A stretch of 64,000 nt of DNA from Gracilimonas sp. (lineage in GTDB: Bacteria; Bacteroidota; Rhodothermia; Balneolales; Balneolaceae), in assembly GCF_017641085.1 (NCBI RefSeq), contig NZ_JAEPPI010000002.1, positions 186,001 through 250,000 of the forward strand. The letters are read 5' to 3'. Below the pieces are notes generated by a model, which was not told the DNA's origin, ran no database searches, and worked only from the letters and a program-made list of their open reading frames with translations. Of this stretch, positions 1-64,000 are shown in pieces. The position numbers and the translations under genes were made by a program. Every line of letters begins with the position of its first letter. Position 1 is the first letter of the stretch.

Positions 1-2
1 CG

Positions 3-1703
3 TACCGCATGGAGCTCTATGATGTACCCTCTGTAGCCTTATCTAATTCGTCTCAGGAAAAATTTGTTGCACTTTTGGACGGGTATCCCGATGGAAGTGA
101 GGCCTTGTACGATGACGCAGGGACTGACATTTTGGTACTTAACCGCCCGGAGACCCAAGGCAAAAAATTCAAGCTACGGGTAATGGGGGAATTCAAAAAA
201 GGGCTTACGCTTGGGAAAGCCAAACCCGAGGGCTATGACACCTCTGAAGTTGAAGAAACCGTGCAAGCAATATTCCCGGGGAAAACAGTAAGCAACATCG
301 CATCCGATCCTTACTGCGGGTTAACCGAAGCCTATGTTTCCAGGAATGGAGTATTTGTAAATTGCTTTGAGTTTACGATAGGCAGCAGTTCTACTGAAAT
401 TTTGTTGGGCGAATCAAAATACTTTTATGCTATTCAAGACCCTGATGATAGCACCAACCTGCTGATCAAAGAATTGGAAGTTGATCCACAATCAGAAGAT
501 CCCCTAACCTTGCCTTCCGATGGTTTAGCAGATGGTTTTTCGGGTGACGATCTAATTGAAGTGATTTCCGGTGGCAAGTCGGGAGTATATTGGGAGCGGA
601 AGCGGGCTATAATTGATAATAATGGTTCCATAACCGTTCAGGACTTACCTGATGGAATCGTGCGTGTCATAGGGCGGTATTGGGAAAACGGGAAGGCGTA
701 CAACGTGAGATTGAAAGCCTCTTCTGGAAACCGAGTGGGAGAATTGGAAATTAAAGTGGTGAAGCCGGATAAGCTGGGAGATATGTATGCGAAAGCCAGA
801 GATGTTTTCGATCAGGTAATCAACGTGGATTCCCTCATCATTGCCAATGCCGGAAAGTATGGGATTCCGCCGCAATTATTGAAAGCTCATATAAGTGGAG
901 AAGTATATACTGAAGACTTTGGCGCTGGAGTTGGAGAAGGATTTACTCCAGGCTACTTATACGAACCATTTACTGTTGAATGGTGGTTAAGAGACATTCA
1001 AGATGACTACGTCTTAAAAAAGGAATGGGAGGATAATGACTTTAGTGTATCGTCTGGTTCAATGGGATCAGGAGTTGCAGTTCCTGTGCATTTGTATACA
1101 GAAAAACAGACCTATCCTTCTAATCCGGTTACAATTTGGAAAATGGTTAATAAATATTCCTCTATTTCAGGTTCCTCTCCATCTGGAGAATGGAATTCTT
1201 ATTACAAGAAGAAAGATACCTCTAGTCGGTTACAATTTTATTATAGTCAGCCAAGAGAAGTTTATGAGGATATTATTGGAGCCGTAAGGGAAAAGAATAA
1301 AGATCTTGAAGTTGAAGAAGTATACTCCCAGGCAAATGATTCTTTAGTTGCATATTTAAAAAGTGATTGGAGAGGTGGGCTTGATAATTTATATGCACAG
1401 ACAAGAATAGCCAGTTCATATGGTTATTTTCAAGTGTTATATACTACGGGGATTTTATCCATCAAATCTGGAGGAGCAAATTATCCCAGAACTGAACTTC
1501 CTGAAAAACTGAACGAAGTAGAGACTAATTTCAGAGTAGCTATGGTAAAATATAATGAACTCCTAAACGAAATTGCGGATTCCAACTGGGAAAAAGGATA
1601 TGAACAGGTGTGGTTTGAACTTGTTTCAAACTGGAATAGTAAACGTGAATATAGTTCTAGTATCTATAAAAACATCAAGAACTTTTTACCCCAAAACCCA
1701 TGA
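3..1703 (+). CDS. Partial exported protein with degenerate lysozyme-like C-terminal region
   Basis: The reading frame is open through the left window edge, and the first ATG (position 9) has no signal peptide or Shine-Dalgarno site, so the true start lies outside the window. About 565 residues are visible. I do not recognise the N-terminal ~260 residues, which look beta-rich. Counting from the ATG at 9, residues 282-305 (KYGIPPQLLKAHISGE) resemble the first helix and catalytic Glu (E298) of soluble lytic transglycosylases, and residues 468-475 (ASSYGYFQ) resemble the later Gly-Leu-Met-Gln motif. The C-terminal helices with SNWNSKREY could be the tail of the same fold. A cell-wall lytic role is inference. 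The stop overlaps the ATG of the next gene (ATGA), so the two are probably translated together. Confidence 0.6.
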   Translation, partial: YRMELYDVPSVALSNSSQEKFVALLDGYPDGSEALYDDAGTDILVLNRPETQGKKFKLRVMGEFKKGLTLGKAKPEGYDTSEVEETVQAIFPGKTVSNIASDPYCGLTEAYVSRNGVFVNCFEFTIGSSSTEILLGESKYFYAIQDPDDSTNLLIKELEVDPQSEDPLTLPSDGLADGFSGDDLIEVISGGKSGVYWERKRAIIDNNGSITVQDLPDGIVRVIGRYWENGKAYNVRLKASSGNRVGELEIKVVKPDKLGDMYAKARDVFDQVINVDSLIIANAGKYGIPPQLLKAHISGEVYTEDFGAGVGEGFTPGYLYEPFTVEWWLRDIQDDYVLKKEWEDNDFSVSSGSMGSGVAVPVHLYTEKQTYPSNPVTIWKMVNKYSSISGSSPSGEWNSYYKKKDTSSRLQFYYSQPREVYEDIIGAVREKNKDLEVEEVYSQANDSLVAYLKSDWRGGLDNLYAQTRIASSYGYFQVLYTTGILSIKSGGANYPRTELPEKLNEVETNFRVAMVKYNELLNEIADSNWEKGYEQVWFELVSNWNSKREYSSSIYKNIKNFLPQNP

Positions 1704-3088
1704 AAAAACAATTTACTCTAAGTTTAATTCTTTCGCTTTTTGTAACAATTGCCAGTTATGGACAAACCATAGATGACATCAAACAACAAGTGAAATCAGA
1801 ACTGGATTCAAAATACGATATTTCCTTTTTGGTAGATGTGGAAGCTTTTGATGGGCGCAATACATACGCTTATCAAGACCCATATAACACCTTGACTGGA
1901 ACCTACTTAGTTATGGCTTCAGGTTCATCTATAAAACATGGGCTGATTGGAGTTTATGAGAATGGAGTTCTTATTTGGAATACAGACCCGATTTTAGCAG
2001 GATCTACCTACAGACATTTTTTAGGGTCAAGAGAATTGAATGGGGATGGTAAAGTTGAACTGATTTTTGGATGGAAATTGGGAGTGAACCCGCGGGGCTC
2101 ATTTTTGTGGATTGTTTCTTGGGACGGAAATACTGGACAAATCATTAATAAGCTTGATGAAAGAGGAAGGCCAAAAATTTATGCCGGGGGAGATGTTATT
2201 TTTTACCCCGACTTTGAAGGAGACGGCATCTTTGAAGTCATGACTTACGACTATTATGACGAAGATGAAGATGACTCAAATGATTTATACTATCTTTTAA
2301 AATGGGATGGTATAAACTATGAACTAACTCAAAAAGTACAACAAAAAAACCTTACTCTCTCTCAATTCGATAGAAAAGGGTTTTCTTTTTTAGTAAATGC
2401 TGACATCAAAAAAGAAAGTGGAGAATTTGTTTTTCAATACAATATTTTTAATAAGGATAACAGTCTGAAGAAAATTGAAGATGTACATATTAAACCTCCA
2501 TTTTCAATTTTTAGAAAGGTATCAATTCCAAAAAACAGAGACTTCTTTAATTCCAGATATGAAGTTTTAAGCCTTACTGTGGACGGACTCGAAAAAGGCA
2601 ATTTTTCATTAGCTCCAGGAGATAGCCTGTTTTTTTCTTTTTCTACAGAATCTTTAGTAGGTATTTCAAACTTATATGCACAATCATTTAACGATATTCC
2701 TCCTGCTGTAAGTTTGAATGCAACCGATGAAGAACATAAAGAGGACATTCAAACTAATTCTATATCTGTCAATACCCTCGGCCCTTGGCTCCCCGACTCC
2801 TCCCTGAGCCTACAGGATTTTACCGACACCCTCCAAACCTTTCGCCGGCGTTCTTGTGAAGAACTGGGATGGATTACCAACAAGGGGATTTGTAACAGCC
2901 TGGATGTTAAACTACGAAATGTAGAACGACATCTTGAAAGGAATAAGCCCAAGCAGGCAGGTAACGTGCTGAATGCTTTTCTCAATGAGTTAAGTGCCCA
3001 GCGGGGAAAACACATCACCGAAGAAGGCTATGCTCTGCTTTACTATAATGCGGAGTACCTTCAGCAACGGATTGGAGAGATGGATTAA
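1700..3088 (+). CDS. Exported protein with FG-GAP-like repeats and C-terminal FIMAH-like domain
   Basis: 462 residues starting with a clear signal peptide (MKKQFTLSLILSLFVTIASYGQ). Residues ~110-185 contain two calcium-loop-like segments (LNGDGKVELIF and FEGDGIFEVM) as in FG-GAP/VCBS beta-propeller repeats. The last ~75 residues (388-462) read as small helices with NKGICNSLDVKLRNVERHL and LNAFLNELSAQRGKHI, close to the pattern of the FIMAH domain found at the ends of secreted proteins. It overlaps the preceding gene by 4 bp, suggesting that the two are made and exported together. The substrate or partner is unknown. The FIMAH assignment is by eye from the Leu/Phe/Gly-Lys pattern. Confidence 0.65.
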   Translation: MKKQFTLSLILSLFVTIASYGQTIDDIKQQVKSELDSKYDISFLVDVEAFDGRNTYAYQDPYNTLTGTYLVMASGSSIKHGLIGVYENGVLIWNTDPILAGSTYRHFLGSRELNGDGKVELIFGWKLGVNPRGSFLWIVSWDGNTGQIINKLDERGRPKIYAGGDVIFYPDFEGDGIFEVMTYDYYDEDEDDSNDLYYLLKWDGINYELTQKVQQKNLTLSQFDRKGFSFLVNADIKKESGEFVFQYNIFNKDNSLKKIEDVHIKPPFSIFRKVSIPKNRDFFNSRYEVLSLTVDGLEKGNFSLAPGDSLFFSFSTESLVGISNLYAQSFNDIPPAVSLNATDEEHKEDIQTNSISVNTLGPWLPDSSLSLQDFTDTLQTFRRRSCEELGWITNKGICNSLDVKLRNVERHLERNKPKQAGNVLNAFLNELSAQRGKHITEEGYALLYYNAEYLQQRIGEMD

Positions 3089-3252
3089 AGGAAGAAATCA
3101 GCAGAACTCTTCCCAAATGTTAAAATCTATCTCAGGGGTTGTTTTAAAGCTGCTGCATTGATTACATTAGAGCCATGCAAATTTTATGCGCACATAGGAT
3201 CAATTTTACCACACTCCGGCGGCCCCTCCGACGGCGGTAATCATATTTTTAT

Positions 3253-3270
3253 AGCTGCTTCATAGCAGCT
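3253..3270. other. Short perfect hairpin upstream of arg operon
   Basis: Seven-base arms AGCTGCT and AGCAGCT around a TCAT loop, ~90 bp before the first arg-operon gene. There is no T-run, so it is not a convincing terminator. It could be a leader structure or operator; its function is unknown. Confidence 0.3.
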
Positions 3271-3361
3271 CTCATCTTACAACCGCGAGATCCTAACCTA
3301 TAACTTCTTCTACCCGACAGAAGTCTATTCATTCCCTAATTCACTTTATTTATTTACCAAC

Positions 3362-4009
3362 ATGTCCGTAAAGATTCATATCGCTTCCGAGCCTCATACT
3401 GCTTATGCCGATGACATTTGTGCCATGATCGAAGTGGCTGCCCGCCAGCGCGGCACCGGAATTGCCAAGCGTAAACCCGAGTACATTACCATGAAAATCA
3501 GAAATGGAAACTCGGTGATAGCCCTGGACGGGGAAACGCTGGTCGGCTTTTGCTACATCGAAATTTGGGAGAACAAAAAATATGTGGCCAACTCCGGGCT
3601 GATTGTAAACCCGGACTATCGCGGACAGGGAATCGCCAAAAAGATAAAGGCTAAAGCATTTGAGCTTTCCCGAAAGAAATACCCGGAATCAAAATTATTC
3701 GGAATAACCACCAGCCTGCCGGTAATGAAGATCAACTCCGACCTTGGCTACAAACCGGTTACGTTCTCGGAGCTGACCCAGGATGAGACCTTCTGGAGCG
3801 GATGCCAAAGCTGCCCGAACTACGACATCCTGACCCGCAATGAGCGCAAGAATTGCATGTGCACGGGAATGCTGTTTGATCCCGAAAGACCCAATACGAA
3901 GCCAAAGGCAGAGCGAGCTCAGAATATTCAGAAATTTCACCGCTCGGTGAGGTTGAAGACCGCATCTTTCATTAAAAAAATCATTAACCCTTTGAAGTTA
4001 TTTCTATGA
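3362..4009 (+). CDS. GNAT N-acyltransferase, first gene of arginine operon (candidate N-acylglutamate synthase)
   Basis: 215 residues. The acyl-CoA-binding motif A of GNAT enzymes is visible at 84-93 (PDYRGQGIAK), preceded by the usual beta-strand segment (VANSGLIV). An unusual cysteine cluster follows: C148 and C151 (CQSC), then C165 and C167 (CMC), which could bind zinc or another metal. It heads the arginine operon, and no classical argA or argJ is present in the window. The simplest inference is that it acylates glutamate for the ArgB-C-D-F'-E route. Because ArgF' here looks succinyl-specific, the donor could be succinyl-CoA rather than acetyl-CoA. The function is inferred from position. 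After the cysteine cluster the C-terminal ~40 residues are basic. Confidence 0.7.
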   Translation: MSVKIHIASEPHTAYADDICAMIEVAARQRGTGIAKRKPEYITMKIRNGNSVIALDGETLVGFCYIEIWENKKYVANSGLIVNPDYRGQGIAKKIKAKAFELSRKKYPESKLFGITTSLPVMKINSDLGYKPVTFSELTQDETFWSGCQSCPNYDILTRNERKNCMCTGMLFDPERPNTKPKAERAQNIQKFHRSVRLKTASFIKKIINPLKLFL

Positions 4010-4023
4010 ACTCATCCAAAGCT

Positions 4024-4175
4024 GACATTAAAAGGAGCCCGGTCTTCGATCGCACAATCGAGAAGCATAACAACGTGGCAATCTTCCGGAAACAAGATTC
4101 CAGGTATTTCAAGGAGATCGCCACGTCGAAAGGAAATGGTAAAATCATTTCGGCATCTGTACTCCTCGCGATGAC
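4024..4175. repeat. Palindromic repeat, GTCATTGCGAGGAG family (degenerate copy)
   Basis: Left end GACATTAAAAGGAGCCC and right end CTCCTCGCGATGAC are inverted versions of each other, with inner arms CGTGGCAATCTT and GGAGATCGCCACG. The same family recurs at 7489-7637 and 40245-40385. A 66-codon frame (4006-4206) runs through it with a 4 bp overlap to the GNAT gene, but its sequence is explained by the repeat, so it is not called as a gene. The element fills the GNAT-argG gap. Confidence 0.75.
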
Positions 4176-4202
4176 AATTCTTAATTCAAATACGGTTCAA
4201 TC

Positions 4203-5399
4203 ATGAATAAAAAGAAAAAAGTTTTACTTGCCTTCAGTGGCGGACTCGACACCACCTATTGTGCTATTTGGCTGGCGAAAAAACATGGCTATGAAGTTCA
4301 TACTGCTGCCATAAACACCGGTGGTTTTAATGAATCCGAAGAACAAGCCCTGGCTGAAAAGGCCGACAACCTGGGCATTAAAAACCACGTGATGCTGAAC
4401 GTAGAAAATGAATTCTATCAAAAAGGCATCAGGTACCTCATTTTTGGTAATGTGCTGAAGAATCATACCTACCCGCTTTCGGTGAGTGCCGAACGCGTTT
4501 TCCAGGCGGTGGCTCTCGCTGAATATGCCAAAGAAATTGGTGCCGATGCCATCGCTCACGGCAGCACAGGTGCCGGGAATGATCAGGTTCGCTTCGACCT
4601 GGTATTTCAGGTCGTGGCTCCCGATCTCGAGATCATCACTCCCATCCGCGATCAGAAACTGAGCCGTGAAGAAGAAGTGGAATACCTGAAATCTCATGGT
4701 GTTGACCAGGAATGGGCAAAGGCTAAATACTCCATCAACATAGGACTTTGGGGAACCTCGGTGGGAGGAGCCGAAACGCTGACCTCCCACAAGGCACTAC
4801 CTGATGAAGCCTGGCCAACGGAGTTCGTTAATCCTGATCCGTTAGAGGTTAAGCTCGGTTTTGAACAAGGTGAACCAACAACAATTAACGGTGAACGGTT
4901 AACCCCGGTCGAAGTAATTAAAAAACTGAACGAACTCGCTGCACCTTGCGGTATCGGGAGAGACATCCACGTTGGTGATACCATTATTGGGATTAAGGGC
5001 CGCGTGGGGTTTGAGGCCGCCGCTCCTATGATCATCATCAAAGCGCACCAGCTTTTGGAGAAGCATACATTGGGAAAATGGCAGCTGTACTGGAAAGACC
5101 AGCTGGCAGAATGGTATGGCATGCTGATGCACGAAGGGCAATACCTGGACCCGGTGATGCGCAACATCGAGACTTTTCTCGAAGACACCCAAAAAACCGT
5201 TTCCGGTAACGTTTTTGTAAAACTGGGGCCCAAACGATTTGAGCTGGAAGGCATTGAATCTGAAAATGATCTTATGGGCAGTAAAGCCGGGAAGTACGGA
5301 GAAATGAACAACGCCTGGAGTGGTGAAGATGTAAAAGGGTTCACCAAAATCCTGGCCAATTCCATGCTCATCCAACAAAAAATACAGAACCATGATTAA
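4203..5399 (+). CDS. argG: Argininosuccinate synthase
   Basis: 398 residues, full length. It joins citrulline and aspartate with ATP to make argininosuccinate. The N-type ATP pyrophosphatase loop AFSGGLDTTY is at 10-19, and the HGSTGAGNDQVRFD segment at ~119-132 is the citrulline/aspartate-binding signature. The last bases overlap argC by 8 bp. The start ATG lies just after a palindromic repeat (4024-4175) that separates it from the GNAT gene. Cytoplasmic, penultimate step of arginine biosynthesis. Confidence 0.97.
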   Translation: MNKKKKVLLAFSGGLDTTYCAIWLAKKHGYEVHTAAINTGGFNESEEQALAEKADNLGIKNHVMLNVENEFYQKGIRYLIFGNVLKNHTYPLSVSAERVFQAVALAEYAKEIGADAIAHGSTGAGNDQVRFDLVFQVVAPDLEIITPIRDQKLSREEEVEYLKSHGVDQEWAKAKYSINIGLWGTSVGGAETLTSHKALPDEAWPTEFVNPDPLEVKLGFEQGEPTTINGERLTPVEVIKKLNELAAPCGIGRDIHVGDTIIGIKGRVGFEAAAPMIIIKAHQLLEKHTLGKWQLYWKDQLAEWYGMLMHEGQYLDPVMRNIETFLEDTQKTVSGNVFVKLGPKRFELEGIESENDLMGSKAGKYGEMNNAWSGEDVKGFTKILANSMLIQQKIQNHD

Positions 5400-6354
5400 A
5401 GCAGGCATTATTGGCGGAGCCGGATATACGGCCGGAGAACTGATCCGAATTTTACTTCTTCATCCGGAAGTGGAATTACTGAGTGTTGTGAGCCGAAGTC
5501 ATAACGGGGAATTTCTCTATACAGCCCACCCTGACCTGGAAGGGGATACAAATCTGAAATTTGATTCCGAATTATCTCAGCATTCAGATGTGGTTTTCCT
5601 TTGCTCGGGCCATGGAAAGTCCAAAGCGATTGTTGAAGGAAATACCCTGCCTCAGTCAGCCAAAGTTATTGACCTAAGTTCAGACTATCGCATCAAAGGC
5701 GAACATGATTTTATTTACGGGCTGCCTGAGCTGAATCGTGATATCATCAAAACAACCAGCTACATTGCTAACCCCGGTTGTTTTGCAACTTGCATTCAGC
5801 TGTGCCTGCTCCCTCTGGCAAGCAAGAACTTACTCAACAAACCGGTTCATATAACGGCCATCACAGGGAGCACGGGCGCCGGACAAAACCCTACCGATAC
5901 CACCCATTTCAGCTGGCGAAGTAACAATGCGTCCATCTACAAACCACTGAAACACCAGCACCTGGGAGAAATAAAGCAGAGCCTGGAACAGCTTCAGGAA
6001 GGCTTTCATCAACCGGTTCATTTCATCCCGATGCGCGGAGCCTTTACCCGGGGAATCCTCGCTACCTGCTATTTGGAGCTGGATGAATCGGCTGATACGA
6101 TCAAAAAACTCTTCAAAGAATACTACGCCGGCCATCCATTTGTAACTGTTTCGGATTCCTCACCAGACGTAAAGCGTGTGGTAAGCACCAACAAAGCCCT
6201 GATTCATGTTCAAACAGAAGACGGGCAGGTTTTGATTTCCGGTGTGATCGATAATTTACTGAAGGGGGCCTCCGGACAGGCTGTGCAAAATATGAACCTG
6301 ATGTTTGGGCTGGATGAGACGCTCGGACTTAACCTCAAAGCCACCGCATTCTGA
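5392..6354 (+). CDS. argC: N-acyl-gamma-glutamyl-phosphate reductase
   Basis: 320 residues. It reduces N-acyl-glutamyl phosphate to the semialdehyde with NADPH. The nucleotide-binding GIIGGAGYTAGE is at 5-16, and the catalytic cysteine is C130 in the ANPGC motif. A substrate-loop GSTGAGQNPTD follows. It starts 8 bp inside argG and its TGA overlaps the ATG of argD by one base, so translation of argG, argC and argD is tightly coupled. Whether the acyl group is acetyl or succinyl cannot be told from this protein. Confidence 0.96.
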   Translation: MIKAGIIGGAGYTAGELIRILLLHPEVELLSVVSRSHNGEFLYTAHPDLEGDTNLKFDSELSQHSDVVFLCSGHGKSKAIVEGNTLPQSAKVIDLSSDYRIKGEHDFIYGLPELNRDIIKTTSYIANPGCFATCIQLCLLPLASKNLLNKPVHITAITGSTGAGQNPTDTTHFSWRSNNASIYKPLKHQHLGEIKQSLEQLQEGFHQPVHFIPMRGAFTRGILATCYLELDESADTIKKLFKEYYAGHPFVTVSDSSPDVKRVVSTNKALIHVQTEDGQVLISGVIDNLLKGASGQAVQNMNLMFGLDETLGLNLKATAF

Positions 6355-7481
6355 TGAACCTGTTTCAAGTATATCCCCTGTTTGATGTTGAGCCGGTAAA
6401 AGCAAAAGGAAGCTATGTGTATGATGCCGCCGGACAAAAATACCTCGATTTCTATGGCGGTCATGCCGTGATTTCTATCGGCCATTCACACCCGCACTAT
6501 TTGAATCGGGTAACTGCTCAGCTGAATGAAATTGGCTTCTACTCCAACTCTGTGCCCATTGGCATTCAGCAGGAGCTGGCTCAAAAGCTGGGCAAACTTT
6601 CGGGCTATGAAAACTGGAATTTATTCCTGTGCAATTCCGGGGCCGAAGCCAATGAGAATGCGCTGAAAGTAGCCTCGGCTCACAACGGACGAAAGAAAAT
6701 CATGGCTTTCAACGGAGCTTTTCATGGGAGAACCTCGCTGGCGGTAGCCGTTACCGACAACCCAAACATTGTTTTCCCGGTAAATGAAGGAGCGGAAGTT
6801 CTGCGATTTGAATTCAATGATTTTGAGGGCGTTGAAAAAGCCTTGAAGCAGGAAGACATCAGTTCGGTAATCATCGAAGGCATTCAAGGTGTGGGAGGTA
6901 TTGAAAGTCCGTCTCCGGAATTCTTGCACCACCTGCGTACCCTTTGTAATGAAACCGGAACGGTTCTCATTCTCGATGAAGTCCAATCCGGAATTGGGCG
7001 CACCGGAAAGTTTTTCGCCCATCAGCTCTTTGGGGTTGAACCGGATATCATTTCCATGGCGAAAGGCATGGGCAATGGGTTTCCGGTTGGTGGCGTGTTA
7101 TTTCATCCTAAGTTTGAAGCTTCTTTCGGGATGCTGGGCACCACTTTTGGCGGGAATCACCTGGCTTGTGCCGCTTCCCTTGCAGTACTGGAGGTGCTGG
7201 AGCAGGAGAACCTGATGAGGAACGCAGAACAACTGGGCACGTACCTGAAACAGGAACTGACAAAGCTTTCAAAAGTTCAGGACGTACGCGGATTTGGGCT
7301 GATGATAGGTGTGGAGTTTGATCAGCCGGTTGCCGAATGGCGAAAAGAGTTACTATACAAACATCACATTTTCACTGGTTCTTCTTCCAATAAAAAAGTT
7401 CTTCGTTTACTTCCTCCCCTGAGTATTGGGAAAGAAGAATGCCATGAATTAATCAAAGCTTTGAAGGAGGTTCTGAAATGA
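6354..7481 (+). CDS. argD: N-acylornithine aminotransferase (PLP class III)
   Basis: 375 residues, a class III pyridoxal-phosphate aminotransferase that converts N-acyl-glutamate semialdehyde to N-acylornithine. Visible features are the phosphate-binding NSGAEANENALK (94-105), the aspartate that contacts the cofactor in ILDEVQSGIGRTG (~206-218), and the Schiff-base lysine K237 in ISMAKGMGNGFPVGG. It starts on the argC stop (TGATG). It is followed after only 7 bp by a palindromic repeat of the GTCATTGCGAGG family. Confidence 0.95.
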   Translation: MNLFQVYPLFDVEPVKAKGSYVYDAAGQKYLDFYGGHAVISIGHSHPHYLNRVTAQLNEIGFYSNSVPIGIQQELAQKLGKLSGYENWNLFLCNSGAEANENALKVASAHNGRKKIMAFNGAFHGRTSLAVAVTDNPNIVFPVNEGAEVLRFEFNDFEGVEKALKQEDISSVIIEGIQGVGGIESPSPEFLHHLRTLCNETGTVLILDEVQSGIGRTGKFFAHQLFGVEPDIISMAKGMGNGFPVGGVLFHPKFEASFGMLGTTFGGNHLACAASLAVLEVLEQENLMRNAEQLGTYLKQELTKLSKVQDVRGFGLMIGVEFDQPVAEWRKELLYKHHIFTGSSSNKKVLRLLPPLSIGKEECHELIKALKEVLK

Positions 7482-7488
7482 AGTATCA

Positions 7489-7637
7489 GTCATTGCGAGG
7501 AGCCCTTGCCTATGAGAAAAGATCAGGCTGTCAAACGAAGCAATCTCCTTGTACAGAGAAGGCAGGTTTTTCAGGAAGATCGCCACGTCAATATACATCA
7601 TATACCAAATCCATAGAACGAGATTCCTCGCGATGAC
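7489..7637. repeat. Palindromic repeat, GTCATTGCGAGGAG family
   Basis: Begins GTCATTGCGAGGAGCCC and ends ATTCCTCGCGATGAC, with inner arms AAGCAATCTCC and GAAGATCGCCACG; a ~150 bp near-palindrome. It sits between argD and argF' and accounts for most of that 234 bp gap. It encodes no protein and should fold as a long stem in RNA, so it may act as a transcript-stability or attenuation element inside the operon. Confidence 0.85.
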
Positions 7638-7715
7638 GCACTCCTTATTTATTCATGATTTGACAGTCATCTCTGGCTTGATCAGAAATCTCCAACTAAA
7701 GCCAATTTATCTAAT

Positions 7716-8666
7716 ATGAAATCATTCCTGTCTATAAAAGATGTTCAAAACCTTTCGGCGCTTGTAAAAGACGCTCTGGAAATCAAGAAAAATCCTCATG
7801 TCTATAAAGAGCTGGGCCGGGATAAATCCATGTGCCTCATTTTTCTGAACCCCAGCCTGCGAACGCGATTAAGTTCTCAAAAAGCGGCCTTCAACCTTGG
7901 GCTCCAAACGGCGGTACTGGATGTTGGAAGCCAGGGCTGGCAGCTTGAGTTTGAGGATGGAGTCAAAATGGATTCTGACAAAGCCGAACATATCCGTGAA
8001 GCTGCTGCCGTAATCGGCTCCTACTTCGATGTCGTTGCCATTCGTGCTTTTGCCAAGCTGGAAAATCGCGAAGATGATTACAGCGAGCAGGTAATGGAAT
8101 CGTTCAAAAAATTCTGCCCTGCCCCGGTTATTAATATGGAGTCGGGAACCGGGCATCCACTTCAGGCACTGGCCGACCTAATCACCATAGAAGAACATAA
8201 AACCGTCGATAAACCCAAAGTGGTTTTAGCGTGGGCGCCACATCCGAAAGCATTGCCCCAGGCCGTAGCCAATTCCTTTTCCCGATGGATGCAAGCCGCT
8301 GATTTTGATCTGACAATCACTCACCCTAAAGGCTATGAACTGGTAGATGAAGCCGTTGGTAATGCCCGGGTGGAGTACAGTCAAAAAAATGCTTTTGAAG
8401 GAGCTGATTTCATCTATGCCAAAAACTGGAGCAGCTATTCACAATATGGGCAAGTGCTCTCCAAAGATCCAAACTGGATGGTAACGGCCGAAAAGATGAA
8501 GATCACCAACAATGCCAAATTTATGCATTGTCTGCCTGTTCGCCGAAATGTAATCGTAGAAGATGCTGTCATTGATAGTAAAAACAGTCTGGTGATTCCC
8601 GAAGCCACTAACCGGATTTACTCCATGCAGACAGTTTTGAGACACATTCTGGAGGAACTGAAATGA
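7716..8666 (+). CDS. argF': N-acylornithine carbamoyltransferase, predicted N-succinyl type (ArgF')
   Basis: 316 residues. It transfers the carbamoyl group from carbamoyl phosphate to N-acylornithine, giving N-acylcitrulline. The carbamoyl-phosphate motif is FLNPSLRTR (43-51), unlike the STRTR of ordinary OTC, and FMHCLPVRRN near residue 270 is the second conserved active-site loop. At the residue known to set acyl specificity (Glu92 in Xanthomonas acetyl-type, Pro90 in Bacteroides fragilis succinyl-type) this protein has Ala90 in the motif MDSDKAEH. Mutating that Glu to Pro, Ser, Val or Ala is reported to switch the Xanthomonas enzyme to N-succinylornithine, so a succinyl-type enzyme is predicted. 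The gene ends in a 4 bp ATGA overlap with argB. Confidence 0.93.
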   Translation: MKSFLSIKDVQNLSALVKDALEIKKNPHVYKELGRDKSMCLIFLNPSLRTRLSSQKAAFNLGLQTAVLDVGSQGWQLEFEDGVKMDSDKAEHIREAAAVIGSYFDVVAIRAFAKLENREDDYSEQVMESFKKFCPAPVINMESGTGHPLQALADLITIEEHKTVDKPKVVLAWAPHPKALPQAVANSFSRWMQAADFDLTITHPKGYELVDEAVGNARVEYSQKNAFEGADFIYAKNWSSYSQYGQVLSKDPNWMVTAEKMKITNNAKFMHCLPVRRNVIVEDAVIDSKNSLVIPEATNRIYSMQTVLRHILEELK

Positions 8667-9421
8667 AGTCACTGAAAGTTATTAAGATTGGTGGGAAGGT
8701 AATTGACGATGATCAAAAGCTGGATCACTTTCTGAATGATTTTGCTTCTGTTAAAGGTCCGAAAATCTTGATTCATGGAGGCGGATCCATTGCCACCAAA
8801 ATGGGAGAACGGCTCGGCATCAAACCGAATATGATTGAGGGCAGGCGAATTACCGATGCGGAAACACTGGAGGTAATCACTATGGTTTATGGCGGACTGG
8901 TTAACAAAAAGATTGTTGCGAAACTTCAGTCGTTTGGAGCAAAAGCGGTGGGTCTTTCCGGGGCCGACCTGAACATCATCCCTGCCAAAAAACGTAATTC
9001 CAAACCGGTAGATTTTGGCTGGGTCGGTGATGTGGAAACCATTCACACCGAATGGCTATCCTATTTTTTGGATAACGGCGTGGTACCGGTTCTGGCTCCA
9101 CTTACACACGACCAAAAGGGCCATATACTCAATACCAATGCGGACACGATTGCATCATCGGTGGCAACGGCTCTGAGCAAGGACTTCGAGACGGAACTCT
9201 TGTATTGCTTCGAACAGCCCGGAGTGATGAACAATGGAAAACTGATCACAAAAATGAACCTGCTGCTTTACCGATACCTGAAAGATGGGGGTATTATTAC
9301 CGATGGCATGATTCCAAAGCTTGATCTGGGATTTTCAGCACTTAGAAAAGGAATAAAGGTGAGCATTCGTAGTTTTGAAGATGTGGCCAAGCCGGAATCA
9401 GGAACGAGCTTAGTTAAATGA
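8663..9421 (+). CDS. argB: N-acylglutamate kinase
   Basis: 252 residues, amino-acid kinase fold. It phosphorylates N-acyl-glutamate, the second step of the pathway. The phosphate-binding segments VIKIGGKVI (6-14) and LIHGGGS (~36-42) are clear, as is the C-terminal ITDGMIPKL region that binds nucleotide. It is shorter than arginine-inhibited NAGKs and lacks their N-terminal helix, so feedback control by arginine is unlikely at this enzyme. It starts inside the argF' stop. The stop codon coincides with the first bases of an 86 bp direct repeat. Confidence 0.93.
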   Translation: MKSLKVIKIGGKVIDDDQKLDHFLNDFASVKGPKILIHGGGSIATKMGERLGIKPNMIEGRRITDAETLEVITMVYGGLVNKKIVAKLQSFGAKAVGLSGADLNIIPAKKRNSKPVDFGWVGDVETIHTEWLSYFLDNGVVPVLAPLTHDQKGHILNTNADTIASSVATALSKDFETELLYCFEQPGVMNNGKLITKMNLLLYRYLKDGGIITDGMIPKLDLGFSALRKGIKVSIRSFEDVAKPESGTSLVK

Positions 9422-9506
9422 TTAAACACGGATGACAGGATAATGCAGGTGATCGCAGGTTTATTTATTGAGCACATTATAATTCAAGCGTCCTCCTCCT
9501 TTTGAA
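9421..9506. repeat. 86 bp direct repeat, copy 1
   Basis: Begins ATTAAACACGGATGAC and ends TCCTCCTCCTTTTGAA. A second copy of the same length and roughly 87% identity is at 9735-9820. The 3' end plus the following bases form a 9 bp perfect hairpin (9493-9513, CTCCTCCTT/AAGGAGGAG). A further CACGGATGACACAAATTT fragment at 9575 belongs to the same wider family. Confidence 0.8.
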
Positions 9507-9622
9507 GGAGGAGACAGAGGAGGTCGAAATGTTGGAATTAGCTTCAACCCATACAAGTACCATAATTGTTTGAACACGGATGACACAAATTTGACGGATT
9601 TTCGCAGATATATAAAAGTTAA

Positions 9623-9712
9623 GTCATCCCGGACTTGATCCGGGATCTCCAGGAATAAACTCCGATATAGTTCAGGAGATTCCGGTTCTGCACTCCGTTT
9701 GACCGGAATGAC
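9623..9712. repeat. Palindromic repeat, GTCATCCCGGA family
   Basis: Begins GTCATCCCGGACTTGATC and ends TTTGACCGGAATGAC; the GTCATYCCGG ends are inverted, and a CCGGACTTGATCCGG hairpin lies in the left arm. It lies between the two 86 bp direct repeats in the argB-argE gap, so the whole 424 bp gap is repeat DNA without a gene. Confidence 0.8.
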
Positions 9713-9734
9713 ATGAACTTTATTGAGATAGACG

Positions 9735-9820
9735 ATTGAACACGGATGACTGAATAATGCAGATAATCGCAGGTCAATTAAATGAGTACATTATAATTCA
9801 AGCGTCCTCCTCCTTTTGAA
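9735..9820. repeat. 86 bp direct repeat, copy 2
   Basis: Begins ATTGAACACGGATGAC and ends TCCTCCTCCTTTTGAA, matching copy 1 at 9421-9506 over the full 86 bases. Here the trailing GGAGGAG half of the copy 1 hairpin is missing. It ends 25 bp before the argE start. Confidence 0.8.
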
Positions 9821-9845
9821 ACAGTATGATAACAAAGGTAGAAAC

Positions 9846-10913
9846 ATGAACAACATACAAGAACTTACAGAACAGGCCACCGAGCTACTTAAAGAGCTGA
9901 TTTCCATTCAATCCTACAGCGGACAGGAAAATCAGACAGCTGATTTACTTTCCGGTGTACTTTCGGACTTTGGGTTTGATCCTCACCGAAAAGGGAATAA
10001 CATCTGGAGTTGGTCGGCTGATTTTGATCCCCAAAAACTAACGGTCATGCTGAACTCGCATCATGATACGGTGAGGGCTACTTCGAAATGGACTAAAGAT
10101 CCTTTTACTCCCACCTTGGAAGACGGCAAACTCTACGGGTTGGGAAGCAACGATGCCGGCGGACCTTTGGTGAGTTTACTCGCAACCTTCGTTTTTCTCT
10201 CCAAAAAAGAACAGCCATATAATTTGATTTTTCTGGCCTCGGCGGAGGAAGAAACTTCCGGAAAGAACGGCGTTCCCATTGTGCTTCCTGAATTGCCGGA
10301 AATTGATTTTGCCGTGGTGGGCGAACCGACCTCTATGAACCTTGCCATTGCCGAGCGTGGATTGATTGTTTTGGATTGTGTGAGTCATGGCCAAAGCGGA
10401 CATGCTGCCCGAAATGAAGGCGAGAATGCTCTCTATAAAGCCCTGAAAGATATTGATTGGATTCGTTCTCACCAGTTTGAAAAAGTATCGGAAGTACTGG
10501 GTCCTATAAACATGACCGTGACAATGATCGAGGCGGGAAGTCAGCATAATGTGGTGCCTGATGAATGTCGGTTTGTGGTGGATGTTCGCCCCAATGAATT
10601 TTACACGAACGAAGAAGTTGTGCTGCTGATCCGGAAACATGTGGATTGTGAAGTAACTCCCCGGTCCACCAATCTGAATGCTTCGGGTGTGGAGTCTGGC
10701 CATCCGGTAATTCAGAGGGCAAAAGAATTGGGACTCAAAACCTATGGATCAAAAACGATGTCGGACCAGGTTCACATGCCGTTCGACAGTGTGAAAATCG
10801 GTCCCGGAGATACCCGCCGATCTCATACTGCAGATGAATATATTAAGCTGGAAGAAATCAGAAATGGAATCAATACGTACATATCCCTTTTAGACCAGTG
10901 GAACATACGGTAG
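9846..10913 (+). CDS. argE: M20 family N-acyl-citrulline/ornithine deacylase
   Basis: 355 residues from the ATG at 9846, which has an AAAGGT site upstream; an in-frame TTG at 9816 lies inside a repeat and is not preferred. A zinc hydrolase of the M20/ArgE type that removes the acyl group. Given the ArgF' upstream, the natural substrate should be N-acylcitrulline. Metal-site residues are visible: H72-x-D74 in SHHDTV, D103 in SNDAGG, the EEE at 134-136 with the catalytic Glu, E160 in VVGEPTS, and a late His in RSHTADE. It is separated from argB by repeats and from argH by 127 bp. Confidence 0.92.
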   Translation: MNNIQELTEQATELLKELISIQSYSGQENQTADLLSGVLSDFGFDPHRKGNNIWSWSADFDPQKLTVMLNSHHDTVRATSKWTKDPFTPTLEDGKLYGLGSNDAGGPLVSLLATFVFLSKKEQPYNLIFLASAEEETSGKNGVPIVLPELPEIDFAVVGEPTSMNLAIAERGLIVLDCVSHGQSGHAARNEGENALYKALKDIDWIRSHQFEKVSEVLGPINMTVTMIEAGSQHNVVPDECRFVVDVRPNEFYTNEEVVLLIRKHVDCEVTPRSTNLNASGVESGHPVIQRAKELGLKTYGSKTMSDQVHMPFDSVKIGPGDTRRSHTADEYIKLEEIRNGINTYISLLDQWNIR

Positions 10914-10988
10914 TTTCTATAACGGATTAGATGATAAAATCGACTTCCAGACGTTCTAAACGAAGAAAATGCTTTTGCATATTTACAT

Positions 10989-11008
10989 ATTAGCTTATTT
11001 AAGCTAAT
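10989..11008. promoter_or_regulatory. Inverted repeat upstream of argH
   Basis: Perfect 9 bp arms ATTAGCTTA and TAAGCTAAT separated by TT, 32 bp before the argH ATG. It is A+T-rich and could be a regulator site or an mRNA hairpin. No known arginine-repressor box is recognised. Confidence 0.35.
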
Positions 11009-11040
11009 TAATATTTACGCTGAACTATAAAAACGGAAAA

Positions 11041-12336
11041 ATGCCTGACAAGAAACTTTGGGAAAAAGGAATTCAAACCGATGCGTTCATCGAGAAATTT
11101 ACGGTGGGCAAAGACCGAGATCTGGATCTCGAACTTGCCAGGTATGATGTGCAGGGAACCCTCGCTCACATCGCCATGCTGGAGTCGGTAGGGCTGCTGG
11201 AAAAGAACGAGCTCGAAATCCTGACGAAAGAACTGAACCGGATTCTGAATGAAGTGATCGAAGCCGGCCGGTTTGAAATCGAGGATGGCGTGGAAGATGT
11301 TCATTCACAAATTGAATTAATGCTGACCCGCAAGTTGGGTGATATTGGTAAGAAAGTTCACGCAGGCCGCTCGCGAAATGACCAGGTGTTGGTGGATATC
11401 CGCCTGTACCTCCGTGATCAAATAAAAGAAATTGCCGGACTTTCCGGAACGTTGTTTCACACCCTCATTAAGCAAAGTGAAGCCACCAAAGAAGTTCTGC
11501 TGCCGGGTTACACGCACACCCAGGCTGCGATGCCCTCCAGCTTTGGGATGTGGTTTGGCGCCTATGCCGAAAGCCTGGTCGATGATTTGGCTTTGCTTGA
11601 ATCCGTTTATCATATCATCAACAGGAACCCGCTCGGCTCGGCTGCCGGTTACGGCTCATCCTTTCCACTGGATCGAACAATGACGGCCGATCTGCTTGGC
11701 TTCGAAGGGTTGAACGTTAACTCCGTGTATGCCCAAATGGGGCGTGGCAAAACAGAACAGACTTTGTCTTTTGCCATGGCCGGGCTGGCGGGAACCCTCA
11801 ACAAACTTGCTGCCGATGTGTGCCTTTACAACAGTCAGAATTTTCAATTCCTGAAGCTGCCCGACCAACTCACGACCGGTTCCAGCATCATGCCACATAA
11901 GAAAAACCCGGATGTGTTTGAACTGATCCGCGCCAAAACCAACGCGCTGAAAGCATTGCCCAATCAAATTATGATGGCTACCACTAACCTGACTTCCGGC
12001 TATCATCGCGATTTCCAGATATTGAAGGAGCAGCTGTTCCCGGCTATCGAAGAACTGAAGAACTGTTTGTTCATCACCGAATATGCAGCTGCACAGATGG
12101 AGGTAAATCATAACATTCTCGATGACCCGAAATATAAGCTGATCTTTTCTGTGGAAGCGGTAAACGAGCTCGTTAAAGAAGGAGTGCCATTCAGAGATGC
12201 CTATCAAAAAGTAGCACAGCAAATTGAAGACGGAAGCTTTGCCCCCCCTACGGAATTGAATCACACTCATGAAGGAAGTATCGGGAACTTGGGGAATTAT
12301 CTGTTGAAGGAGAGATATAATAGACTTGAGATTTGA
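11041..12336 (+). CDS. argH: Argininosuccinate lyase
   Basis: 431 residues, fumarase/aspartase superfamily. It splits argininosuccinate into arginine and fumarate, the last step of the pathway. The superfamily signature GSSIMPHKKNP is at 280-290, and the general-acid segment YTHTQ includes H160. HAGRSRNDQV (108-117) is the substrate-binding loop. Its final codons (LEI-stop) lie in the left arm of an inverted repeat (12329-12399), so the native C-terminus may have been altered by the repeat. Last gene of the arginine operon. Confidence 0.96.
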   Translation: MPDKKLWEKGIQTDAFIEKFTVGKDRDLDLELARYDVQGTLAHIAMLESVGLLEKNELEILTKELNRILNEVIEAGRFEIEDGVEDVHSQIELMLTRKLGDIGKKVHAGRSRNDQVLVDIRLYLRDQIKEIAGLSGTLFHTLIKQSEATKEVLLPGYTHTQAAMPSSFGMWFGAYAESLVDDLALLESVYHIINRNPLGSAAGYGSSFPLDRTMTADLLGFEGLNVNSVYAQMGRGKTEQTLSFAMAGLAGTLNKLAADVCLYNSQNFQFLKLPDQLTTGSSIMPHKKNPDVFELIRAKTNALKALPNQIMMATTNLTSGYHRDFQILKEQLFPAIEELKNCLFITEYAAAQMEVNHNILDDPKYKLIFSVEAVNELVKEGVPFRDAYQKVAQQIEDGSFAPPTELNHTHEGSIGNLGNYLLKERYNRLEI

Positions 12337-12399
12337 GATGTAAAACATAAGATTTAAGACATACCTCACCACCGATCTTATATCTTACATCTCAAATCT
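12329..12399. repeat. Inverted repeat with 25 bp arms at argH 3' end
   Basis: Arms 12329-12353 and 12375-12399 match over 25 bases with two mismatches (AGATTTGAGATGTAA inverted as TTACATCTCAAATCT), around a 21 base loop. The argH stop is inside the left arm. It could work as a transcript-end structure but lacks a T-run. Confidence 0.8.
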
Positions 12400-12416
12400 A
12401 ACATCTATCATCCATC

Positions 12417-12956
12417 ATGAACCAACTCTACTTCATTGCGCTCATTCCTCCAAGTCCGCTGAAGGATGAAGTTCAGGAGCTGAAGCTGGAAGTAAAGGAG
12501 AAATTCGACAGCTCGCATTCCCTGAATGCACCGCCACACATCACCCTGCTGAGCCCTTTTCGGCTGGAAGATCAAAACGAAGACAAACTGCATTCCCTGC
12601 TCGAAGTGTTCACCCAGTCGTTTCAACCATTTGAAATCCGGCTCAACAATTTTTCAACCTTTCCGCCCAGCGTTATTTTTATTGATGTTGAGAAATCGGA
12701 TGCCCTTATGGATATGCAAAAACAATTGGAAGAGCTGGCCCGCTCTAATACCGGGCTTTTCAACTACAACTATGACGAGCGCCCCTATCATCCGCACCTC
12801 ACCTTAGCATTCAAAGATCTCACAAAAAAGAATTTCTATAAGGCATGGAAGGAGTTTAAGAGCCGAACTTTTGAAAATTCGTTTACGGCCGATGCTCTTT
12901 ACCTGCTTAAGCATGACGGACAACGGTGGAAAGTCGTAACCTCCTATTCCCTTTAA
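12417..12956 (+). CDS. 2H phosphoesterase / 2'-5' RNA ligase-like protein
   Basis: 179 residues, with the two H-x-T motifs of the 2H fold: PHITL with H41 and T43, and PHLTLAF with H127 and T129. Members of this family hydrolyse cyclic phosphates or 2',5' phosphodiester bonds in RNA-like substrates; the substrate here is unknown. It follows argH in the same direction after an inverted repeat, so co-transcription is possible but has no obvious metabolic logic. It converges on the arylsulfotransferase-like gene. Confidence 0.85.
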   Translation: MNQLYFIALIPPSPLKDEVQELKLEVKEKFDSSHSLNAPPHITLLSPFRLEDQNEDKLHSLLEVFTQSFQPFEIRLNNFSTFPPSVIFIDVEKSDALMDMQKQLEELARSNTGLFNYNYDERPYHPHLTLAFKDLTKKNFYKAWKEFKSRTFENSFTADALYLLKHDGQRWKVVTSYSL

Positions 12957-12986
12957 CGATAACTGTTAGTTTTCAGCGGTAAGCTC

Positions 12987-14525
12987 TTAGTCGGCATAGA
13001 TCTTCATCCTTTCTGTTCGGTGAAATGTGATTATAAACAGAGGAGCAGGGGGCGTAATCGTTGCCTCAAACAAAACATCTCCACTCAGGTAATCAACTTC
13101 TACTACCTTACCGTACGTTTTGGAGTTATGGACAGCACCGGGCGAAAAGAAAACATGGCCGGAACCCGGATCATAGTCCACATCTGATACAATTCGAGAG
13201 TACGTTTCAGCTCCCCGTTCTTTGCCATATTGCCAGACCTGCTGTATGGTCATATCCGACTCATTAACTTCGTACACTACTGCCCTGCTGTAGGGTCCGC
13301 TGCTCCTGTAGTTTCGATTATCGCCATTGTCGAACAGCATGATATTTCCGTTGGGCATAAGCTGAGGGGCATGCTGATACCAATTCCATTCAAAATCAGC
13401 ATGGTTATAGAAACCGTCCATCACGTTTATGCTATTAATGGGATTCCCTTCTGCATCCAGTGGCTGTAACAGGTATTGGTTCAGGTCTTCACCACGCCCC
13501 GATGTTGCCCATCCACGATGGGGACTCATAATCCACACCACCTCATTCTCCCTTGTAAGCTTTACCACTCCTTGTGTACGCCCTGAAACAATTATACAAT
13601 CGTCGGCCTCGCTATATTCTACGGCATTAGCATGAAACCAATCCTCGTCGTCGTTGGTAAGGGTGCGGCGGGAATACTGCAGAGACACATTCAGGTCCCA
13701 AACTGTGGTAATTTCATTACTCTCCCGGTCTATCTCAATCAAATAATCCTCAATGGTATCCGCCCCCAATTTATTAACCGTGGCAATGAAATTACCATCC
13801 GGCTTTTCTGTAACCTCATGATGAAATCCATACCCGGGCATGTCCCAGCTGTTAAGAACATCTCCGAACATATTAATCTCATAAATTTTATCGGAACTTC
13901 CATCTCCAAAATACAGGTTCCCATTTTGAAGCCGCTCCATACCGTCATCATAAAATAAAGACCCCAGTACCGGGTGGGTTGAGTAATCCAGATACCATCT
14001 TATATCACCATTTGCATCAAAAATAAAAGGTCGCTGAGGATTTGCCGTACCGCCTTTCTCAAATCCAAAATAGCTCACAAATGTCCAACCCTCTGCCATC
14101 TGAGAAAGGCTTGCAACATCAATCTCTACCTGAGGCATATCTGGCGAGAGTGCTTCCGTTTCTACAGAGTATTCTTTTGAGCCAATTTCCTTCCAATCAT
14201 TACCATAAAAAGTTAGCCTCACTATATTTTTGGAGTTTGCATATAAACCTAAAACTGGTAATTCATGCATTGTCCGGTGACCTTCAATGGCATGATAGAT
14301 TCCGGAGTGCTCGTCCTTGCCCATCACTTCAATCCTGATTGTTACAGGTACCTGGGTTTCAATATTTATCATAGCCGTTAAAGGAGCATATCCCGAAGGA
14401 TTTACCGTCACATTCTCTTCCAGCAGTATATCCGACAACTCCGGTATGTCAGGTCCGGTGCTGTTTTTAGAACAATCAACAAAGAACAAAGAGACTATGA
14501 CTAAGAGAGGCAGGCATTGCTTCAT
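12987..14525 (-). CDS. Arylsulfotransferase (ASST)-like lipoprotein
   Basis: 512 residues. The N-terminus has a lipoprotein-like signal ending FFVDC (C18), with an unusual Asp before the Cys. An immunoglobulin-like N-terminal domain (~25-125) precedes a beta-propeller. Active-site-like histidines occur in DWFHANAVEY and NWYQHAPQLM, as in bacterial aryl-sulfate sulfotransferases, which move sulfate between phenols without PAPS. The DsbL/DsbI partners found beside E. coli-type enzymes are not in the window. It may act on phenolic sulfates from algae or the environment (inference). It is divergent from the oxidoreductase gene at 14685. Confidence 0.82.
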   Translation of the reverse strand: MKQCLPLLVIVSLFFVDCSKNSTGPDIPELSDILLEENVTVNPSGYAPLTAMINIETQVPVTIRIEVMGKDEHSGIYHAIEGHRTMHELPVLGLYANSKNIVRLTFYGNDWKEIGSKEYSVETEALSPDMPQVEIDVASLSQMAEGWTFVSYFGFEKGGTANPQRPFIFDANGDIRWYLDYSTHPVLGSLFYDDGMERLQNGNLYFGDGSSDKIYEINMFGDVLNSWDMPGYGFHHEVTEKPDGNFIATVNKLGADTIEDYLIEIDRESNEITTVWDLNVSLQYSRRTLTNDDEDWFHANAVEYSEADDCIIVSGRTQGVVKLTRENEVVWIMSPHRGWATSGRGEDLNQYLLQPLDAEGNPINSINVMDGFYNHADFEWNWYQHAPQLMPNGNIMLFDNGDNRNYRSSGPYSRAVVYEVNESDMTIQQVWQYGKERGAETYSRIVSDVDYDPGSGHVFFSPGAVHNSKTYGKVVEVDYLSGDVLFEATITPPAPLFIITFHRTERMKIYAD

Positions 14526-14684
14526 GACAAGGTATTTAGCTGTTAAACCTATCTTATAGTAAGGGCATGGGGCATGGCTTGCAAATGTTATCCGCCCTCC
14601 AAAAGTTGCTGTTAAAACAGGAATGCATTTCTCCTATCTCACGTTTTGGAAGTCCAATTGAAAAACATTCATCAAAAAGAGATT

Positions 14685-15641
14685 ATGAGCGAACAAATGA
14701 ACGCTGCTTTTATAGAAGAGTACGGAGAGCTAACCAATGTAACTACCGGAGAATTGCCCAAGCCTGAAGCGGGTGAAGGCGAAGTTTTAGTACGGGTGAA
14801 ATCGGCCGGTGTAAACCCTGTGGATGCCGCCGTTGTAAGGGGCATGCTGAAAGATGCCATCCCCGGTGAATTTCCCCTTGTGCCCGGCTGGGATGTGGCA
14901 GGAGTTGTGGAAGAAACCGGTCACTCCGTAAGTCGATTTAGCACCGGAGATGAAGTATATGCTTATGCCCGGCGACCAAAAATTCAACACGGCACCTATG
15001 CTGAGTATATAAGCTTGCCCGAGTCCTACCTTGCAGAACGGCCAACCAATATTTCCATGGAGGCCTCCGGAGGAATTCCTTTAGTAGGGTTAACGGCATA
15101 CCAATCCATTTTTGATTTCGGAGAACTGAAAGAAGGGCAAACTCTACTCATTTTAGGAGCCTCCGGTGGAGTAGGAACCCTGGCCATTCAGCTGGCAAAA
15201 TCGGTAGGAGCAAAAGTGATTGGAGTAGCGAGTGAATCCAACCATGAGTATATGAAGGAGCTCGGTGCCGACATCACCATTGATTATAACGACAATCATG
15301 TTGGCGAAGCCGTGAAAGAAGCTCAACCCGATGGAGTGGATTTGATTTTCCATTGCTCCCGGGGCGACTCCTTTAGCCAGGTTATGGAAACCGGCGTGCT
15401 GAAAGAGGGCGGAAAAGTGGCTTCCATAACCAACAGCAATCCTGAAATCAGCGATGACATTGAGTTTAAATACGTGTTTGTTGAACCTAATGCCGAACAG
15501 CTGGAGCATATCACCGTGCTTGCCGACAGTGGTAAAATTACCGTACCGGTCACCGATACTTTTTCTTTAGAAGAAGCCGGTGAAGCACTTCAGAAAATTG
15601 AATCGCTGCACACGAGGGGTAAACTGGTGATTACTCCCTGA
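14685..15641 (+). CDS. NADP-dependent quinone oxidoreductase-like MDR enzyme
   Basis: 318 residues from the ATG at 14685, which has an AAAGAG site just upstream; an in-frame TTG at 14646 is less likely. A zinc-free medium-chain dehydrogenase/reductase of the quinone oxidoreductase type. The NADPH loop GASGGVGTLAIQLAK is at ~154-168 and the catalytic-domain segment SAGVNPVDAAVVRG near residue 41. No zinc-ligand cysteines are present. Substrate unknown; relatives reduce quinones or reactive enones. It ends at a strong terminator. Confidence 0.88.
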   Translation: MSEQMNAAFIEEYGELTNVTTGELPKPEAGEGEVLVRVKSAGVNPVDAAVVRGMLKDAIPGEFPLVPGWDVAGVVEETGHSVSRFSTGDEVYAYARRPKIQHGTYAEYISLPESYLAERPTNISMEASGGIPLVGLTAYQSIFDFGELKEGQTLLILGASGGVGTLAIQLAKSVGAKVIGVASESNHEYMKELGADITIDYNDNHVGEAVKEAQPDGVDLIFHCSRGDSFSQVMETGVLKEGGKVASITNSNPEISDDIEFKYVFVEPNAEQLEHITVLADSGKITVPVTDTFSLEEAGEALQKIESLHTRGKLVITP

Positions 15642-15667
15642 ATAAGTTTACTTATTGGATAGACTTT

Positions 15668-15701
15668 AACCCCGGCTTAGATAAACAGGCCGGGGTTTTT
15701 T
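15668..15701 (+). terminator. Rho-independent terminator of the MDR gene
   Basis: Arms AACCCCGGC and GCCGGGGTT (9 bp, perfect) around a 12 base loop, followed by a T-run, 27 bp after the stop. Confidence 0.93.
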
Positions 15702-15948
15702 AATGGCATAAGCAGTAAAAACTTAATGATAAGTTTTTATCAAGAGGCCAACTCTCTGAGTCAGCAATATTAGAATCCGGGATTTTTAATACTTAGGTAA
15801 CGCAAAGCTGATCAATATTTATTACACTCGACAAACGGCTATTATGTGTAATCCCTGAAATATGGTCAGGGAGCATCCACCAGCGAACCGTAAATTTGCT
15901 GTCACCACCCTGAAGTCGGTAACACATAATCAAACCCCATCATCTATT
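15702..15948 (+). other. Leader region of the T9SS nuclease gene
   Basis: About 250 bases between the terminator and the chosen nuclease start. A longer open frame begins at 15862 but would put 29 extra residues before the signal peptide. There is a small CCCTGA/TCAGGG inverted pair near 15855-15872. A fragment ACGCAAAGC recalls c-di-GMP riboswitches but the rest of the motif is missing. No gene seen. Confidence 0.4.
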
Positions 15949-18900
15949 ATGGAAGGATTAACCCAAGGCAATAATGTGCCCAGGAATGTGTACGGCTATT
16001 TCACAGCATTCCTTTTTGCTCTCATCTTCTCAATACAACCTGCAATTGCTCAGAATCAAACCATTGGTGCCGGACTGGAAGGTCAGGCCCTGATCGGTTA
16101 CCTGCAGCAAAACTACTCCCCTGCCCAAACGCTGGGATATGACACTGCCCGGGATACCATGTATGCAGTTATCGATAATGACAATGGAAACCTTACCGGT
16201 GTTTATACAGGATATACAATTACTTTAGATCCTAATGAAGACCCAAGTACTGATGCTTTTTATAAAGGCGTTAATGCCGAGCACACGTGGCCTCAAAGTA
16301 TGGGGGCCGGGAATGAACCGGCGAAATCAGATATTCATCATCTGTTCCCAACAAAATCGAATGTAAACAGTGCCAGGAATAATGACCCTTTAGGTGAAAT
16401 TGACGACAACCTGACCGATACCTGGTATTACCTCGATCAATCTCAATCATCCATCCCGTCTAGCAATATTGATTTATATGCCGAGAATTACGGAAGCACC
16501 ACCTTTGAACCCCGAGAACAACATAAGGGAAATGCCGCCCGGGCCGTATTCTATTTTGTAGCAATCTACCAAGCCCAAGCCGATCAAAACTTCTTTGATC
16601 AACAGAAGAACGATTTATACCAATGGCATTATTTGGATGAAGTGGATGCCGACGAACTAAACAGAAGCAGTACCATTGCCGGGTATCAGGGTAACGAAAA
16701 CCCATTTATTCTGGATACCTCGCTGGTTCGAAGAGCTTTCTTTCCGGATGGGAATACCGGTGGAACCGACACCACGCCTCCGGTCATCAGCTCGGTACAG
16801 TCCACCAATATCGGAGCAAACTCAGCTACTGTAAGCTGGAGTACGGACGAACTTGCCACCTCTCAGGTTAACTACGGAACAACAACTTCCTATGGTTTTG
16901 TTGAAAGCAGCGGAAGTTACACTACCTCTCATTCCATCACCCTTACTGGCCTATCCGCCAACGCTACTTACAATTATCAGGTAAGCAGTACAGATGGTTC
17001 CAGTAATTCAGCAAGTTCTTCTAACTTCACTTTTACCACTGCTGAAGAAGGGACAAGTGCGGGTGCTATTGTATTCTCGGAGATCTTCTACGACACTCCC
17101 GGTACCGACAGCGATGAAGAATGGATTGAACTGTATAACGGGACTTCCACAACTGTAGATTTAAGTGGGTATACCATTACGGATAACAACGGAACCGGAT
17201 CTTCCTATACCTTCCCAGCCGGAAGCAACATAACCCCTGGTTCTTATTTTACTGTTGCATCAGCCTCAACCGGTTTTCAGGCTATATATGGATTTGACGC
17301 CGATGAATATGGATCCATTCCCGCTTTAAATAATGGTGGAGATGTTTTAATCCTCACCGATACTCAAAGTAACGAAGTCGATATTGTGGCCTGGGAAGGA
17401 GGAGCATCTGCTGGTTTGCCTTCAGGATGGGGAAGCAGTACCGACCCTACCGCGTCAACCGGAGAATCTATTTACCGAAGCTCGCCGGGATCTGACTCTG
17501 ACTCCTACACCGACTGGGCAGTAGCTGTCAATAATGGCGACCCGCAAACTCAAGCTTCGGCTCCTCAGAATCAGGCACCTACGGCAGTGGCCAATGGTCC
17601 TTATTCGGGGAACACCGGAAACTCCATCACATTCAGCAGTGCCGGCTCTTCTGACAGTGATGGATCGATCTCGTCATACAGTTGGACCTTCGGGGATGGA
17701 GGAAGTAGTACCCTCGCTAACCCAGGTTATACTTACACAAGTTCAGGCACTTACAGTGTTTCTTTAACGGTAACGGATGATCAGGGGGCAACAGCTACAG
17801 CAACAACTACTGCTGAAATCACAGATGCCACTGTAGATCACGTACTCTTTTCTGAAATCTTCTATGATACTCCCGGCACTGATGCTGATGAAGAATGGAT
17901 TGAACTGTACAACCCCACTTCACAGCAAATTGATCTGACGGGCTATACCATTATAGATAATAATGGTACCGGGTCCTCCTATACTTTCCCATCAGGCACC
18001 GTCATTGACGCACAGTCCTATTTTACAGTAGCGTCCAATCAGGCTGGGTTTAACGCTCTTTACACCAACGATGCTTATCAGTATGGTGGAATACCGGCTC
18101 TCAATAATGGAGGGGATGCCCTTCTTCTTAATGACGGCTCCGGAACCACTGTGGATGAAGTAGCCTGGGAAGGCGGCGCATCTGCAGGTGTCCCATCAGG
18201 ATGGGGATCGGGACCAACGGCTTCAACAGGAGAAAGCCTCGTTCGCAGTTCTTTTGATACCGATAGTGACAACGATAGCGACTGGACGACAGCCGCTAAC
18301 AATGGTGACCCCGCCACACTACAGGCAACCGATACCACCGCTCCGGTTATAACCGCTGTAAACTCTTCCAATATTACTGAAACCGAAGCTACGATTACAT
18401 GGACAACGGATGAGCCTGCCAATTCACAGGTGAATTATGGCACTACTACCAGTTATGGAAGTTCAGCAGGAAGCGGTAGTTATGTGACCTCTCACTCCGA
18501 GACCCTGACCGGTTTAACGGCAGGAACCGAATACTTCTACCAGGTTGTCTCTACTGATGAAGCCGGAAATACCGCAGTGGATGAAACTTATTCGTTCACA
18601 ACGGCCAGTCCGCCTGCTTCTTCCACTCCTGACATTCTTATCAGTGAAGTTTTTTATGATACTCCCGGAAATGAATCCAAGGAAGAATGGGTAGAAATCT
18701 ACAACACGACCGGACAAGAAATCCAACTTAACGGATGGACTTTGGTTGATGACAATGGAAACAGCCAGTCATTTACTTTTGCGAACAAACATAAGATCGG
18801 CGGGAATACTTTTATGACTCTCGCACTCGATCGCAAGGATTTCAAAGCACTGTATAATAAAAATGCAGATGACTTCGTGAATCTGCCCCCGCTTAATAAC

Positions 18901-19455
18901 GGCGGAGATGTATTAGTTCTTAAAGATGCTTCCGGAAATGTAATTGACGCCGTTGCCTGGGAAGGAGGTGCCAATAGCTTGGTCTCAGGATGGGGAAGTA
19001 CCTCGTTACCATCAGCCGGAGAAGGTAACAGTATTTATAGAAGTGACCTGGGAACAGATACCGATACCTATAACGATTGGACAACCTCCTCCGATCTCGG
19101 TTCACCCATGACCCAGTCCGATGGAACCTTTTTCGCTTCTGTAAATGACAATACAGAAAGCCGTGTTGAAGAAGGACCCGGCGAAGAGCTTCCAGCAGAA
19201 GTTACCCTGGGCAACTTCCCTAATCCGTTTAACCCGACAACTCAGATTGCTTACACCCTGCCGGAAGCGCAGCGCGTGAAAGTTACCGTCTTCAACATGC
19301 TGGGGCAGCAAGTAGCCACTTTGGTTGATGGATTTACTGAAGCCGGTGCGCATCAGGTGGTATTTGATGCCTCGGCAATGTCGAGTGGGCTTTACCTGTA
19401 CTCTATACAAACAAGCTCAACAGTCATCACCAAAAAAATGATGCTGATTAAATAG
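15949..19455 (+). CDS. Secreted endonuclease I with FN3, PKD and lamin-tail domains and T9SS sorting tail
   Basis: 1168 residues from the ATG at 15949, chosen because it places the signal peptide (ending QPAIAQ) at 1-35. The order is: endonuclease I domain (~36-265) with EHTWPQS at 111-117, the SDIHHLFPTKSN metal-site segment and PREQHKGNAARA; fibronectin-type domain (~273-366); lamin-tail domain 1 (~373-484); PKD (~538-624); lamin-tail 2 (~631-744); fibronectin-type (~791-886); lamin-tail 3 (~894-1008); and a type A T9SS C-terminal signal (~1085-1168) with NFPNPFNP and a terminal MMLIK. The three lamin-tail units each begin with a SE(I/V)FYDTPG motif. It is expected to be exported by T9SS and to degrade extracellular DNA or RNA, with the repeats for binding. 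Confidence 0.95.
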   Translation: MEGLTQGNNVPRNVYGYFTAFLFALIFSIQPAIAQNQTIGAGLEGQALIGYLQQNYSPAQTLGYDTARDTMYAVIDNDNGNLTGVYTGYTITLDPNEDPSTDAFYKGVNAEHTWPQSMGAGNEPAKSDIHHLFPTKSNVNSARNNDPLGEIDDNLTDTWYYLDQSQSSIPSSNIDLYAENYGSTTFEPREQHKGNAARAVFYFVAIYQAQADQNFFDQQKNDLYQWHYLDEVDADELNRSSTIAGYQGNENPFILDTSLVRRAFFPDGNTGGTDTTPPVISSVQSTNIGANSATVSWSTDELATSQVNYGTTTSYGFVESSGSYTTSHSITLTGLSANATYNYQVSSTDGSSNSASSSNFTFTTAEEGTSAGAIVFSEIFYDTPGTDSDEEWIELYNGTSTTVDLSGYTITDNNGTGSSYTFPAGSNITPGSYFTVASASTGFQAIYGFDADEYGSIPALNNGGDVLILTDTQSNEVDIVAWEGGASAGLPSGWGSSTDPTASTGESIYRSSPGSDSDSYTDWAVAVNNGDPQTQASAPQNQAPTAVANGPYSGNTGNSITFSSAGSSDSDGSISSYSWTFGDGGSSTLANPGYTYTSSGTYSVSLTVTDDQGATATATTTAEITDATVDHVLFSEIFYDTPGTDADEEWIELYNPTSQQIDLTGYTIIDNNGTGSSYTFPSGTVIDAQSYFTVASNQAGFNALYTNDAYQYGGIPALNNGGDALLLNDGSGTTVDEVAWEGGASAGVPSGWGSGPTASTGESLVRSSFDTDSDNDSDWTTAANNGDPATLQATDTTAPVITAVNSSNITETEATITWTTDEPANSQVNYGTTTSYGSSAGSGSYVTSHSETLTGLTAGTEYFYQVVSTDEAGNTAVDETYSFTTASPPASSTPDILISEVFYDTPGNESKEEWVEIYNTTGQEIQLNGWTLVDDNGNSQSFTFANKHKIGGNTFMTLALDRKDFKALYNKNADDFVNLPPLNNGGDVLVLKDASGNVIDAVAWEGGANSLVSGWGSTSLPSAGEGNSIYRSDLGTDTDTYNDWTTSSDLGSPMTQSDGTFFASVNDNTESRVEEGPGEELPAEVTLGNFPNPFNPTTQIAYTLPEAQRVKVTVFNMLGQQVATLVDGFTEAGAHQVVFDASAMSSGLYLYSIQTSSTVITKKMMLIK

Positions 19456-19484
19456 CCTCATTTCGACCTGTTGAACAACTTTAT

Positions 19485-19519
19485 AACCCCGATTTGGTTA
19501 AAACAAATCGGGGTTTTTT
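19485..19519 (+). terminator. Terminator of the T9SS nuclease
   Basis: Perfect 11 bp arms AACCCCGATTT and AAATCGGGGTT followed by TTTT, 30 bp after the stop. Confidence 0.94.
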
Positions 19520-19530
19520 ATGCATAAATA

Positions 19531-19560
19531 AAAAAGGCCCGATGAAACCACCGGGCTTTA
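19531..19560 (-). terminator. Terminator of the cupin gene
   Basis: Read on the minus strand, AAAGCCCGG and CGGGCCTTTTT form a stem ending in a T-run, 25 bp past the cupin stop. It faces the nuclease terminator, so the two convergent units are insulated. Confidence 0.85.
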
Positions 19561-19584
19561 ACCTCTTTGAAATTCAGAAATAAT

Positions 19585-19920
19585 TTACTGCAGATGCGCC
19601 GGAGGTGAAGTGGCTTCCACTGCCGAAAAGGTTTCGATGATTTTGTAGGTATGCTCTGTTTCTTTAGGAACCAGATATGAATTCCCTTCCGTCAACTCGA
19701 CAACCTGGTCATTTTCCAAGTGAAGCTCGGCTTTACCTTTTAGTACATAACCTACCGTTTCATAAGAATTAGTATGAAATTCTTTGTCCGCATCCGGCTC
19801 TTCCTCTCTCCAGATTCTGAGCCCTACATCTTCGCCGGAAGCCATGATTTCTTTCACGACTTCGGCCTCATTTAATTTACCTTCTGCTACTTCTTCGGCT
19901 GTCATCGTTTCTATACTCAT
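19585..19920 (-). CDS. Small cupin-domain protein
   Basis: 111 residues. A single cupin barrel occupies ~45-100, with EFHTNSYETVGYVLKGKAEL as the first cupin motif and YLVPKETEHTY as the second. One His (in EFHTNS) and one later His (in TEHTY) are present, so metal binding is possible but incomplete compared with the classic HxH...E...H set. Such small cupins are often stress or sugar-binding proteins; no function can be assigned. It has its own terminator and stands alone. Confidence 0.8.
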   Translation of the reverse strand: MSIETMTAEEVAEGKLNEAEVVKEIMASGEDVGLRIWREEEPDADKEFHTNSYETVGYVLKGKAELHLENDQVVELTEGNSYLVPKETEHTYKIIETFSAVEATSPPAHLQ

Positions 19921-20019
19921 AATAATCGCGTCCTCTTTTTTGATTCACAGGTCTAATGCATCAAAAGCTATAACAGATGAGCGGGCGGTGGGGTTTCATC
20001 AGTTCATGCCAGCACAAAA

Positions 20020-21759
20020 TTAGTTTTCAAAATTCCACCCATTATACAAGTTCAATTCCCCAATATTTGTAGCCGGGCCCTTTCCGTTAAGAATATGATT
20101 CATCCCTCCAAGCCTTCCCGCAAAAGCAGAGATATGTGTGATTTTAATTCCCGGCTTTTCAGGGGCTTCCATTGCGTTTTCCAAACGAACATTATTTTTT
20201 TCTGTTTCCTCACCTCTGAAGAAAGAATAAATCCCCAATCCCCAAGCCTGATGCTCTTCTACACCGTCGGCTATTTTATAGGATGCATACCCCGGCTTTC
20301 CATTATCATTCCATACTTCATTGCTTGGGGGCTCATAAGGAATTTCAGACTGGTAAAAATACACCCGGCCTCTCTCCCCCTTCCAGTATGTCTGATAATG
20401 CTGAAAGTGCTCATTAAAGAGCCCATAAATAGTTACATCATCCCCATTAACAATCAGGCCGTGGTCACTTTTATTGACAAACCAATCGGCACCTGTACCG
20501 TGATCGGCCCGCCATAACCAAAAATGATCACCTATTACCCGGTTTGCATTAATCTCAAGGCATGTCTTAGCTGTACCGGCAATGGCTCCACCTATTCTGC
20601 AGTATAAATCATGAAGGCTAATGGGATTACCTGAATAATTTTTATCGCTCCCTTCCTGTCCAACCTGAATCAGGACATCGGAAGATTGCACCCCTGCATC
20701 AACCATGATTCCTGCTACAATAATGCCTTCTTTATCTCCGACTGCAAGTGCTTTATTGCCTTGGGTAGGAACCAAAGTAGGAAGTCCTAAACCAAGTACT
20801 ACTGTGTTTTCTTTCCCTACCACTATTTCCTGACTTAACTCATAAATTCCCGGAGTCAGCAACAGGTTCTTCCCTGAACTCAGGGCTTCGTTAATACTAG
20901 CGGCATCATCTTTTCCAGCCTTTGCTATATAAAAATCTTCAATAGGAATCTCTCTGCCGGATTCATTTCCATCTTTCCAGCTTACTCCTGTACTATTTTT
21001 GGTCAGCTGCGGAACAAAGACGAAATAACCATGCTCTTCACTAAATACCAGAAACGGCTTATCCCGGATAACAGGGGCTTCATCTACTACCGTGACCGGC
21101 TGCTCCGGCCAGTTTTTTTCCGGGGCTCCCTTTACCCCAACAAACACACGGTTCCAGTTCCCGCCCTCCCAGGAACCCAGTTCTGAATTTCGTGTAAACC
21201 ATTGCTGTCCTGTTGTCAGACCGGCCCGACCGGTTACGATGGAATTCGCTAACACGCCCCCACTGCCCCATCCTCCTTTATCAAAATTTACATTGCCGAT
21301 AATATGCATTCTTCTCATTGGCGCTGCTTGCGATACAGCCCAGTACATCCAGGGCTCAGCAGTATCGGGATACACTTTGAAATTCTCAGCCCCTCTCCAG
21401 AACTGTGTGGTTACGTTGTTGTTGTTGCTGGTTTCCACCGATTGCACCGCTCCATGCACCGTGGTTTGACCCGGGGTTTTTCCAAGTCCCAGAGCCTGCA
21501 CATAAAAGTCGACCGTAATATCCACCTCATAGGTCCCCGGCTTAAACAGCAATGCATATCGTTGATCAGAAAACTCCTCACCGGCCTGCTCTTGATGAAT
21601 TTCATCCAATGCTTTTTGAATTTCTTTCTGGTCCATGCCATCATCAAACACCAACACACGATCTCCGAACATAGAATTATTAATATTTAGGTTTTTCTTT
21701 TCTGTTGACTGGCAAGCGGCTAGAAATAGTAGCAGCCAAATAATGTAATTAAGCTTCAA
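20020..21759 (-). CDS. Right-handed beta-helix lipoprotein of the 'adenylyl cyclase / factor 5/8-like' family
   Basis: 579 residues with lipoprotein signal LLLFLAACQ (C16), so probably outer-membrane or surface anchored. The body matches, from memory, a family in actinobacteria and fungi misleadingly named adenylyl cyclase or coagulation factor 5/8: typical segments are GDRVLVFDDGM, RYALLFKPGTYEVD, YWAVSQAAPMRR and the late EHFQHYQTYWKGERGR. The repeated short beta-strands with GTY/GIYEL turns imply a pectate-lyase-like parallel beta-helix, consistent with binding or cutting polysaccharide. There is no sign of a cyclase active site. No neighbouring glycosidase genes or sugar transporters were seen. 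Confidence 0.78.
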   Translation of the reverse strand: MKLNYIIWLLLFLAACQSTEKKNLNINNSMFGDRVLVFDDGMDQKEIQKALDEIHQEQAGEEFSDQRYALLFKPGTYEVDITVDFYVQALGLGKTPGQTTVHGAVQSVETSNNNNVTTQFWRGAENFKVYPDTAEPWMYWAVSQAAPMRRMHIIGNVNFDKGGWGSGGVLANSIVTGRAGLTTGQQWFTRNSELGSWEGGNWNRVFVGVKGAPEKNWPEQPVTVVDEAPVIRDKPFLVFSEEHGYFVFVPQLTKNSTGVSWKDGNESGREIPIEDFYIAKAGKDDAASINEALSSGKNLLLTPGIYELSQEIVVGKENTVVLGLGLPTLVPTQGNKALAVGDKEGIIVAGIMVDAGVQSSDVLIQVGQEGSDKNYSGNPISLHDLYCRIGGAIAGTAKTCLEINANRVIGDHFWLWRADHGTGADWFVNKSDHGLIVNGDDVTIYGLFNEHFQHYQTYWKGERGRVYFYQSEIPYEPPSNEVWNDNGKPGYASYKIADGVEEHQAWGLGIYSFFRGEETEKNNVRLENAMEAPEKPGIKITHISAFAGRLGGMNHILNGKGPATNIGELNLYNGWNFEN

Positions 21760-21957
21760 GGGATCTTTTATTGATTATAGAGTTGCCTAAAATTATAGGG
21801 AAAAAAGAAGAAATAAATCTATGAAAGGCAGGATTTCAGGTCCGGGGGGGATTCTTTACTTGGCCGGTATCATATAAAACGAACGAATGTTTATGTTGCC
21901 AATGTTTTTGGGTGCTCATCAACAAACATCTTTATTTAAATAGAAACCGGAAGCCTC

Positions 21958-22320
21958 TTGACCAATCCCATTTTATTTCTTTCGGTAATTGTTGCCGGAT
22001 TTTTTCTGATCTATGGCATACAGTGCTTCCGGTCCCCTTTTATGAAAGAGGAATTTATTCGCTATGGAATGGGCGATACTGTACGAAAACTCACCGGCAC
22101 GGCTCAGCTGGCAGGAGCCGCCGGGCTGCTTGCCGGTTTATACATTAGCCTGTTGGGTTTTCTCGCGGCCACCGGATTGACAGTGATGATGGCGGTAGCC
22201 TTTGGCACGCGCATAAAGGTCCGGGATTCTCTGAACCAAACGCTACCTTCTTTTTTCTTTATGTTGGTAAACGGTTTTTTGGCCTACAAATTCCTGTTGC
22301 TGATGCTTTATGATCTATAG
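21958..22320 (+). CDS. DoxX-like membrane protein, TTG start
   Basis: 120 residues with four predicted membrane helices. An in-frame stop at 21937 leaves TTG at 21958 as the best start, with GGAAG just upstream. The central RIKVRDSLNQTLPSFFF segment is shared in form with the convergent neighbour (HIKVKDPLKKSLPAFTF), so the two are paralogues. DoxX-like proteins are small membrane proteins of uncertain function, linked in some bacteria to redox stress. The stop codon is shared with the neighbour through the palindrome CTATAG at 22315-22320. Confidence 0.75.
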   Translation: MTNPILFLSVIVAGFFLIYGIQCFRSPFMKEEFIRYGMGDTVRKLTGTAQLAGAAGLLAGLYISLLGFLAATGLTVMMAVAFGTRIKVRDSLNQTLPSFFFMLVNGFLAYKFLLLMLYDL

Positions 22321-22686
22321 AAAAGCAATCAACAGCGACAGAGCCAGGAAAGTAAAAGCCGGGAGAGATTTTTTTAACGGGTCCTTAACCTTTATGTGCA
22401 TACTCACAGCACCCAGCATCAACACGGCTATGCCGTAAGCAGAATAAGTTTCTAATTCCGGGTAGCCTGTAAACCAAATGGAAGCCAGAAGCCCCAATGC
22501 AAACAGAATTTTGAGCCCGCCTACAGTCCACATAAACCAAATGGGAAGCCCGTAGGCTTTAAATTCTTCTTCCAGACTTCCGGCGTCTCCACCCCGCCAT
22601 TGAGTTTCCTTGCCCGATCGCAACAGCCATACATTTAAAATGCTAAGCCCTACAATTACTTTACATGCCATAATCAGATATTCCAT
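22315..22686 (-). CDS. DoxX-like membrane protein, convergent paralogue
   Basis: 123 residues, four predicted membrane helices. The start at 22686 has a strong site (GAGGAGATT before ATG). It shares the I-K-V-(R/K)-D-x-L-x-x-(T/S)-L-P-(S/A)-F pattern with the plus-strand gene. The two genes meet tail to tail with a 6 bp overlap. It carries a more polar loop after helix 1 (RGGDAGSLEEEF). No function can be assigned beyond the family. Confidence 0.78.
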   Translation of the reverse strand: MEYLIMACKVIVGLSILNVWLLRSGKETQWRGGDAGSLEEEFKAYGLPIWFMWTVGGLKILFALGLLASIWFTGYPELETYSAYGIAVLMLGAVSMHIKVKDPLKKSLPAFTFLALSLLIAFL

Positions 22687-22807
22687 AATCTCCTCTAACT
22701 ACCTTTTTGTTTGCTCCACACTGTGGAGTTGTGAATACCGACATCAATAAAAACAAAAATTGCGCTTATTACTACGACTTTATTTGATGAGCTTGCCCTT
22801 ATAAACT

Positions 22808-22837
22808 AAAAAAAGGAGAGTTGTATGCTCTCCTTTT
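22808..22837 (-). terminator. Terminator of the surface lipoprotein gene
   Basis: Perfect 10 bp arms AAAAGGAGAG and CTCTCCTTTT. On the minus strand the stem is followed by a T-run, 40 bp beyond the stop of the gene at 22877-23806. Confidence 0.9.
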
Positions 22838-22876
22838 AAAATACTTCTTCAAGATTTGCTGGCCTGATATTTCTAT

Positions 22877-23806
22877 TTACTCAACGGAGACAATATCGAA
22901 TAAGTAGTAAGTATTGCCCTGGTCGGATATCAGCTCTAATCCAATGATAATTTCATCACCGGTGGGTACTTCAGAAAAGAACTCCTGACTATCAAAGTCT
23001 ATCACGCTGCCATTACCTTTTACGTTCCCTGCTATGTTCAGGTCAGTATAATATGGAGGAGGAGTTGGAGAAGGCTGCCCGTTATATGTAGCCAGAATTA
23101 TGGCGGCTTCAATAATTGAATCATTACCCGGAAGCTGGACATGAGCCTTTATGCTGGCTTTTTTATCACTTCGCAGCTTTTTTGGACTGAAATTTAAATG
23201 CGAACTTTCAAGATTAACGCCAATTAGGCCATTGATATCAACACCGGATGGGAAAACACCACCAGTATCTTCTATGCGGATATATCGCGCATTTGATAAA
23301 CCCGCAGCATTAAGATCATACAGGCCCGTTCCAGTAGAAGAGCCTAAAAGCTTATAGGGACCGGCAGGGTCGTTACTGGCATAAACAGTCATCCCTTCTG
23401 CAAAACCGAAGCCTGACGCAATCAGGGATCCGTCAGCTTCAATGACAATAAGATCCGGCCCTTCCTGATCTTTTATACTTTCACCTTCCCCCATATCATA
23501 GACAACGAAACCTCCTCCAATACCTGTGACAGGTGGTGATTTCAAAGGGTTCAGTAACTGAGGTGCATCCAGCCCTCCTGCAGCAAACGGAAAACCCTGT
23601 CCGTTATTTATGAGTCCGTCTATAGCTACCGCATCCGCAAAGGGATCGTAAGTATTAGGTGTCGCTTTTTTTGCCGCTTTATTCAGGGCACTTGGTTCCG
23701 GAAGAATCTCATTTTCCATCTGCGTATCTGTACTTGTATTTGAACAAGCAGCAGAAACTCCAAAAATTATTGTAATTACAAGTATTTGTTTTATGGTAGT
23801 ATTCAT
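22877..23806 (-). CDS. Surface lipoprotein with cell-surface discoidin-like domain
   Basis: 309 residues with lipoprotein signal ending SAAC (C21). Residues ~85-205 have the pattern of a bacterial cell-surface domain seen in PEP-CTERM-type and similar proteins: GGGFVVYDMGEG, GPDLIVIEADG, EGMTVYASNDP, and DLNAAGLSNARYIRIEDTGG followed by GVDINGLIGVN. The C-terminal ~100 residues are an unrecognised beta-rich region. Likely exposed on the outer membrane, possibly binding carbohydrate. It is single, with its own terminator. Confidence 0.72.
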   Translation of the reverse strand: MNTTIKQILVITIIFGVSAACSNTSTDTQMENEILPEPSALNKAAKKATPNTYDPFADAVAIDGLINNGQGFPFAAGGLDAPQLLNPLKSPPVTGIGGGFVVYDMGEGESIKDQEGPDLIVIEADGSLIASGFGFAEGMTVYASNDPAGPYKLLGSSTGTGLYDLNAAGLSNARYIRIEDTGGVFPSGVDINGLIGVNLESSHLNFSPKKLRSDKKASIKAHVQLPGNDSIIEAAIILATYNGQPSPTPPPYYTDLNIAGNVKGNGSVIDFDSQEFFSEVPTGDEIIIGLELISDQGNTYYLFDIVSVE

Positions 23807-24085
23807 TTTGTACCTCGTCTAATGATTAGATTATGTCTTATTAGTTTTCAGACCAGATTAGTGCTACCCCTCTTATTTACTAGCACTTTTGATTAATATA
23901 GTGCTTCAACTCTTCATTAACCTATATAAAAAACAATTGTAGATGGGAGGCAAAGATGGCGAATCGAAGATTTGGTATAGGAACTTGACTTCTCAGCTTG
24001 AGTTTATTCCATTGAGGCGGAGTCTCTATAGGGCATCCCCGAGCAGAGCAGCGGAAAGAGAAAAAACATAAGGAGTGCAACCCTC

Positions 24086-25288
24086 TTATAATTCCACTTT
24101 TTTGGGTTTACCGGCAAAATGTCCAAAGCCGGCTTTGATCGCTAAAATCCCTAACAAAAACCCCAAGGGAACATTCCAGTTACCGGTCAAATCATAAAGA
24201 GCCCCGATTAAAATGGGACCGATGGCTGCGAGAATATACCCTGCAGATTGAGCCATTCCACTTAATTCGGTTGCCTCCTGCGTGTCGTGCGAGCGAAGTA
24301 CGATAAATAGCAGTGCCAACCCAAAAGACCCTCCGAGTGCAAAACCCAACACAGATACCCATACGGCTACCCCAAATGTATCCGTCAGCATAAGGGCCGC
24401 AAGGCAAACACCTTCCATGAGTATTAACATCCATACAATACTTTGCTGATTGGACTTTTTTCCTGCAAAGTATGGGATAAGCAGTGTACCCAGCACTCCG
24501 GTCCCCTGTGATAATGAAAGCATCCATCCGGAATAGGATTCCGATAGCCCCCTGCTTTGCAGTATATCAGGCAGCCAGGCCAAAATCACGTAAAAGGCTA
24601 AAGACTGTAATCCCATAAATACAGCCACTTGCCATGCCGTAGCTGAGCCGGCCATTTTTTTGAGAGCTTTTCGAAAGCTACTGAGCCGGCTGCTATTAGT
24701 ATTGTATCGCAACTGAGGGATCCAAATTAATAATGCGATAAAAGCAGGAAGAGACCACAATGCCAAAGTGTACCTCCAGCCAAGTCCCATTCCTTTTGAT
24801 AGTGGAACACTTAGCCCCGCTGCCATGGAGGCTCCGATCCCCATCATGCTGGAATACAGGCTGGTGAGCGGGCCCGACATATCCGGAAAATCGCGCTTTA
24901 CCAAAGAGGGCAACAACACATTGCCCAAAGCAATGGCGATACCTAACATCAAGGTGCCTCCGAATAAGGCCACCGGTGACTGGATCAATCGGGCTAAAAT
25001 CCCGATGGTAAGTAAAATTAACGCCCCGAATAATGTTTTTTCTATACCAAAACGCCGTGTAAATAAAGTAGTAAGCATCGAAACCAGGCCAAATGCAATC
25101 AACGGGAGAGTCGTAAGCAAGCCCAGTAAAGAGTTGGAAAGTCCGGTACTCTCCCGTATTTCAGCTATCAAAGGCCCGACGGATGCCAGGGCCGGCCTCA
25201 GATTGAGAGCAATCAGTATTATGCCTGAGATTAATAAGCCGGTTTGCAAGCGGTTTCTTCGGGAACCATCTTTTTCAATTGGTGGCAT
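24086..25288 (-). CDS. MFS transporter of the CynX/NimT type
   Basis: 400 residues with 12 predicted membrane helices. The first helix region LIALNLRPALASVGPLIAEIRES is the typical opening of the cyanate/nitroimidazole/2-nitrobenzoate-related MFS group (CynX, YeaN, NimT). Helix 4-5 contains LPSLVKRDFPDMSGPLTSLYSS, also typical. The substrate is unknown: there is no cyanase or carbonic anhydrase gene next to it, so cyanate is not supported. It is an isolated gene upstream of which lies the tRNA-Phe terminator. Confidence 0.85.
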   Translation of the reverse strand: MPPIEKDGSRRNRLQTGLLISGIILIALNLRPALASVGPLIAEIRESTGLSNSLLGLLTTLPLIAFGLVSMLTTLFTRRFGIEKTLFGALILLTIGILARLIQSPVALFGGTLMLGIAIALGNVLLPSLVKRDFPDMSGPLTSLYSSMMGIGASMAAGLSVPLSKGMGLGWRYTLALWSLPAFIALLIWIPQLRYNTNSSRLSSFRKALKKMAGSATAWQVAVFMGLQSLAFYVILAWLPDILQSRGLSESYSGWMLSLSQGTGVLGTLLIPYFAGKKSNQQSIVWMLILMEGVCLAALMLTDTFGVAVWVSVLGFALGGSFGLALLFIVLRSHDTQEATELSGMAQSAGYILAAIGPILIGALYDLTGNWNVPLGFLLGILAIKAGFGHFAGKPKKVEL

Positions 25289-25467
25289 GCCTTAACTCTC
25301 GAAAATCGATGTGAATTCGTCTATCATAATAAGCTTTCAATGTACGGCTTAGGGATTTCAGGTATCGGATCTATAATGGCTTCCTAACAACAAGCGCAGT
25401 AGCATTTTCGATCAGATTTTAGATAGACGAAGCAAAATGACCAGATAAAAGGTCAAAAATCATAAAC

Positions 25468-25507
25468 AAAAAAAAGCCCCGTACATCTAAAAAGTGCACA
25501 AGGCTTT
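25468..25507 (-). terminator. Terminator of tRNA-Phe
   Basis: On the minus strand, AAAGCCTTGTGCAC pairs imperfectly with GTACGGGGCTTT and is followed by eight T. It lies just after the tRNA 3' end. Confidence 0.8.
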
Positions 25508-25515
25508 ACTTGATG

Positions 25516-25588
<73 letters not shown>

Positions 25589-25659
25589 TTTCAACAAGGA
25601 CGGCAAAGATACAGGGTTTGTAATCTTTATACAATAATAAATTGGGGAAAAAGGTATTT

Positions 25660-25810
25660 AGGTGTTAGGGGCAAGGTGTTAGGTTTTAGTAAGTCTTTCT
25701 GAGCGGAAGCGAAGCATCTTTGTTATAGTTAGTTACCAATCATTTTGGGCAAAGATCTTTCGCTTCCGATCAAGATGACCCTAAAACCTAACACCTTGCA
25801 CCTAATACCT
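25660..25810. repeat. Nested palindromic repeat, GGTGTTAGGTTTTAG family
   Basis: Outer arms 25660-25689 and 25781-25810 match over 30 bases with two mismatches (core AAGGTGTTAGGTTTTAG). Inside lies another palindrome with ends GTCTTTCTGAGCGGAAGCG and CGCTTCCGATCAAGATGAC. The same outer core occurs at 55262-55300. The right arm contains the stop codon of recJ. The remaining gap back to the MFS gene holds only the tRNA and its terminator. Confidence 0.85.
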
Positions 25811-27518
25811 ACCTCCCCGGAATGTGAATGTCCTTTAATCTCAGCTGAAGCGTACGCCGGCCGTTCCAGTTATTTTCTTCAAGCACATAGGCTATTTTAA
25901 ACGGATCTCCTTTTCGAACATCGGGCAGGTATTCGTGCATATTAAAACCGATGGTATCAAAAACACCGGATCCATTTTGGCTTACCCTCATCTTCAGGTG
26001 GCCGTTTCCTACAATGGTCGGAACACCGACTACTTTTACACCTTCACTTACAAAAACGGGCCGCAGGTTACCAGGCCCAAAGGGCTCAAACTGACTAAGC
26101 AGCTTCCAGAATTTCATATCCACCTCACCCAACTCCAGTTTGGCATCTACGGTGAGTTCCGGTTCAAAAGAATTCTCAGACAAATCGGTATAGGCCAGCT
26201 CATTCATCCGGCGACGGAATTCGGAAAGGTTTCCTTCCTCCAGAGTAAGTCCGGCTGCAAACTCATGCCCACCAAATTGTTCCAATAGGTCATCGCACTT
26301 TTTGATGGCATTATAAATATTAAACCCTTTAATACTCCGCGCCGACCCTTTGATCTTCCCATCCACATTGCTGAGCATGATAGCCGGGCGGTGATATAAA
26401 TCCACCAGTCGGGAAGCTACAATCCCGATCACCCCAAGGTGCCAGTTCTGGCTGTACAGCACAATGGTGGACGTCTCCTCCATGTTAAAATCCTTCTCAA
26501 TCTGCTCCATCGCCTCTTTCATGGTCTTGGAGTCGGTATCTCGTCGCTTCAGGTTTACGGACTCCAGCTCATAAGCATGCGATTTGGCTTCTCCCAGCGT
26601 CTCGGAGATCATGAGCTTAACCGCGGTGCTCGCATCCCCCATTCGTCCGGCCGCATTAATTCTCGGGCCGATAGAAAACACAATCTTGGAGGTGTTTACA
26701 TCTTCTTTGGAAACCTTGATCAGCTCCAGCAATGCCTTAATACCCACCCTCGGGCTTCGCTGAATCATCTGTAGTCCGGCCTTCATAAGCACACGGTTTT
26801 CATCAATGATGGGTACAATATCGGAAGCAATCGAAATGGCCACCAGGTCCAGGAATTTGTACGAGATCGTGGAGGGCAATCCCAGCTTTTCTATGGTTCC
26901 CTGAATGAGTTTAAACCCAACACCCGCTCCCGAAAGTCCGTCAAAGGGGTAATCACAGTCCGGGCGTTTGGGGTCGAGTACGGCTACGGCATCCGGAATT
27001 TCATTACCTACAGTATGGTGGTCGCACACAATCAGGTCGATGCCTTTTTCACGGGCTACTTTAGCTTCTTCAATAGCAGTAATGCCACAATCAACCGATA
27101 CAATCAGAGAGGCCTTAACTTCTTCGGCATATTTAATGCCATCGGGGTTAATCCCGTATCCCTCTTTGAAGCGATGGGGAATGTAGTAGTCGGCATCTAC
27201 GCCAAATTCTTTCAAAAATGTATAGACACAGGAAGTTGCTGTAGTCCCGTCAACGTCGTAATCGCCGTAAACGAGTACTTTCTCACTTTTACGTATGGCC
27301 AGAGCTAAACGTTCTGCACCGGCTTCCATATCCTTCATTAAAAAAGGATCGTGGAGGTTTTCTATCTTTGGCCTGAAAAAGTATTCTGCATCATCGAATG
27401 TTTTTATGCCGCGTATAGCCAGTAGTTGGGCTATTTTGTCCGGAATTCCCAGCATGTCCCCTAACTTGGAGACGTACTTTGGCTCGTCCGGCTGCGCGTA
27501 TACCCAGCGGAATGACAT
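25809..27518 (-). CDS. recJ: Single-stranded-DNA-specific exonuclease RecJ
   Basis: 569 residues from ATG at 27518 (a longer frame to 27584 adds only a low-quality leader). A 5'-3' single-strand exonuclease used in recombination, mismatch and base-excision repair. DHH-family metal motifs are seen at 86-91 (DYDVDG), 143-145 (DCG) and 166-168 (DHH). The DHHA1 motif FGGHEFAAGL is near residue 415, and an OB-like C-terminal domain follows (FGPGNLRPVF onwards). The stop codon lies in a repeat arm. Confidence 0.95.
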   Translation of the reverse strand: MSFRWVYAQPDEPKYVSKLGDMLGIPDKIAQLLAIRGIKTFDDAEYFFRPKIENLHDPFLMKDMEAGAERLALAIRKSEKVLVYGDYDVDGTTATSCVYTFLKEFGVDADYYIPHRFKEGYGINPDGIKYAEEVKASLIVSVDCGITAIEEAKVAREKGIDLIVCDHHTVGNEIPDAVAVLDPKRPDCDYPFDGLSGAGVGFKLIQGTIEKLGLPSTISYKFLDLVAISIASDIVPIIDENRVLMKAGLQMIQRSPRVGIKALLELIKVSKEDVNTSKIVFSIGPRINAAGRMGDASTAVKLMISETLGEAKSHAYELESVNLKRRDTDSKTMKEAMEQIEKDFNMEETSTIVLYSQNWHLGVIGIVASRLVDLYHRPAIMLSNVDGKIKGSARSIKGFNIYNAIKKCDDLLEQFGGHEFAAGLTLEEGNLSEFRRRMNELAYTDLSENSFEPELTVDAKLELGEVDMKFWKLLSQFEPFGPGNLRPVFVSEGVKVVGVPTIVGNGHLKMRVSQNGSGVFDTIGFNMHEYLPDVRKGDPFKIAYVLEENNWNGRRTLQLRLKDIHIPGR

Positions 27519-27815
27519 GATTGTTTTGTGCTTTATTTTTATACATAAAGGCAGATCGGCGGTCAGGCCGGGACGCCAACGCAAATCGCGTTCTTATTAC
27601 CTATATAAAATACTATTAAACAAGAGAAAATCAGCATCTTTGTTTACATAAAAAATCTAAACCTCTCTGATCGTTCAAATTCGCCCCAACTCCCCAAAAA
27701 ATAATTACAAGTATTTATGATTGAGCCAATTTATTTGGTTGAGAACCGTCAAATAAATCCCGAACTTTGGAAGCGGTTCCATAACGGACCATCTGTATAA
27801 TTTACCCAAGTTAAA

Positions 27816-28991
27816 ATGATTGACGCACCTGTTAAAAACTCCAAGAAATTGACTGAAGAAAACCCGAATTTTTCCCTTTTTAATCAGCTTGCTAACTACG
27901 AACATGAGCAGGTGGTCATTTGCTCTGACCCTGAAGTTGGGCTGAAGGCTATCATCGCTATCCACAATACCACGCTGGGCCCGGCTTTGGGCGGAACCCG
28001 TATGTGGAACTATGAATCCGAAGAAGCAGCCATCAAAGATGTGCTGCGCCTCTCACGCGGTATGTCGTATAAAGCGGCTATTTCCGGACTGAACCTGGGT
28101 GGTGGAAAAGCTGTGATCATCGGCGATCCTCATACCGAGAAAACCGAAGCTTTATTCCGCTCTTTTGGCCGGTTCGTGGATGGACTTGGCGGACGGTACA
28201 TCACCGCTGAAGACGTGGGAATGACCGAGCGTGAGATGGAGTGGATTTATTCTGAAACGAAGTATGTAACCGGTATTCCCAAGGCACTTGGTGGAAGTGG
28301 AAACCCATCTCCGGTGACCGCTTATGGGGTGTACATGGGAGTTAAAGCCTGTGCTCAAAAAGCTTACGGCAGCGACTCACTCGAGGGCAAGAAGATTGCC
28401 TTACAGGGTGCCGGAAATGTAGCTTCCTATTTTGCACGTCATGCAGCTAAAGAAGGAGCCAAGCTCTACATCTGCGATATTTACGAAGACAAAGCTAAAG
28501 AACTTGCTGAGGAAGTGGGGGGTGAACTTGTTGACCCTGATGACATTTATGGGTTGGATGTGGACATCTATACTCCTTGTGCTTTAGGCGGTGTGATCAA
28601 TGACGACACCATGGATCAGTTTAAGTGTGATATCATTGCCGGAGGAGCTAATAACGTGTTGGATGATGAAGACAAGCACGGCCAGCAGCTGCTCGACAAA
28701 GGCATTATCTACGCTCCTGATTATGTGATTAATGCGGGTGGACTCATCAATATTGCCAGCGAACTGGAAGGGTACAACGAAGAGCGCGCCCTCCAAAATG
28801 CCGGTAATATCTATAACACGATCACCGACATCCTGAATTATTCGGAAGACCATGGCATTCCTGCTCATGTAGCTTCCAATGATCTGGCTGAAAAGCGTAT
28901 CAAAACCATAGGGCATATCAAGAATAAATATTCATCCAAGGCCAATGTATCCGGGAGGCTGGGTGAAGTTTACAAGCGCTTTATCGATTGA
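27816..28991 (+). CDS. ldh: Leucine dehydrogenase (Glu/Leu/Phe/Val dehydrogenase family)
   Basis: 391 residues. It oxidatively deaminates branched-chain amino acids to 2-oxo acids with NAD+. The substrate-site glycine-rich segment ISGLNLGGGKAVI with its catalytic lysine is at ~89-101, LGPALGGTRMW at ~54-64, and the NAD-binding LQGAGNVASYFA near 197-208. The length and the LGGTRMW motif favour leucine/valine/phenylalanine-type enzymes over glutamate dehydrogenase. An inverted pair GAACCG/CGGTTC lies 40-75 bp upstream. It ends in a strong terminator. Confidence 0.9.
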   Translation: MIDAPVKNSKKLTEENPNFSLFNQLANYEHEQVVICSDPEVGLKAIIAIHNTTLGPALGGTRMWNYESEEAAIKDVLRLSRGMSYKAAISGLNLGGGKAVIIGDPHTEKTEALFRSFGRFVDGLGGRYITAEDVGMTEREMEWIYSETKYVTGIPKALGGSGNPSPVTAYGVYMGVKACAQKAYGSDSLEGKKIALQGAGNVASYFARHAAKEGAKLYICDIYEDKAKELAEEVGGELVDPDDIYGLDVDIYTPCALGGVINDDTMDQFKCDIIAGGANNVLDDEDKHGQQLLDKGIIYAPDYVINAGGLINIASELEGYNEERALQNAGNIYNTITDILNYSEDHGIPAHVASNDLAEKRIKTIGHIKNKYSSKANVSGRLGEVYKRFID

Positions 28992-29017
28992 TTCAGCTGC
29001 TGAGTTTTGAGTGAGTG

Positions 29018-29052
29018 AAAGGGGTGCTTCGGTTTGAGGCACCCCTTTTTTT
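29018..29052 (+). terminator. Terminator of leucine dehydrogenase
   Basis: Arms AAAGGGGTGC and GCACCCCTTT (10 bp, perfect) followed by a T-run, ~27 bp after the stop. Confidence 0.94.
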
Positions 29053-29085
29053 TGTTTCAGTTCTTGAGTGCTGCTAAGTTTTAGG

Positions 29086-29273
29086 GGCCTTCGCGGGCAT
29101 TGACCCACTCCTTTGTTTCCTCTCCCGCGGAGAGGAAGACTCGTTGGTTATAGTTGACTCTTCTTCAATGCTACTAGCCAGTGGGTATATTCTTTTACTA
29201 ACTTAGAACCCAACCAACTAAAGAGCTTCCCCTCCGGGGAGGGGATTCAGGGGCGGGTCAATGTTAGCTAAGG
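29086..29273. repeat. Structured ~188 bp repeat, copy A, beside the DUF559 gene
   Basis: Begins GGCCTTCGCGGGCATTGACCC and ends GGGCGGGTCAATG plus a short tail; the CATTGACCC ends are inverted. Each arm holds its own hairpin (CCTCTCCCGCGGAGAGG on the left, TCCCCTCCGGGGAGGGGA on the right), and ACTCGTTGGTT on the left is echoed by AACCAAC on the right. Copy B at 29724-29907 is in the same orientation. This fills the gap after the leucine dehydrogenase terminator. Confidence 0.88.
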
Positions 29274-29291
29274 ACATGATGATTTCATGCC

Positions 29292-29669
29292 CTAGACTCC
29301 CTCATGCTCCAGTATCCACCTTTCTATTTCCATCACTACCGACTCCGTATAGTGCTTAGCATCAAATTCACTAAACCGCAGAAAACTCACTCCCAACTGC
29401 TCAATTATTTCCTGTCGTTGTTTATCATATTCAATTTTATAGTCATGACTTCTTCCATCAATCTCTATTGCTAACCTGAGTTCACGGCAATAGAAATCAA
29501 CGATGAAACGATGGATTGGACGCTGCCTCCGGAATTTATAACCAAGCAGTTTCTTTTTCTTAATTGCTTTATAGATTTCGATTTCGCCTGGAGTCGAGTT
29601 TTTTCTAAGCCAGCGAGCTTTGGCTATAAGATCTTCCCTGTATGGAATGATTGGTATTCTCTTTTTCAT
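29292..29669 (-). CDS. DUF559 (Vsr-like, PD-(D/E)XK) endonuclease-domain protein
   Basis: 125 residues. The fold motifs are RQRPIHRFIVDFYC (~50-63) and LAIEIDGRSHD (~66-76), with Asp, Glu-x-Asp-Gly and His in the arrangement seen in DUF559 proteins, distant relatives of very-short-patch repair nucleases. Arg/Lys are dense in the N-terminal third (RWLRKNSTPGE). The gene stands alone and is bracketed closely by two directly repeated ~185 bp structured elements, 18 bp past its stop on one side and 54 bp upstream of its start on the other. That suggests that gene and repeats form a unit; the biological role of DUF559 is not established. Confidence 0.9.
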   Translation of the reverse strand: MKKRIPIIPYREDLIAKARWLRKNSTPGEIEIYKAIKKKKLLGYKFRRQRPIHRFIVDFYCRELRLAIEIDGRSHDYKIEYDKQRQEIIEQLGVSFLRFSEFDAKHYTESVVMEIERWILEHEGV

Positions 29670-29723
29670 TGTACCCTCTTTTATTTTAAATACTATAAAA
29701 AATAAGGTAATGGCAAGTTTTCA

Positions 29724-29907
29724 GGCCTTCACGAGCATTGACCCACTCCTTTGTTTCCTCTCCCGCGGAGAGGAAGACTCGTTGGTGATAGTTGTGATTT
29801 ATTTAAGGCTATTGCCAATGGGTATATTCTTTTTCCTCACTCATAAACCAACCAACGAGCCTCCCCGCTCGGGCGGGGATTGTGGGGTGGGTTAATGCCG
29901 GCAAAGG
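29724..29907. repeat. Structured ~184 bp repeat, copy B, beside the DUF559 gene
   Basis: Begins GGCCTTCACGAGCATTGACCC and ends GGGGTGGGTTAATG plus a short tail. The first ~60 bases are nearly identical to copy A. The terminal inverted arms extend ~50 bases in this copy (CATTGACCCACTCC... against CATTAACCCACCCC...) and each carries a GC-rich hairpin (CTCCCCGCTCGGGCGGGG on the right). The rest of the gap up to hslO shows only a possible promoter. Confidence 0.88.
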
Positions 29908-30004
29908 GCTTTGCACTTTCAATAATATTGCTCCACAATCCTCAACCGCACATCCGGCTATATTTTTTACCCACCTCCATCCAAATAAAACGCAATTTTC
30001 TGTG

Positions 30005-30012
30005 TATCTTTG
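30005..30012 (+). promoter_or_regulatory. Possible Bacteroidota -7 promoter element for hslO
   Basis: TATCTTTG matches the Bacteroidota TAnnTTTG -7 consensus, 40 bp before the hslO ATG. No convincing -33 TTTG is seen, so this is weak. Confidence 0.35.
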
Positions 30013-30052
30013 GGGATACATTTTTCTATAAAAGAGATTTTTTATTACTCCT

Positions 30053-30955
30053 ATGAACATCGAAGAATTTAATTTCAAAGACCGCCTTATCAAGGGAATC
30101 ACAACGGACGGTCATTTTAAAATATCTGTCGTAAAAACCACTGAAGTCGTAAAAACGGCACGAGATAATCACCAGCTTTCATTACTAAATACCGTCATCT
30201 TAGGGAGAGCGCTAACAGCTACCATGCTCCTGGCCTCTGAACTTAAAGGGGAAGAGCGCATCCGGATGCGCATGGATGGAGACGGCCCGATTGGGTTTAT
30301 AGTTGCTGAGGCAAATTCAGTGGGCGAGATCCGTGGTTATGTTAAAAACCCGGTCGCCGAGCTGGATTACTCTAATCCCGAAACAGAACTTGGAGATGGC
30401 ATCGGCTTAGGCATCATGACTTTTTCAAAGGTGCTTTACAACGAAGCCGAACCTAAAACAAGTACCATTGAGCTTATCAAAGGAGATGTGAATAGTGATG
30501 TAGCTCATTACCTGGCGCAATCCGAGCAAATTCCTTCCGCACTGCTTACTGATGTGGGCATTGATGAAGATGGTAACGTTACCGAAGCAGGCGGACTGAT
30601 GATACAGCGACTGCCCGGCGCCCCTGATGGTCAAATTGATATGCTTCAGGAGCGATTGGGTTCATTCCCGCCCATCGACGAACTGCTGGCCGATGATCAG
30701 TATATCGATGAAATCATGAATAAGGCTGTATCACCGCTGAAAGCAAAAGAGCTGAACCGCCAGCCGGTGGACTTTTTCTGTCGCTGTTCCCGCAAGCGTT
30801 TTTTGAATGCCCTGGCTATGCTGAATTACGAAGACCTGAAAGAAATGGACGGAGAAGGGCAGGAAATGGTTTGCCAGTATTGCAACAATAGAGAGTTTAT
30901 TTCGAAAGAAGAGATTGAGAAAATTGTGATGGATGCTCAGGCTAAAATGAACTAA
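30053..30955 (+). CDS. hslO: Redox-regulated chaperone Hsp33
   Basis: 300 residues. A holdase chaperone switched on by oxidation: four C-terminal cysteines bind zinc when reduced and form disulfides under oxidative stress. They are C243 and C245 (CRC) and C274 and C277 (CQYC), the exact family pattern. The N-terminal beta domain has the typical LLASELKGEERIRMRMDGDGP. It is followed after 13 bp by a 2-TM protein and then NDH-2 in the same direction. Confidence 0.96.
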   Translation: MNIEEFNFKDRLIKGITTDGHFKISVVKTTEVVKTARDNHQLSLLNTVILGRALTATMLLASELKGEERIRMRMDGDGPIGFIVAEANSVGEIRGYVKNPVAELDYSNPETELGDGIGLGIMTFSKVLYNEAEPKTSTIELIKGDVNSDVAHYLAQSEQIPSALLTDVGIDEDGNVTEAGGLMIQRLPGAPDGQIDMLQERLGSFPPIDELLADDQYIDEIMNKAVSPLKAKELNRQPVDFFCRCSRKRFLNALAMLNYEDLKEMDGEGQEMVCQYCNNREFISKEEIEKIVMDAQAKMN

Positions 30956-30968
30956 ATAATCTGATCTT

Positions 30969-31802
30969 ATGGGAAAGCTCTCCGACGACGAAATCCGGCA
31001 AATTGTCCAAAAAGCCACCCTTTTACAGAAGTATGGAGAACAAAGCTCTCCCGGAAAAGCCACTGACACCAACGAGGAAATCCAATCTTTGTATGAGATC
31101 ACCGACGAGATAGGAATCCCCCGCACGTTTGCATACGAAGCTTATATGGAACTGGGCGGAATCCCGGTTCAGGAACCGATGGTAATCGACAATCATGATT
31201 TTAACAGTACTTCGGTTGTAGGATATGCCAGAGGCACGGTAGACAAGGAGCTTTTCGATGAGTTAAAAGGTCAGGCAGAGTATCACTTTAATACCTTAGG
31301 GAAGGTGACCCGGCGAAGAAATAAGTACATTTGGAAAGCCAAGCCTGTGGGGCCCTCGAAATTCATTGCCTCTGCTAACTCTCCCGAAATTGAGCTTGAA
31401 CAAATTGATGGAAATACGAAAGTAACGGTTTCCCAAAGCCTGAAAACGCTCAACAAATTGTATCTGCCAGGAATTGCCGTTGCCTTTGGTGGATTTATGC
31501 TGTTTGCCGGTACCATATTTGGTCAAACAGGCAATGAAGTCGCTCCTCCTCTCATTGTATCACTGCTTATTCTTACTGCTTCCGTGTTTTATGCCCGGTT
31601 TATAAACAGCCGTAAAAAGAAACGAAAAAAAGACCTACAGGAATTGTCAGAAACACTGTTAGGTAAAATTGAACGGCATCTTAAATCTACCATCCAATCT
31701 AAAGAGATGGAACTGGAAGAGGTAAAAGGACAAATCGACATTCCTGAAAATGAATATGAAGAAGAAAGTGTTGAGAAAGATTCACGACCACGAATCAAAT
31801 AA
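30969..31802 (+). CDS. Two-helix membrane protein of unknown function
   Basis: 277 residues. There is an N-terminal helical region beginning LSDDEIRQIVQKATLLQKY, which resembles a short helical module seen at the start of several Bacteroidota membrane proteins, then a mixed middle part (80-160). Two membrane helices lie at ~164-185 and ~192-210, followed immediately by a very basic stretch (FINSRKKKRKK) and an acidic coiled tail. Both termini are probably cytoplasmic. It sits between hslO and NDH-2 with short gaps (13 and 23 bp), so it is likely co-transcribed with them. No function recognised. Confidence 0.75.
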   Translation: MGKLSDDEIRQIVQKATLLQKYGEQSSPGKATDTNEEIQSLYEITDEIGIPRTFAYEAYMELGGIPVQEPMVIDNHDFNSTSVVGYARGTVDKELFDELKGQAEYHFNTLGKVTRRRNKYIWKAKPVGPSKFIASANSPEIELEQIDGNTKVTVSQSLKTLNKLYLPGIAVAFGGFMLFAGTIFGQTGNEVAPPLIVSLLILTASVFYARFINSRKKKRKKDLQELSETLLGKIERHLKSTIQSKEMELEEVKGQIDIPENEYEEESVEKDSRPRIK

Positions 31803-31825
31803 TAACCACCTTCACTTTTCATAAT

Positions 31826-33070
31826 ATGGGTAAAAACGTAGTAATAGTAGGCGGGGGCTTCGTCGGCATTTCGGTTGCTAAAAAGTTGGCAGGCACTTCA
31901 TTCAATGTCACCATTGTTGACAAGACTAATCACCACCTGTTTCAGCCTCTGCTATATCAGGTTGCTACAGCGGCTCTTTCTCCGGGAGATATTGCCATGC
32001 CCATTCGGGCTATTTTCAGCAAACAAAAAAATGTACAGGTCATTCTGGGTGAAGTAACCGAGGTTGATAAAACCAGCAATCGTATTCATCTCAAGAACGG
32101 ATCCAGCCTCCCTTTTCATTACCTGATTTTAGCTCCCGGTGCACAGTACAACTACTTCGGCAATGAAGACTGGGAACAACACGCTCCGGGCTTAAAATCT
32201 CTTTCTGATGCCCTTCAGATCCGGGAACGCATTCTGCTCTCGCTTGAAAAAGCTGAACAGATTATTGATCCTGAAAAGAGAAAACCTTTTTTAACCTACG
32301 TGGTTATTGGTGGCGGACCAACCGGTGTGGAAATGGCAGGCTCTATAGCTGAAATTGCCAAACGTAGTATGATGAGGGACTTTCGGAATATTAAACCGGA
32401 CGAAACCAAGATATATCTGGTAGAGGCTGCGGATGGTATCCTGAATGGCTTTGATGAACCGCTCCCGGAAAAGGGCCTGCAAACCCTGGAGAATATGGGA
32501 GTGGAAGTGATGCTGAATACTCCCGTGCAAGAAGTGCAAAAAGATGGCGTGAAAGTGGACGGACAGTTCATTGAAACCCCAAACATCATATGGGGAGCCG
32601 GGGTAAAAGCTTCGCCTCTCATTCTGAATATCGGCGTTGATACAGACCGGATCGGAAGGGCAAGGGTAGAGCAGGATCTTTCCATTGCCGGATCTCCAAA
32701 TATATTTGTAGCCGGTGATGCAGCTCATGTTAAAGACGACAAAGGAAAGCCGCTTCCCGGCCTGGCACCCGTAGCCCTTCAGCAGGGCAAGTATTTGGGA
32801 AATTTGATTAAAAAGAATTCTTCCACCCGAACTCCATTTCGCTATGTGGATAAAGGGACCATGGCAACCATTGGCCGTGCCAAGGCTGTGGCGGATATAC
32901 GTGGGTTTAAATTCAGCGGCTTCTTTGCCTGGCTGCTGTGGGGACTCATCCACATTTTCTTTCTCATTGGGTTCCGAAACCGATTAAGAGTGTTTGCTGA
33001 GTGGACCTGGCACTACATCACCTTTAAGCGCGGTGTACGCCTGATTGCCAAAAAAGACGACATTCCCTGA
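31826..33070 (+). CDS. ndh: Type II NADH:quinone oxidoreductase (NDH-2)
   Basis: 414 residues. A single-subunit FAD enzyme on the inner membrane that passes electrons from NADH to quinone without pumping protons. The FAD-binding VIVGGGFVGISVAKKL is at ~5-20, the quinone-site region HHLFQPLLYQVATAALSP at ~36-53, the NADH-binding VVIGGGPTGVEMAG at ~159-172, and the FAD-contacting IFVAGDAAHV at ~294-303. A hydrophobic segment (FFAWLLWGLIHIFFLIGF) near the C-terminus would anchor it to the membrane. Co-directional with hslO and the 2-TM gene. Confidence 0.93.
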   Translation: MGKNVVIVGGGFVGISVAKKLAGTSFNVTIVDKTNHHLFQPLLYQVATAALSPGDIAMPIRAIFSKQKNVQVILGEVTEVDKTSNRIHLKNGSSLPFHYLILAPGAQYNYFGNEDWEQHAPGLKSLSDALQIRERILLSLEKAEQIIDPEKRKPFLTYVVIGGGPTGVEMAGSIAEIAKRSMMRDFRNIKPDETKIYLVEAADGILNGFDEPLPEKGLQTLENMGVEVMLNTPVQEVQKDGVKVDGQFIETPNIIWGAGVKASPLILNIGVDTDRIGRARVEQDLSIAGSPNIFVAGDAAHVKDDKGKPLPGLAPVALQQGKYLGNLIKKNSSTRTPFRYVDKGTMATIGRAKAVADIRGFKFSGFFAWLLWGLIHIFFLIGFRNRLRVFAEWTWHYITFKRGVRLIAKKDDIP

Positions 33071-33097
33071 TACAGAAATTTTGAGCAAACAACCTAA

Positions 33098-33121
33098 ATG
33101 ATGTATATTTACATACATCAT
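33098..33121. promoter_or_regulatory. Palindromic operator candidate for the toxin-antitoxin pair
   Basis: Perfect 9 bp arms ATGATGTAT and ATACATCAT separated by six bases, 16 bp before the antitoxin start. The position and symmetry fit autoregulation by the ribbon-helix-helix antitoxin. Confidence 0.65.
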
Positions 33122-33137
33122 ATTTAAAGAAAGACTC

Positions 33138-33410
33138 ATGATTCGAACACAAATATATCTTACCAAAAAAGAAAAAGAGGCTATCGAACAGCTTTCCGGT
33201 GAGCGCAAAACAACTCAGAGCAATATTATCCGGGAAGCTATTGATGAGTATGTCGCTAAAAAGAAAATGGAATCCGGAAAAGAGAGAGAATCGATCATGG
33301 ATTTTGCCGGTATTTGGAAACACAAGAAAGATATTCCCCGGGTTGATGTACTCAGAGAAGACTGGGAAGGGCGAGTGAAACGCTTAGATGCAGACAAAGA
33401 TGATCGTTGA
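33138..33410 (+). CDS. Ribbon-helix-helix antitoxin (VapB-like)
   Basis: 90 residues. The N-terminal MIRTQIYLTKKEKEAIEQLS followed by TTQSNIIREAIDEYV is a CopG/Arc-type ribbon-helix-helix DNA-binding domain (~1-45). The acidic/basic C-terminal half is likely the toxin-binding tail. A palindrome lies just upstream. Its end overlaps the PIN toxin gene by 23 bp, the usual arrangement for a coupled type II toxin-antitoxin pair. Confidence 0.88.
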   Translation: MIRTQIYLTKKEKEAIEQLSGERKTTQSNIIREAIDEYVAKKKMESGKERESIMDFAGIWKHKKDIPRVDVLREDWEGRVKRLDADKDDR

Positions 33411-33765
33411 TACCAATATTTTTATTGATTTCCTGAAGGGAAATGAAGATGCAGTACACTTTATCCAAAAGAATCAGCCTGTTTCTACATCAGTAGTTGT
33501 TGTTTCAGAATTATACTCCGGAGTGAAGACTAAGGCTGAAATGAATGAATTGGGCTCATTTTTATCCTTTGTAAACAAAATTGATGTAACTGAGGCTATT
33601 GCCAGAAAAGCAGGGCTCCTGAGGCGCAAATACCACAAAAGCCACGGAATTAAAATACCGGATGCGATTATTGCAGCTACAGCTGAACAACAGGGTGTGC
33701 CAATCGCTACACTCGATAAAAAGCATTTTTCAGTTTTAACTAACAACCTGATTATCCCATATTAA
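33388..33765 (+). CDS. PIN-domain ribonuclease toxin (VapC family)
   Basis: 125 residues from ATG 33388; ATG 33400 (MIVDTN) is an equally possible start. The PIN metal-site acids are visible: Asp in IVDTNIFIDFL, Glu in VVSELYSG, Asp in IKIPDAIIAA and Asp in ATLDKKHF. VapC toxins cut specific RNAs, commonly initiator tRNA or the rRNA sarcin-ricin loop; the target here is unknown. It is coupled to the upstream ribbon-helix-helix antitoxin. Confidence 0.9.
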   Translation: MQTKMIVDTNIFIDFLKGNEDAVHFIQKNQPVSTSVVVVSELYSGVKTKAEMNELGSFLSFVNKIDVTEAIARKAGLLRRKYHKSHGIKIPDAIIAATAEQQGVPIATLDKKHFSVLTNNLIIPY

Positions 33766-33846
33766 AACCAAAAAAACAGGCTGATTGGGATTTTACTTCT
33801 CTCGAATAGATGGTAGCTTAGCTCCTCAACTTAGTTAAGACTTTTT

Positions 33847-36186
33847 ATGGCAGATTTAAAACGTGAGCTCGGATTTTGGGACGCCTTAACCATCGGAGCA
33901 GGTACCATGATAGGCGCAGGTATTTTCTTGCTGGCTGGTATTGCTTTGGAGATGTCCGGTCCGGCCGCAATTTTCGCTTACTTATCAGCAGGGTTGGTTT
34001 GTATGATTACGGCTTCCAGCGCTGCCGAACTGGCCACCGGAATGCCTAAGTCGGGAGGCGATTATTTTTTCGTGTCCCGTTCTTTAGGCCCGGCTTTCGG
34101 AGCGATTTCAGGTGTGGGAATTTGGCTGAGCCTTACTTTTGCCATTGCCTTTTACCTGTATGGACTGGGGGAGTATATGTCTCAGTTCTTACCACTTTCT
34201 GCTTTTTGGGGAGCCGTGATTGGCGGTGTTTTACTTACCATCCTGAACGTGGTGGGCGCTAAAGAATCCGGCCGCACACAGGTGGTTGTGGTTCTCATTC
34301 TGTTTGTAATACTTGGAGGCTTCAGCATTCTCGGGCTGTTTCATATCGAGGCTGACTACTACGATCCGTTCATGCCCTTCGGTTTTGATTCCATTTCTGC
34401 TACCACCGCTCTTGTCTTCGTTTCCTTTTTAGGATTTGTGAAAATTGCAGCCGTAGCCGAAGAAATTAAAAACCCCTCCAAAAACCTGCCCCGTGCCTTA
34501 ATCGGATCTGTGGCGCTGGTTACTCTTTTATATGTAATCATTGTGTTGGTGATTGGCGGGATGTTTCCGCAATCCACCATTGCCGACGTTCGTGATCCGC
34601 TGACCACTGCAGCGCGTACCATCCTCGGCAATCCCGGAGCCATCGCCATTATCGTAGCGGGACTGTTAGCTACCTTATCTTCGGCCAATGCAAGTATCAT
34701 GGCTTCATCGCGGATAAACCTTGCCATGGCCCGCGACCGTATGGTGCCGAACTGGCTAAGCGCTATTCACAACAAACTATTGACTCCATATCGGGCCATC
34801 GTGCTTACAGGCATCCTGGCGCTGCTGTTTCTACTACTCGACAGCCTTGAAAACCTGGCTAAGATTGCCAGTGTACTTCAGCTATACAGCTATGCCGCCC
34901 TCAATATCGGCTGCGTGGTACTTCGGGTTTCCAATCCGGATTGGTACAAACCCACTTACCGAACGCCGGGCTCTCCCTGGTTACAGGTTTTTGCTGCCAT
35001 CGGCTGTTTGTCCATCATCGTTTCTTCGGGCACCTTTGCGCAGGTTGCTGTGGTTGTACTTATTGTGGTGAGCTTGGCCTGGTACATGATTTGGGGACGC
35101 TCTCGCGTTGAGTTTGAACATGCGGTTCCTCAATTCAAACAAAACTGGAAAGAAAAAGGAATTAAAGTTCTTCTCGAAGCTCCGGAACGCCATGATTCTG
35201 AATTTGAAGAATGGGCGCCGGCTATTCGTGCACTTGATATCAAACAAGGTCGCAAAGTTATTACAGCGCTGGCAAATCCCATTCACGAGCAGGCTTTACT
35301 AAAAGTCTCTCAACTAATCGCCACCGGTAAAGAAGAGGGTGGTTCCGTGACGGGATTAAGCATGCTCAAGGTTCCTTTTCAAACCCCGATTTCAACCGTT
35401 GAAAGAATGATTCAGCAGCAGGAACCGGTTCGGGAAAGTATCCAGAAAATAAGTGAGGCCTCCAGAGTTGAAAACCTCGATTACCGAAATAAGGAAGTAC
35501 TTGCCTCCACTACCTTTGATTCTGCTTCGGCTGCTTCTCACGATATATTTAAAGGACTGATCAACGAAACGGAAAACCGGGAAGCCGACATGCTGGTTAT
35601 GGGTTGGCAGGGTGGATTTAGTCTCGGGCGGATTTATAACACCCCTATTCAACCCATCATTAAAAACCTGAAGGCTGACCTCGCGGTGCTTAAGGATCGT
35701 GAACTTGAGCATATTGAATCTGTAGTTGTTCCATGGGGCGGTGGATTGCATGCCCGCCTTGGAATGGAAATAGGTATCCGAATTGCCCAAGCTATTGATG
35801 CTGAGCTTCGGGTGCTTCGACTTGTTAAGCCGGGCATCGATGTTGAGGAAGAAGAGCAGGAACTCCGGGATCGTGTAAACCCACTGCTGGAGGGTTTTGA
35901 TAAAGTGGTATTCACCATTAAAGAGTCCACAGACGTAACCGGTGGTATTCTGGAAGAGCTGGAAGAACATCAGGATGACCTGATTATTATCGGCGCCTCC
36001 CACGAATGGGGCATTCGAAATGTATTGTTTGGAACCATTCCTGACATCATTGCTGATCGAGCCCCTTGTTCAGTATTAATGGTGCGACGCTACGTTACAG
36101 AAGACTGGAAACTGAAAGCAACGGAAGGCATCAAGCGGGTGAAAGAGCAATTGGGATTGACATCCTCGCCGGAAAATAGTAATTAA
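33847..36186 (+). CDS. APC-family amino acid permease fused to universal stress protein domains
   Basis: 779 residues. Residues ~1-425 form a 12-helix APC permease opening with the typical GAGTMIGAGIFLLAG (17-31); the KIAAVAEEIKNPSKNLPRA loop is also typical. The C-terminal ~350 residues are cytoplasmic and contain two universal-stress-protein-like units, the second ending with DLIIIGASHEWGIRNVLFGTIPD followed by CSVLMVRR. Such fusions are thought to sense nucleotide or stress state to control transport, but the substrate is not evident. It is single and has no clear partner genes. Confidence 0.88.
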   Translation: MADLKRELGFWDALTIGAGTMIGAGIFLLAGIALEMSGPAAIFAYLSAGLVCMITASSAAELATGMPKSGGDYFFVSRSLGPAFGAISGVGIWLSLTFAIAFYLYGLGEYMSQFLPLSAFWGAVIGGVLLTILNVVGAKESGRTQVVVVLILFVILGGFSILGLFHIEADYYDPFMPFGFDSISATTALVFVSFLGFVKIAAVAEEIKNPSKNLPRALIGSVALVTLLYVIIVLVIGGMFPQSTIADVRDPLTTAARTILGNPGAIAIIVAGLLATLSSANASIMASSRINLAMARDRMVPNWLSAIHNKLLTPYRAIVLTGILALLFLLLDSLENLAKIASVLQLYSYAALNIGCVVLRVSNPDWYKPTYRTPGSPWLQVFAAIGCLSIIVSSGTFAQVAVVVLIVVSLAWYMIWGRSRVEFEHAVPQFKQNWKEKGIKVLLEAPERHDSEFEEWAPAIRALDIKQGRKVITALANPIHEQALLKVSQLIATGKEEGGSVTGLSMLKVPFQTPISTVERMIQQQEPVRESIQKISEASRVENLDYRNKEVLASTTFDSASAASHDIFKGLINETENREADMLVMGWQGGFSLGRIYNTPIQPIIKNLKADLAVLKDRELEHIESVVVPWGGGLHARLGMEIGIRIAQAIDAELRVLRLVKPGIDVEEEEQELRDRVNPLLEGFDKVVFTIKESTDVTGGILEELEEHQDDLIIIGASHEWGIRNVLFGTIPDIIADRAPCSVLMVRRYVTEDWKLKATEGIKRVKEQLGLTSSPENSN

Positions 36187-36280
36187 TCGTTCCGCGACGA
36201 AAGCCCTGAATCTTGTTATGGTATGATTTTTTACTGCGGGTCTTTTATAAGATTCGGATTCCTGCTTTCGAAGGAATGAC
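36187..36280. repeat. Degenerate palindromic repeat between convergent genes
   Basis: Left arm CGTTCCGCGACGAAAGC...TGAATCTT and right arm AAGATTCGGATTCCTGCTTTCG...GGAATGAC are imperfect inverted copies, with a GGAATGAC end like the other GTCAT-type elements. It lies between the APC gene and the IscA-like gene. Confidence 0.6.
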
Positions 36281-36288
36281 CATCATCT

Positions 36289-36741
36289 TTAAATAGCGAA
36301 AGAAGTACCGCAGCCACAGTTTTCAACGGCATTAGGGTTGTCGAAGGTGAAACCGCGGGCGTCTAATCCATCGGGGTAGTCGATCTGCATTCCCTCTAAA
36401 TACATGAGGTGTTTCGGAGCTACGATAATTTCCACTCCGTGGCTTTCATACACATTATCCTCATCGGTGCGGTAGTCGAGGCCAAGTTTATAGCTTAAAC
36501 CGGAGCAGCCTCCTCCATCAACAGCAACCCTCAGATACAGGTTTTCATCCATCTCTTCCTGCTGTTTGATTTTCTCTACCTGCCGGGCGGCCCGTTCGGT
36601 AAGCATTACAGGTTCGCCGGTCAGCTCTTCTTTTTGGTAGTCTTTTTCGGTGATAGGCTGAGGTGTAGCCGTTTCCTCTTCTTCATCCACATCAATCAGT
36701 GAGGAAATTACATCATCTAAATTTTCTTCTTGAACACTCAT
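36289..36741 (-). CDS. A-type iron-sulfur carrier (IscA/ErpA-like) with acidic N-terminal extension
   Basis: 150 residues. The A-type domain (~44-150) has the three conserved cysteines: C79 in GGGCSG and C142 and C144 in NCGCG, which carry an iron-sulfur cluster to target proteins. The first ~43 residues are an extra acidic segment (VDEEEETATPQPITEKD) not found in standard IscA proteins of ~107 residues. It is last in the co-directional run plsY-gpsA-AlbA-IscA. Lipoyl synthase, an iron-sulfur enzyme, is encoded 3 kb away. Confidence 0.92.
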   Translation of the reverse strand: MSVQEENLDDVISSLIDVDEEEETATPQPITEKDYQKEELTGEPVMLTERAARQVEKIKQQEEMDENLYLRVAVDGGGCSGLSYKLGLDYRTDEDNVYESHGVEIIVAPKHLMYLEGMQIDYPDGLDARGFTFDNPNAVENCGCGTSFAI

Positions 36742-36771
36742 GTCGCTCCCTTTATTTAGAACGAGTCAAAA

Positions 36772-37470
36772 TTACGAACTTTTTTTGGAAAATGTATAAT
36801 GCGTAACCCCGTCTTTCTCAAACAAATCAAGAATGCCGGCACTCACTAAATTCACCAAAATCTTAGCTGCACGATAAGTCGTAACACTTATCAGCAACGA
36901 GAACCTCTTAACCGTGATGTCTCCGTATTCATTCAGAAAACGAAACAATTGCTGTTCTTTTTCCCCATACTCAAACGTGAAGCCTTCTTCAGAATAATTC
37001 TGCTTCAGCACCTCAATATATTCATCGCTGGCAACCACGCTTTCATCTTCCAGGCGGACGTACACCTGCCTAACGTTCTTTCCTTTCACATACACCGGCT
37101 TTTCTTCGGCCTCCGGTACTTTTACAATCAGCACATCACGCTCGCCGAGGTTTACCAGTTCTATACTGATCGGCACCTCAGGTATGCATTCTTCAGAAGC
37201 AGCCTGGTTCAGCCAAAATTCCTCTTCGTGGTATCCTTCCACGCCAATCATTTCGCCGTTGTCTTCCACACCTATTAGAATGGTGCCGCCTTTTGTATTG
37301 GCAAATGCCGCTATTTCCCGGGCAATTTTTTCGGGAGATGCTACGCTATGCTTGAATTCCAAAAAGCTGCTTTCACCGGTTTGGATCAGGCTTTTCAGGT
37401 CACCCGGGGTAAGCTTCGAAACCTGAACGCTGTCGGTGTACTGTAAGTAAAACTCGAGTTCGTCTTCCAT
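36772..37470 (-). CDS. AlbA_2 (Schlafen-like) domain protein
   Basis: 232 residues. The N-terminal ~140 residues match the AlbA_2 putative nucleic-acid-binding domain: ESSFLEFKHSV, EIAAFANTKGGTILIGVEDNGE (48-69), and KNVRQVYVRLEDESVVASDEYIEVL. The C-terminal ~70 residues look like a winged helix (FLNEYGDITVKRFSLLISVTTYRAAKILVNLVSAGIL). Many relatives are regarded as transcriptional regulators. It lies 41 bp downstream of gpsA and 30 bp upstream of the IscA-like gene. Confidence 0.82.
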   Translation of the reverse strand: MEDELEFYLQYTDSVQVSKLTPGDLKSLIQTGESSFLEFKHSVASPEKIAREIAAFANTKGGTILIGVEDNGEMIGVEGYHEEEFWLNQAASEECIPEVPISIELVNLGERDVLIVKVPEAEEKPVYVKGKNVRQVYVRLEDESVVASDEYIEVLKQNYSEEGFTFEYGEKEQQLFRFLNEYGDITVKRFSLLISVTTYRAAKILVNLVSAGILDLFEKDGVTHYTFSKKSS

Positions 37471-37511
37471 GACTGTAGATGATTTTTAGGTTGAACTCTG
37501 GATGAAACCTG

Positions 37512-38528
37512 CTACATCACGATTTCATCTTTAGGGTCGCGGGTCATGAGTTCATACAACGCATCCCGCGGGTCAACATTTTCAAATAAAACGCTGTAGA
37601 TGGCGTGAGTTATAGGCATCTCAACATTATTCTTGATGGCCCAGTCCCTCACCGATTTTGTTGTTTTCACACCTTCAGCTACCATATTCATGCTGTCGAT
37701 AATATCGTCCAGCTTCTCTCCTTTACCAATGCGAAATCCTACCGAACGGTTCCGGCTGTGTGTACTTGTACAGGTAACGATCAGGTCACCCATACCGGTT
37801 AACCCGGAGAAGGTATCGGAATGAGCTCCCATCATGAGTCCCATTCGTTTCATTTCATGGAGTCCGCGGGTGATGAGTGCGGCCTTGGCATTGTCTCCCA
37901 ATTCGGCTCCGTCCACAATTCCGGCAGCAATCGCCATAATGTTTTTTACCGAGCCACCGATTTCCACGCCAATCACATCATTATTGATATACACACGGAA
38001 CATTGGGGTGAGAAACGTTTCCTGTATAATGCGTGCCGTCCGGGTTGAATAGGCGGCTGCCACCACGGTTGTTGGCTTCAGCTTGCCCACTTCTTCGGCA
38101 TGGCTTGGCCCATACAGCACTCCGATGTTATCCTCATAGGTAGTACCTTCCATCACCTCCACCAATATTTGCGACATGGTTTTGAAGGTGTCGTTTTCTA
38201 TTCCCTTGGCAACGGTTACCAGAATTTCATGTCCGTCGAGGCAGGGCTTCAATTTTCCGGCTAATTCTCTTAAGGTGTGAGAAGGCGTTGCAAAAACGAC
38301 CATATCCTGAGATTTCAGGCACTGTTCTAAATCGTTGTATGCTTTTATTCCTTCCGGCAGGTCAATATCATTCAGATAAGAAGGATTAATGTGCTTTTCA
38401 TTAATCTGGTTGGCGATGTTTTCCTCGCGGGCCCACATTTGAACGTTATTCCCGGCCGTGTCCAACACAAGGGCGAGGGCCGTTCCAAAACTTCCCGCTC
38501 CAACTATAGTAACATTTCGTTTACTCAT
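37512..38528 (-). CDS. gpsA: NAD(P)-dependent glycerol-3-phosphate dehydrogenase
   Basis: 338 residues. It makes sn-glycerol-3-phosphate from dihydroxyacetone phosphate for phospholipid synthesis. The NAD(P)-binding VGAGSFGTALALVL is at 5-18; the catalytic lysine lies in VAKGIEND (~108) and the substrate segment in GSVKNIMAIAAGIVDGAELGDNAKAALITRG (~188-218). It overlaps plsY by 4 bp, matching the metabolic link: GpsA makes the substrate that PlsY acylates. Confidence 0.96.
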   Translation of the reverse strand: MSKRNVTIVGAGSFGTALALVLDTAGNNVQMWAREENIANQINEKHINPSYLNDIDLPEGIKAYNDLEQCLKSQDMVVFATPSHTLRELAGKLKPCLDGHEILVTVAKGIENDTFKTMSQILVEVMEGTTYEDNIGVLYGPSHAEEVGKLKPTTVVAAAYSTRTARIIQETFLTPMFRVYINNDVIGVEIGGSVKNIMAIAAGIVDGAELGDNAKAALITRGLHEMKRMGLMMGAHSDTFSGLTGMGDLIVTCTSTHSRNRSVGFRIGKGEKLDDIIDSMNMVAEGVKTTKSVRDWAIKNNVEMPITHAIYSVLFENVDPRDALYELMTRDPKDEIVM

Positions 38529-39235
38529 GCTTCTGCCTCAGCCAACTTCTCAGCAGCCTGTTCCTCTTCTTCTTTATTCTTCTTTCCGTAAAGATTCACA
38601 CGGTTTTCATTTCCGTCCAATAAACGCCGAATATTTGATTTATGCTTGTAAATAATACCGGCTGCAATAAAAGTGGCAAAAATGATGATGCTTCCATCCA
38701 CATAATATCCGAAACCGTACCGCATAATCACCAAACTGATGGGGTAAATAAAACTGGCGGTGATGGAAGCCAGGGAAACGTAACGGGTAGAAAAAGTAAT
38801 AATGATAAATACAACGGAAGAAACACTGATAGAAATCGGTTCAATACCAAAGAGCATACCACAGGCGGTCGCTGCCCCTTTGCCACCTTTAAAGCTGGCA
38901 AAGATGGGGAACATGTGACCTACCACAGCCATCAACCCACAAGTGATTTTCAGAAAAGCATCGGCTTCCCAGCCGGGAGGAGCGATGGGGCCGTTTCCAA
39001 TTTCAAAAGCATAAAGGCTGACCCAGAAAGAGGCTACGAAACCTTTCATAAAATCGAGTACCAGTACCGATACACCTGATTTCCAGCCTAAAATTCGAAA
39101 TGCGTTGGTGGTTCCAAGGTTGCCACTTCCCTGAGTCCGAATATCCGTTTTGTGGAATATCTGACCCACCCACAGCGAGGATGGAATCGATCCCAACACG
39201 AAACTGACTGATAAAACAACAAGTAATGAAACCAT
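38525..39235 (-). CDS. plsY: Glycerol-3-phosphate acyltransferase PlsY
   Basis: 236 residues with about six membrane helices. It acylates glycerol-3-phosphate from acyl-phosphate at the inner membrane. Conserved PlsY motifs are SIPSSLWVG (16-24), GSGNLGTTNAFRILG (36-50) and FKGGKGAATACG (114-125). A charged Ala/Glu-rich tail of ~25 residues (KKNKEEEEQAAEKLAEAEA) extends beyond the usual end. First gene of the plsY-gpsA run. Confidence 0.95.
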   Translation of the reverse strand: MVSLLVVLSVSFVLGSIPSSLWVGQIFHKTDIRTQGSGNLGTTNAFRILGWKSGVSVLVLDFMKGFVASFWVSLYAFEIGNGPIAPPGWEADAFLKITCGLMAVVGHMFPIFASFKGGKGAATACGMLFGIEPISISVSSVVFIIITFSTRYVSLASITASFIYPISLVIMRYGFGYYVDGSIIIFATFIAAGIIYKHKSNIRRLLDGNENRVNLYGKKNKEEEEQAAEKLAEAEA

Positions 39236-39341
39236 AGCTATTTCTTTGCTCCAAGTTACTACAACCGTGGCAAATTAGTTAACGGTTTTTGGCTGAAATT
39301 GACTGACCACTCAACAAAATGGAATAACTAAGTAACGGCTA

Positions 39342-40220
39342 TTAAACGTGACGCTCGGCGTGATAGGAAGAACGAACCAGCGGACCACTTTCCACATGCT
39401 CTATGCCTAATTTTTCACCGATCTCCTTGTATTCCGCAAATTGATCAGGATGCACCCAATCCATTACAGGATGGTGCATTTTGGTAGGCTGCATGTATTG
39501 ACCAATAGTGAGTACATCCACTCCGTGATCCACGCAATCCTGCATCAGTTCAATGACTTCTTCCCGGGTTTCGCCCAGGCCAACCATAATCCCGGTTTTG
39601 GTTCTAAGCCCGGCATTCTTGGTGCGCTGAAGGAGTTCCAGCGAGCGCTCGTAACGAGCCTGAGGGCGAACTCTTCGGTACTTACTTGGCACGGTTTCCA
39701 GGTTGTGGCTAAGTACATCCGGCGGGGTATCAAAAACAATTTGAAGAGCTGCATCCCATTCGCCACGAAAATCAGGAATGAGAGACTCAATAGTCACACC
39801 CGGAATAGCTTTTCTGATTTCTTTATGACATTCGGCAAAAATTGGGGCACCGCCATCTTTACGTTCATCCCGGTTTACCGAGGTCAGCACCACGTGCTTC
39901 AGTCCCATTTTGGCAGCGGCATCAGCCACTCGTTTGGGCTCATCCCAATCCAGGTCTTGCGGAGGGCGTCCTGTCTTAATAGCGCAAAAAGCACACGATC
40001 GGGTACAAACGTCTCCCAATATCATGAAGGTAGCCGTTCCTGCTCCCCAGCATTCGCCCATATTCGGGCAACGGGCTTCAGCACATACCGTATTCAAATT
40101 ATGTTTTCGGATATTCTCCGAAACTTCCTTGAATTTCTCCCCTGATGGAAGTTTAACACGCAGCCAATCGGGTCTGCGATTTTCGGATGGCTTATCTACT
40201 ACCTGAAGTTCTTTAATCAT
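39342..40220 (-). CDS. lipA: Lipoyl synthase
   Basis: 292 residues from ATG 40220, chosen because the longer frame to 40292 runs into a palindromic repeat. A radical-SAM enzyme that inserts two sulfurs into octanoyl groups. The auxiliary cluster cysteines are C46, C51 and C57 ([12 protein letters not shown]) and the radical-SAM cysteines C72, C76 and C79 (CTRSCAFC). A serine for the auxiliary cluster is present in [10 protein letters not shown] near the C-terminus. It follows lipB in the same direction, with a repeat between. Confidence 0.95.
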
Positions 40221-40244
40221 GGTGCTTCTTTGTGATTTCAGCAT

Positions 40245-40385
40245 GTCATTGCGAGGAATTCGGCGACCGAAGGAAGCCATTTCCCGTGGCAATCTCCACT
40301 ATTCAATTTCATTGCCATTTAAGGGAGATCGCTTCGTCGAAAGAGTTAAGCAATCATTCTAACTATTTCAGCTCCTCGCGATGAC
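40245..40385. repeat. Palindromic repeat, GTCATTGCGAGGAG family, between lipB and lipA
   Basis: Begins GTCATTGCGAGGAATTCGG and ends CAGCTCCTCGCGATGAC, with inner arms GTGGCAATCTCC and GGGAGATCGCTTCG. It is the same family as 4024-4175 and 7489-7637, and nearly fills the lipB-lipA gap. Confidence 0.85.
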
Positions 40386-40400
40386 AAATTATGTGTAAAG

Positions 40401-41123
40401 TTACAAAATATTATGCTCCACTTCCTGCAGAGAACCCTTGGGAGAAATGGATACATTGAAAACGTTTTCGAAATGAGAAACAATCCGTTTTTTCACTTCT
40501 TCGGGGTCAATTTCCCTGCCGTTCAGCTTCTGTAAACTGGTAACGGCTTTATCATCAATCCCGCAGGGAACGATGTTATTAAAATATCTGAGATCGGTAT
40601 TCACATTGAGCGCAAAACCATGCATGGTTACCCACCGGGAGCACCGAATGCCCATGGCGCAAATTTTGGCATCATCAACCCAAACACCGGTTGCGCCTTC
40701 AATACGCCCGGCTTCAAATCCATAGTCGGCACAGACGCGGATAATCACTTCTTCGAGGAAGCGAAGGTACTTATGCACGTCAGTGAAATGGCGATCCAAA
40801 TCTAAAATCGGGTAGCCTACAATTTGTCCCGGCCCGTGGTAGGTAATGTCACCGCCACGATCGATCTTTATGAACTCCGCTTCTAATTGCTGAAGCTCCA
40901 TCATGGACCGGAGCATATGCTCTTCATTACCACTTTTGCCCAGCGTGTACACATGTGGATGTTCCACAAAAAACAGAATATCATCCAGGCGTTCTCCTTC
41001 GAACTCCCCCTCTTGCTCGGCGCGCTTTTCTTCTATGATGCGTTGCTGCACGGCATGCTGTAAATCCCATATCGGCTGATATGAGGCAGAACCCAAATCG
41101 TACAGTTCGACTTTTTTGCTCAT
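40401..41123 (-). CDS. lipB: Octanoyl-[ACP]:protein N-octanoyltransferase
   Basis: 240 residues from ATG 41123 (a GTG 9 bases earlier is possible). It transfers octanoate from acyl carrier protein to the lipoyl domains of 2-oxo-acid dehydrogenases. The signature RGGDITYHGPGQIVGY is at ~90-105, and the catalytic Cys and Lys are in NIVPCGIDDKAVTSL. With lipA and lpd nearby it completes endogenous lipoate attachment. Confidence 0.95.
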   Translation of the reverse strand: MSKKVELYDLGSASYQPIWDLQHAVQQRIIEEKRAEQEGEFEGERLDDILFFVEHPHVYTLGKSGNEEHMLRSMMELQQLEAEFIKIDRGGDITYHGPGQIVGYPILDLDRHFTDVHKYLRFLEEVIIRVCADYGFEAGRIEGATGVWVDDAKICAMGIRCSRWVTMHGFALNVNTDLRYFNNIVPCGIDDKAVTSLQKLNGREIDPEEVKKRIVSHFENVFNVSISPKGSLQEVEHNIL

Positions 41124-41136
41124 CACATTCACAGAT

Positions 41137-41160
41137 AAAAATGGCTCCCGAAGGAGCCAT
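41137..41160 (-). terminator. Terminator of lpd
   Basis: Perfect 8 bp arms ATGGCTCC and GGAGCCAT with a four-base loop; on the minus strand it is followed by TTTTTA. It lies between lpd and lipB, so lipB and lipA may depend partly on read-through or their own promoter. Confidence 0.85.
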
Positions 41161-41163
41161 ATA

Positions 41164-41203
41164 GTTCAACATTCGAAGTTCGGAATTCCTTGTTCGATGT
41201 TCT
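41164..41203. repeat. AT-rich TTCAACATTCnAACAAGGAA-type repeat, copy 1
   Basis: An imperfect palindrome with AACATTCGAAGTTCGGAATTCC and TTGTTCGATGTTC, touching the lpd stop codon. Related copies are at 42723-42757, 46411-46442 and 59357-59397. Confidence 0.7.
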
Positions 41204-42623
41204 ATTTCTTCTTAACGGGAGTTCCTAAGTGAACACCTTCATTATAGGCTTCAGCTGCAGCTTCCATTACCGCCTCAGAGAGGGTTGGGTGTGGGTGAAC
41301 CGCACTGATAATTTCATGGCCGGTCGTTTCAAGGTCACGGGCTACAACGGCTTCGGCAATCATTTCCGTTACGCCGAATCCAATCATGTGGCAACCTAAC
41401 CACTCGCCGTATTTGGCATCGAATACCACTTTTACAAAGCCTTCTTCATGACCAAGAGCGGTCGCCTTACCGGATGCTGAAAGCGGGAATTTTCCGACTT
41501 TCACATCATAACCTTCATCTTTGGCTGCCTGCTCAGTTAACCCAACAGAAGCAATCTGTGGTTCGCAGTACGTACAGCCCGGAATGTTATTGTAATTCAC
41601 CGGGTGTGGGTTTTCGCCGGCCAGTTGTTCGGCAAGTACCACAGCTTCATGAGAAGCTTTGTGAGCCAGCCACGGAGCGCCAATTACATCACCAATGGCG
41701 TAAATTCCGTCAACATTGGTTTTGTAGGTTTTCTTGTCAACAACGATGGCGCCTTTCTCGGTTTTAACACCGGCTTTATCCAATCCAAGATTTTCTACGT
41801 TTCCGGTTACACCTACCGCAGAAAGAACCACATCGGCTTCAATTTTCTCTTCGCCTTTCTTGGTTTTAACGGTTACTTCAACACCTTTACCTTTCTTCTT
41901 CACGTTTTCGACCGTGCTTCCGGTCATCACGTTCATGCCTTTCTTCTTGTAGATCTTGCCAAGTTCTTTACCAACGTCTTTGTCTTCAACAGGCACCAAT
42001 GTGTCCTGAAGCTCTACGATGGTCACTTCTGTTCCGATGGCATTGTAGAAGTACGCAAACTCAACTCCGATAGCGCCGGCTCCGACAATCACCATTTTCT
42101 TAGGCTGCTTGTCGAGCTGCATGGCCTTTTCAGAATCGATGATCATGTCGCCATCAATTTCCAGGTTTGGAAGCTGACGAGGACGTGCTCCGGTAGCTAC
42201 AATGAAATGCTTCGCTTTGATGCTTTCCTGCTCTTTGCCCTTATCATCATTTACCGACAATTCAGATTTGGATTTGAAAACACCCGTTCCCATGAATACT
42301 TCAATCTTATTGGCTTTCATCAGGAACTGAACGCCTTTGCTCATTTTGTTGGCAACACCACGGCTACGCTTCACCATACCGCCGAAGTCGGCAGAGTAGT
42401 CCTTCACGTTAATTCCGTAATCAGAGGCGTGCTCAATAGATTCATACACTTCAGCCGAACGAAGCAGGGCTTTGGTTGGAATACAACCGATATTCAAACA
42501 AACACCACCAAGATGTCTTTTTTCAACAATTGCCGTTTTAAAGCCAAGCTGAGAAGCACGAATTGCGGCTACATATCCGCCGGGGCCTGACCCGATTACA
42601 CATACATCAAATTCTTTTGCCAT
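41202..42623 (-). CDS. lpd: Dihydrolipoyl dehydrogenase
   Basis: 473 residues. The E3 subunit of pyruvate and 2-oxoglutarate dehydrogenase complexes; it reoxidises dihydrolipoamide with FAD and NAD+. The redox-active disulfide is C42-C47 (CLNIGC), the FAD motif VIGSGPGGYVAA is at 9-20, the NAD motif VIVGAGAIGVEFAY at ~176-189, and the catalytic dyad is H445 and E450 in HPHPTLSE. It is directly upstream of lipB and lipA, giving a lipoate-related gene group, but a strong terminator follows it. Confidence 0.96.
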   Translation of the reverse strand: MAKEFDVCVIGSGPGGYVAAIRASQLGFKTAIVEKRHLGGVCLNIGCIPTKALLRSAEVYESIEHASDYGINVKDYSADFGGMVKRSRGVANKMSKGVQFLMKANKIEVFMGTGVFKSKSELSVNDDKGKEQESIKAKHFIVATGARPRQLPNLEIDGDMIIDSEKAMQLDKQPKKMVIVGAGAIGVEFAYFYNAIGTEVTIVELQDTLVPVEDKDVGKELGKIYKKKGMNVMTGSTVENVKKKGKGVEVTVKTKKGEEKIEADVVLSAVGVTGNVENLGLDKAGVKTEKGAIVVDKKTYKTNVDGIYAIGDVIGAPWLAHKASHEAVVLAEQLAGENPHPVNYNNIPGCTYCEPQIASVGLTEQAAKDEGYDVKVGKFPLSASGKATALGHEEGFVKVVFDAKYGEWLGCHMIGFGVTEMIAEAVVARDLETTGHEIISAVHPHPTLSEAVMEAAAEAYNEGVHLGTPVKKK

Positions 42624-42722
42624 GGTACTTTTTGATAATAGTTTTTGAAGTTAATCGCTTCATTTCAAACAAAACCGTGAAGCGGACTTTTTAAAGCCCT
42701 AAAAGGTAAGGGTTTTTGATTT

Positions 42723-42757
42723 GAACTTCGAATATTGAACAAGGAATGTTGAATTTT
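42723..42757. repeat. AT-rich TTCAACATTC-type repeat, copy 2
   Basis: Contains TTCGAATATTGAACAAGGAATGTTGAATTTT (shown in parts: TTCGAATATTGAAC and AAGGAATGTTGAATTTT). Intergenic, between lpd and the transglycosylase. Confidence 0.65.
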
Positions 42758-42874
42758 GGATAGATTTGAGCTCAGCACACATAAATTTCTTAACAACTCT
42801 ACAATCTTTAATACTCAAAGCTGTCTGAATTTGTTATAATAGAGCTCAGAGAGGCGAAACGAACCGCGACTATT

Positions 42875-43648
42875 ATGAAAAAGACCATCATCCCATTCCT
42901 GTTATTCCTGCTAACGATTCCATTTACGGCATCAGCTGACCCTTCCGATCCGGATAAAATGAAAGCCAATATCGATGAGCTTTCCGAATACTTTGAAAGC
43001 AAAGGTTATGCATTTAATCAGCTTTTGGAAGACTCCCGCTTTAAACTGATTGAAGACATCACCGGGAAGTTTACACGAGCGGTCGAAATCAAGATCGAAA
43101 GTTTTGAGGATTACCAGGGCATTATTAAGTACGATGTTAAAAAGCAAAAGCTGGAAGACTTTCTAGTTAAATACGCCCCGGAATTAGACGCCGCCCAGGA
43201 AAAATACGGCATCCCCAAGCATGTGATTGCAGGGATTATCGGGATTGAATCTGAGTTTGGGAAGTACAAAGGAAGCTACAATCCATTTAATGCTTACGTT
43301 TCGATGTATGCGGAAGGCTATAGAAGTGAATGGTCGAAGGCTCAGCTGGAAGAGCTTCTTATCTTTGCAAAAAAGAATGACCTGGATATACTATCGCTGG
43401 AATCCAGTTATGCCGGGGCAATGTCTTATGCCCAATTTATTCCCTATTCACTGAATCGCTGGTGGGTGGGCTCTGATCTTTATTATATGCCCAATAACAT
43501 TTTCTCTGTTGCCAATTACCTGTCTCACTTTTACGAAATAACGGGCAGCATGGAGAAGGCGGTTATGCGCTATAATCCAAGCACCATGTACACCAAAGTG
43601 GTACTGGAGCTGGCTGAGGAAGCGCGGAAGCTGGAAAAGACAAGGTAA
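42875..43648 (+). CDS. MltB-like lytic murein transglycosylase
   Basis: 257 residues with signal peptide ending TASA. The domain is of the MltB/SLT_2 type: the catalytic Glu is E125 in IIGIESEFGKYKGSYNPFNA, and SYAGAMSYAQFIPYSL is the second family motif. It cleaves peptidoglycan between MurNAc and GlcNAc in the periplasm, forming anhydro-MurNAc. It is ~257 residues against ~350 in E. coli MltB, so it is a compact version. No lipobox is seen, so it should be soluble periplasmic. Divergent from lpd. Confidence 0.92.
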   Translation: MKKTIIPFLLFLLTIPFTASADPSDPDKMKANIDELSEYFESKGYAFNQLLEDSRFKLIEDITGKFTRAVEIKIESFEDYQGIIKYDVKKQKLEDFLVKYAPELDAAQEKYGIPKHVIAGIIGIESEFGKYKGSYNPFNAYVSMYAEGYRSEWSKAQLEELLIFAKKNDLDILSLESSYAGAMSYAQFIPYSLNRWWVGSDLYYMPNNIFSVANYLSHFYEITGSMEKAVMRYNPSTMYTKVVLELAEEARKLEKTR

Positions 43649-43663
43649 AAGTGCCTCCTTTAA

Positions 43664-43696
43664 ACAAAAAAGCCTTCAGTGTTCAAGCTGAAGGCT
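43664..43696 (-). terminator. Terminator of the TonB receptor gene
   Basis: Perfect 9 bp arms AGCCTTCAG and CTGAAGGCT; on the minus strand followed by TTTTTTG, 35 bp past the receptor stop. Confidence 0.9.
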
Positions 43697-43730
43697 CTGG
43701 AAGGTCAAACTTCTTGTTTAAACTTTTAGA

Positions 43731-46238
43731 TTAAAACTCCCACTTCACCTGAAACAAGAAGTTGGTTCCCGCCTGTGGGTAGTAATAATTGAAGTGAGCC
43801 GGGGTCCCATCATAAATCCACCCGAAGGTATAGCCGTTAGTCACGTACTTGTGATTGAAGATGTTGTTCACCTGCAGCGTAGCGGTGATATCTTCCAATA
43901 GTGGTACATCACCGAACCCATAACTTAAGCGAACATCATTCACAAAGTATGGATCGATAGACCTGCTCTGCGTTTGAGTATTATCGAGGTACTGCCGGGA
44001 CACATATTTCGATATGATTTCGGCTGTTAACCCCTTGTTTTGATAACTAATGATTCCATTGGTAACAACAGAAGGTGAAAAAGCGATATCGGTATCTTCA
44101 TACACCGTTTCCTGTTGCCCCTGGTAGCTGAAACTTGCGTCATAAAGATCAGTGTACTGGGTGTATTCTACAATCTTGTTTTGGCTGAAAGTGGCATTCG
44201 CAGAAATGCTCAGATTGTTGGTCAGACTATAACCGCCCTGCAATTCTATACCGGCTCTATAGCTTTCAGGAACGTTTTCCCGCACGATTTCCCCCACATC
44301 ATTGATCTGCCCGGTAGGCACTAATTGATCGCGGTAGAACATCCCATACACATTCACCCCGGTAAAAAAGCGGTTGAAATCGCCACGATACCCAAGCTCT
44401 ACATTGTAGAGTTTCTCAGGGTTGGGCCGGCTTTCAGGGCTTGAATCTACATACTCATCCCGTGTGGGCTCTTTGCTGCCAACAGCGAATGAAGCATACA
44501 CCCGTTGGTCTTCCGGCAAGCTATACACAAAACCGAATTTCGGATTGAAGAACAACAGGTTGTCGGTTTGCTGAAGGGCAACCAGGCTATCGCGAACATT
44601 GCTGCCGGCACTGCGGACAAACCCGTTCCCAAGGAAATCATATTCCACTCCGCGCACCTGAAGATCAACATACGAATTCAGGTTTTCAGTGAGTTTGTAC
44701 TGAAGTTTGGAGTACAGGTTATAATCATTCTTGATGCCGTCATTGTCGTAGTAGCGCTCTTCGATTTCACTGTCGCCTGCATATCGTGCCCAGATCACTT
44801 CGCCAAAGTGAGCTCCGTCATAGTAGCTGTAGCCACCACCAAAGGTAACATCCCAGGTTTCTGAGTGAGTGTATTGGGTAGAGAATATGGTTCCGTAGAA
44901 ATCATTGTCTAACCATCGTCGGCGGACGAGATCTGATTCAGTCGGGTCGCCGGAATTAAGTGGCTCGATTCCGTATTCTGAGAGATCTTCACCCCGTTCA
45001 TATTCCTCAAAATACCCAAACCCTTTGGTGTAAAAGGCGGAGACATTGGCATTCCAGTTTTCTCGAATCTGGTATGAATAGTGCAATTGGTAATAGTTCT
45101 GCTGGTAGTTATCTAGCTGGTCTTCGTACCGGAACTGATTGAATTGCCGGTTTCCGAGATTTTCTCTCCAGTGTTCCTGTTCACCTGGATTGAAAACGAG
45201 GTTTGAAATGTAGCGCTCCAGCTCCTGTTGATCCCCTTCAAGAATGGGTTCAGGCACACCATTCCATGCCTGGTAGGTACGCTCCCGCCCGGAAAATACA
45301 TCTGCACGTAACAAGCTGCGGTCTCCGTGGTGTGAAGCGGAAAGAAAATAAGAATCAAGGTCTGAGCTGGCACGGTCTATGAAACCATCGGAATCAATTT
45401 TGGACAAGCGGCCTTCAAATTGCCAGCCGTTTTCCATCAATCCGGAGCCTAATTTAACGTTGTATTTTTGGGTATTGAAGGAACCGAGCCCGGTATTCAC
45501 CTCCCCAAAAGGATCGGCTTGTGAAGAGCTGGTTTGCAAGTTCACCGTAGCTCCAAATGCACCGGCACCATTTGTAGATGTTCCCACTCCACGCTGAATT
45601 TGAATATTCTCTGTAGAGGAAGAAAGGTCCGGTAAATTCACCCAGAATACGCCATGAGACTCTGCATCATTCACCGGAATTCCGTTAATAGTTACATTGA
45701 TCCGCGCCGGGTCAACACCACGAATTCGAATGCCCGTATAGCCAATTCCGGCACCGGCATCAGAGGTGGTGGTGACCGATGGGGCACTTTGCAGCAGGTA
45801 AGGCACATCTTGCCCGAGATTGCGCCTTTCAATCTCCTCCGCATCAATATTGGTATAGGTAATGGGCGATGCTTCATCTGCGCGAGTGGCACTTACAAAA
45901 ACATCATCTCCGATATACGTTTCCGGAAAGAGATAGATTTCGAGGTCTTTCTTGTCATCAGACACACCAACTTCTTCGTCTTTATACCCGAGATAGGTGA
46001 TCAGTAAAGCTTCTTCTCCGTTTTCAGAAAGCCGGATGTCGAAAGAGCCGTCATCCTGGGTAACTACGCCACGGGATGTACCCTGCTGGCGTACAGCAGC
46101 TCCCTGAAGCGGTTCTTTGGATTGGGCATCAAGCACCTTTCCCGTAACGGTTTGCGCCTGAACTTCCTGAGAAAAGAGTAGTGGTATTGTTAACAGAAAA
46201 GCCGTTAGCAACGACTTCTTAAAGAATAGATTAAACAT
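43731..46238 (-). CDS. TonB-dependent receptor, predicted thiamine/TPP uptake
   Basis: 835 residues. Signal peptide ~1-28 (ending EVQAQ), a CarboxypepD-like regulatory domain (30-110, GKVLDAQSKEPLQGAAVRQ), a plug (~115-225, with RIRGVDPARINVTINGIPVND), then a 22-strand-type barrel ending in the outer-membrane signature QVKWEF. It brings a large or scarce nutrient across the outer membrane using TonB energy. A TPP riboswitch in its leader strongly suggests thiamine or its phosphates. Start ATG 46238 has GGAGGA before it, which is itself captured in a leader hairpin. No inner-membrane thiamine carrier (PnuT) or TenI/ThiN gene is beside it. Confidence 0.93.
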   Translation of the reverse strand: MFNLFFKKSLLTAFLLTIPLLFSQEVQAQTVTGKVLDAQSKEPLQGAAVRQQGTSRGVVTQDDGSFDIRLSENGEEALLITYLGYKDEEVGVSDDKKDLEIYLFPETYIGDDVFVSATRADEASPITYTNIDAEEIERRNLGQDVPYLLQSAPSVTTTSDAGAGIGYTGIRIRGVDPARINVTINGIPVNDAESHGVFWVNLPDLSSSTENIQIQRGVGTSTNGAGAFGATVNLQTSSSQADPFGEVNTGLGSFNTQKYNVKLGSGLMENGWQFEGRLSKIDSDGFIDRASSDLDSYFLSASHHGDRSLLRADVFSGRERTYQAWNGVPEPILEGDQQELERYISNLVFNPGEQEHWRENLGNRQFNQFRYEDQLDNYQQNYYQLHYSYQIRENWNANVSAFYTKGFGYFEEYERGEDLSEYGIEPLNSGDPTESDLVRRRWLDNDFYGTIFSTQYTHSETWDVTFGGGYSYYDGAHFGEVIWARYAGDSEIEERYYDNDGIKNDYNLYSKLQYKLTENLNSYVDLQVRGVEYDFLGNGFVRSAGSNVRDSLVALQQTDNLLFFNPKFGFVYSLPEDQRVYASFAVGSKEPTRDEYVDSSPESRPNPEKLYNVELGYRGDFNRFFTGVNVYGMFYRDQLVPTGQINDVGEIVRENVPESYRAGIELQGGYSLTNNLSISANATFSQNKIVEYTQYTDLYDASFSYQGQQETVYEDTDIAFSPSVVTNGIISYQNKGLTAEIISKYVSRQYLDNTQTQSRSIDPYFVNDVRLSYGFGDVPLLEDITATLQVNNIFNHKYVTNGYTFGWIYDGTPAHFNYYYPQAGTNFLFQVKWEF

Positions 46239-46240
46239 AA

Positions 46241-46274
46241 TCCTCCATTTGATACTTCTTTGATTAATGGAGGA
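46241..46274 (-). promoter_or_regulatory. Shine-Dalgarno-sequestering hairpin of the TPP riboswitch
   Basis: Nine-base perfect arms: TCCTCCATT (minus strand, upstream) pairs with AATGGAGGA, which is the ribosome site of the receptor gene. It is the likely expression platform: translation is off when the hairpin forms. Confidence 0.75.
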
Positions 46275-46299
46275 GGTTAACTTGCGTAACTGTGCGGTA

Positions 46300-46383
46300 A
46301 ACAGGTTTCCCTACGCCGGTATTATCCGGTTCAGGTATTAGGGTGTAATCTCAGCCCGCTATGCAAGCACCCCCAACCTTGGT
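46300..46383 (-). promoter_or_regulatory. TPP riboswitch (thi-box) aptamer
   Basis: On the minus strand the conserved TPP-aptamer parts appear in order: GGGGTGC, then GGGCTGAGATTACACCC (P3 hairpin with the CTGAGA bulge), ACCTGAACCGG, ATAATACCGGCG and TAGGGAA. The P1 stem is AGGTT/AACCT. It ends 62 bp before the receptor ATG. Confidence 0.96.
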
Positions 46384-46410
46384 TGTGAGCTTCAAAGATA
46401 CGAGGGTTTT

Positions 46411-46442
46411 GAACATTCAACAAGGAACATTCAACATTGAAT
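46411..46442. repeat. AT-rich TTCAACATTC-type repeat, copy 3
   Basis: GAACATTCAACAAGGAAC followed by ATTCAACATTGAATG. It lies just upstream of the TPP riboswitch on the minus strand. The remaining ~100 bases to the M28 gene show nothing else. Confidence 0.7.
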
Positions 46443-46550
46443 GCGGAAAACATAGACAGCTCCTATTCTGGATATACGATTTTCATTCTAAAAACCCGTT
46501 CCAAATGTTATCTTAGCTAAGCTTATTAACCCATATTATGATCCATCATC

Positions 46551-47819
46551 ATGACCAAATATTTATCAATTTTACTGCTGGCTGTAGTGTTTGTTTCCTG
46601 TTCCTCTTCCGAAAAGGAGCGATCAACAACTCCCGAAATTTCTGATCAGGATGTTTTATCACACATCACCTTTTTGGCTGCCGATCAAATGCGGGGCCGG
46701 GAAGCGGGTACGGCGGAAGAAGCGGCCGCTGCTAATTATATCGCCGATTTATTCCGAAGCTATGGTCTTGATCCTGCCGGCGAGGAAGGAACCTATTTTC
46801 AGGAATTCACCATCAACACGGCGGTGTTGAATAATCCACATGCGAGTGAATCGGATACTTCAGGTGAAAAGAGATTGAGCAAGAACGTTGCCGGATTATT
46901 ACAGGGAACCGGAGATTCGGATGAAGTAATAATTGTGGGAGCACATTATGACCATTTAGGAATGGGACGATTTGGCTCGCTGAGCAGTAGTGAGGAGCCG
47001 CGCATACACAATGGAGCCGATGACAACGCTTCCGGAACCGCCGGCGTGTTGGAGCTGGCCGAATATTTTTCAGCTAATCGCCCGGAAACAGATCTTCTCT
47101 TCCTCGCTTTTTCCGGGGAGGAAATGGGCCTGCTGGGCTCTCAGTATTATGTGGAGAACCCGACCATTGAACTGGAAAACGCTTTGGCTATGATCAATAT
47201 GGATATGGTGGGACGAATGAGCAACGGCCGCCTGATGATTTTCGGCGTAGCTACTACGGATAGCTGGGAATCTATTCTTACTGAAGCCAACACAGATTCT
47301 CTTCAGTTAGACCTGGTTCCCGATGGAACCGGAGCCAGCGATCACACCAGTTTTTACTATCAGGATATTCCGGTTTTGCATTACTTCACAGATACGCATG
47401 CCGACTATCACCGACCTTCTGATGACACGGAATGGATTAATGCAGAAGGGCAGGAACAGCTTCTTACACATGTAAAGCGGGTAATTGAACGCCTGGATGA
47501 ACTGGATAAAGAAGATATGGCATTTACCGAAGCCCCCGGCGAACAGCAACGAAACATGACGATGGACGGACCTACCCTCGGAGTATTGCCTGATTACGGC
47601 TATGACGGAGAGGGATTTAGAATTACAGGTGTGAGTGAAGGCCGTGCTGCCGATAATGCCGGGCTGCAGGGCGGTGATATTATCATCAATATAGGTGGTA
47701 GGGATATAGCCGACATCTACAAATACATGGAAGCTTTGAATGAGCTCAAGGCCGGACAGCAAACAACCGTAACCGTTCTCCGCGATGGGGAAGAACTGAG
47801 CTTTGATTTGCAGCTGTAA
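46551..47819 (+). CDS. M28 family metallopeptidase lipoprotein with PDZ domain
   Basis: 422 residues, lipoprotein signal ending VFVSC (C17). Two-zinc aminopeptidase motifs: GAHYDHLG (His, Asp), NGADDNASG (Asp), FSGEEMGLLG (Glu), INMDMVG (Asp) and FTDTHADYHRPSDD (His). A PDZ domain (~338-420, GFRITGVSEGRAADNAGLQGGDIIINIGG) is at the C-terminus and probably binds peptide ends. Exported and anchored; it likely trims peptides for nutrition. It converges with the S15 peptidase gene on a shared hairpin. Confidence 0.92.
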   Translation: MTKYLSILLLAVVFVSCSSSEKERSTTPEISDQDVLSHITFLAADQMRGREAGTAEEAAAANYIADLFRSYGLDPAGEEGTYFQEFTINTAVLNNPHASESDTSGEKRLSKNVAGLLQGTGDSDEVIIVGAHYDHLGMGRFGSLSSSEEPRIHNGADDNASGTAGVLELAEYFSANRPETDLLFLAFSGEEMGLLGSQYYVENPTIELENALAMINMDMVGRMSNGRLMIFGVATTDSWESILTEANTDSLQLDLVPDGTGASDHTSFYYQDIPVLHYFTDTHADYHRPSDDTEWINAEGQEQLLTHVKRVIERLDELDKEDMAFTEAPGEQQRNMTMDGPTLGVLPDYGYDGEGFRITGVSEGRAADNAGLQGGDIIINIGGRDIADIYKYMEALNELKAGQQTTVTVLRDGEELSFDLQL

Positions 47820-47840
47820 TTAATAGTCCACCACCAAAAT

Positions 47841-47881
47841 ACATGTAGAGACACAAAATCTTGTGTCTCTACATGTATTTT
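47841..47881. terminator. Perfect hairpin between two convergent peptidase genes
   Basis: A 16 bp perfect stem ACATGTAGAGACACAA / TTGTGTCTCTACATGT with a four-base loop, T-rich on both sides (ATTTT on plus, ATTTTGG on minus). It can end transcripts from both sides. The TGTAGAGACAC core is also a dispersed-repeat type seen in other bacteria. Confidence 0.85.
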
Positions 47882-49735
47882 CTACCAACTAAAGGCTGCT
47901 TTTCCACCAACAACCGGCAGTGTTAATGTGGTTGCATCCAAATCAACGGTCAATTCTGTGCCCGGATCAGGATGAATGGTATATTCTTTATCACTACTAA
48001 AAACCATCAACCCAATCTGCTGGCCAGGACGTATAATCTGATCATCAGGCTGAAGCTCAAAAGTCAGCTCATAGAATTTACCGGGTTTAAGCGGCTCACT
48101 TTCGGTTAAGGATTCATGATTCTGCGGGTCAGCCCAGCCGCGGGTGATGATATTATCCGTAATTCGTCCATTTCTGCGTTCATCCCAAGGCAGAGAAACC
48201 AACCAAACCGAGAGATTTGCCGCGGGCTTACTACTGGCCAGTTTTATGTTGATAGTTGGCAATCCTGAAATGTGGAGAGAGTCTTTTAAAGGTGGCGTAA
48301 CGTACAGCAACCGGTGATCTGTAATCTCAGCCCGTGCAAGAGATTCCCCATCAAAAGAAAAATTATCCACTAAGGTTTCTGTACCCTGTTTTCCGGGCTT
48401 ATTCAGACTCAGGCTTCCTTTCTGTGGAGCTCCGCTGTTCAAGTATAAGGTAACCGGTTCAGCTTCTGGGTTAGGGTAGTCCGGGTAGAAGGTAGGATTT
48501 GCAGGGTCATCATATTCACGCACGATCCAGGCTCCGGTCTCATCACTGATTCCATTATCCACTCCAAACAAATAGTGAGTAAACCAGCGGTTCATCATTT
48601 CCACCGGTGGCGGTCCGCCATGGCCAAATTGGTGGTAGTAGATCTGAGTGTGAAGCCCCATTTCTTTAGCCTCCTCGTAAATTCGATAACTGTGTTCAGG
48701 CATCACGTTCCAGTCGTTAAAGCCGTGGCTCATCAACATGGCAGCCTTCATGGCGGGCATGTCGTTAAGGTAATCGCGGCCGGCCCAAAATTCGTTGTAA
48801 TCTCCGGTCCGGCGATCCATGTTTTCTGCCATTTCCGTATCCCGGATTCGCAGGTTATTTCGCTCCCGCAGCGATTCTCTCCCACTATGGATGAAATCAT
48901 AAAGCACATCAATATCTTCACCCAAATAGCCCCCTGGGCTGCGAACTAACCCATTGGAACGATAATAGTGATAATACGATGTATTCGGAGCAACCGGAAT
49001 AATGACTTCCAGGCCATCCACACCGGTAGTTGCAGCCGCCAATGGAAGCGTACCATTGTAAGAGGTTCCGGTCATTCCCACTTTACCGGTCGACCAGCTG
49101 GCCATCACTTTTTCATTTCCATCCCGGCTGGTGTATCCATTATCCTTGCCTGCCAGCCATTCAATAACAGCTTTGGGGGCAAGGGATTCATTATCGCCAC
49201 CAACCGTTGGAGCTCCATCCGAAAGTCCGGTTCCCGGAGAGGATGAGTGAACCACAATGTACCCTCTGGGAACCCATGTTTTTATCTGTGAATTTGAAAT
49301 GATGGGCCGTTCTCCCCGTCGAATAACTTCCGGGTGTGCCCGGCGGCTTTTTCCTTCACCCACTTCATTGGATCCAAGCTCTCCCAACTCATGGCGCACA
49401 TTCCAGAACAAACCATCAACCATACCAGCAGTTCCTGCATAATAGGGGCTTGTTTCATAAACAACAGGCAGCTTAAGGCCTTCTTCCGTTTGTTTAGGAC
49501 GGGTTACATCCACATGCATGCGGTCAAGTTTACCATCACGGTCTGAGTCAAACTCGGTTTCAACCCAAAGATCTTCCCGAATCCAGTTTTCGGGATTTTC
49601 AAGTTCGGGAATTACCTGTGCCCGGCCATTTTCGATGACTGGAATTTGGACATCCTGCGCGATGAGCTCGCTGCCCCATAGAAAAATAAAGGTCAGGACA
49701 GTGAGGGTAAAAAGGTGTTTTTTAAGTGTATTCAT
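47882..49735 (-). CDS. Secreted S15 family X-Pro dipeptidyl-peptidase/acylase (CocE/NonD type)
   Basis: 617 residues with a signal peptide ending ELIAQ. Alpha/beta-hydrolase: the nucleophile is S225 in GMTGTSYNG, with the acid in MSHGFNDWNV and the base in YHQFGHGG. A C-terminal jelly-roll domain (~410-617) is typical of this family. It releases X-Pro dipeptides or hydrolyses related acyl substrates outside the cytoplasm. Together with the M28 gene opposite, it suggests extracellular peptide scavenging. Close relatives occur as Xaa-Pro dipeptidyl-peptidases in the same phylum. Confidence 0.9.
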   Translation of the reverse strand: MNTLKKHLFTLTVLTFIFLWGSELIAQDVQIPVIENGRAQVIPELENPENWIREDLWVETEFDSDRDGKLDRMHVDVTRPKQTEEGLKLPVVYETSPYYAGTAGMVDGLFWNVRHELGELGSNEVGEGKSRRAHPEVIRRGERPIISNSQIKTWVPRGYIVVHSSSPGTGLSDGAPTVGGDNESLAPKAVIEWLAGKDNGYTSRDGNEKVMASWSTGKVGMTGTSYNGTLPLAAATTGVDGLEVIIPVAPNTSYYHYYRSNGLVRSPGGYLGEDIDVLYDFIHSGRESLRERNNLRIRDTEMAENMDRRTGDYNEFWAGRDYLNDMPAMKAAMLMSHGFNDWNVMPEHSYRIYEEAKEMGLHTQIYYHQFGHGGPPPVEMMNRWFTHYLFGVDNGISDETGAWIVREYDDPANPTFYPDYPNPEAEPVTLYLNSGAPQKGSLSLNKPGKQGTETLVDNFSFDGESLARAEITDHRLLYVTPPLKDSLHISGLPTINIKLASSKPAANLSVWLVSLPWDERRNGRITDNIITRGWADPQNHESLTESEPLKPGKFYELTFELQPDDQIIRPGQQIGLMVFSSDKEYTIHPDPGTELTVDLDATTLTLPVVGGKAAFSW

Positions 49736-49810
49736 AATTTTAAATCTGAGCTGATGTAATGAAGGAATGTAATGGAATATCTTTAAGTAATTGTCGAAAA
49801 ATGTAGGCGG

Positions 49811-50047
49811 TTATTCTTTATTCAGATCATAGCGTTGCCGGCCTTCCCTGACAATATCATTTAATTCGCCTCTGGTAAAGTTGGTGTTTACACCTTCAAC
49901 ATCTAATGGAGACTTTTCCTCTTCAAGTTGCTTTACAACATAGGTTCTCCCATCTCTTCGCTTAATACGAATTTCACCATCTTTTTTTACCTCATCCAGA
50001 AGTTGGGCAAGGTTTTGCCGGGCTTGTGAGTAGGTATATACTTTCAT
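49811..50047 (-). CDS. Phd/YefM-type antitoxin
   Basis: 78 residues. The N-terminal MKVYTYSQARQNLAQLLDEVKKDGEIRIKRRDG pattern is the Phd/YefM DNA-binding fold; the C-terminal part with NDIVREGRQRYD is a likely toxin-binding tail. It lies immediately after the PIN toxin gene on the same strand, with a 2 bp gap, so the toxin comes first, the reverse of most such pairs. Confidence 0.85.
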   Translation of the reverse strand: MKVYTYSQARQNLAQLLDEVKKDGEIRIKRRDGRTYVVKQLEEEKSPLDVEGVNTNFTRGELNDIVREGRQRYDLNKE

Positions 50048-50049
50048 GG

Positions 50050-50442
50050 CTAAACCTCTATTGTTTTTATCCCTTTATTTTTTGCGTGATTGAGGAGTGT
50101 TGTGTCTAAACTCAAAAGTGGGGAATTGTATTTAATACAACAATAAAGCATGTACGCATCGTATGCATAAATATTCAATTCTTTACTTAACGATATAGAC
50201 TCCTTTAAGTCCAAACTCGTTTTTCTGATTGGAATAAGATGGTACTGACTCAAAACTTTTAGAGCTTCATCAAATACCAAACGATTTCTTTTAAACATTG
50301 ACGATATCGCATTACCGATTTCGGCATCAATACTTATCGGTGCAATGAGATCCATTCCCTTGCTGTTCGAAAGGATTGAATTTCTTGAGGCTTCATTTAA
50401 TAGAACAGCCAATACAGCTGATGTGTCAATTACAATATCCAT
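50050..50442 (-). CDS. PIN-domain toxin (VapC-like), toxin-first module
   Basis: 130 residues from ATG 50442 (a longer TTG frame to 50457 is less likely). PIN acids: Asp in VIDTSAVLAVL, Glu in ISIDAEIGNAIS, Asp in AYDAYMLYC and Asp in LLSLDTTLL. This branch has VIDTSA, typical of toxins paired with Phd/YefM-like antitoxins. It is encoded upstream of its antitoxin, which requires translation of both for safety. Confidence 0.86.
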   Translation of the reverse strand: MDIVIDTSAVLAVLLNEASRNSILSNSKGMDLIAPISIDAEIGNAISSMFKRNRLVFDEALKVLSQYHLIPIRKTSLDLKESISLSKELNIYAYDAYMLYCCIKYNSPLLSLDTTLLNHAKNKGIKTIEV

Positions 50443-50480
50443 GGCTGAATATAACAATTGTACAAGTGTAATTCTCTGCC

Positions 50481-50521
50481 AAAAAAAAATCCCTCACGCG
50501 AACGAATTCACGTGAGGGATT
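50481..50521 (-). terminator. Terminator of the mdh operon
   Basis: Perfect 10 bp arms AATCCCTCAC and GTGAGGGATT; on the minus strand a run of nine T follows. It lies 39 bp past the mdh stop and separates mdh from the toxin-antitoxin genes. Confidence 0.93.
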
Positions 50522-50559
50522 AATGCAAGTAGTGAAGACCTTAGTCCTCGTTGTTTAGT

Positions 50560-51516
50560 TTACTTGTTCATTAGTTTTCGGAAATCATCTAAAGTACTGC
50601 GCACTGCTTTAGCTGATTCCTCTAAAAGGTCATGTTCTTTTTTGTTTAAGTCAACCTCTATCACTTCTTTTACGCCACCGGTTCCCAGCTTCACAGGTAC
50701 GCCAATGTACAGGTCATCAATTCCGTATTGTCCGTCGATGTGTGCACATACCGGGAAAATTCGGTTTTGATCCAGGAGAATGGCTTCAACCATTTGGGCA
50801 GCAGCAGCTCCGGGAGCATACCAGGCTGAGGTTCCCATCAGGCCTACGATCTCTCCTCCGCCTTTCTTGGCGCGTTCTACGATCTCATTCAGCCGATCTT
50901 CATCAATGAAGTGTGTGATAGGCATTCCGGAAAGCGTGGTGAACCGTGGTAATGGCACCATCGTGTCTCCGTGGCCACCCATCAACAACGCCTGAATGTC
51001 TTTTGGAGATACATCCAACTCGTCTGCAATAAAAGCACGGTAGCGAGCAGTATCCAGGATTCCGGCCATTCCCATTACTCTTTCATAAGGAAGTCCACTG
51101 GCTTCTTTGGCAACCTGTACCATTACATCCAAAGGATTGGAGACCACAATAATGATGGTATCAGGAGAATGCTTGGCGAGCTCTTTAGAAACACCACTTA
51201 CGATATTGGCATTAATTTCAAGCAGGTCGTCGCGGCTCATCCCCGGTCGGCGCGGTACACCGGCAGTGATCACACATACATCAGATCCGGCGGTGTCGGC
51301 ATAATCAACGGTGCCTTTTATGCGTGTATCGAAAAGGTGGACAGGCGCTGATTCCCACTGATCCAAACCACGGCCTTTGGATGGGTAAAAAGTTTTATCT
51401 CCGTCTTTCTTCTCAATATCTACGGCGACGATTTCTTTGCAAATGTCTCGTTGTGCGAGTACGTCAACTACGGTTGAGCCAACGTTACCTCCAGCTCCAA
51501 CTACTGTTACTTTCAT
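50560..51516 (-). CDS. mdh: Malate dehydrogenase
   Basis: 318 residues, LDH-like malate dehydrogenase. TCA-cycle enzyme interconverting malate and oxaloacetate with NAD+. The NAD motif VVGAGGNVGSTV is at 5-16; the substrate-binding arginines are in AGVPRRPGMSRDD (R89/R90 and R95); catalytic H182 is in GGHGDTMVP and the partner Asp in ILDTARYR. The two adjacent Arg after Pro favour malate over lactate. Confidence 0.96.
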   Translation of the reverse strand: MKVTVVGAGGNVGSTVVDVLAQRDICKEIVAVDIEKKDGDKTFYPSKGRGLDQWESAPVHLFDTRIKGTVDYADTAGSDVCVITAGVPRRPGMSRDDLLEINANIVSGVSKELAKHSPDTIIIVVSNPLDVMVQVAKEASGLPYERVMGMAGILDTARYRAFIADELDVSPKDIQALLMGGHGDTMVPLPRFTTLSGMPITHFIDEDRLNEIVERAKKGGGEIVGLMGTSAWYAPGAAAAQMVEAILLDQNRIFPVCAHIDGQYGIDDLYIGVPVKLGTGGVKEVIEVDLNKKEHDLLEESAKAVRSTLDDFRKLMNK

Positions 51517-51615
51517 TATATTTGGTTTTTAGTGTTCAGTTTTCGATTTAAAATAATATCCTGTTGTGAACCTCTTGTGTAGAAGATAAGAAATCAGAGC
51601 TCAGGAGCCAGGGTT

Positions 51616-52485
51616 CTAACTTCTTCTTTTATCCATTCCCCACATCAATTTATTACGCAGGGTTTCAAAGTAATCCTGGCCCGGCAGGTGCACGAGATCA
51701 AAAGTTAAATCGGATTTCAAGATTTCCACTTCAAAAGGGAAGTTTTCAATTTCATGAACCTGACCGTCATACGAGAATTGAACCTCGCTCTGCTGTTTTT
51801 CAATAACAACCCTCAGCGGTTTTGCTGAGTTTAATACCAGTGGCCGGGTCGTGAGTGTGTGGGGATTAATGGGAGTTACCAAAAAAACTTCCGTTCCGGG
51901 AGCCACTATCGGTCCACCAGACGCCAGGTTATAAGCTGTAGAACCGGTCGGGGATGCTACAATCAATCCATCGGCCCAGTATGTGTTAATCAGGCTTCCA
52001 TCATATTCAGCCGTCACATTTACCATGGAAATGGAATCCTTCCGGGTAAATAAAAACTCATTCAGCGCGTGATATTTATTACCGTTCGTGTCGGTTGCCA
52101 ACAAAAACGAGCGTTTGTCAAGGGTGTAATCGTTGTTCAGCAGGCAGTCGAGTGCTCGTTCCAGGTCTTCAATCTGTGTGTTCGCCATGAAGCCAAGTCG
52201 ACCGCTGTTAATCCCCAGAATGGGTTTATTGATATCTTTTGAAATGCGGGCCGTGTAAAGAATGGTTCCATCTCCACCCATCACCAAAACGATGTCACAG
52301 GCTTTGATGGAATCAGTATCGGAATTGGTTTTTTGTAGAATCTCCGTGTTGTTAAGTCCGGTTTCCTCACAAACTTCTTTGTTGATGAAAAGGGATATGT
52401 TCTTCCGTTCCGCCCATTTTATGGTTTCGGAAAGGACTTCCCTGACCTCATACTTCTGCGGGTTTGCAACGATTCCGAGCTTCAT
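51616..52485 (-). CDS. nadK: NAD kinase
   Basis: 289 residues. It phosphorylates NAD+ to NADP+. The GGDGT motif is at 70-74, NSGRLGFMA at ~93-101, and the substrate loop PTGSTAYNLASGGPIVAP at ~178-195. It overlaps the solute-binding lipoprotein gene by 4 bp. Together with mdh, this is a co-directional group (ddl, lipoprotein, nadK, mdh). Confidence 0.95.
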   Translation of the reverse strand: MKLGIVANPQKYEVREVLSETIKWAERKNISLFINKEVCEETGLNNTEILQKTNSDTDSIKACDIVLVMGGDGTILYTARISKDINKPILGINSGRLGFMANTQIEDLERALDCLLNNDYTLDKRSFLLATDTNGNKYHALNEFLFTRKDSISMVNVTAEYDGSLINTYWADGLIVASPTGSTAYNLASGGPIVAPGTEVFLVTPINPHTLTTRPLVLNSAKPLRVVIEKQQSEVQFSYDGQVHEIENFPFEVEILKSDLTFDLVHLPGQDYFETLRNKLMWGMDKRRS

Positions 52486-53918
52486 TCACTTCCCCCATTT
52501 TTCTTGACCGATACCAGGCTAATGTTCCACGGCTCATGGGTAATACTGATTCCGGAAATCGCCGGGCTGCTTAAAATATAAACCGGAGATTTCCAGCTAA
52601 GGAATTTTTCTGTATCGGGATAAGGCCGGGTGGTTAGACTGATATCGTCATAAAGGGCAAAAGAAGCGTTCATCGAAAAGGAGAAATCCATGTTTGTTGC
52701 CCGGGTCGCAAGCCTATCCAGGAAGAATACTTCAAACGGATGCACGGTTTGTGTGATCACCAACTGCCGGCTCGAATCAGGCTCTGCTCCATCTGCTGAT
52801 CCTACCGTATTGGTGGTAACGGTTCCCATGGCAGAAAGTGGCAACAGATTTTCAAGATCAGCATTTGAAATTAACTCATTCACAGAAGCACGTTGGCCGG
52901 AATTCCGATTGTAAAAGAACGAATATTCAGAATAGGTTGAAGTTTGATTGAGTTGAAATGTGTTGGTAAAACTGTCTAAAAGTGTACCTGTGGAGTCTGT
53001 AACAGACATCAACGTGGAACTTCCAACCTCAATGAGTGCATCTAAATTTTTCCTGGCGAGCTGCTGGTATAAATCCTTTTCCTCTAATCCCGAAACAATA
53101 TCCAGCCGGTTTATTTTTGGAGTGAACCCTCTGTACGCCTTATTCTGCGTTAATAAATGAGCATTCCCTTCCTTTTTAATAAAGGTGAATCGTCCGGTTC
53201 CTGCTGCTTTCTGTATAAGCCTATTCCCTGCCGGTACACTTTGTTTGGCATAGATGGAAGCCATGGGGTGTGCAAGCCTTTCAAGAAAATCGGAGGAAGG
53301 TTTATTCAGAAAGAAAACGACGGTTGAGTCATTTCGAATTTTCAGCCCTTCGATAGTATTGAAGACTCTTTTATCGGGATTTTTTACCAGGGTCTGCTCA
53401 CTGTGATAAGCCACAAATCCTCTGATATCACTAAAGTGATTCGCAGTGAAATCCGGTACATCATTATCTGCCATGCGCTCAAATGCATAGCGCACATCAC
53501 TTGCCACAAATCTTCGGCCAGATCCGTTTTCGAAGGCAGGAGAATCATGAAAATACACATCGGTTCTCAGGTGAAAGGTGAACTGAGTAGAATCGGTATT
53601 TACCTCCCACCTTTTGGCCAGTGCGGGTGAAGGATTGCCGGAGCTGTTCAAGCCGGTGAGCCCTTCATAGATAAGATTCATCACCCGCCACTCGCTGTTT
53701 GAGGACGCAAAAAGCGGATCAAGAGATTCGATGGCAGCAATTTCACCAAACCGAATATGAACAAAATCGTCCTGGGCGGGATCAATTTCGGTATAAACGG
53801 AATCTGCCGGGGCATTCAGCAATTCAGAGGTGTCTGACTTAACGGTGACCGTTTCAAGTTCCTTGCCGCAGGAAATGAAAACAAATACTGAAATTATAAG
53901 GAGGACAAATTTTTTCAT
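52482..53918 (-). CDS. SBP_bac_5 (oligopeptide-type) solute-binding lipoprotein
   Basis: 478 residues with lipoprotein signal ending VFISC (C17). The family 5 extracellular solute-binding signature is clear: IESLDPLFASSNSEWRVMNLIYEGLTGL and LAKRWEVNTDSTQFTFHLRTDVYFHDSP. Family members bind peptides, nickel, haem or murein peptides for ABC importers, but no permease or ATPase gene is adjacent. It is wedged between ddl and nadK with a 4 bp overlap to nadK. Could bind muropeptides (inference from ddl context). It is slightly short for the family (~520-540). Confidence 0.85.
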   Translation of the reverse strand: MKKFVLLIISVFVFISCGKELETVTVKSDTSELLNAPADSVYTEIDPAQDDFVHIRFGEIAAIESLDPLFASSNSEWRVMNLIYEGLTGLNSSGNPSPALAKRWEVNTDSTQFTFHLRTDVYFHDSPAFENGSGRRFVASDVRYAFERMADNDVPDFTANHFSDIRGFVAYHSEQTLVKNPDKRVFNTIEGLKIRNDSTVVFFLNKPSSDFLERLAHPMASIYAKQSVPAGNRLIQKAAGTGRFTFIKKEGNAHLLTQNKAYRGFTPKINRLDIVSGLEEKDLYQQLARKNLDALIEVGSSTLMSVTDSTGTLLDSFTNTFQLNQTSTYSEYSFFYNRNSGQRASVNELISNADLENLLPLSAMGTVTTNTVGSADGAEPDSSRQLVITQTVHPFEVFFLDRLATRATNMDFSFSMNASFALYDDISLTTRPYPDTEKFLSWKSPVYILSSPAISGISITHEPWNISLVSVKKNGGSE

Positions 53919-53991
53919 TGAGTTGTGTCTGTCTGTTTTAGTAAAACAAAATATGAACGATGGAAATCATTCCCTTATTAGCAATCGGAAG

Positions 53992-55185
53992 TCAATTTTT
54001 ACTGCCTTTTAACCCTTTAATGCCTTTAATGGCTTTTTCATTAAGTAAGTTAGTCTCATAACTGCGAACTCTTCCATTTTTTGCACGATGCTGCTTCAAC
54101 CCGATTTCTATAAGTTCATTGAGCAGTTGGGTAAAGTTAAGCCCCGATTTATCCCACAGATAAAATGAGAAAGAACCCGGTATTGTATTGATTTCATTAA
54201 AGTACACTTCTTCGGTGTTCGCATTCACCAGAAAATCTAATCGTGCCAAACCGGAAGCATCCAAAGCTGAAAAAGTTTTTGTAGCAAGATTCTGAATTTT
54301 TTTTGTGAGTTCATCGGAAATATCCGCCGGGATAACCCGGTCTGCCGAGGCCATACCTTTATCTGCTCCGTCTCCGCTCTGATACTTATCCTCAAAAGAG
54401 AGCGTTTCGGTTTGACCCAAAGGTTTTTCACACACACTGGCCCGGCAATCATCCGGGGTGCCCATTACCGAGCAGTTAATTTCCATAAGTGGATTTACGG
54501 CTTCCTCAATCAGCAAGTGTTCATCATAGCGGAAAGCTGTTTCTACAGCATCAATCAGTTCATCGCGGGAGTTTGCTATTGCCACACCAATGCTGCTCCC
54601 AAGGCTCACCGGCTTCACGATTAGAGGGTAATCGTACCCTTCGGCAATGGTGATGATATCGTTCTGCTCTTTTTCCCAATCAGATTCATAAAAGTTAACT
54701 GCTTTAGTCACCGGAATTCCGTTTGCGGCTGCAACCAGCTTTGCCTTCACTTTATTCATCCCTAACGAAGAGCCCAACACTCCGCTTCCCGAATAGGGCA
54801 CGTTCATCATTTCGCATACTCCCTGAAAAGCACCGTTCTCCCCTTCACTTCCATGAAAAGCACACAACACGGCATAAACCGGGTAGCTTTTGGGCTTTGA
54901 GAATATTCCACCACCATCCTGTTCTTTAAGATGAGTCTTACCGGTTTCATCTTTTACAAAGGCGCAGGAAACACTGTCGTTTTCAAGGGAGGGAAGGTCT
55001 TTAAAGTTACTGAGATCCAGCAGCTTTTCTCCGGTCAGCCAGCGCCCTGATTTTGTGACATACAAGGGGATACAATGGTAGGAACTGTCTTCAAGTGCAG
55101 AGATAGCCTGGATGGCTGTTAGCACCGAAACTTCATGTTCCGTAGAAACGCCTCCAAAAGCGACAATAAGGTTTTTTTGAGTCAT
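53992..55185 (-). CDS. ddl: D-alanine-D-alanine ligase
   Basis: 397 residues. It makes the D-Ala-D-Ala dipeptide for peptidoglycan. ATP-grasp motifs: FGGVSTEHEVSV (10-21), HGSEGENGAFQGVCEMMNVPYSGSGVLGS in the N-terminal/central region, VKPVSLGSSIGV, and EVYFNEINTIPGSFSFYLW with the metal-binding Glu/Asn. The last ~15 residues (KAIKGIKGLKGSKN) are low complexity and come from an ATTAAAGGC-like DNA repeat, so they are probably a repeat-derived tail. Confidence 0.95.
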   Translation of the reverse strand: MTQKNLIVAFGGVSTEHEVSVLTAIQAISALEDSSYHCIPLYVTKSGRWLTGEKLLDLSNFKDLPSLENDSVSCAFVKDETGKTHLKEQDGGGIFSKPKSYPVYAVLCAFHGSEGENGAFQGVCEMMNVPYSGSGVLGSSLGMNKVKAKLVAAANGIPVTKAVNFYESDWEKEQNDIITIAEGYDYPLIVKPVSLGSSIGVAIANSRDELIDAVETAFRYDEHLLIEEAVNPLMEINCSVMGTPDDCRASVCEKPLGQTETLSFEDKYQSGDGADKGMASADRVIPADISDELTKKIQNLATKTFSALDASGLARLDFLVNANTEEVYFNEINTIPGSFSFYLWDKSGLNFTQLLNELIEIGLKQHRAKNGRVRSYETNLLNEKAIKGIKGLKGSKN

Positions 55186-55261
55186 AGCTGAGTGTATTGT
55201 TGAAGCCGAAAATAGGATTGTTTCCGCTTAATTGTTAATAGATTGAAAGGTTTTAGTGACA

Positions 55262-55300
55262 AGGTGTTAGGTTTTAGCTTTCTGCTAAAACCTAACACCT
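55262..55300. repeat. Perfect inverted repeat, GGTGTTAGGTTTTAG family
   Basis: Perfect 17 bp arms (AGGTGTTAGGTTTTAGC / GCTAAAACCTAACACCT) with a five-base loop, in the ddl/amidinotransferase divergent region. The arm sequence is the same core as the outer arms at 25660-25810. Confidence 0.88.
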
Positions 55301-55401
55301 GAAATCTTCCAACTAATACCTATCTTTTAAAACTTGATCTTGTTCCTCAATATGATATTTTCAATATTTGCTGTTCTGTGGAATCTTTAAATCAATCGCT
55401 T

Positions 55402-56298
55402 ATGAGTATGGTAATCACATCTGTAAATCAATTGAATTTTAAGCTTTCGGAGCTGGAATCGATGCCGGCACCGGAGAAAGTTCTGTTGGTGAAGCCCACC
55501 TATTTTTCGGTGGAATATGTGATTAACCCGCACATGGAAGGTAACATCGGGGATGTGGATAAGCTGGCTGCCCAAAATGAATGGGAGCACCTGAGAGCGG
55601 CTTATGAGGAACTTGGATTATACGTGCATGTGATAGAGGGCCAGCGTGGATACCCGGACATGGTTTTTTGTGCCAATCAAAGCCTGCCAAATATCACTAA
55701 AGATGGCAAAAAGGAAGTGATTATGAGCGTGATGAACTCCGATCAGCGGAAGGGGGAAGTGCCTACCATTCAAAAAGTATATGAGGACAGCAGCTACGAA
55801 ATTGTACACCTCGATGGCGACCGGTTCTCCAGTTTTGAGGGAATGGGTGATGCGATTTGGCATTTCAAGAAAAGGCTGCTTTGGGGAGGATATGGGTACC
55901 GCTCTTCCAAAGAAGTATATGATGTGATTTCAGAGACGTTCGGCACCCCGATTATTGCACTTGAGCTTATCGATGAGCGCTTTTACCATCTTGACACCTG
56001 CTTGTGCATCCTTGATTCCGATACCGCACTTATATACCCCAAAGCTTTTACCGATGAAGGGCTGGAGCTGATTCACACCTTATTTACGAATGTGATTGAA
56101 GCATCAAAATATGAGGCGGAGAAGCTCTTTGCCTGTAATGCTACCTGTCCGGATGGAAAGAATGTTTTTATACAACAGGGCTGTGTGGATGTAAATCATA
56201 AACTGAAAGAATCCGGATTTAAAGTGCATGAGTTCAGCACCTACCAGTTCCTGAAAAGTGGCGGCTCTGTTTTCTGCATGAAAATGCTGCTTTGGTAA
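55402..56298 (+). CDS. Amidinotransferase-fold (DDAH/arginine deiminase-related) hydrolase
   Basis: 298 residues from ATG 55402 (ATG 55408 also possible; a GTG frame begins at 55378). Guanidino-group-modifying-enzyme fold: YPDMVFCANQ, GMGDAIW, catalytic His in FYHLDTCLCIL and catalytic Cys in SGGSVFCMKM at the C-terminus. Family members hydrolyse dimethylarginine, arginine or citrulline-like compounds; the substrate here is not determinable. It could be the catabolic counterpart of the arginine operon, but it is 43 kb away. Confidence 0.85.
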   Translation: MSMVITSVNQLNFKLSELESMPAPEKVLLVKPTYFSVEYVINPHMEGNIGDVDKLAAQNEWEHLRAAYEELGLYVHVIEGQRGYPDMVFCANQSLPNITKDGKKEVIMSVMNSDQRKGEVPTIQKVYEDSSYEIVHLDGDRFSSFEGMGDAIWHFKKRLLWGGYGYRSSKEVYDVISETFGTPIIALELIDERFYHLDTCLCILDSDTALIYPKAFTDEGLELIHTLFTNVIEASKYEAEKLFACNATCPDGKNVFIQQGCVDVNHKLKESGFKVHEFSTYQFLKSGGSVFCMKMLLW

Positions 56299-56300
56299 TT

Positions 56301-56794
56301 GTGCTATGTGCGATGTTATTGCCTTAAATTTGGTTCTTATGATAGCGCATGAAAGCAATAATTTTATTTCTGCACTCCAGCGCCTTTAATCTAATTTCTT
56401 CACACCTCTCTTTAGGTAAATAATTTAAGTCGGCTAGAATATAGGTCATACTTTGTACTTCAGATGCTGAACTTTGAGAAATATTGAAGAAGCGGACCAT
56501 TTCTTTCCTCCCAAATCTGGTGAAGCCTTCAGCAATGTTATTCATAACCGAAACTGATGCTCTTCTGATTTGATCTTTTAACCCATAATCTTTTGATAGT
56601 GGACCAACTCTTGAAGATGTATAAACCATCCCAACTAATTCTCTGGCACATTGCCAGCATTCAAGTTCTTCAAATTTTTGTGCTGTACCCATAACTTTCA
56701 TTTTTTTCTTTTCTTGTTAAGAGCGATTTCAAATATATTCCTTACAAAATTATTTCAAGTATGTGCATCTGACCACGCACATCGCACAAAGCAC
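56301..56794. repeat. Inverted repeats bracketing the four-helix-bundle gene
   Basis: GTGCTATGTGCGATG at 56301-56315 and its inverted copy CATCGCACAAAGCAC at 56780-56794 (14 of 15 bases) bracket a ~495 bp unit that holds just one small gene. The unit inserts between the amidinotransferase stop and the penicillin acylase start, ending 7 bp before the latter. Confidence 0.7.
56324..56701 (-). CDS. Four helix bundle protein (23S rRNA IVP family)
   Basis: 125 residues, all helix. Family landmarks: LECWQCARELVGMVY, LKDQIRRASVSVMNNIAEGFTRF and SQSSASEVQSMTYILADL. These small proteins occur as intervening-sequence-encoded proteins in 23S rRNA and as stand-alone genes scattered in Bacteroidota genomes; function unknown. 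This copy is bracketed by 15 bp inverted repeats and reads against its neighbours, which fits a mobile cassette. Confidence 0.9.
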   Translation of the reverse strand: MKVMGTAQKFEELECWQCARELVGMVYTSSRVGPLSKDYGLKDQIRRASVSVMNNIAEGFTRFGRKEMVRFFNISQSSASEVQSMTYILADLNYLPKERCEEIRLKALECRNKIIAFMRYHKNQI

Positions 56795-56801
56795 TTTTTA
56801 T

Positions 56802-59225
56802 ATGAATTATTTGAAAGCCGGAATTTCTTTTCTGATTCTTCTCGCTGTTATCATTTCTTTGAATACAAAATTTGGATCGGTTCCGCCTCTGGGTAAGTTT
56901 TTTGATCCTCATGCCGGGTTTTGGGCCAATGCCGAAACAACTGCTCCGCAATCACAAGAACTGGATATTCCGGGATTAAAGGACATTGTGTCCGTGTATT
57001 TCGATGACCGTCGCGTTCCCCATATCTTTGCTCAAAATGAGCATGACCTTTATTTGGCTCAGGGATATATTGTTGCTCGCGACCGCCTTTTCCAGATGGA
57101 AATGCAGACCTACGATGCTGCCGGCAGGTTAGCTGAAATTATCGGTCCGTCTTTGCTGAACAGAGACAAACAAACCCGCCGATGGGGAATGCCCTTTGGG
57201 GCCGAAAGAGCCTGGCAGGAAATCCAAAAAGACCCGGATATGCTGGCTGTCATCGAGGCTTATGCCGATGGGGTAAATGCCTACATTGACGAACTTTCGC
57301 CAGATGAATATCCCCTGGAATATAAAATACTGGATTTTACCCCCGAGCCATGGGAGCCTATCAAAACGGCCTTACTGCTTAAGAACATGACCCGGACACT
57401 GGCTGCCGGCAATAGGGATGACCGAACCAGCAACACCCTGGCTTATTTCGGCGATGACTTTGTAAACCGTTTTTTCACCCGGGAACCCGAACTCAACGAC
57501 CCTATCATTCCACCCAGCAGAGAATGGGATTTTGATGCTGATATTCCGGAAGCACCGGACAGTTTATACGTGCCGGCTTCGGCTAAAGAAATTGAGGCTT
57601 TTACAACCGAAGAAGGAATAGGAAGCAATAACTGGGCGGTAAGCGGATCAAAAACTGCCTCCGGATATCCTATTTTGGCAAACGATCCCCACCTTTCACT
57701 TACCCTGCCTTCTATCTGGTATGAGGTGCAACTGCATGCTCCCGGCGTTAATACCTATGGTGTGAGTTTGCAGGGCTCCCCCGGTGTGATTATTGGCTTT
57801 AACGAAGATGTAGCCTGGGGCGTGACGAATGTAGGCACCGATGTGCTGGACTGGTACGAGATTGAGTTTCGTGATGAAACCATGCAGGAATACCGGCACG
57901 ATGGGCAGTGGAAACCCACATCAACCCGCATCGAAGAAGTAAAAGTACGAGGGGAAGAAACGGTGATGGATACGGTGATTTACACCCATCACGGACCGGT
58001 TACCAAGGTAGAGTCCCGTGTAAATGAAGATCGGGCTCCGGCTTATCACGCCATGCGCTGGATTGCCCATGAACCCTCCAATGATCTCAAGACTTTTTAT
58101 GGATTGAACCGCGCTGAAAATTACGATGATTATGTAGCTGCCTTAAAGGAATACACCGCACCGGCTCAAAACTTTGTATTTGCCAGTAACGAAGGGGATA
58201 TCGCTATATGGGTGAATGGAAAACTCCCAAAAAAGTGGGAGCATCAGGGGCGCACTGTTAGTGACGGTACTGACCCGAGCTATGACTGGCAGGGCTGGAT
58301 TCCCCGAGATCAGATTCCCCACATAAAAAATCCGGATCGGGGTTTTGTGAGCTCGGCCAATCAGGAATCGGCTGCTCCCGATTATCCCTACTACCTGGAT
58401 GATGACTTCGCTCCATTTGAGCGCGGACGGAGAATCAATGACCTGCTGGAGTCTATGGAAAACATCACCCCAAAAGACATGCAGGATATGCAGATGGATG
58501 ATTACAGTTATTATGCATCTACCTTTTTACCGAGCTTGTTGGCATGGACTGATACGGATAGCCTGACGGAAGAAGAGCAGACCATCTACGACCTGATGAC
58601 CCAATGGAATTACTACATGGATGCTGAAGAAATGGCCCCCGCCATATTCCGGCAGTGGGCGGGGAATTTCTACCGGGCTGTGATGTATGATGAGTATGAA
58701 ACTACAGACGCGCTCCTGAGATATCCTTCCAGAGACATCTTCGTAGAGGTGGTAAAAAATGACCCCGATTTTTCATTTATCGACAATATTGAAACCGAAG
58801 CCAGGGAAACAAGAGAAGACATTGCAACGGCAACCCTTAAAGAGTCTGTCTCTGAATTGACGAATGCCTGGGGTGAACCTGGAGACCGATGGAAATGGGG
58901 CGTTGCCATAAATAACGATATCGATCACCTGGCAAATGTTCCAGGAATGGGGAAACAAAATATATATAGCAGCGGTTCATCAGATGCTATCAATGCGATT
59001 AGAGGAGGCTTTGGACCATCCTGGAGGATGGTGGTTGAATTGGGACCTGAAGTAAAAGGCTGGGGCGTTTATCCCGGGGGCGCTTCCGGAAATCCCGGCT
59101 CACCGAATTACGACTCCATGATTGAAACCTGGAGAACCGGCGGCCTTTTCGAACTGAATTTCTTCCAGGAAGAGCCCTCCGAATTCAATTATAAGATCAG
59201 CCTTAAAAACCCGGGCTCTGATTAA
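56802..59225 (+). CDS. Penicillin acylase family (Ntn) hydrolase
   Basis: 807 residues from ATG 56802, with a membrane/signal segment at ~4-20. An Ntn hydrolase made as a single precursor: alpha chain, linker, then the self-cleavage nucleophile S275 in EGIGSNNWAVSGSKT, followed by NDPHLSLTLPS and QGSPGVIIGFNEDVAWGVTNVG. It hydrolyses amide-linked acyl groups, e.g. beta-lactams or acyl-homoserine lactones; its natural substrate is unknown. The repeat unit just upstream leaves only 7 bp before the ATG, so its leader has probably been displaced. Confidence 0.93.
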   Translation: MNYLKAGISFLILLAVIISLNTKFGSVPPLGKFFDPHAGFWANAETTAPQSQELDIPGLKDIVSVYFDDRRVPHIFAQNEHDLYLAQGYIVARDRLFQMEMQTYDAAGRLAEIIGPSLLNRDKQTRRWGMPFGAERAWQEIQKDPDMLAVIEAYADGVNAYIDELSPDEYPLEYKILDFTPEPWEPIKTALLLKNMTRTLAAGNRDDRTSNTLAYFGDDFVNRFFTREPELNDPIIPPSREWDFDADIPEAPDSLYVPASAKEIEAFTTEEGIGSNNWAVSGSKTASGYPILANDPHLSLTLPSIWYEVQLHAPGVNTYGVSLQGSPGVIIGFNEDVAWGVTNVGTDVLDWYEIEFRDETMQEYRHDGQWKPTSTRIEEVKVRGEETVMDTVIYTHHGPVTKVESRVNEDRAPAYHAMRWIAHEPSNDLKTFYGLNRAENYDDYVAALKEYTAPAQNFVFASNEGDIAIWVNGKLPKKWEHQGRTVSDGTDPSYDWQGWIPRDQIPHIKNPDRGFVSSANQESAAPDYPYYLDDDFAPFERGRRINDLLESMENITPKDMQDMQMDDYSYYASTFLPSLLAWTDTDSLTEEEQTIYDLMTQWNYYMDAEEMAPAIFRQWAGNFYRAVMYDEYETTDALLRYPSRDIFVEVVKNDPDFSFIDNIETEARETREDIATATLKESVSELTNAWGEPGDRWKWGVAINNDIDHLANVPGMGKQNIYSSGSSDAINAIRGGFGPSWRMVVELGPEVKGWGVYPGGASGNPGSPNYDSMIETWRTGGLFELNFFQEEPSEFNYKISLKNPGSD

Positions 59226-59356
59226 TTCTACATCTATAATCGCGCCTAATAGTTCAACCTCTTTTGTTTTCTCCTTAGCAAGAATAAAGACGCCTATACA
59301 AGAATGATGCTTTATCTAAGTGAATCTCTGCTTCTATAAAAACCAAACCATATCAC

Positions 59357-59397
59357 TTCAACATTCAATTTTGAATGTTCCTTGTTCAATGTTCTTC
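59357..59397. repeat. AT-rich TTCAACATTC-type repeat, copy 4
   Basis: ACTTCAACATTCAATTTTG followed by AATGTTCCTTGTTCAATGTTC. It contains the stop codon of the flippase-like gene (59386). Confidence 0.7.
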
Positions 59398-60414
59398 CCC
59401 TTCTTTCCTCATCAGCAGGTACTTATCAACAGCCAGCATAACGGGCGTACTGGTAATGATGATGACAAGCGTGGCGGCGTGGGCGATAGTAGCGTAGGCA
59501 AGTCCGGTTGCTCCGGGAACCGCGTATAAGATCAGAAGTGTCTTGGTAATAAACAGATGATAGGTGCCAACGCCGCCAGGAGTGGGAATCGAAATGCCAA
59601 CCGCGCTTACAACCGTAAGTACAACTGCTTCCGTGATTCCCAGGTCATACACATTCTGCATATCAAACATCCAAAAACCAATGTAGGTCATGGTGATGTA
59701 GAACACCCAAATCAGGAGGGAATAAAAGATGAAAAGTGGCCAGTTTTTTAGCTCTTTGATGGCCAGCAATCCGTCCACAAATGTTCTGATGATCTTCTGA
59801 ATGTTGTGTACAAAATCGGCAATTTTACCTTCGGTCTTTTCTTCTGCTTTTTTGAAAAGCCAAAGAAGTAATCCCAACCCGGCAGCAGCAAACAATCCAT
59901 ACTTACCAAGCGTCAGGATAAAGTTGATTTGAGTCTCAGAGCTGGTGATATCAACGCCGAATAAACGGGAAAGCACCTGTGGGTCGGCAACCAAAAAAAC
60001 AACCACGAATGCCATCAACAGTAACATGCCCAGTAAATCGACCACACGCTCCAGTACAATAGTACCGATAATTTTGCTGTTGCTTTCATCAACCTGACGG
60101 GCTACATAAACCGGACGCGCTACTTCGCCCACCCTGGGAAGTGGAATGTTGACGAGATACCCGAACATTACCCCGGTAAACAAAGTGGTTTTGGAGGGGA
60201 CCTTATCTTTATTGGTAAAAAGCATTTCCCAACGCAATGCCCTTATGAAGTGGGCAAAAAGTGTGGTTGCGGCAAAGGGAAGAATCCACGACCAGGACAT
60301 GCCCCGGGCTGAATCAACAACTTCAGAAAACTCAACTTCACGGAAAGCCAGCCAAAGAAAAAGTATTCCTAACAGAACACTTGCAGCAATTTTCAGAACC
60401 TTTTTAGTCTGCAT
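59386..60414 (-). CDS. UPF0104 / LPG synthase TM-region family membrane protein
   Basis: 342 residues with about eight membrane helices. Landmarks: FIRALRWEMLF, LPRVGEVARPVYVARQV and ISIPTPGGVGTYHLF, the signature of the lysylphosphatidylglycerol synthase transmembrane (flippase-like) family, without the catalytic domain. Likely a lipid-related membrane protein. The start touches the lolA stop (1 bp overlap), so it is co-translated with lolA. The stop is in a repeat. Confidence 0.88.
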   Translation of the reverse strand: MQTKKVLKIAASVLLGILFLWLAFREVEFSEVVDSARGMSWSWILPFAATTLFAHFIRALRWEMLFTNKDKVPSKTTLFTGVMFGYLVNIPLPRVGEVARPVYVARQVDESNSKIIGTIVLERVVDLLGMLLLMAFVVVFLVADPQVLSRLFGVDITSSETQINFILTLGKYGLFAAAGLGLLLWLFKKAEEKTEGKIADFVHNIQKIIRTFVDGLLAIKELKNWPLFIFYSLLIWVFYITMTYIGFWMFDMQNVYDLGITEAVVLTVVSAVGISIPTPGGVGTYHLFITKTLLILYAVPGATGLAYATIAHAATLVIIITSTPVMLAVDKYLLMRKEGEEH

Positions 60415-61142
60415 TAATATCTCATATCTACAACTTCGGCATCATCGGGATAATCGAGCTGGAAAAGGCCGGTTTCCGGTTTAAGAAAAGCGCCGTCAGA
60501 AAAAGTAGTTACGATTTCATTGTCCGAAATATCCCATGCTGTGATTTTTGTTGGACGAAACTGTTCATCTATAATGATTTCAACTTCCACAAAAACAGCA
60601 AAATCGTCATTAGATATCAGCGTTATTATAGTCTGATCACCCATTTTTCCTTCACTGACGGTATAAGTCGTGTCAATGCCACTGAGCATGCGGGAAGGGG
60701 CAAAATCGTCTTCATCAGCGTTGTACAAGTCAATGATGACGCGGTTTCTGGATGGATCATATACCTTTGAAGTTTCTCCATCTACCACAACCACCTGTCC
60801 ATCGGCTTCCAGTTTATAGCGGACTTTATCGAGCCAGATTTGTCCTTCACTCCGGGTTACTTCTCCCGTGTAGGAATCCGTAAATGTTTGGTTGAACATA
60901 GCACGAAACACCAGGCCCTCATCAAACTTTTCCTTGAGCTGATCAAAGTTTGGAGTTTGGGCAACGGCGGTTAAGCTAAATATCAGGCTGAAAAAAAATA
61001 GCCCAGACAGAACCCTAAGTAATTTTTTTGAACCGGAGGTTCTGACAGGCGTTCCGAACCAGAGGTTCGGAACGAGAACGAGTCGTCCGGTTAGCTGAGA
61101 GCTGAAGCCTGTCAGCTGAAAGCTCTTCCTAATCATACTCAT
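60414..61142 (-). CDS. lolA: Outer-membrane lipoprotein carrier LolA-like, with repeat-extended leader
   Basis: 242 residues from ATG 61142, which lies inside the end of ftsK (14 bp overlap); ATG 61136 is an alternative. The mature part (from ~AQTPNFDQLKEKFDEG) has the LolA half-barrel pattern FNQTFTDSYTGEV, GQIWLDKVRYKLEAD, KVYDPSRNRVIID and PDDAEVVD. It ferries lipoproteins through the periplasm. The hydrophobic signal (KLLRVLSGLFFFSLIFSLTAVAQ) begins ~37 residues after the start; the preceding DNA is palindromic repeat sequence that stays in frame. No ATG, GTG or TTG lies closer to the signal. Confidence 0.82.
   Translation of the reverse strand: MSMIRKSFQLTGFSSQLTGRLVLVPNLWFGTPVRTSGSKKLLRVLSGLFFFSLIFSLTAVAQTPNFDQLKEKFDEGLVFRAMFNQTFTDSYTGEVTRSEGQIWLDKVRYKLEADGQVVVVDGETSKVYDPSRNRVIIDLYNADEDDFAPSRMLSGIDTTYTVSEGKMGDQTIITLISNDDFAVFVEVEIIIDEQFRPTKITAWDISDNEIVTTFSDGAFLKPETGLFQLDYPDDAEVVDMRY
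61050..61110. repeat. Palindromic repeats within the lolA leader
   Basis: Perfect 11 bp hairpin CGTTCCGAACC/GGTTCGGAACG (61050-61074), then AGCTGAGAGCTGAAGC and TGTCAGCTGAAAGCT palindromic text. It lies between the ftsK stop and the lolA signal peptide, read in frame as LTGRLVLVPNLWFGTPVRTSG. Confidence 0.75.
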
Positions 61143-63675
61143 CAAGATTGTCCAATAGTTCCTGAAGTTCATCTTCATCCTGAATGAGAACGTCCCGTGC
61201 GGTACTGCCCTGATATGGTCCAACAATTCCTGCATTAAATAACTGATCTATAATTCGACCGGCGCGGTTATAGCCGATTTTCAATTTCCGTTGCAACAGA
61301 GAAACCGATCCTTGTTGATGTAAAATCACCAGCTTGGCAGCGGCTTCGAAGTACTCGTCAATATCATCCAGCGGATCCGGGATGTCTGCTACATCCTCTT
61401 TAATGATAGGCAAATGGAAAGGTTCCTTATATCCCGCCTGTTGGCCAATAAAGGAGTTAATTTTATCCACCTCTTCAGTAGATACAAAAGCATTTTGGAT
61501 TCGGACCAGCCCGGTTCCGTTGTTAAACAGCATATCACCCATTCCAATCAGCTGATCGGCTCCGCCCTGATCCAGGATCGTTCTGGAGTCAACTTTGGAA
61601 GCCACCTGATAGGCAATTCGTGCCGGGAAATTCGCCTTGATAGTACCGGTAATCACATTTACCGATGGGCGCTGTGTAGCCACCACCAGGTGGATTCCGA
61701 TTGCACGTGCCAGCTGTGCCAGTCGCGCAATGGGTTCCTCAATCTGCTTTCCGGCCGTCATCATCAGGTCGGCAAGCTCATCAATAATTACGACTATATA
61801 AGGCAGGTGCCTGTGTCCCAGCTCTTCATCCAGTTCGCCGGTTGCATATTTTTCGTTGTAAGATTTGATGTCGCGAACCATCGCCATCTTCAGCAGGTCG
61901 TAGCGGTCATCCATTTCCTTACACAAGCTTTCCAGCGTTTCCTGGGCCTTGGTAGTATCCGTGACGATAGGCTCATCCGCATCCGGCAACATAGCCAGGA
62001 AGTGATTCTGAATATTACGATACAAGGAAAGCTCGATCTTCTTCGGGTCAATCATCACGAACTTCAGATTATCCGGATGGCACTTATACAGCAGGCAGGT
62101 GATGATGGTATTAATCCCAACCGACTTACCCGACCCGGTTGCACCTGCAATCAACAAGTGAGGCATTTTGGTCAGGTCGATCATGAACACTTCGTTCTCA
62201 ATGGTTTTCCCAAAGGCCACCGGAAGCACGAAGTCGGTTTCCACAAATTTCTTGGTATTAATAACCTGCTTGATGTACACCGTTTCACGCGTGCTGTTCG
62301 GCACTTCAATTCCCACAGCCGACTTCCCCGGAATGGGCGAAAGCATACGCAAACCTTTGGAAGCCGTAGCCATTTTCAGGTCGTTGGAATAGCTTTCAAT
62401 CTTGGAAATTTTCACATCGGGAGCCGGCTCCAGTTCATAAAGCGTAACGGTAGGTCCAACAATCGCGTTAATGCCTACAATCTCAATTTTGTGGCGCTTC
62501 AGCTTATCAAGGATGATCCGCTTGTTCTCTTTAATTTCTTCAAGATCCACTTCGTTACCTTCATTGGGCGGCGGATCCAGCAGATCTACTTTCGGGAACT
62601 TGTATTTTATGACCGGGACTTCCTTGGCTTTTTCCCGGTTTTGCTTGTCCAGATCTTTCTCATCAGCTTCTTCTTCGCCCTTCCCTACATAAACGGAAAC
62701 TTCCAGATCGTCTTCTTCCTCATCAACCACTTCCTCTTTTTCTAACGAAGCCCTCTGGCGAGTATCTAAGGTCTTAACTTCCTGCTGCTCTTTCTCACGC
62801 TGCTTGCGCTCTTCCGCTTCCGACTTCTCCACCAACTCATCGATGGATGGTGCCGGCTTCACGGGTTCTTTGTCGTCCTGAGGTTCGGCGATTTCTTTTT
62901 TCTGAAGTTCTTCCTCTTCGTTATCAGAACTGCTTTCTTCTTTCTTCGCTTGTTGCTCAGCTTTTTTCTCTTCCTTCGCAGCTTTCTTGGCAGCTATGCG
63001 TTCTTCCCGCTCTTTGGCTTTTTGCTCTTTACGAAGCTGACGTTCAGCCCGCCAGTCTTCCATTTTATCCCGCAGGTTATCCATCCAGATCTTAACGCTG
63101 TCGATGGTTTTCTGAAGGTCACGATCTACAAACATGAGCAAAGTCACGATCATCAAAACAGACAGAATAAAAATAGATCCAATCCCTGTGATGTTCTGCA
63201 GTACTTGCGAGATAGCAATTCCCGCTGAGCCGCTCCAGATAGAGTCGGAAGGGAAATCGGCATTGGTGTTTAACCAGCCAATGAAAGTGGAAAGCAACAC
63301 CATGCCCCAAATGGATAGTACGGTTAGCCAGCTCAGCTCTTTGAAATCCCGACGGCGAAAGGTATGCCAGCCGTGATAACCGGTTATGAGCGCTAGGATG
63401 ATGCTGGTATATCCGAATAAACTATGCACCAGGTAATGGGAAAGATAAGCGCCTACCGGACCCAGCCAGTTTTTCACCAACCGTGATGAAGCGTCAGGGT
63501 TAAACAAATCGAGGAAAGAAATGCTTTTGGCGTACTGGTAGTCCTCCGGATTGTAAGAAATAATACTCAGCCCAAGCAAAATCGCAATCGACATCACAAT
63601 GATACCGATAATTTCGACCTTACGGTTGGAATCCAGCCCCGTAGTTGTAGATGTATTTAGGTTATTTTTAGCCAT
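61129..63675 (-). CDS. ftsK: DNA translocase FtsK/SpoIIIE
   Basis: 848 residues. Four N-terminal membrane helices (~20-190), a highly charged Lys/Glu linker (~195-340), then the RecA-like motor: Walker A GATGSGKSVG (~506-515), Walker B IVVIIDELADLMM, and the LVVATQRPSVNVITG segment. The C-terminal ~70 residues are the gamma winged-helix (SLLQRKLKIGYNRAGRIIDQL) that reads KOPS-type sites. It pumps chromosome DNA through the division septum. It overlaps comB (8 bp) upstream and lolA downstream. Confidence 0.96.
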   Translation of the reverse strand: MAKNNLNTSTTTGLDSNRKVEIIGIIVMSIAILLGLSIISYNPEDYQYAKSISFLDLFNPDASSRLVKNWLGPVGAYLSHYLVHSLFGYTSIILALITGYHGWHTFRRRDFKELSWLTVLSIWGMVLLSTFIGWLNTNADFPSDSIWSGSAGIAISQVLQNITGIGSIFILSVLMIVTLLMFVDRDLQKTIDSVKIWMDNLRDKMEDWRAERQLRKEQKAKEREERIAAKKAAKEEKKAEQQAKKEESSSDNEEEELQKKEIAEPQDDKEPVKPAPSIDELVEKSEAEERKQREKEQQEVKTLDTRQRASLEKEEVVDEEEDDLEVSVYVGKGEEEADEKDLDKQNREKAKEVPVIKYKFPKVDLLDPPPNEGNEVDLEEIKENKRIILDKLKRHKIEIVGINAIVGPTVTLYELEPAPDVKISKIESYSNDLKMATASKGLRMLSPIPGKSAVGIEVPNSTRETVYIKQVINTKKFVETDFVLPVAFGKTIENEVFMIDLTKMPHLLIAGATGSGKSVGINTIITCLLYKCHPDNLKFVMIDPKKIELSLYRNIQNHFLAMLPDADEPIVTDTTKAQETLESLCKEMDDRYDLLKMAMVRDIKSYNEKYATGELDEELGHRHLPYIVVIIDELADLMMTAGKQIEEPIARLAQLARAIGIHLVVATQRPSVNVITGTIKANFPARIAYQVASKVDSRTILDQGGADQLIGMGDMLFNNGTGLVRIQNAFVSTEEVDKINSFIGQQAGYKEPFHLPIIKEDVADIPDPLDDIDEYFEAAAKLVILHQQGSVSLLQRKLKIGYNRAGRIIDQLFNAGIVGPYQGSTARDVLIQDEDELQELLDNLDEYD

Positions 63676-64000
63676 TCAAATTGGTCAGGATGCCATCCCG
63701 CATGCCGGGAAGCACATCAAATTCATTTACTTTGCAACAGAATTCAATATCGCCATTTGGAACCAGTTCAGCCAATCTTTTTGCATGATCGCTCTTGCTG
63801 ATGGCTCCTTCTAAATCATCCCCAAATTTTTGGAAAAGACCAAATGCTACTTTAGCCCCGTCTTTAGCCGAGTCAGGCAGCTCTCCTCCGGAAATGGCAT
63901 GCAGCAGAGAGCCGGCAAACAAAGTATCTTCAATGGACAAACGACCCTGCCATCCGGAGCAGACTAATACTACTTCATCGTCATGATCCTTCAGGGCATT
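63668..64000 (-). CDS. comB: Partial 2-phosphosulfolactate phosphatase-like protein (ComB), 5' part outside window
   Basis: The frame is open to the right edge; 110 residues are visible. VLVCSGWQGRLSIEDTLFAGSLLHAI, the DSAKDGAKVAFGLF region and DIEFCCKVNEFDVLPGM match the C-terminal half of ComB, which releases phosphate from 2-phosphosulfolactate in coenzyme M/sulfolactate-type pathways but is widespread in bacteria that lack coenzyme M. The annotation of role here is uncertain. An internal TTG at 63940 is not the start. It overlaps ftsK by 8 bp. Confidence 0.85.
   Translation of the reverse strand, partial: NALKDHDDEVVLVCSGWQGRLSIEDTLFAGSLLHAISGGELPDSAKDGAKVAFGLFQKFGDDLEGAISKSDHAKRLAELVPNGDIEFCCKVNEFDVLPGMRDGILTNLNG

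Follow-up and report, generated by a model that had tools for sequence, protein, structure and literature searches.

Does a small nuclease whose gene stands between two copies of a long structured repeat act on those repeats and spread them? The question is raised by a gene of the DUF559 family (PF04480) in the stretch of Gracilimonas sp. DNA analyzed here, 64,000 nucleotides in length and referred to as the window. The protein matches the Pfam PF04480 profile with 95.5 bits against a gathering cutoff of 20.6 (E=2.2e-27), and the gene and its repeats are flanked on one side by an ELFV (Glu/Leu-type) dehydrogenase gene (27816-28991) and on the other by hslO, the gene for Hsp33 (30053-30955). 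An earlier sequence-only reading had placed the gene between two same-orientation copies of one element and had given the gaps between gene and repeats as 18 and 54 bp. Both copies are present, at 29086-29268 and 29724-29897, with 82% identity over 178 bp, and the gaps are roughly of those lengths.

Each element of approximately 185 bp is an inverted pair of half-elements, in the order A, GC-rich hairpin, B, a loop of about 60 nt, B', hairpin and A' (Table 1). The inverted ends (CATTGACCCACTCC and GGGGCGGGTCAATG) and the GC-rich hairpin in each arm, also part of the earlier reading, were found in both copies. As single-stranded DNA, the left and right elements fold better than their dinucleotide shuffles, with z values of -6.0 and -4.6, and none of 200 shuffles folded as well. 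Across eight related copies, 90% of the pairs at the positions of the named structure are standard, compared to 44-57% when the partners are slid. Compensatory changes are present in all four helices, and folding energies also support the structure. The CYCTCC..GGAGRG hairpin occurs three times in the 64-kb window, in each case within the two elements that flank the DUF559 gene. Elsewhere in the window there is a solo half-element at 9483-9528 (GCGTCCTCCTCCTTTTGAAGGAGGAGACAGAGGAGGTCG), and the DUF559 clade of that repeat family is absent from the source genome.

Table 1. Positions of the DUF559 gene and of the parts of its flanking elements in the window.
Feature	Position	Strand	Remarks
Left structured element	29086..29273	+	half-element, central loop, inverted half-element
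Left element outer tag A	29098..29111	+	CATTGACCCACTCC
Left element hairpin 1	29117..29137	+	TTCCTCTCCCGCGGAGAGGAA
Left element inner tag B	29138..29148	+	GACTCGTTGGT
Left element inner tag B'	29212..29226	+	inverted
Left element hairpin 2	29227..29245	+	
Left element outer tag A'	29250..29263	+	GGGGCGGGTCAATG; facing gene
DUF559 (PF04480) nuclease gene	29292..29669	-	125 aa, Vsr/EDxHD-like fold
Right structured element	29724..29907	+	orientation of left element
Right element outer tag A	29736..29749	+	facing gene
Right element hairpin 1	29755..29775	+	
Right element inner tag B	29776..29786	+	
Right element inner tag B'	29847..29859	+	inverted
Right element hairpin 2	29861..29878	+	
Right element outer tag A'	29884..29897	+	inverted

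The association between DUF559 genes and repeats extends well beyond this locus. All three DUF559 genes of the source genome are bracketed by direct repeats, which belong to three distinct families. Among 85 DUF559 loci from 92 genomes of Balneolaceae, 51 had a flanking direct pair (at least 38 bits, within 700 bp either side). Among 505 other genes of these regions, 11 had such a pair (odds ratio 67, P=1e-39, a value that, like the other enrichment P value given here, treats related loci as independent). When positional orthologues were merged, 35-39 of 54 groups had repeats. In an independent set of loci from other parts of the phylum, direct or inverted repeats were likewise far commoner at DUF559 loci (16 of 21) than at other genes (3 of 117; P=5e-14). 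The association is not universal, in that direct repeats fell short of 33 bits at 32 of the 85 Balneolaceae loci. Repeats are almost absent from one positional group, comprising six loci from three or more genera, which suggests that some members of the family have been domesticated.

The repeat features are concentrated close to the gene. In 80 DUF559 loci, mostly from Bacteroidota and Cyanobacteria and, owing to the use of a narrower alignment as query, leaning towards relatives of the window protein, the tag ACCCACCCC occurred at 1.37 per kb near the gene versus 0.10 per kb at a greater distance, and the hairpin at 2.03 versus 0.12 per kb, an enrichment of 14-17 times. Of the 41 loci from these two phyla with tags to the left and right of the gene, 35 had both of the nearest tags pointing towards it, which defines a core arrangement of hairpin, tag, gene, tag and hairpin. 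This arrangement often takes the form of inverted repeats of 30-70 bp that are 90-100% identical in most of the examples printed. The proposed layout of same-orientation copies of about 185 bp therefore stands for this locus, but the basic unit is the half-element, a tag plus a hairpin: inverted half-elements facing the gene are the invariant arrangement, and the direct repeats of the window are a Balneolaceae elaboration of it.

Similar structures were seen in other bacteria. By eye, several DUF559 loci in a plasmid collection (Sphingomonas, Sphingobium, cyanobacteria, Deinococcus and Neisseria) have flanking hairpin repeats; for example, long hairpin repeats flank the gene as direct copies in Neisseria gonorrhoeae and as inverted copies in Deinococcus psychrotolerans. 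In Escherichia coli, a similar half-element lies downstream of the DUF559 gene ycjD (1700-1741 of the extracted locus). Used as a query, the ycjD half-element matched a median of four places per genome, and in one genome without the rest a 41-nt piece of it was the sole match.

Repeat families diversify with the DUF559 clade and not with the genome. Members of the same clade in different genomes shared a repeat in 30% of pairs (at least 40 bits, same orientation), compared to 5% of same-genome pairs and 0.1% of different-genome pairs between clades, and a Mantel test of repeat-protein co-variation gave 0 of 1000. The small GIY-YIG nuclease genes that these bacteria also carry provide a control for this specificity. 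No CCTCC hairpins, the DUF559 repeat type, were found in 50 GIY-YIG loci. Instead, GTCAT-tagged palindromes of the CGTC REP class were present at 12 of the 50, with a first batch of 9 of 30 and a weaker second batch of 3 of 20; combined, there were 23 in 71 kb near GIY-YIG genes versus 34 in 1,169 kb of background. Canonical CGTC palindromes were not enriched near DUF559 genes (0.033 versus 0.029 per kb), and we rejected DUF559 as the CGTC-REP enzyme on this ground. There is thus a double dissociation, with DUF559 genes accompanied by their own repeat type and GIY-YIG genes by CGTC-type REPs. The stand-alone GIY-YIG loci of Balneolaceae with GTCAT-tagged palindromes, for which support is moderate, include L375, L377 and L382-L386. 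The window itself holds CGTC-type palindromes at 9623-9646 (GTCATCCCGGACTTGATCCGGGAT) and 36258-36280 (GTCATTCCTTCGAAAGCAGGAAT).

Orthologous loci differ in the presence or absence of the DUF559 unit or of the element. The source genome (G000) and its relatives G023 and G029 carry the unit at the window site, whereas G024 lacks it there and has the same neighboring genes. A second intergenic site, compared across ten congeners, is empty in G025, holds unrelated palindromes in G026 and G000, a solo or partial element in G024, G021 and G029, an array without the gene in G028, and the complete element-gene-element arrangement in G027, G023 and G022. Copies within one locus turn over quickly. A recent duplication of a whole unit was found in another relative, G017, in which two 540-bp DUF559 units that are 99.6% identical occupy two sites. 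G016 lacks the unit at both sites and G011 at the second, the flanking genes being the same. There was no obvious target-site duplication at the G017 copies, and the empty sites are too diverged to define exact boundaries. BLAST-type searches across genomes gave 15 matches to four element families in the source genome; in G028 they gave six element matches and no DUF559 match. At one place in the source genome (C1:1605263-1605420), the contig ends within a repeat, and an additional copy may lie in the gap. We also considered E. coli ycjD as a source of an exact empty site, and the one ycjD-less strain opened was uninformative, with other genes at that position.

The protein is related to nucleases of the Vsr/EDxHD fold. 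An AlphaFold (AF2) model of the window protein has a pLDDT of 90, and its top Foldseek matches are a DUF559-like protein of Neisseria (3hrl) and the homing endonuclease I-Bth0305I (3r3p; E=5.6e-4). A sequence profile search agrees on both relatives (E=1.6e-4 for 3r3p), and Vsr (1vsr) is a weaker structural match (E=0.018, probability 1.00). The catalytic-type residues D58, E69, D71 and H75 are conserved in the DUF559 alignments and invariant in one of them. Decayed copies also occur, as would be expected of a selfish gene: a gene at C1:1428313 of the source genome has an aberrant C-terminus, and several other matches contain internal stops.

We think it probable that DUF559 recognizes and cuts its own half-elements, copying elements, with or without the gene, to new sites, and that gene and repeats together make up a small selfish element. 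The nuclease would recognize clade-specific half-elements, each a tag and a GC-rich hairpin, probably in the form of a hairpin or four-way junction, on extrusion or when the DNA is single-stranded. A cut there could, through strand transfer or break repair, place copies at new intergenic sites; what is copied may be a half-element, a whole element, or the gene together with the elements on either side of it. Where direct repeats enclose the gene, recombination between them could remove it, and such gene loss would explain the solo elements.

One version of this model would bring DUF559 closer to the homing endonucleases. DUF559 would cut both strands of elements that are solo or lack the gene, and repair from the gene-bearing copy would install the gene there, so that spread would be from one existing element to another, with no invasion of naive sites. 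I-Bth0305I, a close relative of solved structure, is a homing endonuclease, and at one orthologous site some genomes have a solo element and others an element with the gene. However, the G017 units occupy sites without any element in relatives, though a solo element may have arrived there first. We regard this version as credible but unlikely; as it is a form of the preferred model, the likelihoods that we attach to the two overlap.

Alternatively, the gene and its repeats may be passive passengers that are moved by homologous recombination or gene conversion of the host, with the nuclease serving in repair or defense. Recombination between element copies probably does rearrange the chromosome. 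One site of the source genome is split in two in G023 (L256 on C3 and L257 on C1), with one element at each breakpoint, beside flagellin-like genes, and some relocation can therefore occur without action of the nuclease. The fast turnover of copies within a locus would also be expected of passengers. An apparent relocation of a unit between L065 and L017 can be explained in the same way; we withdrew it as proof of transposition and for this reason use the G017 pair as the evidence for mobility. Passive movement leaves several observations unexplained, namely the clade-following repeat families and their fixed orientation to the gene, the lack of such repeats at other genes and at GIY-YIG genes, and the two near-identical G017 units at sites that are element-free in relatives. 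On balance we consider it an unlikely account.

Other explanations are harder to reconcile with these data. The repeats could act as RNA, with structured transcripts regulating or guiding the nuclease in the manner of the HEARO/omega RNAs of IscB. Strong folding and compensatory changes are equally expected of RNA, but the elements have no Rfam match, and the symmetry of the inverted half-elements, which stand at either side of the gene, fits DNA ends better than a single upstream RNA, so that this role seems improbable. Mobilization of the repeats by another enzyme, a Y1/HUH RAYT or a different transposase, with DUF559 as cargo, appears very improbable. The source genome does have four Y1_Tnp genes, but none adjoins a DUF559 unit, which led us to reject a Y1 transposase as the mobilizer. 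The Y1 flanks lack hairpin elements of this kind, and the sole clear repeat pair at Y1 genes is unrelated to the DUF559 elements; moreover, the association is with DUF559, clade-matched and in several phyla. That pair is a direct repeat of about 140 bp at a RAYT-like Y1_Tnp gene (C1:1590988). Finally, the position of the gene between two folded sites of like orientation recalls an integron cassette array, with the repeats as attC-like recombination sites, but the dispersed single-gene units in place of varied-cassette arrays, the repeats that follow DUF559, and the occurrence of both inverted and direct arrangements make this reading extremely improbable.

The preferred reading, a selfish nuclease that spreads its own half-elements, has its nearest parallel in REP/RAYT (TnpA_REP) REPtrons and REPINs, in which a small nuclease gene is likewise bracketed by tagged hairpin repeats (PMC8266576, PMC3116915, PMC6006769). 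In both systems the repeat family matches the clade of the enzyme, tagged hairpins form inverted pairs, copies occur alone and in local arrays, and relatives differ in presence or absence. DUF559 loci share the layout of a REPtron, a nuclease gene bracketed by cognate, clade-matched tagged palindromes. They are nevertheless not REPtrons, on account of a different enzyme fold and tag, a low copy number, and the appearance of the gene unit at new sites. The REPtron enzyme, which cleaves single-stranded repeat DNA, is a Y1 HUH tyrosine transposase (PF01797), compared to the Vsr/EDxHD fold of DUF559. The REPtron tag is GTAG (GT[AG]G) 5' of the palindrome, compared to GACCC.../ACCCACCCC and GACTC... 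here. REPtron repeats are often present in more than 100 copies, compared to the few element matches in the source genome. Transposition of a REPtron as a unit is reported not to occur (PMC6006769), whereas the gene-carrying DUF559 unit appears at new sites. The resemblance to REP/RAYT with an unrelated nuclease, which the sequence-only reading had put forward, is supported, and the enrichment, presence/absence and specificity comparisons did not refute it. The system is most likely REP/RAYT-like, with a nuclease of the Vsr/EDxHD fold.

Comparison with other relatives places the DUF559 units apart from each of them. Vsr is a mismatch endonuclease that is paired with a cytosine methylase. Its fold is related (PDB 1vsr), but the DUF559 gene is instead flanked by repeats and selfish-looking. 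EDxHD homing endonucleases (I-Bth0305I, PDB 3r3p) have a homologous catalytic domain, also encoded by a mobile nuclease gene. In contrast to theirs, the DUF559 gene of the window is intergenic, outside any intron or intein and without a conserved host gene as target, and has structured repeats of its own on both sides. CGTC-tagged REPs (Di Nocera 2013, PMC3733652) also consist of tagged palindromes in head-to-head pairs, and a CGTC/GAGTC-like inner tag in some Balneolaceae elements recalls them, but the canonical forms occur near GIY-YIG genes. We tentatively propose, as a view with somewhat less than an even chance of being correct, that REP-type selfish systems exist in bacteria in several independent forms, in each of which a small nuclease fold is paired with tagged hairpins of its own: the known HUH Y1 with GTAG REPs, DUF559 with the ACCCACCCC/CCCTCC class in several phyla, and stand-alone GIY-YIG with the CGTC class. 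On this view DUF559 would spread both its hairpin class and the gene-carrying unit.

The presence of matching hairpin repeats around DUF559 genes in many distant bacteria suggests an undescribed family of small mobile elements. In the open-licence literature of PubMed Central, no paper linked DUF559 to repeats and none contained the core sequence; novelty is provisional because the search was limited to those papers. DUF559 is a widespread family of "function unknown", and GC-rich hairpin repeats are common in many genomes without an explained origin. Their pairing offers a testable function for both, and it brings in a second fold of nuclease with a possible part in the spread of structured repeats. 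The enzyme of CGTC REPs was stated as an open question in 2013 (PMC3733652), and GIY-YIG nucleases are now a candidate for it. For the genomes that carry them, DUF559 elements are a likely recurring cause of chromosomal rearrangement.
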